Shown here: in pieces, positions 1 to 46,518 of the stretch
How the letters are laid out: each line of letters starts with the position of its first letter
How positions within the stretch are numbered: position 1 is the stretch's first letter
Assembly: GCA_027624335.1 (NCBI GenBank)
Contig: JAQBWV010000018.1
Coordinates: forward strand, 1-46,518
Direction: 5' to 3'
DNA: 46,518 nucleotides
From: Planctomycetota bacterium
Lineage (GTDB): Bacteria; Planctomycetota; Planctomycetia; Planctomycetales; Planctomycetaceae
Notes under the pieces: model-generated
Databases searched by the model: none
Told to the model about the DNA's origin: nothing
What the model saw: the letters and a program-made list of their open reading frames with translations, nothing else
Translations under genes and position numbers: made by a program

Positions 1-1626
1 ACGGACCTGATGGGGCTGCTGCTGCTGGTCTCTCCGCCGGGTTACGGTAAGACCACGCTGATGGAGTACATCGCGAACCGTCTGGGGCTGATCTTCATGA
101 AGATCAACGGGCCAGCGCTGGGACACAACGTGACCTCGCTGGATCCGACGGAAACGACGAACGCTGGTGCTCGCGAAGAAGTCGAGAAGCTGAATCTGGC
201 GCTCGAAATGGGCGACAACGTGATGATCTATCTCGACGATATTCAGCACACGAATCCTGAGTTCCTGCAGAAGTTCATTTCGCTGTGCGACGCTCAGCGA
301 AAAATCGAAGGCGTCTACAAAGGCCGTTCGAGAACTTACGATCTGCGAGGCCGCAAAGTCTGCGTCGTCATGGCCGGAAACCCGTATACGGAAAGCGGCG
401 AGAAGTTTCAGATTCCCGACATGCTTTCCAACCGGGCCGACATCTACAACCTGGGCGAAATTATCGGTGATACCAGCGACGCGTTTGAGATGAGTTACCT
501 GGAAAACTCGCTGACGTCGAACCCGGTGCTCAGCAAACTCGCCAGCCGCAGCCAGAAGGATGTCTACGCGATCATCGCCATGGCGAACAACGAACCGCGA
601 GACGGGATCGAACTTGAAGGCAATTATTCGCTGGAAGAGATCAACGAACTCGTCAGCACCATGCAGAAGCTGATGCGGGTTCGCGATGTGATTCTATCGG
701 TCAATAAGGAATACATCCGCTCGGCCGCTCAGTCGGATGATTACCGCACGGAGCCTTCGTTCAAGTTGCAGGGTTCGTACCGAAACATGAACCGCATCGC
801 CGAGAAGGTCGTCTCCGTGATGAATGACGACGAACTGACGACGCTGATCGTCTCAAATTATGAAAACGATGCTCAGACACTGACGTCCGGCACCGAAGCG
901 AATCTTCTGAAGTTCAAAGAGCTGACGGGGCTCATGACGGATGCAGAAAAAGAACGTTGGGACGACATAAAACGAACGTTCCGTCAGAACGTGAAGATGC
1001 GCGGCATTTCTTCAGATGACAAAACGGGGCAGGTCATCGCGCAACTGGGAGTCCTGTCAGACGGCCTTGATTCGATTCGCCGTGCAATGTCGACTGGCGT
1101 CGATCGATTGACCGAACAACGTGCGACGCAGGCTGAGGTTGACCCCGCCATTCAGGATGCACCGTTCAATATTGATGCGTTGGTTGAAGCTCTGTCGAGT
1201 CAGCTCGACGGCTTGCAGAAAGGAATGGCGGCAATCAGCAAATCACTGGATGCCGGCTTGACCAGAGTCGGAGACATGGGCAGTCAGTTCGGTGATCTGA
1301 CTCAGCTGTTGTCGTCCTCTGCCGCCTCTCCTGCCGCCGCATCAACAAGTGCTCCTGCACCGGCAACCACGGCTGACGGAGAGCCGATTGAGAACCGAAT
1401 CACCGTGGTGAATCGCCTGCCAAAATCGTTCACCGACGTGCTGCGTCAGCAATTCGAACTGATGCGAGCGTGGCTTGAGCCAATTCATCGAGCGACCAGC
1501 GCTCAAAGTGCCGATATGCGTAATCTTCAGAAACGTCTGGAAGGTTCCATGAAGGCCTACGAAGCGTTGATCGGCCGCATCGACACTGATTCCGATGAGC
1601 CTCCGAGCCGCAGCAAACGACTGTAA
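1..1626 (+). CDS. Large AAA+ 'DNA repair ATPase'-type protein, C-terminal part
   Basis: The reading frame is open to the window edge (three codons precede the ATG at 10), so this is almost certainly the 3' part of a longer gene. Counting from that ATG, a Walker A motif SPPGYGKTT lies at residues 8-16, Walker B MIYLDD at about 72-77, and a sensor-1-like stretch VVMAGNPY near 120. About 300 residues of lid and helical region follow. The tail is helical and then Ala/Ser/Pro/Thr-rich (about 440-465), ending in a charged helix. The core resembles the C-terminal ATPase of the very long bacterial proteins annotated as DNA repair ATPases; their actual function is poorly established. MoxR-type ATPases are a more distant alternative. 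The next gene lies on the opposite strand, so the transcript ends here. Confidence 0.75.
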   Translation, partial: TDLMGLLLLVSPPGYGKTTLMEYIANRLGLIFMKINGPALGHNVTSLDPTETTNAGAREEVEKLNLALEMGDNVMIYLDDIQHTNPEFLQKFISLCDAQRKIEGVYKGRSRTYDLRGRKVCVVMAGNPYTESGEKFQIPDMLSNRADIYNLGEIIGDTSDAFEMSYLENSLTSNPVLSKLASRSQKDVYAIIAMANNEPRDGIELEGNYSLEEINELVSTMQKLMRVRDVILSVNKEYIRSAAQSDDYRTEPSFKLQGSYRNMNRIAEKVVSVMNDDELTTLIVSNYENDAQTLTSGTEANLLKFKELTGLMTDAEKERWDDIKRTFRQNVKMRGISSDDKTGQVIAQLGVLSDGLDSIRRAMSTGVDRLTEQRATQAEVDPAIQDAPFNIDALVEALSSQLDGLQKGMAAISKSLDAGLTRVGDMGSQFGDLTQLLSSSAASPAAASTSAPAPATTADGEPIENRITVVNRLPKSFTDVLRQQFELMRAWLEPIHRATSAQSADMRNLQKRLEGSMKAYEALIGRIDTDSDEPPSRSKRL

Positions 1627-1710
1627 GGAATGTGTTCGACGTAACTTTTCGAATTCGATGGAAGCGGCGATTTCCGTCATTCCCACACAGGATGGCCGCT
1701 TGGGGTACAG

Positions 1711-2730
1711 TCAATCAACAAACTCGTTGCCGACTTTTCGAGCACGCTCTGGCTTGTCGAGGTCAATGCTCAGCGCGACGCCCACTTCGACCAGCACATT
1801 CCAGCCAGCGGCGATCTGCACGAACTCGCTCAAGTCACCCGCATCCGGAATTTGAATGGTCGGGAAGGAAGTCTGACGGGACGAGATTGCGATGATCTCA
1901 AGACCGACGCCCTGGCAGAGCACGTCGCGGAATTTGGATTCGGACTCCTCGTACGGTTCCACCCACAGCACGACGTCGGCGGCATCCATAACTTCTTCGA
2001 TTCCGTGAACGGCGTAGGTGCCTTCCAGATAGTCGGACTTCTTCCGAGTGATCTCGTTAGTCTTAAGAGTCAGCTCTTCGGTGACTCCGTCGTTGCGGCC
2101 AGCCCAGTAAATTGTTCCGGCACTGGCGATGCGGTCGACGAGTTTTGCGTCGATCTGCGTTGTCAGTGCTGTTTCCATCATCGCCGCCAGTTCTGCCTGA
2201 CGACTTGAGATGGTCGACTCACCGGCGGCGTGCTCCAGCACAGCTCGATAGAAGAGAGCCTGCTCGACAACGCTCTTGGTCGCGGCGACGGCATTCTCTT
2301 TGCCGCAACTGAGCACGAATCCTTCATTGGCGAGTTGTTCCAGAGGGGAACCGGGTGTCGCGCTCAGACTGTACCGATGCTGGTGGCCGGATTTCTGGAG
2401 CGATTTGAACAGCCGAATGACTTCCGCCGTTTTACCGGAATTCGACAATGCAAACACGGCGGTGTTCGACAGGTCGTACTCAGCAGCCTGTCGACCGGCT
2501 TCAGTCTGCAGCGCGAGCGGCCAGCCTTTTCGTGACGCGTGGGCGATGGCACCCTTTGCGGGAAAAAGCCGACTGGATCCTTCACCCGTCATCAAAAGTC
2601 GACCTGCCGCACCAATCTTCCGTCCGAGATCCGCCAGGGCCGCGGAATCGAAACTCGACACGATCTGCGGGGTTTCAAGCATCTCGCGTACAAGGCTATA
2701 GCTGCTGTATCGTTCTTCCGTGCCGTTCAT
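1711..2730 (-). CDS. SIS-domain sugar isomerase (GlmS/AgaS isomerase-like)
   Basis: 339 residues, composed of two SIS (sugar isomerase) domains at about 30-165 and 185-320. The first has the phosphosugar-binding loops GEGSSR (about 50) and SNSGKT (about 97). The second carries ELTLKTNEIT and EGTYAVHGIEE, the arrangement seen in the isomerase half of glucosamine-6-phosphate synthase. No glutaminase domain is present, so an ammonia- or deaminase-type aldose/ketose isomerase acting on amino-sugar phosphates in the cytoplasm is the best reading. The substrate cannot be read from the sequence. It converges with the ATPase gene and diverges from the secreted protein at 2899, leaving 168 bases as a shared promoter region. 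Confidence 0.8.
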   Translation of the reverse strand: MNGTEERYSSYSLVREMLETPQIVSSFDSAALADLGRKIGAAGRLLMTGEGSSRLFPAKGAIAHASRKGWPLALQTEAGRQAAEYDLSNTAVFALSNSGKTAEVIRLFKSLQKSGHQHRYSLSATPGSPLEQLANEGFVLSCGKENAVAATKSVVEQALFYRAVLEHAAGESTISSRQAELAAMMETALTTQIDAKLVDRIASAGTIYWAGRNDGVTEELTLKTNEITRKKSDYLEGTYAVHGIEEVMDAADVVLWVEPYEESESKFRDVLCQGVGLEIIAISSRQTSFPTIQIPDAGDLSEFVQIAAGWNVLVEVGVALSIDLDKPERARKVGNEFVD

Positions 2731-2898
2731 AAGACTTCATCCACGTCTGTTTCTGAGAGTCGCTTCCAGGGAAAACCCCGACCTGATCGGTTCAGACGGC
2801 CAGAATAGCCTTAGCGGCAACTCGCCTGCCACTATCCATGGATTCGCTCGTTTAGTTATGGTGGTGGGCTCTCGTTCTGACGACTGAGCGGGAACATC

Positions 2899-3690
2899 AT
2901 GCCAACAGGAAGAATGACGATGACGATCCAAACTGTATTTCGACTTACTGTTCTGATTTCGACCGTTCTGACCGGAGTGTTCGTTGGGTTGCAGGCAGAG
3001 GAGCAGCCTTCGGAAACCGGTGATCAACCGGTGGGCTCGCAGAGCTCTCGAAAAGAGATCCAGGAAGCTCTGTCGCCACTGAATTCACTGATCGGCGGCT
3101 GGCGAGGTTCCGGGCAGGTGAAGCGAGGTTCGACTCGCGGAGCATGGCAGGAAACAGGCACTTTCGTCTGGAAGTTCGGCGGCGGAAAAGTCGGAATCGA
3201 ATATCAGGTCAAGGATGCCGAGCATGTTAAAGTCGGCCTCGTTTCGTGGGACGCTGCAAAGAAACAGTTCACTATGGACGCCGCAATGGAGGACGGTTCC
3301 AGGCGAGCCTACCGAGGCGAGTTTGATAAGAATGTTCTCACGCTGGTGTCCGATCCAGACGCGGATGGCCTCGTTTCACGTGTCACCATGCGGCAACTCA
3401 ACGAGAAACGCATGCTGGTTCTCTACGAACAACGACGAGCGGGTCAGAGCTTCTACGCCCGCGTTGGCGAAGTCGGTTACACCCGAGAAGGAACCCGACT
3501 GGCATTATCAGACAATTCCGGTCCGGTATGTGTGGTGACCGGCGGCGAGGGCACGATCAAGGTGATGCATGATGGCAAGACGTACTACGTCTGCTGCACC
3601 GGTTGTCGCGACGCTTTCAACGACGATCCCGTGGGGATTCTCGCTGACTACCGCGCGAACCTGGCAAAGAAACTGTCGAAGCCTCAGTAG
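2899..3690 (+). CDS. Secreted protein with C-terminal Cys metal-binding (TRASH/YHS-like) domain
   Basis: Up to 263 residues. Three in-frame ATGs (2899, 2914, 2920) cluster at the start; 2920 has AGGAAGA upstream and gives a cleaner signal peptide (MTIQTVFRLTVLISTVLTGV). The middle (about 55-205) is a beta-rich lipocalin/DUF1579-like fold, marked by an LNSLIGGWRGSG start and alternating strands. The C-terminus (about 210-250) contains PVCVVTGGEGT, then YYVCCTGC and F..DP..ILADY. This pattern is typical of TRASH/YHS-type heavy-metal binding modules. Function is not established. An exported metal sensor or scavenger is a guess from the domain. It stands alone between divergent and downstream genes. 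Confidence 0.65.
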   Translation: MPTGRMTMTIQTVFRLTVLISTVLTGVFVGLQAEEQPSETGDQPVGSQSSRKEIQEALSPLNSLIGGWRGSGQVKRGSTRGAWQETGTFVWKFGGGKVGIEYQVKDAEHVKVGLVSWDAAKKQFTMDAAMEDGSRRAYRGEFDKNVLTLVSDPDADGLVSRVTMRQLNEKRMLVLYEQRRAGQSFYARVGEVGYTREGTRLALSDNSGPVCVVTGGEGTIKVMHDGKTYYVCCTGCRDAFNDDPVGILADYRANLAKKLSKPQ

Positions 3691-3852
3691 TGCAACTGGT
3701 CGAGTCCGTAATCAGCGACCTGGCACTCACTTTTGCCTCGTCACGTTCAGCGTTTGGTGCGTTTCGATCCGCTTCACGCACCCGACCACCTGAAAGACAT
3801 AGACACAGTTGATCGGCAACCGATTCAACCGGCTGACATTACATTTTCAAAT

Positions 3853-5523
3853 ATGGTGCAGGAAATGCCGCAGCTACTCATTCAAGGTGGAACAGTTTAC
3901 GACCCGAAGAACGGCATCGACGGCGAGATCCGCGATTTGTGGATTCAGGATGGTCGCATCATCGACGCTCCATCGGATCTGTCGACAAAGGCTGACAAGA
4001 CAATCGATGCGACTGGCTATGTCATCATGCCGGGTGGCGTCGACATGCACTGTCACATCGCCGGGCCGAAGGTCAACACCGCTCGCAAGATGATGCCCGA
4101 CGACAAACGTCTGGCGCCGATGGTTCACCGGACTCGCTATACACGCTCCGGAACAACAGGAGCCGTGCCGAGTACCTGGGCGACAGGTTACCTCTATGCC
4201 GGACTCGGCTACACGACCGCGTTCGACGCCGCTGTTCCGCCGCTCGCTGCACGGCACACGCACGAGGAGCTTGAAGACACTCCCATCATCGACAAAGGCT
4301 TCTACGTCATGATGGGCAACAATCATTATGTCATGAAGCAGCTGAAGGAAAAGGATCCCGAGAAGCTCAAAGCGTGCGTCGCGTGGTTGTTGAATTCGAC
4401 CAAAGGCTATGGTGCGAAGCTGGTCAATCCCGGCGGAGTCGAAGCCTGGAAAAGCGGACAGCACAATATCGATACGCTCGACGAATCGGTCGATGGCTTC
4501 GACATCACACCTCGCAACATCATTCAGGGCGTCGCCCGAGCCGTCGATGAACTGGGACTGCCGCACCCGGTCCATGTTCACTGCAACAATCTCGGACTGC
4601 CAGGAAATCATGTAACGACTCACGAGACGATGAAGTCTCTGGAAGGCTATCGCGGACATTTGACTCACATTCAGTTTCACAGTTACGGGGGAGATCCCAA
4701 CGACCAGGCGACATTCAAGTCGGAAGTCCCTCGACTGGCCGAGTATGTGAATGCGAATTCCAACCTGACTGTCGACGTCGGGCAGGTCATGTTCAACAAG
4801 ACGACGTCGATGACCGGCGATGGCCCACTGGGCTACTTTCTGCACAGGTTAATGGGTCGAAAATGGTTCAGCGGCGACACCGAGATGGAAGCTGGCTGCG
4901 GCATCGTCCCTATCGAATACCGCAACAAAAGTATGGTCCACACACTGCAGTGGGCGATCGGTCTGGAGTGGTACCTGCTGGTTGATGATCCCTGGCGAAT
5001 CGGCATGAGCACTGACCATCCGAACGGCGGCTCGTTCATGGCGTATCCGGAAATTATCGCCCTCCTGATGGATCGAACACGTCGCCAGGAAGTGCTCGAC
5101 AAAGCTCCTGCCGGAGTCGCCGAGCGATGTGTGCTTGGGGAATTGACCCGCGAGTACACGCTCTACGAAATCGCCATCATCACCCGAGCCGCTCCCGCCA
5201 GAATCCTTGGCCTGCAAAACAAGGGGCATCTGGGAACCGGCGCGGACGCGGACGTCACGATCTACAGCCGCGATGACGACATTCAGCGAATGTTCGAACT
5301 GCCGCGTTACGTCGTCCATCACGGCGAGATCGTGGTCGACGGTGGCGAAGTGCGGTCGAGCATGGAGGGGAAGCTGCTGCACGTCGCTCCAGAATTCGAT
5401 CAGGACATGGTTCCGGACATTCAGGAGTGGTTCGAGAAGCACTACACCATCCAGTTCCGCAACTACCCGGTTGATCAGGATTACCTGAAGAATCCGGAGC
5501 AGGTGCCGACCAACCCCGTTTGA
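3853..5523 (+). CDS. fhcA: Formyltransferase/hydrolase (formylmethanofuran dehydrogenase-type) subunit A
   Basis: 556 residues, the normal length for FwdA/FmdA/FhcA. The frame is open upstream to 3733, but the family begins close to MVQEMPQLLIQGGTVYD, so I place the start at the ATG at 3853. It is an amidohydrolase-fold metalloenzyme. The metal ligands HCH are at 66-68 (GGVDMHCHIAG), followed by K in GYGAKLVNPGG, then VHVHCN, THIQFHSYGGD and the catalytic STDHPN (Asp388). In planctomycetes and methylotrophs the Fhc complex moves formyl groups between tetrahydromethanopterin and formate in the C1 pathway. No fhcB, fhcC or fhcD is adjacent and none is in this window. All active-site motifs I can recognise are intact. 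Confidence 0.9.
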   Translation: MVQEMPQLLIQGGTVYDPKNGIDGEIRDLWIQDGRIIDAPSDLSTKADKTIDATGYVIMPGGVDMHCHIAGPKVNTARKMMPDDKRLAPMVHRTRYTRSGTTGAVPSTWATGYLYAGLGYTTAFDAAVPPLAARHTHEELEDTPIIDKGFYVMMGNNHYVMKQLKEKDPEKLKACVAWLLNSTKGYGAKLVNPGGVEAWKSGQHNIDTLDESVDGFDITPRNIIQGVARAVDELGLPHPVHVHCNNLGLPGNHVTTHETMKSLEGYRGHLTHIQFHSYGGDPNDQATFKSEVPRLAEYVNANSNLTVDVGQVMFNKTTSMTGDGPLGYFLHRLMGRKWFSGDTEMEAGCGIVPIEYRNKSMVHTLQWAIGLEWYLLVDDPWRIGMSTDHPNGGSFMAYPEIIALLMDRTRRQEVLDKAPAGVAERCVLGELTREYTLYEIAIITRAAPARILGLQNKGHLGTGADADVTIYSRDDDIQRMFELPRYVVHHGEIVVDGGEVRSSMEGKLLHVAPEFDQDMVPDIQEWFEKHYTIQFRNYPVDQDYLKNPEQVPTNPV

Positions 5524-5896
5524 TACGCCGCGTGTCAAAGTCCCGGCGGCTCGACTCACCAGCCGTATTGAAAATACGGTCCACGGAGTTCACGAAATCG
5601 CACGGAGACAATTCTGCCATGTCATTGCGTGCATTCATCTCTGAATACGTCGGCATTCTTCTGAACTCATGACGAAACCTGAAGATCGCCAGGGGCATCG
5701 CATGATTCTGGTTTTGTTTTCCAAATTAGCCGAAACCCCCGACGCGTTTCCCGGTTCATTCTCCTGCCGGTCGCGTTGACACTTTCTTATGAGTTCGAAT
5801 CTCGATTCGACAACGCCACGGTTTCGAACCTGCGATCGACGGTGCTCTCCAGAAAGTCGACGCCCATCATCGCCGAGATTATGTAAAGGGACAGAA
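5524..5896. other. Intergenic region between fhcA and the DUF1549 gene
   Basis: 373 bases. No convincing coding frame, RNA or terminator was seen. The sequence at 5884-5889 (AAAGGG) is the probable ribosome binding site of the next gene. Confidence 0.5.
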
Positions 5897-7738
5897 ATGC
5901 GTTTCTCTGCATGCTGTGTGACAACTCTGCTGGTCGGGCTGGCGTCGACGGCTTCAGCGGTCGAATTCTCAGGTAGAGGCTCGTCAGTCGAAGTGGCGGC
6001 CGAGGTCGATCGGCTGGTGCTTGCCGAGCTGAAAACCAACGGCGTCGAGCCTGCAGGCCTTTCGGCGGATGAGGACTTCCTGCGCCGAGTGACGCTCGAC
6101 ATTTCGGGAACGCTGCCGTCGTCTCGCGATGTCACACTGTTTGGACTCGATCCGAATCAGTCGAAGCGTAATGCTGTCATCGAGCGGTTGCTTGAATCTG
6201 ACGAGTACGCCGAGGCGTGGGCTCGCTACTGGCGAGACGTCATCTTTCTTCGCGCAACGAATATGCGAGCCGGCCTGTCCAGCGGCGTGTTTGTTGATTG
6301 GATGACTGAAAATCTGAAAGACAATCGCGGCTGGGACGACATCGCCACTGACCTGCTGACAGCCACCGGCGACGTCCGAGAAAACGGCAGCACGGCACTG
6401 ATCTTCGCTCAAGAGGGCCTGCCGGAAGACGTTGCTGGCGAAGTCTCTCGAGTTTTCCTCGGCATCCAGATGCAGTGTGCCAACTGCCACGATCACCCGT
6501 GGGACAAGTGGAAACGTGAGCAGTTTCACGAACTGGCGGCGTTCTTTCCGCGTATCTCCGTCCGCCCGGTGCGGGAAGGCAACATGCTAAGGAGTTACGA
6601 AATCGTCTCCGTCGATCAGTCCGTCAATCCGCAGGACCGATTCCTGGCGATGAAGGAAAACGCCGACCGGATCTTCCGATTCTCGGACAGGAATCGTGAT
6701 GGCAAGCTCGTGAAGTCCGAGGTTGAAAATAACCCGCTGGGACGCGCGTTCGACGCCCTGTTGGAACGAGGCGACACGAACAAAGATGGTGGACTTTCTC
6801 TGACGGAATTGAAGGCCGTCGAATTTCCAATGCCCATGCAGACGGGACGGGGTTCGACGGAACACTTCATGGCGGACCTCAACAACCCGTCATCGCCCGG
6901 TCAGAAGATCGAGCCAAAGTTTTTCCTTACCGGCTACAGCCCGAAGAGCGGCCTGAGCGATCAGGAACGTCGCACCACTTTCTCCAAATCCCTGACGTCG
7001 TCCCGCAGTGAATGGTTCAGCAGAGCGTTCGTGAATCGGATGTGGGCCGAGATGACCGGCGAGGGCTTCTACATGCCCATCGACGATATGGGGCCAGACC
7101 GAACGGCATCGTTGCCGGAAGTTCTCGACCTGCTGGCAGTTCAATTCAGCAGCAACGGATATGACATCCGCTGGCTGATGAAGACGATTGCTCTGACACA
7201 GACATATCAAAGAGCAGTCCGGTCAGTCGATCCAGGCAGCGAGTCGGTGCCGTTCGCCTCAGCAACTCCGACGCGACTCCGAGGCGACCAGCTTTACAGT
7301 TCGATCATGACGGTGCTGGGCAGCGACAATGCACAAACGCGTGGACGAGGCCAGCAGATGGGTGCCGGAGGGGGCATGTATCGAGGCCCGCGTAGCCCGC
7401 GAGACCAGTTCAGCGTTCTATTCGGTTTTGACCCGTCGACACCGCAGGCCGACATCACCGGCAACGTACCGCAGGCACTGTTCATGATGAATTCGCCGTT
7501 GCTGGCCGGTCAGATCAACGCCCGAGGCTTCACAAAGCTGACGGGCCTGTTGAGAACATTTCCGGAAAACGAAGACGCCATCAACGAACTTTACGTGCTG
7601 GTGCTCGCTCGCGAATCATCAGACCGGGAACTCAAAATCGCTACCGAATACATCGCCGAAGTCGGCAACCGCGAAGAAGCCTTTGAAGATCTCATGTGGA
7701 GCCTGCTGAACTCCAGCGAATTCCTTTCGAAGCGGTAA
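5897..7738 (+). CDS. DUF1549/DUF1553 planctomycete cytochrome-type protein with EF-hands
   Basis: 613 residues from the ATG at 5897, which is preceded by AAAGGGACAGAA and followed by a signal peptide (MRFSACCVTTLLVGLASTAS). The longer frame from 5789 adds only arginine- and serine-rich sequence and is not favoured. Residues about 30-245 form DUF1549, with the family motif CANCHDHPWDKW (Cys194, Cys197, His198), a possible c-type haem site. Two EF-hand-like calcium loops start at Asp264 (DRNRDGKLVKSE) and Asp293 (DTNKDGGLSLTE), between DUF1549 and DUF1553 (about 360-600). The protein is exported and probably periplasmic. DUF1549 and DUF1501 genes are typically paired in planctomycetes, as here. 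Function in the family is unknown; roles in polysaccharide or surface metabolism have been proposed. Confidence 0.88.
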   Translation: MRFSACCVTTLLVGLASTASAVEFSGRGSSVEVAAEVDRLVLAELKTNGVEPAGLSADEDFLRRVTLDISGTLPSSRDVTLFGLDPNQSKRNAVIERLLESDEYAEAWARYWRDVIFLRATNMRAGLSSGVFVDWMTENLKDNRGWDDIATDLLTATGDVRENGSTALIFAQEGLPEDVAGEVSRVFLGIQMQCANCHDHPWDKWKREQFHELAAFFPRISVRPVREGNMLRSYEIVSVDQSVNPQDRFLAMKENADRIFRFSDRNRDGKLVKSEVENNPLGRAFDALLERGDTNKDGGLSLTELKAVEFPMPMQTGRGSTEHFMADLNNPSSPGQKIEPKFFLTGYSPKSGLSDQERRTTFSKSLTSSRSEWFSRAFVNRMWAEMTGEGFYMPIDDMGPDRTASLPEVLDLLAVQFSSNGYDIRWLMKTIALTQTYQRAVRSVDPGSESVPFASATPTRLRGDQLYSSIMTVLGSDNAQTRGRGQQMGAGGGMYRGPRSPRDQFSVLFGFDPSTPQADITGNVPQALFMMNSPLLAGQINARGFTKLTGLLRTFPENEDAINELYVLVLARESSDRELKIATEYIAEVGNREEAFEDLMWSLLNSSEFLSKR

Positions 7739-7767
7739 TTCACCTGGCACATCCACACCATCGACAG

Positions 7768-7784
7768 GGTGGGCACTGCCCACC
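7768..7784. repeat. Perfect hairpin GGTGGGC-ACT-GCCCACC
   Basis: A 7-bp perfect stem with a 3-base loop lies in the 89-base gap between the DUF1549 and DUF1501 genes. It is followed by AACATGGAAC-type short direct repeats at 7811-7830. The pattern resembles REP-like intergenic palindromes that I recall as frequent in planctomycete genomes. No T-run follows, so it is not a classical terminator. Confidence 0.5.
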
Positions 7785-7827
7785 AATCACAAAACATCGT
7801 AAACACTTTGAACATGGAACCCGGAAC

Positions 7828-9129
7828 ATGGAACTCTTAACACCACAACGTCACGAGCTGGTTCGAGTTCGAAAACGCGGAGTCTCGCGCCGAGGCTTCC
7901 TGCATACGGTTTCGGCAGGAGCACTCGCAGCGGGCACTCTCAACCTGCGGGACGTCATGTCGCTGCAGGCAGCCGAACTTCGTAGGCAGGGCAAATCGAT
8001 GATTCTGCTCTGGATGGGCGGAGGACCTTCTCAGTTTGAGACGTTCGATCCAAAACCGAATCACGCCAACGGTGGTGAGACAAAGGCCATTTCGACCAGC
8101 GTCTCAGGCATCCAGATCGCACAGGGCTGGGAGAAAACCGCAGCCGTGATGGACGAACTGGCAATCATTCGCTCAATGACGAACAAGGAAGGCAGCCATC
8201 CGCGAGCCACCTATCAGATGCACACCGGCTACATTCCGTCGGGAAGCGTGAAGCATCCGAGTCTCGCCGCGTCAATCGCGAAAGAAATCTCTGATCCGGA
8301 CTTCGATCTGCCGGCTGTCGTGTCAGTCGGAGCCACTCAGGGCGCCGGCTTCCTGGGCGTTCGGTATGAACCGTTCATGGTTCAGAATGCAAGCACGATG
8401 CCGCAGAACGTGGCGACGACCGTTCCGACTAACCGCTTTGGCCGACGGCTGGGACTGCTCGACCGCCTGGAAGACGAGTTCGCGGATCGCGGCGGCGACG
8501 TCGTCGTGAAGAATCACCGGGACCTTTACAGCAAGACGTCGAAGATGGTGCTCAGTTCTGATCTGAAAGCGTTCGACATCTCGGAAGAACCGGAATCAGT
8601 CAAGAGCCAGTACGGAGATTCCGACTTCGGACGCGGCTGCCTGCTGGCTCGACGACTGGTCGAAGCCGGCACGACGTTCGTCGAGGTCTCATCGCGAGGG
8701 CAGGGCGGCAACTGGGATACTCACGACAATCTCTACGAACGGGTTGGAGACTTGAGTGCCGCCATCGATCCGGCCACCGCCGGCCTGATCACCGACCTGA
8801 AGGATCGTGGCCTGCTGGAAAACACACTGGTCGTGTGGATGGGCGAGTTCGGCCGCACGCCGAAGATCAATCCTCGCGGCGGACGCGATCATTATCCGCG
8901 AGTCTTCAACGCAGCCATTGCGGGTTGCAGTATCAAAGGCGGGCAGGTGATCGGCTCATCAACGGCTGACGGAACAGCGGTTGCCGACGACCCCGTCACC
9001 GCGAACGATCTGTTCTGCTCGATCTGCCAGGCATTGGACGTCGACCCTCGCAAAGAAAACATGAGTCCGCTGGGTCGCCCGATGAAGATCGTCGATGGCG
9101 GAGCGCCCGTCGGAAAGCTATTTTCGTGA
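7828..9129 (+). CDS. DUF1501 Tat-exported protein
   Basis: 433 residues from the ATG at 7828. The upstream part of the open frame, back to 7696, overlaps the DUF1549 gene and reads through the hairpin repeat, so it is rejected. A twin-arginine signal is clear: SRRGFLHTVSAGALAAG at about 20-36. The body is DUF1501, a sulfatase/alkaline-phosphatase-like fold, with MILLWMGGGPSQFETFDPK, a DTHDNLY-like segment (NWDTHDNLY) and WMGEFGRTPKIN..GGRDHYP near the C-terminus, as in the family. It lies 89 bases after the DUF1549 gene and is probably co-transcribed with it. The exact substrate is unknown. Confidence 0.9.
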   Translation: MELLTPQRHELVRVRKRGVSRRGFLHTVSAGALAAGTLNLRDVMSLQAAELRRQGKSMILLWMGGGPSQFETFDPKPNHANGGETKAISTSVSGIQIAQGWEKTAAVMDELAIIRSMTNKEGSHPRATYQMHTGYIPSGSVKHPSLAASIAKEISDPDFDLPAVVSVGATQGAGFLGVRYEPFMVQNASTMPQNVATTVPTNRFGRRLGLLDRLEDEFADRGGDVVVKNHRDLYSKTSKMVLSSDLKAFDISEEPESVKSQYGDSDFGRGCLLARRLVEAGTTFVEVSSRGQGGNWDTHDNLYERVGDLSAAIDPATAGLITDLKDRGLLENTLVVWMGEFGRTPKINPRGGRDHYPRVFNAAIAGCSIKGGQVIGSSTADGTAVADDPVTANDLFCSICQALDVDPRKENMSPLGRPMKIVDGGAPVGKLFS

Positions 9130-9248
9130 GTCGCTTCGCCAGAAACCGCAGGACTCGCTCAACGTCCGTGCAACGAGCCCTGCGATATTGACATCGCGTC
9201 CGCCAGCGGGCTGTCGTAGCCCAGTGGGCGGCGCGATCGTTCCCAGTG

Positions 9249-10040
9249 TCATGCCAACGCGCCGAATGTACTGCCAGGCTCCGAGAAACTGAGAACCTGG
9301 TCCTGCGACCGCGAAGGAGTGAGTAGCTGTCCGAAGTCCAGTGAATCCCGCTTCTCAACCACCTTCACGGAATTGACTCCGCTGGCGATATTCCCAAGCA
9401 GCTTCCCAACAGCCTGCGAGTTCTTGCCGCCTGACAGCCCTGAGATTGTCACATTGAGAACGTTCGTCGCAGGTGCCTTCTCAGGCTCCTTCGAGCTGGC
9501 AGTCTTAAGAATTTCATCCAACCGACCACTAATCGCATCTACGCTGTCGGAAAGAGATGATGTCGCGTCAGCCTGCAGTCCCAGCTTTTCGCGCAGTGAA
9601 TCGATTGCCGATACGAGTTCATCGATTCGAGGGTCGCTGAATTGTCGCGTATCTTCTGTCTGTGAACTGCCTTCAATGATGAAACGATTGACGATTACCT
9701 GCCCGGAACCTGGCACGACTGAAGATGAATCGCTTTCGATCGTCGCTGGACTCGAATACTCAGGTGATGTCGCAGTGGTTTGTGTGAACTCAACGAACGT
9801 AGGAGTCACAGTCGCGGTGGGCCGACGGATTAACGGCGGCTGAGGCTGGACCTCTGTTGGGCGTGATGAGGAGCGATCAGAGTCAGCACTGATGGAATCC
9901 GTCGCCTGACTTGCCCTTGACGTGTGTGGGTGTTCTTTGTCCGGGGACGATCCGTCAGTGTTTAAGTCGTGTCCTGCAGAATGAACGGGTTTAATCTGGG
10001 AGTAACCGTACGCATGTCCGACGCCATTGATTGAACTCAA
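9249..10040 (-). CDS. Hypothetical Ser/Thr-rich protein with coiled-coil segment
   Basis: 263 residues, not recognised. I place the start at the TTG at 10040 because AAGGA lies about ten bases upstream and the N-terminus (MSSINGVGHAYGYSQIKPV) resembles those of many planctomycete hypotheticals. Residues 20-110 are Ser/Thr/Pro-rich and probably disordered. Residues about 130-185 form a helix with heptad-like spacing (IDELVSAIDSLREKLGL). The C-terminal part has LNVTISGLSGGKNSQAVGK and a short strand-rich end. There is no signal peptide or membrane segment. The plus-strand frame over the same region (9319-9843) has less plausible composition. Whether the gene is expressed is uncertain. Confidence 0.5.
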   Translation of the reverse strand: MSSINGVGHAYGYSQIKPVHSAGHDLNTDGSSPDKEHPHTSRASQATDSISADSDRSSSRPTEVQPQPPLIRRPTATVTPTFVEFTQTTATSPEYSSPATIESDSSSVVPGSGQVIVNRFIIEGSSQTEDTRQFSDPRIDELVSAIDSLREKLGLQADATSSLSDSVDAISGRLDEILKTASSKEPEKAPATNVLNVTISGLSGGKNSQAVGKLLGNIASGVNSVKVVEKRDSLDFGQLLTPSRSQDQVLSFSEPGSTFGALA

Positions 10041-10688
10041 GTTGTTTGTCCTTCAGGTGATGTGACTTTGAAACTGTAAACAGTGGGCCATTTGAAGACG
10101 GCGATGTTCCGCGGAGTTGACTCGTTTGACTGTCAACGGTTTTCCGCCGAGTTGTTTGCTTGACGCGAACACGCCAAACCTAGGCCAGGAAATCACTCAA
10201 ACAAGGTGGCAAATCCCTCCATTTCTGGAATTCAAGTTTGCTATCGAACTCTGGAATGGCTCACATCTCGTCAGCTTGCCTCTGGGAGTCGTTCAATCGA
10301 TCTTATATGGACGTTTCTGGAATTATTTAAACATAATCCCGCAATCTGATTCGAAGATGCTCCCAATCCTGACGTTTCTTTTTATGGCCGCGGAATTTAC
10401 TCGGCACCCACGGCAATCACCTCCGAGCACGTCAGCGCATCGCGACAGCAGTGGCCACGACTCATCGCTTGAGGTGAACCTGCTTTGCAGGAAGGTTTCG
10501 TCGAAGGTTGCCGTCAGATACTCAGTTCGACTGCCCGGATGGATCACCGAACGCAGCGGAAAAACCGGTGTTCCGCCGCAATTTCTTCTCTGGTACACCT
10601 CCAGCCAGGATGCGTCCACTGAGGCAGTTCTCAGAATTCCTGCACGTACAGGGACGAGTGTTTTCTGCAACGTTCAAGGAAGAACGAC
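10041..10688. other. Long intergenic region upstream of the alpha-2-macroglobulin gene
   Basis: 648 bases, locally more AT-rich (about 10180-10390) than the flanking genes. A frame on the plus strand (10117-10692) has no recognisable protein features and is not called. AAGGAAGA at 10677-10684 is the probable ribosome binding site for the gene at 10689. The rest shows nothing I can support. Confidence 0.5.
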
Positions 10689-13600
10689 ATGAGACGGATT
10701 CCATTACGGTTCAGTGTTCTGGCGTCGTGCCTGGTCGTGTTGAACCTGACAGGCCTGTTGTGGATTCGCCATGAGTTGATCACACGGAATGATCCCGAAA
10801 CCTCTCCGCTGCGAATCGTGGAAACTCTGCCGGCCGCAAACGCTGATGCTGCCGAGCGGTTGTCGATCATTTTCAACGAGGCGGCAGGCGAACCGGCCTT
10901 GCTGAATCAGCAGCTTGATCTAGCCGCTCCATTTGAAATCGAACCAAAGGTTCCAGGTCATTGGGAATGGACGACGGCCAGGCAACTGGACTACGTCCTG
11001 GCAGAGCCTCTTCCGGCGGGCAGGCATTTCGCAGTCGTCCCGGCCAGCGGGCTTGAGTCTCAACTTGGGCGAGTCGTGCAGGTGAGCGCGGAACTGGATT
11101 TTCAGACGGCTCCACTCGAGCTGACCGAGTGCCTGCTGGTTTCGGCTGACCGAAGCGATGTGACCTTCGAGCTACGATTCAACCAGCAGGTCGCACCGAC
11201 CGAACTCCTGAAGCAACTGACGATCGGAGACGCGACAGCAGTGGATTCGGAAGCGGGCGACTCCGTTGATGGCAACCAGGTCAATGGTCGTCGACAACGC
11301 AAGGTGAAGTGTCTGGTGAATGAGCCGGCGACGTCGCTCGTTTTGCGATGCACTCGACCGGGCGATGATCAGTTGCGGATCGAACTGGCGGAGACTCTTA
11401 CCGGCCACAAGGCAGAACGTTCACTCGGTAAGAAGATCATTCGCACCTTGCAGCTGAACCCGGTCTTCGCGTTTCTCCGCACCGAAGTGGAAGAACCCGG
11501 CTTCGACGGCCAGAGCCGCATCGATGTGTTCTTCTCGGCGGGACTATCGGCTGAACAGGAACTTCCGTCGCTGGAAGTTGCGCCGCCAGTCAAAGATCTG
11601 CGAGCGACGTTTTCGAGCCACTGGAATACGAACGGAAACATGTTGCGTCTATCCGGCACGTTCGAGTGCGGTCGCCAGTACCGTTTCACGTTACCAGCAA
11701 CGCTGCTGGCAATTGGTGGTAAGCCGCTGGGTGAGGATCATGAAGTCACGGTCCGGATTCCGGATCGTCGACCCCGCGTCAGCTTTCCGAACAGCAATGG
11801 AGTGTTGTCGCCTTACGGCAACCTTTCGTTGAGGCTCGACACGGTCAACGTTGGCGGTCTTCGCATCTCCGCCTCGAACGTTCACACCAACAATCTCGTC
11901 TCGCACCTGCAGGGCACGTGGGAGCGACGCACGTCGAGATCGCTGCCGACCAGAACGATTCGATTTGATCAGACAAAGAACGAAACGGTGTCCAGCACAC
12001 TGGAACTGAAGTCGCTGCTGGCTGGACCGTCCGGCCTGTTTCACGTTCGAGCGTCCGCGACGGATGAAGCGTGGGTGAGCGATTCCGCACTGGTCACGGT
12101 TACGGATCTTGGACTGACGTTGAAGCAATCGACGTCGGAACTGTTCGTCTGGGTGACTTCGCTGCGGAACGCGACACCGGTTGCCGGCGTGCGCGTGTCG
12201 AGCGTTTCTTTCACCAATCAGACGCTGGCCGTCACGACGACCGATGCCGACGGTCTGGCCAGATTGCACGTTGACCGAAAACACGCTGACGGAGAGCCCT
12301 GGGTCATCATCGCCGAGCAACCCGCGAACACGGAGTTGTCCGCAGACTCAGGCGACGCTGGCCAGCTATCTGCCGGACAGATTGCGTGGCTGCAGACGGA
12401 CGAGGCTCACTGGCTGGCGGATGATGTCAGCCTGTCGGGACGACCGCATCCGGAAGCCCTCGACGTGATGCTCTACCCGGATCGAGGCACCTATCGACCG
12501 GGCGATCTCATTCACCTGTCGGGAATCATTCGCGACGACCAGGGAAAAGTGCCGCCGACCTTTCCGATCGAAATTCACGTCACACGCCCAGACGGTCGCG
12601 AAACGGCATCAGAAATTGTCAAGCACACAGCGGACGACAGCGCCGTCGCGCAAGGCTTGTTCCACTTTGAATATCAGACGCCGATCGAAACCTGGACGGG
12701 CCCGTGGCGATTTCATGTGACGTTGCCGGGCTCGGATGACGAGATCGCCTCGGCTCATGTTTACGTCGAGGAGTTCATCCCGGTCCGCATCGAAGTTGAG
12801 GCTTCTCCGGCGAAGGAACTCTTCACAAACGGTGAACGGCCAGCGATCAACGTCGCTGCTCGCTATCTGTTCGGCACACCGGCCGCCGATCTTCACACGA
12901 CCGTCAGCGTCTTCCATAAGCCCGAGCGGTTTCAATCGAAGGCGTTTCCAATGTTCGTTTTTGGACCACGAAAACTAAACGGACGCAGTACCGCCAGCGA
13001 AGTCATCGCCCGGCTCGACGCCCTGGGGCATGCATCGATCGATCTGCCGCGCGCTCCCGACTCGCAGGGAACACCATGGCGAGCGAGCGTCAATGTCACG
13101 GTGACCGAAGAAGGCGGTCGATCCGTGTCGACAACTACCGGACTTCGGATCGACCAGCAGACTCAGCATGTCGGCATTCACCTGCCGGGCGGTCGCGTCG
13201 TTCCCGTTGAACAGGAACTGGTTGCTGAATGGACTCTGCGGACCCCGGACGATCAGACAGCCGACTTTGAAACCCTGTCGTTTGAACTGTTCCGAGTCGA
13301 ACATGAAAACGTCCTGTTGCGGGTCAATGGCCAGGCCGTCTGGGAGTCCCGCGAACGTACGTCGTCCGTCTGGGCAAAGACGATCGAGAGTTCATCGCCG
13401 TCGGTCGCCGAACAATCCGACGGAGCGGCAGGGACAATCGCACTGAAGTGTCCCGAACCTGGTTATTACCGGCTGATTGTCACATCGAAGTCCGGCAGTC
13501 TGACAGAGATCGATCTCACAGCCGTCGGATCCAACGGGCAGCATCTGACGCGGGCACTTGAACAACCCGAACGCGTCGACATTCAGTTTGACCGTGAGCA

Positions 13601-16223
13601 ATGCCGGCCGGGCGAGACTGTTAACGCCGTTGTCACCAGTCCCTTTCCTGGCCGGATGCTGCTGAGTCTGGAAGCCGACCGCGTGCTGTGGTCGACGGTC
13701 GCGGAACTCGAATCTACATCGACGATCGTCCCGATCGCCATCCCAGAGAACGTGCGAGGCGGATGTTTTCTTTCAGCGACCGTTCTGCGACCTGTTGATC
13801 CAGCGGCGAAAGAGTGGCTGCCTCATCGAGCACGCGGAATCGCTCGCGTGATGACCGACCACGCAGCAGAGAAACTGCCGGTCACGATCGACGCTGCACA
13901 GTTAGTGCAGCCGGCAACTGCGGTGACGGTCTCTGTGCAGACTCTTCCAGGAGCCATGGTCCAGTTGTGGGCTGTCGATCAAGGAATCCTCGCGACCACC
14001 GGGTTCAACAGTCCGAATCCGCACTCTCACTTTTACGCGGCGAGACGAAACGACGTGCTGTCGTCCGACGTCTTTTCAAACCTGTTGCCGGATCACGAAC
14101 AGCCATCTGACATCCACAGAATCGGCGGCGACGGCGGAGGGGATGATCCACTGCGTCGTAATCCAGTCGCCACAAAGCGACGGGATCCGGCGGTGATCTG
14201 GCAGAGTTTCCGGCAGGCGGATACCAACGGAAAACTGACGCTGAACGTGACACTGCCGCAGTTCACAGGCGAGCTGCGCTGGATGGCGGTTGCCGTGCAG
14301 AACGATCGTTACGGAGCGGCCGAATTCCCAATGACTGTCACTTCGCCACTACTCGTCGAAGTCGCGTGGCCTCGCTTCGCCGCTCCGGATGACGAGTTTC
14401 ATGTTCCCGCGCGAGTCTTCAACACGACCGACTCGCCCGTGACCGTTCGCGTCGACACGACTTTGACAGGTCCGCTCGAACTTGCCATCGGTGAACCGTC
14501 GCTGACCGTGCCTCCCGGCGAAAGCCGCGTCATCTGGCTGAAAGCAAAGTCCGGACAACCAGGCCTCGTCGAAGGCGCCGTCGTGGTCACTTCGCTGGAC
14601 GGCGACGATTCCACACGTCACGAAGCCCGCCGTCCGTTTGCACTGCCGGTTCGCCCGGCAACCCCGCTACAGACCGAGCGACACTTCGTCACGATCAAAC
14701 CCGGCGAACCGTTTCCGATCACACCAGCAGAAACCTTCCTGGCAGGCTCGACGCGCATGCGAATTTCACTTTCGTCCGAACCGGGACTCGATCTGAAGCC
14801 TGCACTCGACGACCTGCTGCAATACCCGTACGGCTGCGTCGAGCAGACGTCAAGCCAGATGCGGGCGCTGCTGGCCGCTGGCCGCTGGCTGAATTCAGAA
14901 GCGGGCGAGGACCGGCGACAGGAACTCGTCAATGCGATGCTCCAGTCAGGAGCCTCCAGACTGTGGAACATGCAGGGTGCCTTCGGTGGTCTCAGTTACT
15001 GGCCTGGGCAATCGGATGCTCATACATGGGGAAGTGCTTATGCCGCCGAAACTCTGCTCGACGCTCGCGATCGCGGCGTGTCAATCGATAACCGACTTCT
15101 GACCGGCCTGCAGAAGTTTCTTGATCAGACGCTGTCTCATGCGGGCAACGACATCAATACCAACACGCGTGCGGCCATCTGTCACGTGCTTTCGCGTCTC
15201 GATCGTCCTTCGGTCGGCTGGATGTCGGTACTGACAGAACGATTGAATGAACTGGACATGGATGGCCGAGCCCACCTGGCGATGGCATGGCTGCACGCCG
15301 GTCGTCGAGATCAGGCACGGGCAGCAATTCCCAACGACACCATCGATCTCGGCGAACACTCGTCGTACCAGGGTCGGTTCACGTCGCCGGTGGCTCAACG
15401 AGCTCGCCTGCTTTCCACTCTTGTCGAACTGGATCCACAGCACGAATGGATTCCACAACTCGTCAATAACCTGCACGCTGCGCGTTCCAACGGTGTGTGG
15501 CTGAGCACTCTGGACAACGCGCTGGCGCTGGAAGCTCTCGCTGCTCGCAAACAATCATCCGATTCAACCAGCTTCGAAGGCAAGGTCCAGGTTGGAAACC
15601 AGTCGCTCGACCTGAAACCCGGCGAGACGAAACACGTCACGCTGTCGAACATTGACGACTCGCCAGAGTTGATCGCTCACGGAACGGGAGAACTCTTTGC
15701 CGCGATCGAGACAACTGGACTGTCGAAGATTCTTCCGGAAGACAAGGATCGCCAGATTCAAGTGCGGCGGCGCTGGTCGACGCGCGATGGACACACGATC
15801 GATCCGCAGCACATCGCCGTCGGTGATCTGATTCTTGTCGAAGTCGAGTTGAAGTCGCTGGGCCGCACATCCATCGCCAGCGTCGCCGTCGTCGACGCTC
15901 TGCCGGGAGGCATGGAAGTCGAGAACCCACGACTGAGCACATCGGACCAGTCAGCCTCCACAGCGGACGCCGATCACGTACAGTTTCTCGACGATCGAAT
16001 CGTCGTCTTTGGAACGGCGACGCCACACGGTCAGAAGTTCCGCTACGCACTGCGAGCCGTCACCGACGGCGACTTCACGCTGCCGCCGATCCAGGCATCG
16101 TGCATGTACAACGAGTCAATCTCGTCGACTCACGGTGCAAACCGGGTCCGTGTTCGAGCATCCGGCCGCATCGAACCGGAGCGTCTGGCCGAGCAACCGG
16201 ACGCGATCGGAGCAACGAAGTGA
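10689..16223 (+). CDS. Bacterial alpha-2-macroglobulin (YfhM-like) with thioester
   Basis: 1844 residues. The N-terminus has a basic start and a hydrophobic segment (about 8-26), most likely a membrane anchor. The short stretch LASC at 11-14 fits a lipobox, but its hydrophobic region is too short to be sure. Macroglobulin beta-domains follow, including the conserved VMLYPDRGTYRPGD. The thioester motif is intact: YPYGCVEQTSSQ with Cys1383 and Gln1386. The alpha-helical toroid follows, and then a receptor-binding-like domain. In the family the thioester covalently traps attacking proteases in the periplasm. The next gene is PBP1C, overlapping by four bases; this pairing (yfhM-pbpC) is conserved in many bacteria and suggests that cell-wall repair is coupled to envelope defence. 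Confidence 0.93.
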   Translation: MRRIPLRFSVLASCLVVLNLTGLLWIRHELITRNDPETSPLRIVETLPAANADAAERLSIIFNEAAGEPALLNQQLDLAAPFEIEPKVPGHWEWTTARQLDYVLAEPLPAGRHFAVVPASGLESQLGRVVQVSAELDFQTAPLELTECLLVSADRSDVTFELRFNQQVAPTELLKQLTIGDATAVDSEAGDSVDGNQVNGRRQRKVKCLVNEPATSLVLRCTRPGDDQLRIELAETLTGHKAERSLGKKIIRTLQLNPVFAFLRTEVEEPGFDGQSRIDVFFSAGLSAEQELPSLEVAPPVKDLRATFSSHWNTNGNMLRLSGTFECGRQYRFTLPATLLAIGGKPLGEDHEVTVRIPDRRPRVSFPNSNGVLSPYGNLSLRLDTVNVGGLRISASNVHTNNLVSHLQGTWERRTSRSLPTRTIRFDQTKNETVSSTLELKSLLAGPSGLFHVRASATDEAWVSDSALVTVTDLGLTLKQSTSELFVWVTSLRNATPVAGVRVSSVSFTNQTLAVTTTDADGLARLHVDRKHADGEPWVIIAEQPANTELSADSGDAGQLSAGQIAWLQTDEAHWLADDVSLSGRPHPEALDVMLYPDRGTYRPGDLIHLSGIIRDDQGKVPPTFPIEIHVTRPDGRETASEIVKHTADDSAVAQGLFHFEYQTPIETWTGPWRFHVTLPGSDDEIASAHVYVEEFIPVRIEVEASPAKELFTNGERPAINVAARYLFGTPAADLHTTVSVFHKPERFQSKAFPMFVFGPRKLNGRSTASEVIARLDALGHASIDLPRAPDSQGTPWRASVNVTVTEEGGRSVSTTTGLRIDQQTQHVGIHLPGGRVVPVEQELVAEWTLRTPDDQTADFETLSFELFRVEHENVLLRVNGQAVWESRERTSSVWAKTIESSSPSVAEQSDGAAGTIALKCPEPGYYRLIVTSKSGSLTEIDLTAVGSNGQHLTRALEQPERVDIQFDREQCRPGETVNAVVTSPFPGRMLLSLEADRVLWSTVAELESTSTIVPIAIPENVRGGCFLSATVLRPVDPAAKEWLPHRARGIARVMTDHAAEKLPVTIDAAQLVQPATAVTVSVQTLPGAMVQLWAVDQGILATTGFNSPNPHSHFYAARRNDVLSSDVFSNLLPDHEQPSDIHRIGGDGGGDDPLRRNPVATKRRDPAVIWQSFRQADTNGKLTLNVTLPQFTGELRWMAVAVQNDRYGAAEFPMTVTSPLLVEVAWPRFAAPDDEFHVPARVFNTTDSPVTVRVDTTLTGPLELAIGEPSLTVPPGESRVIWLKAKSGQPGLVEGAVVVTSLDGDDSTRHEARRPFALPVRPATPLQTERHFVTIKPGEPFPITPAETFLAGSTRMRISLSSEPGLDLKPALDDLLQYPYGCVEQTSSQMRALLAAGRWLNSEAGEDRRQELVNAMLQSGASRLWNMQGAFGGLSYWPGQSDAHTWGSAYAAETLLDARDRGVSIDNRLLTGLQKFLDQTLSHAGNDINTNTRAAICHVLSRLDRPSVGWMSVLTERLNELDMDGRAHLAMAWLHAGRRDQARAAIPNDTIDLGEHSSYQGRFTSPVAQRARLLSTLVELDPQHEWIPQLVNNLHAARSNGVWLSTLDNALALEALAARKQSSDSTSFEGKVQVGNQSLDLKPGETKHVTLSNIDDSPELIAHGTGELFAAIETTGLSKILPEDKDRQIQVRRRWSTRDGHTIDPQHIAVGDLILVEVELKSLGRTSIASVAVVDALPGGMEVENPRLSTSDQSASTADADHVQFLDDRIVVFGTATPHGQKFRYALRAVTDGDFTLPPIQASCMYNESISSTHGANRVRVRASGRIEPERLAEQPDAIGATK

Positions 16224-18337
16224 GAAGTCTGACACCGCCCGCTTTCAATCCGGTACCTCAATCGTGTGCCACTGCAGGCCGGTTACGGCATACCGTCCGC
16301 CGGTGTGTGTTCTGTCTGGCGGCGTTGGCAGGCATTGCAGCCACTGTCGTCGCCATTGTACAGGCAGCGTTTCCGTTTCCGGTGCAGACACTCGAACGCT
16401 GGCCGGCAAGTCCTCGCGTCGAGGATCGAACCGGTCGCGTGTTGCTGCAACTCGTCGGCAACGATGAGCAATGGCGGTTTCCGATCCCGCTTGACGAAAT
16501 GTCACCGTGGATCGTGCAGGCCACGATCGCTGCCGAGGATGAACGATTCTACGAACACTCGGGAGTGGACACGACGGCATTGCTGCGTGCGGTGCTGCAG
16601 AATGTCCAGGCCGCAGACGTCGTCTCCGGAGCGTCCACAATCAGCATGCAGCTGTGCCGGATGGTGGATGATCGATCACGGACGCTGATCGCGAAGCTGA
16701 TCGAAACCTCGCGGGCATTCGAGATCGAACGTCGCTTCTCAAAGTCGGAAATCCTGGAGCACTACCTGAACATCGCTCCTTACGGTGGCAATGTGAGAGG
16801 CGTCGAAGCGGCCGCTCAACGTTACTTCCGAAAGAGCGCAACCGACCTGTCGCTTGGCGAAGCGGCGTTGATGGCGGGGCTTCCCAAGTCTCCCACGCGT
16901 TTTCGCCCGGATCGATTTCCCAAGGCAGCGCGAACACGGCAGGCGTACGTGCTGCGGCGCATGCGCGAGGTCGGCATGATTTCTGCCGAGCAGGAGCAGC
17001 TTGCAAAAAGCTGGCAGGTCGCGTGCTCTGCGGAATCCGACCCACAAGACAACACTTCGCGAACCGCAGGAATCCTTCGTCAGTCGGGCGCTCACGCTGC
17101 CTGGCTGGCGCTCCGGCGTCGACCCGAAGGCGGTCGCACGACAATCGACTCAATCTGTCAGACAACGGTCGAAGCGCTCGTCAATAATCACCTGGCAGAA
17201 CTCCCCGTCGGATCAGATATCGCCGTCGTGGCCATCGACATCGCGCGTTCTGAGATCGTCGCCCTGGTTGGTTCAGCAGACTTCGCGGGCCCGGTGGATG
17301 GCCAGGTGAACGGAGTGCTCGCTCGCCGCAGTCCAGGTTCGACGCTCAAACCGTTTCTCTACGCGACAGCCTTTGACGCGCGACGACTGGACGCCGAATC
17401 TGTGGTCCATGACACAGCGATCGAACGCGGTGGATGGAAACCGGACAACTTCGACCGGACGTTTCGAGGTCAAATGACCGTCGCCGATGCCCTGCGGGAA
17501 TCCCGTAATGTGCCGGCGATTCTGCTGCTGGAAGCGCTCGGAACCTCCCGCTGCGTCGGCGTGCTGGAGGCTGCTGGAGTTCGATTGCCGAAGAATGCCG
17601 AACAGCTCGGCGGCCTGGCGATCGCCGTCGGCGCTGTTGAGACATCGTTGCTCGACCTCACGAATGCCTACGCGACTTTGGGTCGCGAAGGTCGATCCGC
17701 GAAGCCGCGACTGTTTGACGACGAGATGCTCGAAGAACGAGTCGTGCTCAGCGAGTCTGCCTGCCGAACGGTGAACGCGATTCTCGCATCCACCGCGAGA
17801 GTGCCGCGTGGCTGTGAAGATGTTCCCTCCGGCCAACTGCCGTGGTTCATGTGGAAAACGGGAACGAGCTCCGGACGTCGCGATGCGTGGGCCGTCGGCC
17901 ACAACGGACGCTTCGCCATTGGTGTGTGGGTCGGCCGTTTCTCGGGAGCCGGTCACGAAGCCTTCGTCGGGCGCGAAGCTGCCGAGCCGCTGCTTGCCCG
18001 GCTCTTCACCATTCAACAGTTTCGAACGACTCAAGTACCGGAAACGCCGCCGCCGTTACTCGTGGATCGACCTTTGAAACTGATTCCGGATTCAATTGAT
18101 TTGTCACCAGCGATCGTGTCGCCAGCGGCCCGATCTGAGTGGCTATGTGCAGATGGTCACTCGGCGTTGATACCACTGGCAGTTCGAAATGCTGAGGAAG
18201 CCACTTTATTTCTCAACGGTCGTCCGGTGGCAGACGGTGCCAACAGCTTTGATCTGGAACCGGGTTCCTACGAACTTCGCTGTGTCAACGTTGAAGGCCA
18301 TTCTGTCGCCGTCAGCTTTTCTGTTGCCAGGAACTGA
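16220..18337 (+). CDS. pbpC: Penicillin-binding protein 1C (GT51 plus transpeptidase)
   Basis: 705 residues from a GTG at 16220, which overlaps the previous stop as GTGA; the open frame extends further upstream but inside the macroglobulin gene. A membrane anchor lies at about 27-52. The glycosyltransferase-51 domain shows AAEDERFYEHSG (Glu106), GASTISMQL and KSEILEHYLNIAPYGGN. The transpeptidase domain has all three penicillin-binding motifs: STLK at 374-377, SRN in ALRESRNVPA, and KTGTSSG starting at Lys546. The last ~85 residues match the C-terminal domain typical of PBP1C. It polymerises and cross-links peptidoglycan on the outer face of the inner membrane. The overlap implies translational coupling to the macroglobulin. 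Confidence 0.93.
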   Translation: MRSLTPPAFNPVPQSCATAGRLRHTVRRCVFCLAALAGIAATVVAIVQAAFPFPVQTLERWPASPRVEDRTGRVLLQLVGNDEQWRFPIPLDEMSPWIVQATIAAEDERFYEHSGVDTTALLRAVLQNVQAADVVSGASTISMQLCRMVDDRSRTLIAKLIETSRAFEIERRFSKSEILEHYLNIAPYGGNVRGVEAAAQRYFRKSATDLSLGEAALMAGLPKSPTRFRPDRFPKAARTRQAYVLRRMREVGMISAEQEQLAKSWQVACSAESDPQDNTSRTAGILRQSGAHAAWLALRRRPEGGRTTIDSICQTTVEALVNNHLAELPVGSDIAVVAIDIARSEIVALVGSADFAGPVDGQVNGVLARRSPGSTLKPFLYATAFDARRLDAESVVHDTAIERGGWKPDNFDRTFRGQMTVADALRESRNVPAILLLEALGTSRCVGVLEAAGVRLPKNAEQLGGLAIAVGAVETSLLDLTNAYATLGREGRSAKPRLFDDEMLEERVVLSESACRTVNAILASTARVPRGCEDVPSGQLPWFMWKTGTSSGRRDAWAVGHNGRFAIGVWVGRFSGAGHEAFVGREAAEPLLARLFTIQQFRTTQVPETPPPLLVDRPLKLIPDSIDLSPAIVSPAARSEWLCADGHSALIPLAVRNAEEATLFLNGRPVADGANSFDLEPGSYELRCVNVEGHSVAVSFSVARN

Positions 18338-18793
18338 GAAACCGTTTCATCGCCACCGCACATCGAAATCGATAAGTGAGTCTCTGGTGAATCGAAGATA
18401 CCGGTTTGCGTTGCCGGTGCCGCATAAGGAATTACACGCCTTGCGATTACGGTGAGCGATGCGTCGACGAGTTTATTAGAACGGCTTGAAGAACAGATTA
18501 GAGCGATCGCACACAGTGCGCGAAATCGCTCACTCGTGGGAAAAATCGTCCATGGGTGAACGGATCAGCCGACATTCTGAGTATTCTAATTCCCAACAGG
18601 TTAGAGTGCTGCATCTCTCGTTCCGTGGTGATCCCTTCAAGACACTCAAGGCCACGGTTCGGCATAATGATTGCGGTCGCGGCCAGAGCTGAGCATTCAG
18701 AGTCCAGAGCATGTGCTCGCGACCCGACACGCTCAATGCCCTGCCCCTGGGCACTCAACGCTCGTCTGTGGACTCCTCGTAAGGAACACGCTG
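18338..18793. other. Intergenic region upstream of cusB
   Basis: 456 bases without a convincing gene. It contains an imperfect hairpin at 18501-18531 and probably the promoter of the metal efflux operon. Around 18690-18770 there are short segments (AGAGTCCAGAG, GGGCACTCAACGCTCG, TGGACTCC) that loosely resemble the repeat family found in the cus operon. They may be a decayed copy, but I cannot show it. Confidence 0.4.
18501..18531. other. Hairpin GAGCGAT/ATCGCTC with inner CGCAC/GTGCG
   Basis: Seven base pairs, then five more, around a 3-base loop, with a 4-base bulge on the 3' side (18521-18524). It lies about 260 bases upstream of cusB. There is no T-run. It could be an operator or a structured leader; its role is unknown. 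Confidence 0.35.
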
Positions 18794-21199
18794 ATGACAT
18801 CGGAACGGACCAATGGCGGGCTTCGCGGAATGCTGTCAGTGTCTGGAGTCAAACTGGTGGGGGAATTTGCCGCCGTGTTTGTGCTGGGTATCGCGGCTCA
18901 CTGGCTGTTCTCAGGTTCAAATGCTGCCACGACGGGCGGCCAGACGAGCGGCGCAGTGACACACGGCCATGCCGATGCTGGAGTCACTAAATGGACCTGC
19001 TCGATGCATCCGCAGATCATCAAACCGGGACCAGGTAAATGTCCGCTCTGCGGGATGGACCTCATTCCACTCAAGTTGGGTGGCAAGCAGTTGACGGGAA
19101 TGCGACAGCTCGTCGTCAGCCCCGCCGCACGAGCGCTGATGAACGTGCAGGTCATTCCGGTGGAACGACGCTTTGTCGAAACGGAAGTCCGGATGGTGGG
19201 CAAGGTCGAGTACGACGAAACCCGCCTGAAACACATCACCGCGTGGGTGCCCGGTCGACTTGATCGGCTGTTCGTGGATTACACCGGCGTCCAGGTCAAC
19301 GATGGCGACCACATGGTCTACATCTACAGCGAACAGCTTTATTCGGCTCAGCAGGAGTTGATTGAAGCCGTTCGCTCGGCAAAGGAACGAGCGAACGAAC
19401 CACGCAGCGACTTCTTTGCCACGGGCGGCGTCGATCTGCTCGAATCGGTTCGTGAGAAGCTGCGACTGCTGGGGCTCACTCCGGAACAGATCGCAACCAT
19501 CGAGAAACAGACCAAGCCCGAAGACCACACACTGATCAGGTCGACGATGAGCGGCATCGTCATTGAGAAGCTGAAGCAGCAGGGCGACCGCGTTCAGACA
19601 GGCGAACGCATCTACACGATCGCCGACCTGAGCCAGGTCTGGGTCAAGATGGACGCCTACGAATCGGACCTGCAATGGCTGCAATACGGCCAGGCGGTCT
19701 CGTTCTTCACCGAAGCGTATCCCGGCGAGCAGTTTCACGGGCGGATCGCGTTCATCGACCGAGTCCTGAATGAGAAATCCAGGACGTCAAAAGTCCGAGT
19801 CAACGTGGCGAACGCGGACGGTCGGTTGAAGCCCGAGATGTTCGTCCGGGCTGTCGTGAAGGCGAGGATTGCCGTCGGTGGCCGTGTGATCGATGCCAGC
19901 CTGAGCGGCAAGTGGGTCAGCCCGATGCACCCTGAAATCATTAAAGATGAACCCGGCAACTGCGATATCTGCGGCATGCCGCTGGTCCGAGCGGAATCGC
20001 TGGGCTACGTCTCAGAGGACGGCGTCGGAGCTGTCGCTCCACTGGTGATCCCAGTGTCAGCAGCGCTGCTCACCGGCACGCGGGCCATTGTCTATGTCGA
20101 ATTGCCAAAGACAAAAGACCCGACCTTCGAGGGACGCGAGATCGTGCTCGGTCCGCGCGCCGGAGATTACTACCTGGTCAAACACGGGCTGCGCGAGGGC
20201 GACCTCGTCGTTACGGCGGGCAGCTTCAAGATTGACAGCGCTCTGCAGATTCAGGCCAAACCCAGCATGATGACTCCGGAAGGTGGTGGCGGTGGTGGTC
20301 ATGATCACGGTGGCGGCGCAAAGAAAGCACAAGCCGGTCAGGCCATGGAGACTGTCGATCTGCCGATCTCCGTTCGCCAGAAGCTGCAGCAGATTGGCGA
20401 AGCCTTCAAAGTGATTCAGGCGGCAGCCCAAGGCGACGATCGCGAGGTGACTCGGTCAGCGTGGCGAAACTTCGGGCAACTGGTGCAGTCCGTCGACGCC
20501 GACAGTCTGACGGGGCATTCGAAGGTCGTGTGGAAGGAGCTGTCGATGCTCCTGGTCAATGACACCGTCGAAGGTCGTGAGGCCATCAATGCGGACGCGT
20601 CCCGGCAGCTTATGGTGGGAACCACGCGGACGATGAAACGATTGGATCAGTCACTCGGCCTGTCTCATGCTGGACACATCCCGAAGCAATACGATGTACC
20701 GGACGACTTCCGAAAGCAGCTCGCCGCAGTCTGGGATGCTTATCAGCAGATCGGTGAAGCCCTGGCCGGAGACGATGCTGACAAGGCCCGCACGGCCGCA
20801 GCGACTCTCAAGACGGCCACCGATGCCGTTGACATGAAACTGCTGACGGACACCACAGCACACAACGCCTGGATGCGTGAGTTGACCAACCTGCAGAAGA
20901 TCACAGACAGCCTGACAACGGCAGAAGACATCAAAGTTCTGCGCGGACACTTCGAATCACTCAGCGGCGTCACTCAGGTGCTGGCCATGTCATTCGGCTT
21001 CGGTGACACAACGCCGGTCTTCCAGCATCACTGCCCGATGGCCTTTGGCAATAAGGGGGCCATCTGGCTGCAGACGGATGACAAGTCGCGCAACCCGTAT
21101 TTCGGAGCCACGATGCTGAAGTGTGCGGATCGCGTCGAGCAGATCGGTGGAGGGTCAAGAGTCGAGGGTCAAGAGTCGAGGGAGGACGCGGGCCAATGA
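18794..21199 (+). CDS. cusB: Heavy-metal RND efflux periplasmic adaptor with two metal-binding modules
   Basis: 801 residues from the ATG at 18794 (GTAAGGAAC upstream). An N-terminal hydrophobic anchor (about 20-40) is followed by a heavy-metal-binding module at about 67-93 ([20 protein letters not shown]). Next come the CusB-type membrane-fusion core ([11 protein letters not shown], barrel-sandwich and alpha-hairpin) and a second module at about 374-398 ([10 protein letters not shown].....NCDICGM). A Gly/His stretch ([12 protein letters not shown]) lies near 495, and two DUF3347-type helical repeats fill about 515-790, ending with HHCPMAF and [11 protein letters not shown]. It links the inner-membrane pump to the outer-membrane channel and probably loads Cu(I)/Ag(I). 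The last ~15 residues are encoded by a repeat arm. It overlaps the next gene as ATGA. Confidence 0.9.
21151..21182 (+). repeat. Left inverted-repeat arm of the four-helix-bundle element
   Basis: A 14-bp tandem unit AGGGTCAAGAGTCG is repeated 2.3 times. By hand alignment 26 of 32 positions match the reverse complement of the arm at 21600-21634. It is read in frame as the C-terminal tail of CusB (SRVEGQESR). Positions 21161-21182 are identical to 22693-22714 inside cusA. Confidence 0.8.
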
Positions 21200-21582
21200 C
21201 TCAATTTCGATTCGAAAAACTTGATGTGTGGCACAGAGCAATCGACTTCGCGGATCGCATTTATGCGGTGACACGCTCATTTCCAGCCGATGAGCGGTTT
21301 GGCTTGACCAGTCAGCTTCGCCGTGCAGCCGTGTCGATCTCCTCCAACATTGCCGAGGGCTCAAGTCGCCATTCAGACGTGGACTTCGCCCGTTTCCTTG
21401 AAATCGCTTACGGATCACTGATGGAAGTCGTCTCACAACTTCAGATTGCCACGCGGCAGCAGTTTGTCAGCGAGGATGTTAATCGCGAGCTGAATGCCGA
21501 AGCCGACCGCGTGGCTCGTATGCTCAGTGGGTTGCGTTCAAGCCTGCTCCGTCCCCAGAACGAAGGGCGGCCTGTGCAATGA
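21196..21582 (+). CDS. Four-helix-bundle protein (23S rRNA IVS-encoded / S23 family)
   Basis: 128 residues. The opening [19 protein letters not shown], the central [19 protein letters not shown] and a following helical segment are diagnostic of the four-helix-bundle family (TIGR02436), first known from intervening sequences of 23S rRNA genes. Bacterial accessory variability determinant (Avd) proteins are distant relatives. It probably forms a pentameric basic bundle that binds nucleic acid; this is known for relatives and inferred here. The gene is wedged between cusB and cusA, with ATGA overlaps at both ends, and is flanked by inverted repeats. It has no obvious role in metal efflux and is best read as the cargo or helper of the surrounding repeat element. 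Confidence 0.9.
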
Positions 21583-24500
21583 GTGACATTCCTCCGCAAC
21601 CCTCGACCCTTGACTCTCGTCCCTCGCCCCTCGGTCGGGCAATCCGGTTTTGCCTGGAGAATAAACTCGTCGTCGCGATGCTTGTCGCGGTCGTGGTCGT
21701 GTGGGGCGTACTGGTCGCGCCGTTCGACTGGGATGTGGGCGGGCTGCCGCGCAGTCCCGTGCCGGTCGATGCCATTCCGGATATTGGTGAGAACCAGCAG
21801 ATTGTATTTACGGAGTGGATGGGGCGTTCACCGCAGGATGTCGAGGACCAGATTTCTTATCCGCTGACCGTGTCGCTGCTGGGTTTGCCGGGTGTGAAGA
21901 CGGTTCGCAGCTATTCAATGTTTGGCTTCTCGTCGATCTACATCATCTTCGAGGAAAACATCGACTTTTACTGGTCTCGCAGCCGTGTACTTGAAAAGTT
22001 GAACAGTCTGCCGCCTGCGACATTGCCCGATGGAGTGCAACCGACACTGGGACCGGATGCCACGGCGCTGGGGCAGGTCTACTGGTACACGCTTGAAGGT
22101 CGTGATCCTGACGGACTTCCCGCAGGCGGATGGGACCTGCAGGAGTTGCGGACTGTTCAGGACTGGTACGTCCGCTATGCACTCACCTCTGCGGGAGGCG
22201 TCAGCGAAACCGCGTCCGTGGGTGGCTTTGTGCAGGAGTATCAGATCGATGTCGATCCCGATGCGCTGCGAGCCTTCAACGTCAGTCTCGATGATGTCTT
22301 CAATGCAGTTCGCATGTCAAACGTCGATGTGGGCGCGAGAACGATCGAAATCAATCGGACGGAATACGTCATTCGCGGACTCGGATTCATCAAGCAGGTC
22401 AGCGATCTTGAGAAGAGCGTCATTCGCTCCAACGACAATGTGCCGGTGTCGATTCACGATGTGGCCACGGTGACTCTCGGTCCCGCACTGCGGCGTGGTG
22501 GCCTGGATAACGGCGGCGCAGAAGCGGTGGGCGGCGTGGTCGTCGTGCGTTACGGATTCAATCCGCTCGAAGCGATCAATAACGTCAAGAAGAAGATCGA
22601 GGAGATTGCACCCGGGCTACCCATTAAAGCAGTCATCGACTGGCAGAACGTCACGCCCGACGAAGTCCGAGCGTTCGTCGAAGAAGTGTCGAGAGTCGAG
22701 GGTCAAGAGTCGAGGGCAGAGACTCCACAACCGCTGGACTCTGGACACTCAACTCTGGACTCAAGGGACGCTGAACTCTCAACTCTCGCCGCCCAATTGC
22801 TTCCGTGGTTGCGGACGGCACCACGTGAGGAATGGCCGGAGTGGGTCACCACGAGTCAGGTGACCGTCGTTCCGTTCTATGACCGGTCAGGGCTCATCTA
22901 CGAAACGCTGGGCACATTGAACTCGGCGCTGGTGGAAGAAATTCTGGTCACGATCATCGTGATCCTCGTCCTGCTGCAGAACTTCCGCAGTTCCGTGTTG
23001 ATCAGCATCCTGCTGCCGCTCGCGGTCCTGATCTGCTTCATCGCGATGAAGCTGTTCGGAGTCGATGCCAACATTGTGGCGTTGTCCGGGATCGCGATCG
23101 CGATTGGCACGATGGTCGATATGGGGATCATCCTGTGTGAGAACATCATCAAACATCTGGATGAAGCAGAGGCGGGGCAAGGGACGAGGGTCAAGGGTCA
23201 AGAGCCGGATAAACAGGGGTCCGAAGAAGCTCTCGACCCTCAACTCTCGACCCTTGACTACAAGGAAGTGATTTACCGGGCATCGACCGAAGTCGCTGGT
23301 CCGCTGCTGGCGGCCGTCTCCACGACGATCATCAGCTTTCTGCCTGTCTTCGCGATGATCGGTGCCGAGGGCAAACTGTTCCGCCCGCTGGCGTTTACGA
23401 AGACGTTCGCGCTGTTCGCGTCGGCTGTCGTCGCGATTCTCATTATTCCGCCCGCTGCTCACCTGATGTTCGCCACCAAAGTCAGGCATCAGGCGGTAAG
23501 AATCGGGCTGCGTGCGGGACTGTTACTACTGGGGATCGCTCTGTTGGCTTTGTCGTTTTATCCGATCGGCGGATTCACGGTGTCGTGGCCATTTGGTGCG
23601 CTGCTCATGGCACTCGGTGCGTACCAGCTTTCTGAAGAACACCTGCCGGACCTCGCGCAGAGAATTGGACGCTGGGCTGTGTTTGCCATTCCGATCGCCA
23701 TGGTCGGGATCATCTTGACCGAGCACTGGTTGCCGCTCGGAGTGGAAAAAGGATTGCTGCGAAATCTGATCTTTGTCGGAGGTTTCATCGCCAGCGTTCT
23801 TGGGACATTCCACCTGTTTCAGAATTATGCGTACGCCCCGATGCTGCGATGTTTCCTGCGCCACAAGCTGTTGTTTCTGTCGGCTCCCATGCTGATTCTG
23901 CTGCTTGGCGGTTGCGTCTGGCTGGGGTTTGACCGCGTGTTTGGAATCGTCCCGTGGACTTTTGGAAAGCTCGGCGGCAGCCCCGCCACGATCCGTGAAA
24001 CATCAGTGTGGTCGCGAGCCACGCATGCGCTGCCAGGACTGGGCAAGGAGTTCATGCCTCCGCTGGATGAGGGATCGTTCCTCTACATGCCCACCACGAT
24101 GCCGCACGCTTCGATTGGCGAAGTCTTCGACGTATTGCAGCTTCAGAACCGGGCCATCATGGCCATCCCGGAAGTGGAATCGGCCGTAGGAAAACTGGGG
24201 CGAGTGGACAGTGCGCTGGACCCGGCTCCCGTCTCAATGATCGAGACGATCATCAATTACAAGTCGGAGTATCTCACAGACAAAGACGGCTACCGCATTG
24301 ACTATCAGTACGACGAGGCCACCGGTGAGTTTGCACGTGACGACGACGGCCAGTTAATTCCAGCCCCTCACGGTGGCGGGCGTCCGTACCGTATCTGGCG
24401 CGATCACATTCGGACTCAGAACGACATCTGGGACGAGATCGTTAAGGTCGCCGAAATCCCAGGCACGACTTCTGCGCCACGACTGCAGCCGATCGCAGCG

Positions 24501-25736
24501 CGCATCGTAATGCTGCAAAGCGGCATGCGCGCACCAATGGGCGTCAAAATCAAAGGGCCAGACCTGCAGACGATTGAACGGGTCGCTCTGGAGATGGAGG
24601 GATACCTCAAGGAAGTTCCGTCCGTCGAAGCCTCGGCGGTGATTGCGGATCGTGTCGTCGGCAAGCCTTACATCGAAATCGAAATCGACCGCGACGCGAT
24701 CGCGCGTTACGGCATCATGATTCGCAAAGTGCAGGACGTGATCGAAGTCGCCATCGGCGGGCGACGGATCACGACCACCGTGGAAGGCCGAGAGCGATAT
24801 CCCGTGCGCGTGCGTTATCTGCGTGAACTCAGAGATTCGGCCGAACAACTGGGACGCATCCTCGTGGCGGCCCCGGACGGAACTCAGGTGCCGCTCGAAC
24901 AACTGGCCGATATCAACTTTGTGCGAGGTCCGCAGGTCATCAAAAGCGAAGACACGTTCCTGCTGGCGTACGTGTTGTTTGACATGCAGGAGGGTAATGC
25001 GGAAGTCGATGTGGTCGAGCAGTGTCAGCGTTACCTGCAGTCAAAGATCGACAGCGGCGAATTCGTCCTGCCGGCCGGCGTCAGTTTCACCTTCGCCGGC
25101 AGTTATGAGAACCAGGTGCGTTCCCAGAAGACGCTCATGATCGTGCTGCCGCTGGCTCTGTTTGCGATCTTCCTGAATCTCTACTTCCAGTTCCGTTCGG
25201 TCATCACCACCTCCCTGGTCTTCAGTGGCGTGATCGTGGCGTGGGCCGGCGGCTTCATCATGATCTGGCTCTACGGCCAGCCGTGGTTTCTCGACTTCGA
25301 AGTCTTCGGAACCAGCATGAGGACGCTGTTCCAGGTGCATCCGATCAATCTGAGCGTGGCTGTGTGGGTGGGCTTCCTGGCACTTTATGGAGTCGCCGAT
25401 GACGACGGTGTGGTGATGACGTCGTACCTTGAAGAGTCCTTCCGCAAACGCGAGATCACCACGCGCGACGACGTGCGCGAGGCCACAGTTGCTGGCGGTC
25501 TGCGCCGCATCCGCCCGTGTCTGATGACAACCGCGACGACCATCCTGTCGCTGGTCCCCGTCCTGACCTCAACCGGCCGCGGCGCAGACATCATGGTCCC
25601 GATGGCAATCCCGAGCGTCGGCGGAATGCTGATCGCCATGCTGTCGATGTTCATCGTTCCGGTGCTCTACTGTGGCGTGAAAGAACTCAAAATCCGCGCC
25701 GGCATTCACGACACTCTGTTCCAGAAGCAGGTTTAA
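21579..25736 (+). CDS. cusA: Heavy-metal RND efflux pump, CusA-like, with in-frame repeat insertions
   Basis: 1385 residues; typical CusA is about 1050. The start ATG overlaps the previous stop. The core is normal for the heavy-metal RND family: TM1 at about 26-46, porter domain ([24 protein letters not shown]), [11 protein letters not shown] segments with [14 protein letters not shown], and [10 protein letters not shown] near the C-terminus. The extra length has three sources: an N-terminal [12 protein letters not shown] encoded by a repeat arm; two repeat-encoded inserts at about 370-403 and 533-562; and an extra membrane block at about 625-790 (several TMs before [14 protein letters not shown]). 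It exports Cu/Ag-type cations by proton antiport with CusB and CusC. Confidence 0.92.
21600..21634 (-). repeat. Right inverted-repeat arm of the four-helix-bundle element
   Basis: CCTCGACCCTTGACTCTCGT and the following bases are complementary to the arm at 21151-21182. It encodes [10 protein letters not shown] near the N-terminus of CusA, before the first membrane segment. Confidence 0.8.
22688..22786 (+). repeat. Palindromic in-frame insertion 1 in cusA
   Basis: About 99 bases, which equals 33 codons. The left part shares a 22-bp exact match (22693-22714) with the arm at 21161-21182. The right end GAACTCTCAACTCTCG is an imperfect inverted copy of the left end (12 of 16). It encodes SRVEGQESR, then STLDSR and ELSTL, the same reading frames used at the other copies. 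It falls in a periplasmic porter loop after AFVEEV and before a normal CusA sequence. Confidence 0.75.
23175..23262 (+). repeat. Palindromic in-frame insertion 2 in cusA
   Basis: Arms 23182-23205 and 23231-23254 are inverted copies of each other (19 of 24 by hand). The insert encodes TRVKGQEPD and [10 protein letters not shown], in the loop between HLDEAEA and KEVIYRAS. CusA homologues have only a short variable loop at this place, so the pump probably tolerates it. Confidence 0.7.
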
Positions 25737-25737
25737 C

Positions 25738-26029
25738 CTTTGATCCGTCGATTCAACCACAAACTTTGCAGGCGGTTGAATCTGCTCCTCAATCAGAACG
25801 TCAAGTTCGATAACGACATGGTTGTAGACCCGAACTGTGCTTCCCAGGCCTTCCAGTCTGACCACGCTGGTGAATGTCGCAGGCTTGCTGTTCCGCTGCC
25901 ACTTTGAATAGGCCGCCGCCAGCAAGTAATGGTCTGAACTGTAGCCATCCTTGTGATGAACCGACTCATGCCAGTCGTATTTAACTGTTCCGAGTGATCG
26001 CCCACGAAGTTCCGAGACTCCCGTTCCTC
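25738..26029 (-). pseudogene. Unrecognised coding remnant, no start codon
   Basis: On the minus strand an open frame from 26029 reads GVSELRGRSLGTVKYDWHES, continues through HHKDGYSSDHYLLAAAYSKW, and goes on to VRLEGLGSTVRVYNHVVIEL before running into the antisense of cusA. Codon use (GC-rich third positions) and composition look like real protein. It is preceded by an in-frame stop at 26030-26032 with no ATG or GTG before GVSEL, so it looks like an internal or 5'-truncated fragment. I do not recognise the family. The region could be non-coding instead. Confidence 0.3.
25750..25782. terminator. Stem-loop between the convergent cusA and cusC genes
   Basis: Perfect 9-bp stem GATTCAACC/GGTTGAATC with a 15-base loop, starting 14 bases after the cusA stop. 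No T-run is visible, so it may be a transcript-end structure rather than a strong intrinsic terminator. Confidence 0.35.
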
Positions 26030-26065
26030 ACTCTCGCCCCTTAGCCCCGCAGGCTGTCCCCAGGA

Positions 26066-27538
26066 CTACTCTTCTGCAGGAGCAGGCACGGGTGTCAGTA
26101 AAGGAGTTTCCGAAGCCGGCACCGCGGTTTCGTCAGCAGGTTCGGGCATGGGCAGCGGCGTTGGAGCTGACGCCAGCTCGCAGCCGACGACGCGTTCGAG
26201 TGAGGCCAGCGTCTGAACGAGGCTGGCTTCCAGTCGCGCGACCTGCAAGTGGAACATCAACAGATCGCTCCAGTTGTCCAGAAGCTGCTGGAAGTCAACT
26301 TTGTTCACTCGGTAGTCGGCGGTTGAAACACGCAACGCCTGTTCTGTCTTCGGAATCATACTGCCCTTGAACAGGTCGAGCTGTTGGTGAATCGCGTCGA
26401 TCTGAACCGTCAGGCGGCGGATCATGCGGAACGTGTCGTCGAGCGTTGATTCGTAGCGGCGTGCGTTCTCCCGAGAACGCTGCTCCCACTCGCGGACGCC
26501 GGCATCGAGCTTGTCCCGCCAGATCGGCAAACTGACTCCCACTGTCATCATCAGGTTATCGTTGCCATTGGAAACCGGTGAGATCGCGTCGTTGGTTGTG
26601 ACGGCCTGCCAGCCCAGTCCCGCCGTGATGTCCGGGAAGTAGTTCAGTTCTGCGACGTTCCGCGCACGCTGTGACTTCTGCATCGCGTAAAAACGCTCCT
26701 GCAGTTCCGGCCGGCATTCGGCAGCCATCTGGTAAAGCTGTTCGATCTGCTCCGGAACGGAAGGAATCTCGACGTCCGACGTCGCCAGCAGATTCGACTC
26801 GGGCGACGTGTGCAGGACTTTTGCGAGATCCGCCTGCGACTGACGCAGTTGACGCCGCAGAGTGATCAGTCGGTCGTCAATCCGGTTGAGTTCAACCTGA
26901 GCACGCAGGACATCCTGTTGACTGGCAGCTCCCGTGCGGTAGCGAGCTTCGGCAATCTTCAGCAGGTCGCGCAGCAGTGCCGCGTCCTCGTCCGTGATGG
27001 CGATCGCCCGCTGGCTGAACTGCATCTCGTAGTAGGCGAGTCGGACGTCTTCTGTCACCTTCAGTTCGGCCTGAGCCAGCCGCGTCATGGCGATCTGAAC
27101 TTCCTGCTCTGCCACCTGACCGCGCGCATCCAGCTTGCCGAACCACGGAAACTTCTGAGAGAGACTCAACGTGTTGGGAGCCCGTCCGGCAGCCGTCTGC
27201 ACGCTGTAATTATCGAACGGCTGAAGCGTATCGACCAGCATCGGGTCATCAAGCGATACGACCTGCGGGATCACCGCTGACGAGGCATTGATCGCCCGCT
27301 GAGCCGCCAGAATCTCCGGGTTCTGACCAAGTGCCATCTGCACATAAAACCCGAGCGAATGTTCGCCTTCGACCTCGGCGTCCGTCTGGATCAATTCCGG
27401 GACATGCGAGACTTGATGATGCAATACCTGGTGAATGTTCTGCTCGGTCGCAACGTAGTGCGGGTCCGACTGTGGCGAGCTGGCGCAGCCAGCCACTGAG
27501 GCGATAACAGCGATCGCTACACGTCCCCTGCATTTCAT
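26066..27538 (-). CDS. cusC: TolC-family outer membrane efflux lipoprotein (CusC-like)
   Basis: 490 residues with a lipoprotein signal (AIAVIASVAGC, lipobox Cys18). Two outer-membrane-efflux repeats follow, rich in long amphipathic helices: LSQKFPWFGKLDARGQVA and LAYYEMQFSQRAIAI in the first half, ECRPELQERFYAMQKSQRAR and YFPDITAGLGWQ in the second. This fits the outer-membrane channel of heavy-metal RND systems. The C-terminus is Pro/Ala-rich. It is on the opposite strand to cusBA and converges on them, so the three pump parts are not one transcript. GGAG lies eight to ten bases upstream of the ATG at 27538. Confidence 0.88.
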   Translation of the reverse strand: MKCRGRVAIAVIASVAGCASSPQSDPHYVATEQNIHQVLHHQVSHVPELIQTDAEVEGEHSLGFYVQMALGQNPEILAAQRAINASSAVIPQVVSLDDPMLVDTLQPFDNYSVQTAAGRAPNTLSLSQKFPWFGKLDARGQVAEQEVQIAMTRLAQAELKVTEDVRLAYYEMQFSQRAIAITDEDAALLRDLLKIAEARYRTGAASQQDVLRAQVELNRIDDRLITLRRQLRQSQADLAKVLHTSPESNLLATSDVEIPSVPEQIEQLYQMAAECRPELQERFYAMQKSQRARNVAELNYFPDITAGLGWQAVTTNDAISPVSNGNDNLMMTVGVSLPIWRDKLDAGVREWEQRSRENARRYESTLDDTFRMIRRLTVQIDAIHQQLDLFKGSMIPKTEQALRVSTADYRVNKVDFQQLLDNWSDLLMFHLQVARLEASLVQTLASLERVVGCELASAPTPLPMPEPADETAVPASETPLLTPVPAPAEE

Positions 27539-27734
27539 CGTGCAACTCCATTTGCATCAACACGTTCGGCGGATTGCCAGGTTCCACGGTTCCCAGGTTC
27601 GACGTACAGTCGCGCTCGATCCAGCCATTCCCGCCGATTTCACATTGCATCGGCTGTATCAATCGCCCGCCTTGAAGATGATCAGTCCTGATCAGCCAGT
27701 TGTCGTCGAACCTATCCCTTGGGCTCGTCACAGC

Positions 27735-28025
27735 TTACCGCCAGACGAAGTGGCCCGTGGACGTCGCCGGAATGGGCAGCATCGCCCTGGTGGTGCCTGT
27801 GCTCAAGCTCTCTTGAACGCAACCGGGAGGTGCGTGGCCGCATCGGGATTGGACAACCTGATTGCTTTTGTTCAATTCAGGGGCTTTTTGATCATCGCCC
27901 GGATGAGGGCTCGGTCGGTCCGTCGTGCCGCTGCCGAACAGCGTCGCGACGCTTTTGAAGCTGTCGTTGGCTGCGTTGGTGTAATCCAGTGTCATGCCGG
28001 TGACCAGAATCGCAATCAGTTGCAT
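27735..28025 (-). CDS. Small hypothetical protein upstream of cusC
   Basis: 96 residues starting MQLIAILVTGMTLDYTNAAN, with a possible short signal sequence. The rest is polar, with GSGTTDRPSPHPGDD and a C-terminal TGTTRAMLPIPATSTGHFVWR-like end (final residues HFVWR). AAAGGA lies about ten bases upstream of the ATG. It is in the same orientation as cusC and 196 bases before it. No family was recognised. Three minus-strand genes (ric, the 56-codon ORF and this one) may share a transcript with cusC. Confidence 0.4.
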   Translation of the reverse strand: MQLIAILVTGMTLDYTNAANDSFKSVATLFGSGTTDRPSPHPGDDQKAPELNKSNQVVQSRCGHAPPGCVQESLSTGTTRAMLPIPATSTGHFVWR

Positions 28026-28214
28026 CTCACTGGGTCCTTTCAGTGAATGGGTGATTGGAATCGGATGACCAGCCCGAGTCGCATTGGAAAATTTTCGACT
28101 GCTGTCACGACCTCAGCCCTGAGTGCTGCAACCGTCCGAATCCGACACGACACCACCATCGCCACCGTCAGCGGGTGACGACGCGATAGTGTTGATCAAC
28201 GCTCCGATACGGCT

Positions 28215-28385
28215 TTAGCACCAGCGCGCCAGGATTTCCAGGGAATCCCGTGATGTGCGAATGAGTTCGCTAATCGCCTGCTCCCAACCACGTTCTTTTC
28301 CTGCTGCGGGATACGCGGTGGCAAGAATTGTCGCCGGCATTTCGGGATCGCCGTCAGGTTGAGCAACAACTGTTGACGATGTCAC
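28215..28385 (-). CDS. Possible 56-residue small protein downstream of ric
   Basis: A short frame with a GTG start at 28385, preceded by GGGAG at eight bases, ending with TAA at 28215. It encodes MTSSTVVAQPDGDPEMPATI followed by a helical end including GWEQAISELI and SLEILARWC. Third codon positions are GC-rich like the neighbouring genes. No family was recognised. It lies between ric and the 96-residue ORF, in the same direction. It could also be chance. Confidence 0.35.
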   Translation of the reverse strand: MTSSTVVAQPDGDPEMPATILATAYPAAGKERGWEQAISELIRTSRDSLEILARWC

Positions 28386-28480
28386 AAACAATTCTCCCGT
28401 TCATCGGAACTCGTCGCTATCAATTTGAGCAACCAGATTCTCGACCGTTGTATCGCACATCTCATGTAGACATCTGATGG

Positions 28481-28499
28481 GAGCATCCGGCAGATGCTC
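28481..28499 (-). terminator. Hairpin GAGCATC/GATGCTC after ric
   Basis: A perfect 7-bp stem with a 5-base loop begins 19 bases beyond the ric stop codon. There is no clear T-run on the transcribed strand. It is a candidate transcript end or processing structure. Confidence 0.4.
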
Positions 28500-28517
28500 A
28501 GACGCGGCCTGACACGT

Positions 28518-29240
28518 TCACGCCGGGGAACCCGCCGTTTCCAGACGCTGGGCCATGGGGAACAGGATGTTGTTCTCCTTGTGAATGTGCTGATGCAGAT
28601 CGGCTTCGAGGTTCTGCAGGCCGTCCAGCATGACGTGATAGGTGTTGCAGGCATCGTCCGGGGCCGTGAAGTCGGCGGTCAATTCACGGATGCGTTTCAA
28701 GGCGTCGCCGGCATGATCGTGTTCGTGCTCCATCATGCGGATCGGATTCGCGACTGTGCCGAACGGAAATCGAAATGCTGACGCGGCCTGCTCCAGTTGT
28801 TGAATTGCCGGAAACAGAACCTGCTCCTCTTTCATCATGTGCGGTTCCAGTTCGGCTCGAAGTTCTGCGTACACAGATCGCAGATCATCCAGCTCCGGGT
28901 GATTGGTGCCGTGGACTCGTGCGACTTTTTCAACGATCTGAGTCAGGCGTGGCAACTCCTGCCGCAGAAACGCGTGGTGCGTTGTCACGATGTGATCGCA
29001 CAACTCACTGGGCGATGACTTCGTCCATTCTGGTTGCGCGGTGTCCACAGTCTGAGCGATGGCGTCGTTCAAACGTGACGTGACGACATTGGCGTCGAGC
29101 CCTTGTTTCTCACAGGCGTTTGCGAGGGACTTGTCTCCGCCGCAGCAGTAGTCGATCTGCAATTCCTCAAGGACGCGGGCTGTTTGTGGATGATGTGTGA
29201 CCCAGTCACGGACCGGGGTTGCTGTATTCAGCGCAGTCAT
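28518..29240 (-). CDS. ric: Iron-sulfur cluster repair di-iron protein (RIC/YtfE/ScdA)
   Basis: 240 residues. The N-terminal ScdA_N/DUF542 domain (about 1-60) carries LQIDYCCGGDKSLANAC. The hemerythrin-like domain (about 80-235) has the di-iron ligand pattern: HIVTTHHAF, EPHMMKEEQVLFP, MMEHEHDHAGD and LHQHIHKENNILFP. Length and order match Ric proteins, which repair Fe-S clusters damaged by nitric oxide or oxidants. AAGGAGAG sits directly upstream of the start. The DUF3365 haem protein and the remnant of an Rrf2 regulator precede it on the same strand, which suggests a former NO/redox-responsive group. Confidence 0.93.
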   Translation of the reverse strand: MTALNTATPVRDWVTHHPQTARVLEELQIDYCCGGDKSLANACEKQGLDANVVTSRLNDAIAQTVDTAQPEWTKSSPSELCDHIVTTHHAFLRQELPRLTQIVEKVARVHGTNHPELDDLRSVYAELRAELEPHMMKEEQVLFPAIQQLEQAASAFRFPFGTVANPIRMMEHEHDHAGDALKRIRELTADFTAPDDACNTYHVMLDGLQNLEADLHQHIHKENNILFPMAQRLETAGSPA

Positions 29241-29314
29241 GTTTCTCTCCTTACGTGACTCAAGTTCGACGGTTCGTCGAGCAGACAGTCATCTACGGCT
29301 GAGGCTCTTGATGA

Positions 29315-29932
29315 TCATTCGCTGGTGATTTGCGACCGCTTGTCGGCGTCCGCGTGGATCGGAATGCTGATGACGAGTCCGGAATACTTCGGGGTGTCCG
29401 ATGGCTGACGGAACAGGCCACCGTGGCAACTGATGCATCCACTCGACAGTGGGATGGGTGTGGCCCGGCGGTAGTAGCCATCCTGAATGGCCTCGAATTC
29501 TTCTTTGCCGGTGGACAGCGTTTTCGCGGCCTGCTTCTCAAAATCGGTTTCCGGCTCGTGGTCCAGACTCATCGGCTTCAGGTTCACCGCAATCCACCGT
29601 GCTTTCGTCTGTGACTTTCGCTGAATCTGCGAAAACACATCTTCCATGGCTCGAGCCGGTACGATCGCCCGGTCACGGTGAAAGTACCGGTGATGCATCA
29701 CGTCCAGTGTCGCGGCATAGATATCGTGCATCAGCTTCGCTCGATCGCGTGCCACGTCCACGGAAACCCGATTCGCATCCAGCGCTTCGGATTCCGCGTC
29801 CTTCTTCTTTTGAGCGGAACTGACGACCGATTTCTTCGAGGTGTCGCTGGCCGGAGGCTGGGCCTGAAGAGCGACGGTGATCGCCAGTATGCAGATGACA
29901 GGTCCCGTCCGTCGTAACCATGTTGCCTTCAT
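29315..29932 (-). CDS. DUF3365 (Tll0287-like) c-type haem protein
   Basis: 205 residues with an N-terminal signal segment (about 8-24). The body matches DUF3365/Tll0287-like haem sensor domains: helical start with RAKLMHDIYAATLDVMHHRYF, a central PARAMEDVF, and LKPMSLDHEPETDFEKQA. A c-type haem motif GCISCHGG lies near 165-172. Members are periplasmic haem proteins linked to redox sensing. It is 74 bases from ric, in the same direction, and may share regulation with it. Confidence 0.82.
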   Translation of the reverse strand: MKATWLRRTGPVICILAITVALQAQPPASDTSKKSVVSSAQKKKDAESEALDANRVSVDVARDRAKLMHDIYAATLDVMHHRYFHRDRAIVPARAMEDVFSQIQRKSQTKARWIAVNLKPMSLDHEPETDFEKQAAKTLSTGKEEFEAIQDGYYRRATPIPLSSGCISCHGGLFRQPSDTPKYSGLVISIPIHADADKRSQITSE

Positions 29933-30006
29933 TCGATCGCCTTTTTTCGATGAGTTGAATTGTCAAACTGAGCAGCGCGAAACATGATGGTTCGAAAGGG
30001 TGAGAT

Positions 30007-30375
30007 TCATTCCAGCTCGACTTCGCACAACGGCACGATGCGGTCCTTTGAACGCAGGATTTGCCCAAGCGTCACTCCGGCGAATGCTTCTTCTGTTGCG
30101 GCGTAGGCGCGGTCGAGTTCCCTGTGCAGCGGGCAGAGTTCCGTGTGCGACGGCAGGCCGAGCGGGCAATGACGAATTCGCTCCAATGGGCCGACCGCGT
30201 TCACCACGTCGAGAATCGTGATCTCGTCCGGAGAACGCGACAGCGAGTAACCGCCACCCGGCCCGGGACGCGATGTCACGAGTCCCGATTGGACGAGGTC
30301 TTTCAACACCTTGTTCAAGTAGCGGCGCGGAACCTTCGTCTGCCCGGCCAGTGCGTCGGCACGTTCGGCGTCGCG
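30007..30375 (-). pseudogene. Rrf2-family regulator, N-terminally truncated
   Basis: About 123 residues matching Rrf2 from the second half of the winged helix onward: [44 protein letters not shown] and [15 protein letters not shown] with two Cys. The usual first ~25 residues (M-LS..-EYALRA) are missing; an ABC ATPase fragment is joined in their place in the same frame. Rrf2 proteins such as NsrR sense NO or iron-sulfur status, which would fit the ric and haem genes that follow. Without its first helix DNA binding is probably lost, unless an unseen start restores a working form. Confidence 0.7.
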
Positions 30376-30778
30376 ATCGTCGCACCAGCCACGTACCAGT
30401 TGTTCGATCAGGTGCGTGGTTTCGTCGTCGAGCGCAGCCGTGGGTTCGTCCAGCAGCAGCACGTTCGGCTCCAGTTGGATCGCCCGCAGCAACACCACAA
30501 TCTGTGCCTCGCCACAAGACTTCTCCGGCATCGATCGGATCGAGTAGAGCAAGCGCCCGCAGGAATAGCGTCTTCCCGCTGCCGGTGGGACCGACGATCG
30601 CAAGTCGTTCGCCGGGATCGAGCACTACCGACACACCATTCAGCAGGTGACCCTCTTTACCTGGGGACTCGCACAGCAGCAGTTCGTAGAACCGTTTTGA
30701 TGCTTCCAGATCTGAAACAGTCAAAGCAGCATGCAGGCGGCAATTGCCCGGGAAATCGATGGCGGATTCTTTAGTCAT
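30376..30778 (-). pseudogene. Chimeric scar: arsI-type glyoxalase fragment joined to two ABC ATPase fragments
   Basis: From the ATG at 30778, 42 residues match the start of an ArsI/cadmium-induced glyoxalase (LHAALTVSDLEASKRFYELL). At about 30652 the frame continues straight into the start of an ABC ATPase ([20 protein letters not shown], Walker A) as far as GEVLWRG. Near 30515 the frame changes and resumes at [17 protein letters not shown] and [20 protein letters not shown], which is the signature end and Walker B. The stretch between, including the Q-loop, is deleted. At about 30375 it joins the Rrf2 remnant. The ATPase resembles the FetA/YbbL type. The glyoxalase start still overlaps the arsC stop as ATGA. 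Confidence 0.7.
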
Positions 30779-31197
30779 GACAATGATCCATCGAGATACG
30801 TTTGAATCCTGTTCCTGATCTCATCCCGAACGCGGCGAAAGAAGACCATCTGTTCTTCTTCAGTGCCAGTGGCGTCGGCGGGATCATCGAAGGGCCAGTG
30901 GAGCGTTTGCTTCGCGCCGCGAAAGACCGGGCATGAATCTTTTGCGTTGTCGCATACGGTGACGACCAGATCGAACTCCTGATTGCGAAACTGGTCGAGC
31001 AACTTGCTCTGGTTCGCGCTGATGTCGATGTCGAGTTCCTGCATGGCCCTGATCGCCAGCGGGTGAACATAACCGGACGGCTTCGATCCGGCAGACTCCG
31101 ATTGCCACTCTCCTTGACCGAGTGTTTCCCAAAGAGCCTCGGCCATCTGCGAGCGGCAGGAGTTTCCGGTACACAGGATAAGAACTCGTTGTGTCAT
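30775..31197 (-). CDS. arsC: Arsenate reductase, low-molecular-weight phosphatase type
   Basis: 140 residues. The phosphatase P-loop CTGNSCRSQ starts at Cys10, and the redox pair follows in [11 protein letters not shown]. This is the thioredoxin-coupled ArsC type: arsenate binds Cys10, and a disulfide cascade releases arsenite. The C-terminal helix ([14 protein letters not shown]) is typical. The start overlaps the acr3 stop by four bases, so translation is probably coupled. It feeds arsenite to the Acr3 pump. Confidence 0.95.
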
Positions 31198-32444
31198 TGC
31201 TTGTCTCCGATCGGATTCGTGTCAGTTGCGCCGGCAGCGTCACCAGTGAGTAAAGAGGGTTCGTTTCCGAACCAGTTTTGTGTGCGGACGCAAAACTTCA
31301 CGAGCCCCAGCATCAGCGGGACTTCGATCAACACGCCAACGACGGTCGCCAGTGCAGCTCCGGAAGACAGGCCGTACAGCATCGTGGACGTCGCAATCGC
31401 CACTTCAAAGTGGTTCGATGCGCCGATCATGGCCGTCGGGGCGGCGTTCTCGTATGTCAGCCCCATCACTTTCGAGACGACGTAACCCAGTGCGAAAATC
31501 ACGACCGTTTGAATGAACAGAGGGATGGCGATCCACAGAATCGTCAACGGGTTCTGCAGAATCGTCTCGCCCTTGAACGAGAACAGCAGCACGAGCGTCG
31601 CCAGCAGAGCCACGATGGTGATCGGTGTCAGCACATGGAGAAACTTCTCTTTGAACCACGTTTCGCCTTTGGTAGCAATCAGCCACTTGCGTGAAAAGAA
31701 CCCCGCAATCAGCGGCAGCGCGACATACACACCGATCGACAACAGCAACGCCTGCCACGGAACCGGTAGCTTGCCGACTCCCAGCAGGAATCCGCCGAGG
31801 ACTCCGTAGAGCACCAGCATCGTCAGCGAGTTGATCGCCACCATGACCAGCGTGTGACCGTCATTCCCTTTCGCAAGGAATCCCCACACAAGAACCATCG
31901 CGGTACATGGTGCGATGCCGAGCAGGATGCACCCGGCGAGATAACTCCGCCACAACGGAACCTGAAGCATTGTTACACTGTCAACCAGCACAACCGTGCC
32001 CGCTCCATAACTGTCACCGACAGACAGATCGGCTCCCAGCGGCATTTTCACATGGTCGACGGCATCCGATCCGATGAAGCCCAGAAACAGCGTCCCCAGA
32101 AAGAAACTGGCGATGGCGTACATCGTAAATGGCTTGATGACCCAATTGATGAACAGCGTGATCCCGACAGGTTTGATGGCTCTGCCAGCCTTGAGCACCT
32201 CGCCGAAGTCGATCTTCACCATGATGGGATACATCATGAAGAACAGGCACAGCGCAATCGGAATCGAAACCACAGGGGCCTCGTCGACGTAGATCGCCAT
32301 CCCGTCGAGCGTCTTTGCCAGACCTGGAGCCACCTTCCCCAGCACAATGCCGCCCACAATGCAAAGAGCGACCCACACCGTGAGGTATCGCTCAAAGAAT
32401 CCCATTCCGTGCCCTTTTGAGGGCGTGCAGTTTTCTGTGCTCAT
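31194..32444 (-). CDS. acr3: Arsenite efflux transporter Acr3
   Basis: 416 residues from the ATG at 32444. The longer frame to 32741 would overlap arsR and is rejected. About ten membrane segments are visible, starting with [17 protein letters not shown]. Family landmarks include [33 protein letters not shown], the conserved Cys in [13 protein letters not shown], and [17 protein letters not shown] near the C-terminus. Acr3 extrudes arsenite as a proton-driven permease in the inner membrane. It starts an operon with arsC and the broken third gene, divergent from arsR. Confidence 0.95.
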
Positions 32445-32520
32445 TCTTTTGCCTAAGGCTTCTGAGTAGGATGTCCCGACATCACGAGGCCGCCGCAACG
32501 TATGATGAAACTGTTGCTTT

Positions 32521-32549
32521 AGTTTCGATAGTTCGATAGATATCCAAAT
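32521..32549. promoter_or_regulatory. Candidate ArsR operator in the acr3/arsR divergent region
   Basis: A short AT-rich block just before arsR contains direct repeats TCGATA-GT-TCGATA followed by GATATCCAAATATGG. It lies between the two start codons, where ArsR would repress both promoters. The assignment rests on position and repeat structure only. Confidence 0.3.
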
Positions 32550-32915
32550 ATGGAAATAAATCAAGCCGTCCGAGCGCTCGCCGCATTGGCTCAGGAATCC
32601 CGTCTGGAAGCATTCCGCCTGCTGGTTCGTGCCGGCACGGACGGAATGCCTGCCGGGAAGATCGCCGAGGAACTCGAAGTCGCCCCGGCCACGCTGTCGT
32701 TCCATCTGAAGGAACTTTCCAACGCCGGACTTGTCGAGCAACGGCGCGAAGGACGTTCGATCATTTATTCACTGCAGGTTGAGGCGATGCAGTCGCTACT
32801 GGCGTTTCTGGTTGAGGACTGTTGTCAGGGGCAGCCACATCTCTGCGAGCCGGCGTTTGCGCTGATCAACTGCTGCGACGACGTTCCAGAACCAAAGAAG
32901 TCAAAACGCAGCTGA
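32550..32915 (+). CDS. arsR: ArsR-family arsenic-responsive repressor
   Basis: 121 residues. The winged helix is clear ([32 protein letters not shown]). The usual CxCxxC in helix 3 is absent. Instead Cys91, Cys92 and Cys99 form a C-terminal cluster ([13 protein letters not shown]), and another pair lies further on (NCCDD). This is the Acidithiobacillus-type arrangement, in which C-terminal cysteines bind arsenite. It diverges from acr3 and most probably represses it until arsenite binds. Confidence 0.9.
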
Positions 32916-33069
32916 TCAACTCGCTGACACACCGCCGCGACGATTCCTCGCCGATCGGACAGTTAGCCACGCGAGCGGGAGTTGGCGTTGAGAACGGCGC
33001 GGTTCTGAGTAAACGGTGGGACAAACGACGGGAACCACGGCACACCCGCGTCCCCCGAGTCCGGACAAA

Positions 33070-33969
33070 TTATTCGAACAGCTCACGACGAGCTTCATCG
33101 CAGACGGCGACGACAGCCGGGTGTCTCAGTCGTCGCTCGACCGACAGCGCGTAGAACCGCTCACGCACGGCGTCGGTGCGCCCGACGACTTTGACGGAAT
33201 ACTGTTCCGACACTTCCCGCTCGATCACGCTGGGCGCCGGAAAAAGTCCGATGCCGCCCTGCCCGAAAACTTTCATCAACGCCGTGTCGTCGAATTCGCC
33301 GATGACTCGGGGGTGGATATCAGCCGAGTAAAACCACTGCTCCAGTTCGCGACGAACGGCAGTCCTTTCAACGGGAAGCAGGACGGGAGCCCCGTCGAGC
33401 GATGCCGGGAAATTCCGGCGGTACTTCTTTGCAAGTTTCGCCGTCGCGAAAAACGTGACTCCGCACTCACCCAGCAAATGGCTGAAAGCACGCACATTGA
33501 CGGTGGGACTGGCTGGAGCGTCTGACATCACGATATCGAGCCGATGCACGGCCAGATCCGCCATCAGATCGTCATGGGATGCTTCGTGGCAGACGACATG
33601 TACGTCTTCAGCGATCTCGAAAGCCGGTTTCAACAGGCGGTAGCAGATCAGCTTAGGCAGAACGTTTGGAATACCCACGACGAACTTTAGCGGACGCCCA
33701 CCCGACCGGCCTTGCACGGTGTCCTGCAGCTCACGCCCGACTGCGAAGATCTCTTCCGCATAGCCAAACACGGTCTGGCCGAAATCTGTCAGTACCAGGT
33801 TCCGACCAACCCGCTTGAACAGCTTGTCATCGAACGATGCCTCCAGCTGCTGCAGTTGTTTGCTGATTGTCGGATGAGCCAACTGCAACTGCTCGGCCGC
33901 CCGGGCAATGCTGCCTTCGCGAGCGACCATCCAGAAGTAATACAGATGGTGATAATTGAGCCAGTCCAT
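33070..33969 (-). CDS. nhaR: LysR-family transcriptional regulator, NhaR type
   Basis: 299 residues. The N-terminus [20 protein letters not shown] and the HTH ([20 protein letters not shown]) are characteristic of NhaR, the sodium/pH-responsive activator of the Na+/H+ antiporter gene nhaA. The effector domain (about 90-295) includes [15 protein letters not shown]. No nhaA is nearby. It diverges from the carbonic anhydrase, 198 bases away, so it may instead govern the bicarbonate gene series and its own gene. That is inference from position. Confidence 0.9.
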
Positions 33970-33980
33970 GCTCTGAGGAT

Positions 33981-34020
33981 ACGTAGGTATTATCTTACGA
34001 TCAATGCACGATTATCTTCA
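33981..34020. promoter_or_regulatory. Candidate NhaR binding region between nhaR and the carbonic anhydrase gene
   Basis: CGTA-N10-TACG (33982-33999) is a dyad of the T-N11-A type used by LysR proteins. An ATTATCTT direct repeat (33989-33996 and 34011-34018) is spaced 22 bases, two helical turns. The block sits about 12 bases from the nhaR start, where autoregulation would be expected. Confidence 0.3.
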
Positions 34021-34167
34021 TGCCTGCATTTCGACTCAGCGCATACACTTCCTGCGTCGAATGGAAAGTGCCGCGCTGGCAGGCGAAGTTGCGGAGGTTG
34101 CGGCTGTGTGACCGGTTGCTGCGAGGACGATCGACATCCCCGGAATTCAATTCACGGAGTATTCACA

Positions 34168-34827
34168 ATGCAGAAACTCGTCGAAGGCATCCATCAGTTT
34201 CAGAGTGACATCTTCAGTGCCAAGCAGCAATTGTTTGAAACGCTCGCCGATGGTCAGCATCCCCTGGCGTTGTTCATCACCTGCTCGGATTCGCGAATCG
34301 ATCCAAGTCTGTTGACCCAGACGGATCCCGGTGAACTTTTCATCATGCGCAACGCCGGAAACATCGTTCCGCCGTACGGGACGATCAAAGGAGGCGAAGC
34401 GGCGACGATCGAATTCGCGGTCGGTGCTCTGGAAGTCAGAGACATCATTATCTGCGGTCACTCACATTGCGGCGCGATGAACGGAGTGCTCCATCCGGAG
34501 AAACTCGACGACCTGCCGGCGGTACGGGACTGGCTGACCTATGCCGATGCCACACAGCGCATCATGCACGAGAATTACACGCACATTTCAGAAGAGACCG
34601 CGAGATTGACGGCAACCGTGGAAGAAAACGTGCTGGTTCAACTGGAAAGCCTGCGGACTCACCCATCCGTCGCCGCAGCACTGGCCAGGAAACAACTCAG
34701 AATTCATGGCTGGGTCTACAAGTTCGAAACCGGACAGGTCTTTGCTTATCACCCGGATCAGGGGCAGTACTTGCCGATCGACAGTTCCGCAGAGCCGGCC
34801 TCCGCGACAAACTTTCCCTCTATCTGA
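34168..34827 (+). CDS. Beta-class carbonic anhydrase
   Basis: 219 residues from the ATG at 34168 with CACGGAG upstream; the longer frame back to 33712 overlaps nhaR and is rejected. Zinc ligands and active-site dyad are intact: CSDSRIDP (Cys, Asp, Arg) near 40, and HSHCGAM near 100. The order [12 protein letters not shown] and [17 protein letters not shown] is typical. It interconverts CO2 and bicarbonate in the cytoplasm. It is the first gene of a co-directional series that includes two candidate bicarbonate transporters and pyruvate carboxylase, so supplying or recapturing bicarbonate is its likely role. The 48-base gap to the SulP gene supports co-transcription. Confidence 0.95.
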
Positions 34828-34875
34828 CCCTTCGGTGGTGGACGACGTTCAATCGAGTTGTAAGGAAACACAACG

Positions 34876-36927
34876 ATGGCAGTCGATTCTTATTCGACAT
34901 CCGATCCTGCACCGCCTCCAGATAACAAACCGAAGGTGCTCGCACAGGGAATTGCTGCGTTACGTCAGGATGCACTCCCGTCGGTCGTCGTGTTCCTGGT
35001 GGCATTGCCGTTGTGTATGGGGATTGCAATTGCTTCCGGAGTTCCGGTGGCCGCCGGTTTGATTACGGGCATCGTCGGCGGACTTGTTGTCGGAACGCTG
35101 GCGGGTTGCCCCTTGCAGGTCAGTGGCCCGGCGGCGGGCCTGACCGTGATCGTTTTCGATGTCGTTCAACGTTTCGGATTTGAAATGCTGGGCATCGTCG
35201 TGCTGATGGGCGGTTTCATCCAACTCCTGGCCGGCGTGTTCGGACTCGGCCAGTGGTTTCGCGCGGTCTCACCCGCCGTGATCAAGGGCATGCTGGCGGG
35301 AATCGGTGTGCTGATTTTTGCCAGTCAGTTCCACGTCATGGTGGACGATAAGCCCAAAGGCAACGGTATCACGAACCTGCTGACGATCCCTGCTGCTGTC
35401 AGCAAAGCCATTGAGTGGCCCAACTACGCATCGACCGAAAAGCGTCGTGCCCGGACCAGGGCGATGGTTGAAATCGGCGAACTGCACCGCAGACAGGCGG
35501 CGATCGCCGAGCGTGTTGTCGAACGACTGCCGGACCATTCCACCGAGGAAGAGTTGTCGCTGGAAACCGCCGAACAACTTGCTGCCGAAGCTGGAGCTCT
35601 GAAGATGCTGTTGCCGGACCAGCAGAAACTTACGGCAGACACAGAGAGAATCATCAACTCCTTGAGTGAATTCGAAAACCGCTTCAGAAAAGGGGAACGA
35701 TCAAAACGAGTCGTTGCCGCGTGCTCTCCCGCGATCGAATTGTCTCGAATCGCAAGTCAGGAACTGAGTGAAGGGCACGTTCGTAACGCGGCAAAAGCGC
35801 AGGCTGATTCAGTTGCAGCACTCGACGATCTCGCGAACGCATTGAAGAACCACGCATTTGCGGCGCAGATCGGAATGCTGACGATTGCGATCATCCTGCT
35901 GTGGCAGGCCTTCGCGCCGAAGAAGGTCAAAGTCCTGCCGGCTCCACTGATCGCCGTCGTGATCGCCGGAGGGCTTGCAACCGCGGTCAGTATGCCAGTC
36001 CTGTATGTCGAAGTTCCGGACAACCTATGGAGCGAGATTCACTTCCCGACCTGGGCGATGCTGACGGATGCACCGTGGACGGCACTCGTTCAGTCGGCCC
36101 TGGTCGTGGCAGTCGTGGCAAGCGCCGAAACGCTGTTGTGTGCGACGGCGGTGGATCAGATGCATCAGGGGCCGCGTACTCGATACAACCAGGAATTGAC
36201 GGCTCAAGGCATCGGCAACATGGTGTGTGGAATCCTGGGTGCGCTGCCCATGACCGGTGTCATCGTGCGATCGTCGGCCAACGTCGAATCCGGAGGAAAG
36301 ACACGGATATCCGCAATCCTGCATGGAGTCTGGCTGCTGGTCTTTGTCGTGTTTCTGGGATTTCTGCTGCGCATGATTCCCACGTCCGCGCTGGCAGCGA
36401 TTCTTGTCTATACCGGCTACAAGCTGGTGAATCCGAAATCGATCAGGGAATTGCGAGCGTATGGATGGGGCGAAGTCGCCATTTACTCAGCTACCGTAGT
36501 GACGATCGTCGTCACTGATCTGCTGACGGGCGTCATCGTCGGCATCACGCTTGCCGCGGCCAAGCTGCTCAACGCGTTTTCGCAACTGGATGTCGATCTT
36601 GCGATTGCTGACGGGACCGACAAAACCGTCCTGACGCTGACCGGAGCAGCGACGTTCGTACGACTGCCCACCCTCGCAACGAAACTTGAACAGGTCCTCC
36701 CCGGAAGCGAGCTGCACGTCGACATCCAGCATCTCGATCACATCGACCATGCGTGCCTGGACCTGCTGACGAACTGGTCCCGGCAGCATGAAACGACCGG
36801 CGGTCGACTCGTCATTGACTGGAAATCACTGCACTCGCGGTTTCGCGCGGAAAAGAGGAATCCCGCCAGCAACTCCCAGGAAGCGAACATCGACAAACAT
36901 GCCACACCGGCTGAATCCGGCCATTGA
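34876..36927 (+). CDS. SulP-family anion transporter with inserted helical domain
   Basis: 683 residues. The SulP core is clear: PLCMGIAIASGVPVAAGLIT, GCPLQVSGPAAGLTVIV, AVSPAVIKGMLAGIGVLI, ETLLCATAVDQMHQGPRTRY and MTGVIVRSSANVESGGKTR. A STAS domain follows at about 570-650 (LHVDIQHLDHIDHACLDLLT). Between TM segments, residues about 182-322 form a hydrophilic helical insert not usual for the family. SulP members located beside carbonic anhydrase are often bicarbonate transporters (BicA-like); sulfate cannot be ruled out. STAS domains are regulatory. TAAGGAAACACAACG precedes the start. Confidence 0.9.
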   Translation: MAVDSYSTSDPAPPPDNKPKVLAQGIAALRQDALPSVVVFLVALPLCMGIAIASGVPVAAGLITGIVGGLVVGTLAGCPLQVSGPAAGLTVIVFDVVQRFGFEMLGIVVLMGGFIQLLAGVFGLGQWFRAVSPAVIKGMLAGIGVLIFASQFHVMVDDKPKGNGITNLLTIPAAVSKAIEWPNYASTEKRRARTRAMVEIGELHRRQAAIAERVVERLPDHSTEEELSLETAEQLAAEAGALKMLLPDQQKLTADTERIINSLSEFENRFRKGERSKRVVAACSPAIELSRIASQELSEGHVRNAAKAQADSVAALDDLANALKNHAFAAQIGMLTIAIILLWQAFAPKKVKVLPAPLIAVVIAGGLATAVSMPVLYVEVPDNLWSEIHFPTWAMLTDAPWTALVQSALVVAVVASAETLLCATAVDQMHQGPRTRYNQELTAQGIGNMVCGILGALPMTGVIVRSSANVESGGKTRISAILHGVWLLVFVVFLGFLLRMIPTSALAAILVYTGYKLVNPKSIRELRAYGWGEVAIYSATVVTIVVTDLLTGVIVGITLAAAKLLNAFSQLDVDLAIADGTDKTVLTLTGAATFVRLPTLATKLEQVLPGSELHVDIQHLDHIDHACLDLLTNWSRQHETTGGRLVIDWKSLHSRFRAEKRNPASNSQEANIDKHATPAESGH

Positions 36928-37007
36928 GAACCAGCGAAATTACCACTCGTGCGACACCCAGTCACTTACGTGTTCCGCACCAACCATTCCATCGTAAGAA
37001 GCCGGCC

Positions 37008-37382
37008 ATGAGATTGAGTATTCGCAGCCATCTCATCGAGTTGACCGACGATTTGCGTGAGACCGTTGAACGCAGGATTTACTTCGCACTAAGTCGCTTC
37101 GGGCCTCGGATCGAGCGAGCGACGGTCACACTCGAAGATATCAGCGGGACGCGCGGAGGTGTCGTTCAGCGATGCCGGATTGTCATCAAGCCTCAACGAG
37201 GTGATGAATTGATTGTGATCGCGACCGACGCCGATCTGCACGCAGCGATTTCGTTTGCCGCGGACCGTGCCGGTCGAGTTGTGCAGCGGGAACTGGAACG
37301 CCGCCGCACGGACCGACGGCAGATGCCGCGGACACCGGAAGCTCCGGCAGAACCACAGGATGGCACGGTTTCTGCAGACTGA
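37008..37382 (+). CDS. HPF/RaiA-like ribosome-associated protein
   Basis: 124 residues from the ATG at 37008. Residues 1-100 match the S30AE fold of ribosome hibernation factors: an opening strand, ELTDDLRETVERRIYFALSR, a central IERATVTLED, and the closing helix AISFAADRAGRVVQRELERR. Basic residues are kept. The C-terminal 25 residues are Pro/Glu-rich and there is no long-form domain. Such proteins silence ribosomes in stress or stationary phase. Its place between two transporters suggests that the series is expressed in slow growth or stress. Confidence 0.72.
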   Translation: MRLSIRSHLIELTDDLRETVERRIYFALSRFGPRIERATVTLEDISGTRGGVVQRCRIVIKPQRGDELIVIATDADLHAAISFAADRAGRVVQRELERRRTDRRQMPRTPEAPAEPQDGTVSAD

Positions 37383-37449
37383 GTCCCAACGAAAAGAAAC
37401 ACTCACTGGTCATGGACATGCCATGACCAATTCTGATTTGAGGTAAGTG

Positions 37450-39510
37450 ATGAAACGTCTGCGGGAAGCACTGGACAGTGGATCGATCCTTCTGGACGTC
37501 GATGCACGCGACATCGAGTCAGCACTGAGGAAGACGCTCGACTCACTCGTGGCGAATGGACGGATTCCGGCTGAGCACCGTGGTGAAGTGGAATCGGCAC
37601 TGCTGGAGCGCGAAGGCGAAATCTCCACGGCGATCGGTTACGCGATGGCAGTCCCTCATGCCTATCTCGATGTGCTGCGGGAACCGATCATCGTCTTTGT
37701 GAGACTGGCACGTCCGATCAACCTTGGCGCACCAGACGGAATTCCGACACGTTTCATGTTTCTCCTGCTGGGCCCGACGGGGACAACGGCCGATCACCTT
37801 GAGACGCTGGCCGCCATCGCGCGGGTCATGTCGAATGATGAATTCCGTTACGAGGCACGCACCGCGCGCACGCAGTCCGACCTCGTCGCTGCACTCGACG
37901 CCTTCATCGCTCGAACGGCATTTGTTCCTCAGGAAGTTTCCGTCGAGTCAACGGAAGGGCTCAATTACACAGGTCGACTGTTCGGTGGGTTGCGTGAAGA
38001 TGTCCGTCGCCGAGGGGCGCACTACATCAGTGACTTCCGCGACGGGCTTAGTCCGAAGAGTCTCAGCGCGACACTGTTTCTGTTTTTTGCGTGTCTTGCT
38101 CCGGCCGTCACCTTTGGTGGCATCATGGGTGCTCAGACAGACGGCGACATCGGCGTCGTCGAAATGCTGGTCGCTTCGGCCGCGTGTGGAATCGTTTATG
38201 CACTGTTCGCCGGTCAGCCCCTCGTCATCCTCGGGGGAGTGGGACCGCTACTGGTGTTTACGGCGATTCTTTTCCGACTGTGCGGAGATTTGAATCTACT
38301 ATTTTTACCTGCATACGCGTGGGTCGGATTCTGGACGTCGTTGTTCCTGATTATCCTCGCGGCCACCGACGCCAGTTGCCTGATGCGGTTCTTCACCAGG
38401 TTCACCGACGAAATCTTTTCGGCCCTGATGTCGCTCATCTTTATCTACGAAGCGATCCGAGCGATTGTCGGCATCTTTCGCCGCAGCTTTGCAGACGAAT
38501 CAATCAGCCATGACGTGGCGTTCCTTTCCCTGATTCTATCCATCGGCACGTTCTACATCGCCGTCAGTCTGTCGCAGTTTCGGCGCAGTCACTACCTGCT
38601 GCCGTGGATGCGGGAATTCCTTGCGGACTTCGGCCCGATGATCGCGCTGGTGGCCATGACGCTGATCGCCTGGCTGCTGCGTGACGATGTCGCCACGGCG
38701 TCGCTTCAGGCTCCGGACACGTTGAGAACGACCGCTGAGCGCAGCTGGCTGGTCGATCCTCTGGCCGCTCCGCTCTGGGTCAGATTCGCGGCGATCGGTC
38801 CCGCCATTCTGGCCACCGTACTGGTGTTTCTCACGCAGAATATCACGGCCAGACTGATCAACAGCGCAGATCATAAGCTGCAGAAGGGGCCGGCTTACCA
38901 CCTGGACCTGGCTGTTGTCGGCGGCCTGATTGGAGTCTGTTCGCTGTTCGGACTCCCATGGCTGGTCGCGGCGACGGTGCGTTCGCTGGCGCACGTACGC
39001 GGTCTGGCGACGATGGAAGAAGCGATCTCTCCGGACGGCACGACGCGCGAGCGGGTGACTCACGTCGAAGAAAACCGTGTGACGGGCCTGGCCATCCATG
39101 TGCTCATTGCGCTGTCGCTGCTGTTGTTACCGGCGCTCAAGGTCGTGCCGATGTCCGTGCTGTACGGCATCTTTCTATTCATGGGAGCGGTCTCGCTGGG
39201 AGGTAATCAGTTTTTTGAACGTATCACTCTGTGGCTGACAGACCCCGACCTTTACCCGCGGACGCACTACGTCCGGCAGGCTCCTGTGAAGGTGATTCAC
39301 CGATTCACACTGCTGCAACTGGCCTGCCTGGCAGCTCTGTGTGCGGTCACGCTGAGTCCCTACAAATCATTGCGGCTTTCGTTCCCAATGTTCATCGCCC
39401 TGCTGGTTCCCATGCGATTTCTGGCGGCACGATGGTTCGACGAGAAATACCTCAACCTACTGGATGCTGACGAAACACCGCGCGAGGAAGAAACTCACTG
39501 GTCCGCCTGA
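37450..39510 (+). CDS. PTS EIIA domain fused to SLC4/band 3-type bicarbonate transporter
   Basis: 686 residues from the ATG at 37450 (GAGGTAAG upstream; a GTG one codon earlier is possible). Residues 1-160 form an EIIA_Man/Fru-Ntr-like domain that keeps the phospho-histidine motif AMAVPHA (His70) and DHLETLAAIARVM. Residues about 175-670 match SLC4 anion exchangers: TFGGIMGAQTDGDIGVVEML, GGVGPLLVFTAILF, ITARLINSADHKLQKG, YHLDLAVVGGLIGVCSLFGL and PWLVAATVRSLAHV, then VLYGIFLFMG. Eukaryotic SLC4 proteins also have an EIIA-like N-terminal cytoplasmic domain. I infer bicarbonate transport, with possible control by EIIA phosphorylation. Confidence 0.88.
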   Translation: MKRLREALDSGSILLDVDARDIESALRKTLDSLVANGRIPAEHRGEVESALLEREGEISTAIGYAMAVPHAYLDVLREPIIVFVRLARPINLGAPDGIPTRFMFLLLGPTGTTADHLETLAAIARVMSNDEFRYEARTARTQSDLVAALDAFIARTAFVPQEVSVESTEGLNYTGRLFGGLREDVRRRGAHYISDFRDGLSPKSLSATLFLFFACLAPAVTFGGIMGAQTDGDIGVVEMLVASAACGIVYALFAGQPLVILGGVGPLLVFTAILFRLCGDLNLLFLPAYAWVGFWTSLFLIILAATDASCLMRFFTRFTDEIFSALMSLIFIYEAIRAIVGIFRRSFADESISHDVAFLSLILSIGTFYIAVSLSQFRRSHYLLPWMREFLADFGPMIALVAMTLIAWLLRDDVATASLQAPDTLRTTAERSWLVDPLAAPLWVRFAAIGPAILATVLVFLTQNITARLINSADHKLQKGPAYHLDLAVVGGLIGVCSLFGLPWLVAATVRSLAHVRGLATMEEAISPDGTTRERVTHVEENRVTGLAIHVLIALSLLLLPALKVVPMSVLYGIFLFMGAVSLGGNQFFERITLWLTDPDLYPRTHYVRQAPVKVIHRFTLLQLACLAALCAVTLSPYKSLRLSFPMFIALLVPMRFLAARWFDEKYLNLLDADETPREEETHWSA

Positions 39511-39594
39511 GTCCGGCGTCTTCTCGGCTACCCATGCCAACGACGTCGTTGAATTACCTGGCTCCTTACTCAGATCACACGAATGGTCACGCCC

Positions 39595-40419
39595 ATGTTG
39601 AAACGAATCCATGTGGGACTTGGAGGGACACCGTTCACTCTAACAGCCATCCAATATTCAGTGGAACTGGCGCAGGCTCATCAGGCGGAACTTCTGGGAA
39701 CGGCAATCATCAATCACAGCCGAATGATAGCACTCTCAAAGACCTCCGAGGCGGGGACCGACATACTTGACGAACATCGCCGACTTGAAGCCATCGACAC
39801 GCGGCAGAAGCAAGCCATCGCGACTTTTGAGTCCAGGTGCAAAGGCTCTGGAATCAATCACTCAGTAACACGAGCAAGTGGCGATCCGTTCGAGAAGATG
39901 ATTTCTCTCACTCGGTACCATGACCTGATGATCTTCGGCCTGCGCAGCCTGTTCGAATTCGATTTTCTGGAAACGGACGGAGCGGGGCCGTTGTCTCGGC
40001 TCGTGTCGTCCGGTGTCCGTCCAATTCTCGCGGTTGCAAAGGAGTATCGCCCGATCCGTCAGGTCCTACTGGCCTACAGCGGATCGATGGAGTCAGCTTC
40101 CGCCATCAAGCGATTCGTGACGATGCAGCTCTGGTCCGATCTTCGTTTCAAAATCGTCACCTTTGAGCATCCCAACGATATCGCGCAAACACTACTAAAC
40201 GAGATGGCAGGCTACTGCCGGGCTCATGGCCACGATGTTGAGTGCGAGCATGTGGAGGGTTCCCCAAAACAGCAGCTCCTGCAGCACGCCACGGGGTGGA
40301 ACGCAGACCTGATTGTCCTGGGCAACGGATCGAAACGCCTGTGGCTGAAGAAGCTTTTGGGAGATACTGCCATGAATGTCATTCGGCACGCTGACATTCC
40401 TCTGTTCGTAAGCCAGTAG
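39595..40419 (+). CDS. Tandem universal stress protein
   Basis: 274 residues from the ATG at 39595 (a second ATG at 39583 adds four residues). Two UspA domains: residues 1-150 (MLKRIHVGLGG.. to VRPILAVAKEY) and 155-274. The second keeps the nucleotide-binding signature LGNGSKRLWLKKLLGDTAMN and ends HADIPLFVSQ. Usp domains bind ATP or other adenine nucleotides, and the Usp domain of KdpD is known to bind c-di-AMP. It is followed 120 bases later by a diadenylate cyclase gene, so a receptor role is possible but not shown. Confidence 0.88.
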   Translation: MLKRIHVGLGGTPFTLTAIQYSVELAQAHQAELLGTAIINHSRMIALSKTSEAGTDILDEHRRLEAIDTRQKQAIATFESRCKGSGINHSVTRASGDPFEKMISLTRYHDLMIFGLRSLFEFDFLETDGAGPLSRLVSSGVRPILAVAKEYRPIRQVLLAYSGSMESASAIKRFVTMQLWSDLRFKIVTFEHPNDIAQTLLNEMAGYCRAHGHDVECEHVEGSPKQQLLQHATGWNADLIVLGNGSKRLWLKKLLGDTAMNVIRHADIPLFVSQ

Positions 40420-40539
40420 CCGCAGAGGCACGAGCCGTCTCTAAGAACGTGTTGATTAATCAAACATAACCGTGACATTTGCCTGGTACAAACAGCCGGT
40501 CCGGATGACTGCCGCGGATCGCTGATACGGAATAGTCGT

Positions 40540-41895
40540 GTGAATCCTGTTGAACTTGTTCAATCCATGAGAGTCATCGAGCTGGCCTCCAGAGTCCGGA
40601 CGGACGCGATGCGCGAACTGGTCGACGCGGTGGACTGGGCTCAGGATGGCGTACTGCCGGGTGATGTGGTGCAGGCTCTCGAAGAACGTGAAGCAACTGC
40701 CCAAACGGTTGTCGATGAAGGTCTGGCGCTGCCTCATGCCATGATTGAATGGGACGGCGAATTCCACATTGTGCTTGGACGCAGCCAGGCTGGCGTGGAG
40801 TACGCTGCGAAGGGCGACGCGGTGCGGATAATCGTCCTGCTGGTGGTCGGGAACGGTCGGGCTCAAACACACCTGGAATTACTGGCTGCGGTCGCGGCTT
40901 TATTGCAGGGTCACGAATTCCGGCAGAACCTCTCCGCTGCGGAGAACGTGGATGTCGTTAGACAACTGCTTGCGGAAAGTGCGGTACAACTGGAGAAACC
41001 GGAACTGACTGCCGTGGCAATCCCCCGTCAAAGTTTGATGGTTGCCTGTCACGCCGTACAACTGGCCGAATCATTGACTGCCCAGGCTTTGTTGCTGGCC
41101 ATGGATCACGGCCAGCGGATTCCCTGGGAACCATTAAACGCATGGCCGGGCCGTCTGCTTGTGATCACTGCCGGAAGTCGTCACGACACTACACACATCC
41201 GACCTGACACTCACGTGTTTGATATTGCTCACGCCAGCCTGTCCCGCATGGATCGAGCCAACCTGGGACTGCTGCTCGCTGCGGCCAATGGTCTGGTGGA
41301 TCACGATCGGGAAGTTGTCTGTATCACTGGTTCGCAGGAGCAGCCTCTGGACAGCATTACGGTCACTCGACCAGCCGCCCATTTCGCCGCTGTGTTCTCC
41401 GAGCCGGAAGGGCACACCACATCGTGTATTGCTCCAGCAGTCATCCTGCGAGTCCTTTCACTGGCCATCGAATTGGCAGCGGAAGGCAGGGAAGCACATC
41501 CGATTGGTGCTGCGTTCGTTATTGGTGACACGCGGCAGGTCATACGCCACACGCAGCAATTAGTCCTTAACCCGTTTCACGGATTCGCGAGACGGCTGCG
41601 AAATATCCAGGATCCCAGCCTGACAGAAACAGTCAAGGAATTCGCGTTGATCGATGGTGCGTTCGTGGTCGAGGCGGATGGTTCGATCCGAAGTGCTGGA
41701 ACGTATCTGACGCCGACATGCCGTGTGAAGAATCTGGCCGGTGGACTGGGGTCTCGACACCAGGCAGCCGCGGCGATCACTGCCGAAACACGCGCCATCG
41801 CGGTCACAGTCAGCCAATCCACCGGAACGGTCACTCTGTTTCAGGGAGGACACGTCGTCCTGACACTGGAGCGAGCGGCCTTCACGCGGTGGTGA
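40540..41895 (+). CDS. EIIA domain fused to CdaZ-like diadenylate cyclase (c-di-AMP synthase)
   Basis: 451 residues. I use the GTG at 40540; the ATG at 40567 (MRVIEL) is an alternative. Residues 1-150 form an EIIA-like domain with ALPHA at His66 and THLELLAAVAALLQ. Residues about 155-295 resemble the pyruvate-kinase C-terminal-like domain of archaeal CdaZ, including VVCITGS and DSITVTRPAAHF. Residues about 310-450 are a DisA_N/DAC domain: IDGAFVV (Asp372, Gly373, Ala374), GSRHQAAAAITAET (Arg406, His407), then SQSTGTVTLFQGG. The third position of the usual RHR motif is Gln, but the RHxxAA pattern is kept. It would make c-di-AMP from two ATP. Confidence 0.82.
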   Translation: MNPVELVQSMRVIELASRVRTDAMRELVDAVDWAQDGVLPGDVVQALEEREATAQTVVDEGLALPHAMIEWDGEFHIVLGRSQAGVEYAAKGDAVRIIVLLVVGNGRAQTHLELLAAVAALLQGHEFRQNLSAAENVDVVRQLLAESAVQLEKPELTAVAIPRQSLMVACHAVQLAESLTAQALLLAMDHGQRIPWEPLNAWPGRLLVITAGSRHDTTHIRPDTHVFDIAHASLSRMDRANLGLLLAAANGLVDHDREVVCITGSQEQPLDSITVTRPAAHFAAVFSEPEGHTTSCIAPAVILRVLSLAIELAAEGREAHPIGAAFVIGDTRQVIRHTQQLVLNPFHGFARRLRNIQDPSLTETVKEFALIDGAFVVEADGSIRSAGTYLTPTCRVKNLAGGLGSRHQAAAAITAETRAIAVTVSQSTGTVTLFQGGHVVLTLERAAFTRW

Positions 41896-42011
41896 TCACA
41901 ATTTCTGGATTCGTCGGAGACGATTGAGCACAGAACGTCCTCCCTGTATGTAGATTTCGACAGCCGGACCATTCCCGTAACAACTGACATCCCCAACCCG
42001 AGATAGAGTTC

Positions 42012-45000
42012 ATGCCAGGTTTCACACGACTGCTTGCCGCCAACCGCAGCGAGATTGCCATCCGAATTTTCCGCAGCGCCCATGAACTGGGAATTCGCAC
42101 CGTGGCGATCTATTCGCACGAAGACCGCCATGCACTGCACCGGTTCAAGGCGGATGAGGCGTATGAAGTCGGCAAAGCGGGCGAGCCGATTCAGGCGTAC
42201 CTCGATATTGACGCCATCATCGCGCTGGCGAAGAAGCACGAGGTCGACGCGATTCATCCGGGTTACGGATTTCTGTCCGAGAATCCGCACTTCGCGCAGG
42301 CGTGCGCTGACGCCGGGATCGTGTTTGTCGGACCTCAGGTTCAGACACTGAACCAGCTGGGTGACAAGATCTCTGCTCGCAAAATCGCCGAACGAGCGCA
42401 GGTGCCCGTGCTGGGCGGGGGCGGCAGTGCGATCCGCGATGCGACGCAGGGAGAACGGCAGGCCGCAAAAGTCGGCTATCCGGTGATTCTCAAAGCAGCG
42501 CACGGCGGGGGCGGACGCGGGATGCGAGTGGTACGCAAGGCATCAGAGTTTGCGTCTGCGTTTGATCAGGCGAGACAGGAATCACTTACGGCGTTCGGCA
42601 GTCCGGATATCTTCGTCGAAAAATTCATCCAGCGCGCCCGGCACATCGAGGTTCAGCTTCTGGGAGACAAGCACGGGAACCTCGTACATTTGTATGAACG
42701 CGACTGCTCAGTTCAGCGGCGGCATCAAAAGGTGGTCGAGATCGCTCCGGCACCGAACCTCGATCCCGAAGTTCGGCAGGCGCTGTGCGACGCGGCGCTG
42801 GCCATCGGGCGCGAAGTGAAATACGAGAACGCCGGCACGGTCGAGTTTCTCGTGGATGCCGAGACGAATCAGTTCTATTTCATCGAAGTCAACCCGCGGA
42901 TTCAGGTGGAACACACGGTGACCGAGCAGGTGACCGGAGTCGACATTGTCAAGTCGCAGATCATGGTCGCGCAGGGCGTGAGACTGGATGACCCGAGCAT
43001 CGACCTGCCGTCGCAGGAGTCGATTGCCACTCACAGCTACGCCATACAATGTCGAATCACGACGGAAGATGCATCGAACCGATTCATGCCGGACTATGGG
43101 CGCATCGCTCACTATCGATCGGCGGGCGGACCGGGAATTCGACTGGACGCCGGCACGGCGTTTTCCGGCGCGGTCGTGTATCCGTTTTACGATTCGCTGC
43201 TGGTCAAGGTCACAGCAACTGCGAGAGAGTTCTCCGGAGCCGCTCGCCGTGTCGAACGCTGCCTGCAGGAATTCCGCATCCGCGGCGTAAAGACGAACAT
43301 TCCGTTTCTGCTGAAACTGGTCATGCATCCCACGTTCATGGAGGGCGACTGCACGACCGGATTCATCGACGAGACACCCGAATTGTTCGACTTTCCGGCG
43401 CGTCAGGACCGGGCAACGAAGCTGCTCACGTACCTGGCGGAGACAACCGTCAACGGCAATCCGCTGGTCAAGGACCGCCCGCTTGCAACACGCCGCGTGC
43501 CGGCTCCTCTTCCGTCGGGCGGTGACTCGACCGCGGTCCCGGACGGCATGCGCCAGAAGCTGAAGAAGCTGGGACCGGAAAAGTTTGCCCAGTGGCTTCG
43601 CAAACACAAACCGCTGCTCATCACGGACACCACGTTTCGCGATGCTCACCAGTCGCTGCTGGCCACACGCATGCGCACGCATGACCTGCTGCAGATCGCA
43701 GACGCTTACGCACGACTTTGCCCCGAACTGTTCTCGATCGAAATGTGGGGCGGAGCGACGTTCGACACGTCGATGCGGTTCCTGAAGGAATGCCCGTGGC
43801 AACGCCTGGTCGAAATGCGCGAGCGGATTCCCAACGTCCTGTTTCAGATGTTGCTGCGCGCGTCCAACGCCGTCGGCTACACGAACTACCCCGACAACGT
43901 GGTCAAGGCATTCGTGGCTGAAGCGGCGGGCGCAGGGATCGACGTGTTCCGCGTCTTCGATGCGCTCAACTGGGTGCCCAACATGAAGATCGCCATGGAT
44001 GCGGTCATCAAAAGCGGCGCCATCTGCGAGGCAGTCATCTGCTACACCGGCGACATTCTCAATCCCGGCCGACCGAAGTACGACCTGAAGTACTATGTCG
44101 CGATGGCGAAGGAACTGGAGCGGATGGGCGCACACATTATCGCCATCAAGGACATGGCCGGCCTGTGCAAGCCGTACGCCGCCGAACAGCTCGTCAAGAC
44201 GCTCCGGCAGGAGGTCGGTCTGCCGATCCACTTCCACACGCACGACACGGCCGGTATGCAGGCCGCGTCGATCATGAAGGCGTCCGAAGTCGGGCTGGAC
44301 ATTGCCGATGCCGCCATGGCTCCGCTGTCCGGAGGCACGTCGCAGCCGAATCTAAACACACTGGTGGAAGCTCTGCGGTCCACGGATCGAGACACGGGCC
44401 TGCGTTCCGAACATCTCGATTCGATCTCCGACTACTGGCGAGCCGTCCGCGAGTTCTACACGCCGTTCGAGAGTCCCGTGCTGCCGGCCGGAGCCGACCT
44501 GTACCGACACGAAATGCCCGGCGGCCAGTACACCAACCTGTACCAGCAGGCACGGGCACTCGGGCTGGCCGATCGCTGGAGCGAGGTCTGCAATATCTAC
44601 GCGGACGTCAATCAGATGCTGGGCGACATCGTCAAGGTCACGCCGACATCAAAAGCCGTCGGCGACCTCGCTCTGTTTCTGATTGCCAACGACATGACGA
44701 CGGAAGACGTGGTGTCCGGAACGCGCGAGCTGGCCTTTCCGCAATCAGTCGTCGATCTGGTCAGTGGTCGTATGGGACAGACGCCGGGCGGCTTTCCCCG
44801 CAAAGTCCGTGACAGGATTCTGCGCGGCGAAAAACCCGTTCGAGGTCGTCCTGGTGCGAACCTGCCCGCCGCCGACTTCGAACAGACTGCCGGGAAGATC
44901 CGACCATTGCTGGACCATGAACCATCGCGCCGGGAAGTCGTCTCGCACCTGCTTTATCCGCAGGTCTTCACCGACTTCTCCAGGCACCAGCGAAAATACA

Positions 45001-45455
45001 TCGACACCAGCATCCTGCCCACGCCGGCATTTCTCTACGGTCTGGAACCCGGTGAAGAGATCGCTGTCGACATCGAACCCGGCAAGACGTTGATCGTTCG
45101 TTTTCTAACTGTGGGCGAACCGCATGAAGACGGCACGCGCACCGTCTTCTTCGAACTGAACGGACAACCGCGCGAAGTCACCATCACCGATCGTGCTCTG
45201 GAGCCGGATGCGCCGCGCCGCCCGAAGGCCGATCCGGGCAACCCGGCGCATGTCGCCGCCACGATGCCCGGCATGGTCGTCAACGTGGCGGTCCAGGCGG
45301 GAGACAAGGTCGTCAAAGGTCAGAAACTGCTGATGCTGGAAGCCATGAAAATGCAGACGATCGTCGCGGCCGAGCGTGACGGAACAATTGCCGAGGTCCA
45401 CGTGCGGCCGGCCACTCAGGTCGAAACCGGAGACCTGCTGATCGTTCTGGAGTAA
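42012..45455 (+). CDS. pyc: Pyruvate carboxylase
   Basis: 1147 residues, full length. Biotin carboxylase domain about 1-455 (LLAANRSEIAIRIFRSAHEL, HPGYGFLSENPHF, AAHGGGGRGMRVV, FYFIEVNPRIQVEHTVTEQ). Carboxyltransferase domain about 535-830 (LLITDTTFRDAHQSLLATRM, WGGATFDTSMRFL, HTHDTAGM). A C-terminal biotinyl domain carries EAMKMQTIV with the biotin Lys at 1113. It carboxylates pyruvate to oxaloacetate using ATP and bicarbonate, replenishing the TCA cycle. The 116 bases after the cyclase gene hold no obvious terminator. In Listeria and Lactococcus this enzyme is a direct c-di-AMP target. Confidence 0.96.
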   Translation: MPGFTRLLAANRSEIAIRIFRSAHELGIRTVAIYSHEDRHALHRFKADEAYEVGKAGEPIQAYLDIDAIIALAKKHEVDAIHPGYGFLSENPHFAQACADAGIVFVGPQVQTLNQLGDKISARKIAERAQVPVLGGGGSAIRDATQGERQAAKVGYPVILKAAHGGGGRGMRVVRKASEFASAFDQARQESLTAFGSPDIFVEKFIQRARHIEVQLLGDKHGNLVHLYERDCSVQRRHQKVVEIAPAPNLDPEVRQALCDAALAIGREVKYENAGTVEFLVDAETNQFYFIEVNPRIQVEHTVTEQVTGVDIVKSQIMVAQGVRLDDPSIDLPSQESIATHSYAIQCRITTEDASNRFMPDYGRIAHYRSAGGPGIRLDAGTAFSGAVVYPFYDSLLVKVTATAREFSGAARRVERCLQEFRIRGVKTNIPFLLKLVMHPTFMEGDCTTGFIDETPELFDFPARQDRATKLLTYLAETTVNGNPLVKDRPLATRRVPAPLPSGGDSTAVPDGMRQKLKKLGPEKFAQWLRKHKPLLITDTTFRDAHQSLLATRMRTHDLLQIADAYARLCPELFSIEMWGGATFDTSMRFLKECPWQRLVEMRERIPNVLFQMLLRASNAVGYTNYPDNVVKAFVAEAAGAGIDVFRVFDALNWVPNMKIAMDAVIKSGAICEAVICYTGDILNPGRPKYDLKYYVAMAKELERMGAHIIAIKDMAGLCKPYAAEQLVKTLRQEVGLPIHFHTHDTAGMQAASIMKASEVGLDIADAAMAPLSGGTSQPNLNTLVEALRSTDRDTGLRSEHLDSISDYWRAVREFYTPFESPVLPAGADLYRHEMPGGQYTNLYQQARALGLADRWSEVCNIYADVNQMLGDIVKVTPTSKAVGDLALFLIANDMTTEDVVSGTRELAFPQSVVDLVSGRMGQTPGGFPRKVRDRILRGEKPVRGRPGANLPAADFEQTAGKIRPLLDHEPSRREVVSHLLYPQVFTDFSRHQRKYIDTSILPTPAFLYGLEPGEEIAVDIEPGKTLIVRFLTVGEPHEDGTRTVFFELNGQPREVTITDRALEPDAPRRPKADPGNPAHVAATMPGMVVNVAVQAGDKVVKGQKLLMLEAMKMQTIVAAERDGTIAEVHVRPATQVETGDLLIVLE

Positions 45456-45576
45456 CAACCTGTTTGGACCGCATCCAGCACGTGCTCCACATACTCCGGC
45501 CCCCCGAGAATTCTCAGCCGGCGCCTGCAGCAAAATCAGCATGCGGAAACGCTGGAGCAGATAAGATCGGCGTCAA

Positions 45577-46047
45577 TCAGTCGTCCTTGACTGACGGCGA
45601 AAAGCCGGTGCTGCAGTGAAGATGCGTACGGTGGACGACTCGGTTTCGGCGCGGCGGACGCGATTCTCGCCGCACCTTTGGAGTCCCGCATTTCGAATCT
45701 CCGGTCGCGCAGGCCGGATGAAACGCGTACGGATAAATGCGGCAGGCCAGCGGCTTCGCTGCTTCGCCAAACTTCGCATGAATACGACACAGGCCGTCGT
45801 CGTTCAGAAACACGCAGGCACCATCGTCGCGATGAGCCAGCCGATAGCGCTTCTTCCAGGGTGGCCCGGCGTGTGGCTCAATGACGGGTTGCCCCTCAGT
45901 AATGCCGTCGGCGCTCGTCCAGTTCTGATCGACGATCCGCTGCCGCTCGGCATCGCTGAGTTCGATCAAGTGCTGCCGGCAGCAACCCGAGCAGTTATGG
46001 CAACTCCAGTTCTGGATCGTCGGCAGCGTCAAAGGAAGCACGGGCAT
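45577..46047 (-). pseudogene. YkgJ-family cysteine cluster protein, 3'-truncated
   Basis: 156 residues. The first ~112 match YkgJ-type Fe/Zn cluster proteins: CHNCSGCCRQHLIEL, KRYRLAHRDDGACVFLND, GLCRIHAKFGEAAKPLACRI and YPYAFHPA. After residue 112 (about 45711) the family's expected continuation is missing in all three frames. The remaining 44 residues are Arg/Pro/His-rich and run into a block with small hairpins (TCAGTC/GACTGA at 45578-45595 and GGC-GAAAA-GCC just after). The gene appears truncated by a repeat or deletion. A short working protein cannot be excluded. Confidence 0.6.
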
Positions 46048-46254
46048 CGGAAAGAGACTCCAGTTTGGGCCGGGTTCAGAGATGTCGATTGGGGTTCAGC
46101 CGCAGATTTTCGCCGATGGACCCAGAGATTCAGGAAGCCGACAGGACTCTGAATCATCTGCGTCCAACTGAGTGTATCTGTGGCGAAGCTCGAAGCTGAC
46201 CCGCTACTAATAAGGGACGACTCCGAAATTAAACTCGGACCTGTAGCCGCGTTC
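46048..46254. other. Intergenic region before the structured RNA
   Basis: No gene was seen. An imperfect inverted pair, CGCAGAT-type at about 46099 and ATCTGCG at about 46156, recalls REP-like sequences. TCCGA/TCGGA at about 46221-46239 may be the outermost hairpin of the RNA that follows. Confidence 0.35.
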
Positions 46255-46500
46255 GCCACAGCCTGTTGCATTAGTCGCGATCAAGCCCCACCGAGCCGGG
46301 CACCCTTTTGGGTCGCGGTCGGTTCCGGGCTTCCGCACTACTTCCAATCGGTTCGGTTCTGGTAGTGGGCTAGCCTGAAACCGACCGGGACAAGCCCGGT
46401 GGGGAATACTTCAACAGGCCCCTTGCTCGGTGGAGCGAGTGATTTCGCACTAAGTAGGGGGCGGTGAGTTCTGCAGCATGATGACTCATGCTGCTTCGAG
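46255..46500 (+). ncRNA. Large structured RNA, HEARO/omega-RNA or group II intron candidate
   Basis: Several perfect helices are nested in order: GCCTGTTG 46261-46268 with CAACAGGC 46412-46419; CCCCACCG 46286-46293 with CGGTGGGG 46397-46404; CGGTCGGTT 46316-46324 with AACCGACCG 46379-46387; GGCT 46328-46331 with AGCC 46372-46375; CACTAC 46336-46341 with GTAGTG 46362-46367. A separate 9-bp hairpin with a TGAC loop follows at 46473-46494. An ATG lies 11 bases after it (46505) at the window edge. Such a fold directly before a start codon fits HEARO/omega-RNA ahead of iscB; a group II intron is the main alternative. The structure is seen directly; the family is inferred. Confidence 0.6.
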
Positions 46501-46518
46501 TCCCATGTACAGTGTTCG

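Follow-up and report, generated by a model that had tools for sequence, protein, structure and literature searches.

The question raised by this locus is whether a diadenylate cyclase can take its controlling signal from a phosphotransferase-system (PTS) EIIA domain carried in the same polypeptide chain. The signals that control diadenylate cyclases are a standing question, and to our knowledge almost nothing is known of those acting on the CdaZ/DacZ class, while the product, c-di-AMP, is a main nucleotide signal for potassium and osmotic balance. In the window, by which we mean the whole stretch of 46,518 nucleotides that was analysed, the first-pass annotation had read three domains in a single frame, namely an EIIA-like domain with His66 in an ALPHA motif, a middle domain resembling the pyruvate kinase C-domain, and a DAC domain with DGA and RHxxAA motifs, the last two akin to CdaZ. 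Domain search and structure prediction, which it had proposed as checks, were both run and agreed on EIIA, DacZ_P and DAC. The best explanation, which we consider probable, is a CdaZ/DacZ-type cyclase whose activity would be set in cis by the N-terminal EIIA domain.

The open reading frame begins with GTG and comprises 451 codons with no internal stop, and its start is supported because aligned homologues begin at the same point. Its features are as follows:

40540–41895, forward strand: EIIA–DacZ_P–DAC fusion gene (hereafter EIIA-DAC), 451 residues, homologues aligned end to end.
40540–40983, forward strand: PTS EIIA domain (Fru/Mtl/Ntr type), residues 1–148, from a Pfam match over residues 40–146 (3.2e-18) and a Foldseek match to EIIANtr 2a0j.
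41050–41370, forward strand: DacZ_P or pyruvate-kinase-C-like middle domain, residues 171–277, from Pfam and a fold match to pyruvate kinase.
41476–41853, forward strand: DAC (diadenylate cyclase) domain, residues 313–438, from Pfam and fold.

In Pfam, PTS_EIIA_2 (PF00359) scored 66.5 bits against a cut-off of 27, and the C-terminal domain lay well over the same cut-off for DAC (PF02457; 5.7e-23, 81.2 bits), with DacZ_P barely over its own (1.2e-6, 28.7 bits, cut-off 27.4). The motifs were found where they had been placed, with His66 in 'LALPHA', DGA at residues 372–374 and 'RHQAAA' from residue 406. The nearest sequences in the PDB were PtsN proteins for the EIIA part and CdaA proteins for the DAC part. 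The AlphaFold2 model of the protein, computed from 29 homologues, had a mean pLDDT of 82.8 and a pTM of 0.57, so the relative placement of the domains in it is uncertain. Its EIIA part matched EIIANtr 2a0j in Foldseek with a TM-score of 0.81, normalised by target. The model also matched CdaA and DisA folds and the pyruvate kinase C-domain, the last of which is taken to be the predicted middle domain. The kinship of the middle and C-terminal domains with CdaZ was borne out by Pfam, sequence similarity, fold and tree.

Residue conservation was counted in an alignment of 35 EIIA-DACs from six families, and the EIIA positions were assigned by alignment to E. coli EIIA-Mtl (1a3a), in which Arg49, His65 and His111 have what we take to be established active-site roles:

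40687–40689, forward strand: Arg50, aligned with Arg49 of EIIA-Mtl; Arg in 35/35.
40735–40737, forward strand: His66, which is predicted to accept the phosphate and aligns with EIIA-Mtl His65 and with the PtsN PH; His in 35/35.
40870–40872, forward strand: His111, second active-site histidine, aligned with His111 of EIIA-Mtl; His in 32/35, Tyr in 3/35.
41653–41661, forward strand: DGA motif, residues 372–374; Asp and Gly in 35/35, Ala in 34/35.
41755–41760, forward strand: Arg406-His407 of the RHR motif, whose third residue is Gln here; Arg and His in 35/35.

The EIIA site and the DAC site appear to be under joint selection, since Arg50, His66, the Asp-Gly of DGA and the RH pair are invariant and His111 is kept in all but three proteins. 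Mean pairwise conservation was somewhat lower in the EIIA part (67%) than in the DAC part (77%). In most EIIA-DACs of the window's family the RHR motif ends in Gln, whereas most of those from other families have the canonical Arg; planctomycete DacZ proteins vary at this position (W, H, A, S, T, Q, R). Where stand-alone DacZ has the Glu of its 'VSES' motif, this protein has Gln426, and Gln stands there in 32/35 EIIA-DACs. At both positions the protein differs from CdaA. Loss of the VSE Glu was considered as the sign of a dead enzyme and found not to be decisive, because His or Arg occupies this position in the structurally characterised DisA proteins.

Among 398 genomes of the class that were searched, 28 genomes from 11 genera gave a match over both the EIIA and the cyclase parts, all of them in the window's own family, and nearly all the others matched the DacZ part only. 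When 392 genomes of the phylum were scanned, a further 11 with EIIA-DAC emerged, in five other families, at 32–37% identity; Pfam confirmed all three domains in five of the other-family proteins, with DacZ_P falling slightly under the cut-off in two of three window-family members scanned alongside. The full-length architecture is thus kept at 32–63% identity across dozens of genomes and, on sequence grounds, lies far beyond chance. In a tree of the DacZ-DAC part, the EIIA-DACs of the window's family formed one clade (99/97) and were not sisters of the normal DacZ proteins of their own genomes, with which they share 32–34% identity. Once the other families were included, a larger clade (100/100) took in EIIA-DACs together with some stand-alone DacZ proteins, and within it the EIIA-DACs branch at several places. 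Either one gain followed by later loss of EIIA, or two gains, would explain this tree.

A phosphorelay that could feed the EIIA domain is encoded by the host. EI and HPr were present in 21/21 genomes tested, that of the window among them, and the search for PTS genes suggested by the first-pass annotation located both side by side in this genome with PtsN just upstream, in the order hpf-ptsN-HPr-EI. The EI phosphohistidine site (GGxTSHTAI) and the HPr histidine are both present. The HPr of this genome (C410, L070:5092) reads GLHMVPC, i.e. the His is kept and the usual nearby Arg is replaced by Val; in other genomes of the family this residue is R, S or V. Searches for EIIC (PF02378) and EIIB (PF02302), limited to these two families and with positive controls, found neither in 8/8 EIIA-DAC genomes. 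The 598-residue EI has three PEP-utiliser domains only in Pfam and no GAF domain, and for this reason the host system is not a PTSNtr in the strict sense. Given EI and HPr and the absence of EIIB and EIIC of the searched families, the best reading is that the host PTS would be regulatory, passing phosphate to several EIIA-tagged outputs of which c-di-AMP synthesis would be one.

The other EIIA proteins of EIIA-DAC genomes comprise PtsN, HTH_17-EIIA and Na/H-exchanger-EIIA fusions and, in some, an HCO3-transporter-EIIA, and EIIA appears to be a reused input module in these genomes. The HTH_17-EIIA protein (about 250 residues; L084, L087, L092 and others) was found in 7/8 EIIA-DAC genomes examined and is likely a PTS-controlled DNA-binding regulator. 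The Na/H-exchanger fusions (about 590 residues; L091, L088, L089) place EIIA on ion antiporters too. Two HPF-like genes lie near EIIA genes, one in the window at 36924–37382, by the HCO3-transporter EIIA, and one at L070:3635–4111, by ptsN.

According to the preferred explanation, phosphate from PEP would pass through EI and HPr to His66 of the EIIA domain, whose phosphorylation state would change how that domain is seated on the DacZ_P-DAC part. This seating would permit or block the head-to-head meeting of two DAC domains, the pairing that DAC catalysis needs (PMC8573169), and hence the conversion of two ATP into c-di-AMP. The c-di-AMP level would then be set by the cellular PEP/pyruvate state, or by several EIIA proteins competing for phosphate. 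We consider it likely that HPr phosphorylates His66 and, with less assurance, probable that this phosphorylation controls the cyclase. The direct phosphotransfer control suggested by the first-pass annotation is strengthened by the invariant Arg50-His66 pair and the largely conserved His111, by the many genomes in which EIIA-DAC is the sole DAC (see below), and by the lack of EIIB and EIIC of the searched families in eight genomes. As to its sign, most known K+ targets of PtsN are bound by the unphosphorylated form, and by analogy we lean weakly towards restraint of the cyclase by unphosphorylated EIIA.

The alternative that survives best, rather unlikely in our judgement and partly compatible with control in cis, is that EIIA serves for docking or dimerisation and works in trans, in the way that PtsN acts on TrkA, YcgO and KdpD, bringing the cyclase to K+ or other ion transporters, its phosphorylation state being of little weight for the cyclase itself. 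It draws on the proteobacterial PtsN, which controls K+ proteins by direct binding and for which no phosphoacceptor is known (PMC13104625). The fusion of other EIIA domains to ion transporters in these genomes points the same way, as does the control of K+ by c-di-AMP and by PtsN, each in its own groups. A pure scaffold would, however, need no Arg50-His66, yet all 35 proteins keep both, down to 32–37% identity.

Whether the cyclase is active was addressed by counting PF02457 in all 28 EIIA-DAC genomes of the window's family. EIIA-DAC was the only match in 19/28, was accompanied by one weak partial DAC match in 4/28 (G153, G181, G187, G256), and stood beside a normal DacZ in 5/28, among them G057, with a further DAC too, and the genome of the window, where c-di-AMP might also come from the second, stand-alone DacZ. 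Several of the sole-DAC assemblies are nearly closed (G061, G081, G101, G205), some of them consisting of one or two contigs at 99–100% completeness, and wherever EIIA-DAC is the sole DAC it must supply any c-di-AMP that the genome has. Of note, a CdaA-like DAC whose N terminus has hydrophobic segments is present as well in some members of the family (G002, L148; G133, L149). One sole-DAC genome, G041, contains a c-di-AMP riboswitch (RF00379; 57.1 bits, gathering threshold 38), and this motif was absent from 8/9 EIIA-DAC genomes tested. The G041 element (L133:1501–1667) overlaps the 3' end of the ORF of a TrkH-like K+ transporter and lies upstream of tatC. A riboswitch makes little sense without its ligand, and this one is the best indirect evidence for EIIA-DAC activity. 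From the sole-DAC genomes, one of them with the riboswitch, we infer that EIIA-DAC very likely makes c-di-AMP.

The same data bear on a further alternative, in which a degenerate DAC would only bind nucleotide or c-di-AMP, and the c-di-AMP or ATP state would control EIIA as a phosphate sink. In its favour are the Gln residues found, in this protein and most of its family, where RHR has its third Arg and VSE its Glu. We nevertheless hold it improbable, in view of the 19 sole-DAC genomes and the riboswitch in one of them, the invariant DGA Asp-Gly and RH, the RHR retained in most other-family EIIA-DACs, and the His or Arg that DisA proteins carry at the VSE position. Against cyclase control in cis, our preferred explanation, count the second DacZ of this genome, the RHR and VSE changes, the Val for Arg in HPr, the eight riboswitch-free genomes and the lower conservation of the EIIA part.

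SulP, HPF, EIIA/HCO3, Usp, EIIA/DAC and PYC genes follow one another in the same direction, with gaps from −4 to about 120 bp, and the closest neighbours of EIIA-DAC are:

37447–39510, forward strand: EIIA–HCO3/anion-exchanger transporter with an EIIA domain of its own and thereby a further EIIA-tagged output, from Pfam and a family genome search; not a conserved partner.
39583–40419, forward strand: universal stress protein, tandem by its length, from Pfam; not conserved beside EIIA-DAC.
42012–45455, forward strand: pyruvate carboxylase (PYC), from Pfam; without the two Tyr at the L. lactis PC positions.

In the transporter, the EIIA partner is a membrane domain of the SLC4-type HCO3/anion exchangers (Band 3 family); relatives occur in 29/130 genomes of the family, and a second copy lies on contig C59 of the window's genome. 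This run could suggest a bicarbonate or anaplerosis unit, in which PTS state and c-di-AMP would jointly control HCO3 uptake (SulP, EIIA-HCO3) and the adjoining PYC. Its tight, co-directional spacing would fit, and HCO3, PEP/pyruvate and c-di-AMP all meet in pyruvate carboxylase, which is a c-di-AMP target in Listeria and Lactococcus. We nonetheless rate such a unit as very improbable, given that none of the window's neighbours immediately adjoins EIIA-DAC in the 27 other loci, that the EIIA-HCO3 gene sits elsewhere in other genomes, away from EIIA-DAC, and that the window PYC has Glu and Ile at the two Tyr positions of L. lactis PC, which we take to be its c-di-AMP site. PYC was demoted as a c-di-AMP target on account of these two replacements; R. 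etli PC lacks both Tyr as well.

More generally, conserved operon partners were absent from the 28 EIIA-DAC loci, which showed only local synteny between near relatives and overlapping antisense ORFs, and a promoter and terminator scan gave nothing above chance. The bicarbonate/Usp/PYC context is particular to the window's genome and, pending evidence to the contrary, is regarded as incidental. In families f73 and f94, the EIIA-DACs (L162, L164, L165) seemingly have a common neighbour, a gene starting IGVCSWSL..., and there the local context may be conserved, unlike in the window's family. Finally, a false fusion produced by misassembly or a frame error, which the 481 contigs of the host genome might suggest, has a practically negligible probability and, judging by the homologues, is refuted by the recurrence of the full-length architecture in 28 + 11 genomes, single-contig ones among them.

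The component domains are known; their join, EIIA to DAC, was not found in any paper of the literature searched, whose coverage was partial, so that an earlier mention is possible. Likewise, no c-di-AMP study in planctomycetes was found in the searchable literature, and c-di-AMP goes unmentioned in a 2026 PTSNtr review (PMC13104625). On balance, we somewhat favour the view that EIIA-DACs form a class of c-di-AMP synthases wired in cis to the PTS, in which HPr-dependent EIIA phosphorylation would set c-di-AMP and which would have replaced every other DAC in a number of genera within a single planctomycete family. If this is true, the PEP/pyruvate state would be the main input to c-di-AMP and ion homeostasis. 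The fusion would tie c-di-AMP to the carbon and energy state that the PTS senses and would join PtsN-type K+ control and c-di-AMP, signalling systems described separately so far. With its input in the same chain as the cyclase, it is directly testable with EI, HPr and PEP, and it points to planctomycetes as a group for c-di-AMP study.

Compared with known systems, EIIA-DAC has the catalytic DAC fold in common with DisA, CdaA, CdaS and CdaM and none of their partner domains, since Pfam finds only EIIA, DacZ_P and DAC. CdaZ/DacZ (DacY/DacZ; Euryarchaeota and some bacteria) likewise has a PK_C-like domain followed by DAC, keeps DGA and RH, and is similar in sequence over both domains; EIIA-DAC differs by the additional N-terminal EIIA of about 150 residues. 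It reached 132.5 bits against the NCBIfam DacZ equivalog (NF041371), below the cut-off of 430, and appears to be a relative of, rather than the same as, the haloarchaeal equivalog, whose H. volcanii member produces c-di-AMP and is essential (PMC6741144). PtsN (EIIANtr) and EIIA-Mtl/Fru share with it the EIIA fold (TM-score as above, by target) and the Arg-His-His site, but occur alone or fused to EIIB, EIIC or HPr, whereas here the fusion is to a cyclase. Planctomycetales are reported to have PTSNtr genes (PMC13104625). Both PTSNtr and the incomplete PTS of Brucella resemble the host system in having EI, HPr and EIIA without the EIIB and EIIC searched for, and the hpf-ptsN neighbourhood is found here too; the EINtr/PtsP of PTSNtr has a GAF domain, unlike the EI of this genome, and the outputs of this permease-less PTS are EIIA-fused enzymes, transporters and regulators. 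In E. coli, the state of EIIA-Glc controls adenylate cyclase in trans. The likeness is that an EIIA state sets the synthesis of an adenine second messenger; the E. coli system employs another EIIA family and cAMP, whereas EIIA-DAC would act in cis, on c-di-AMP.
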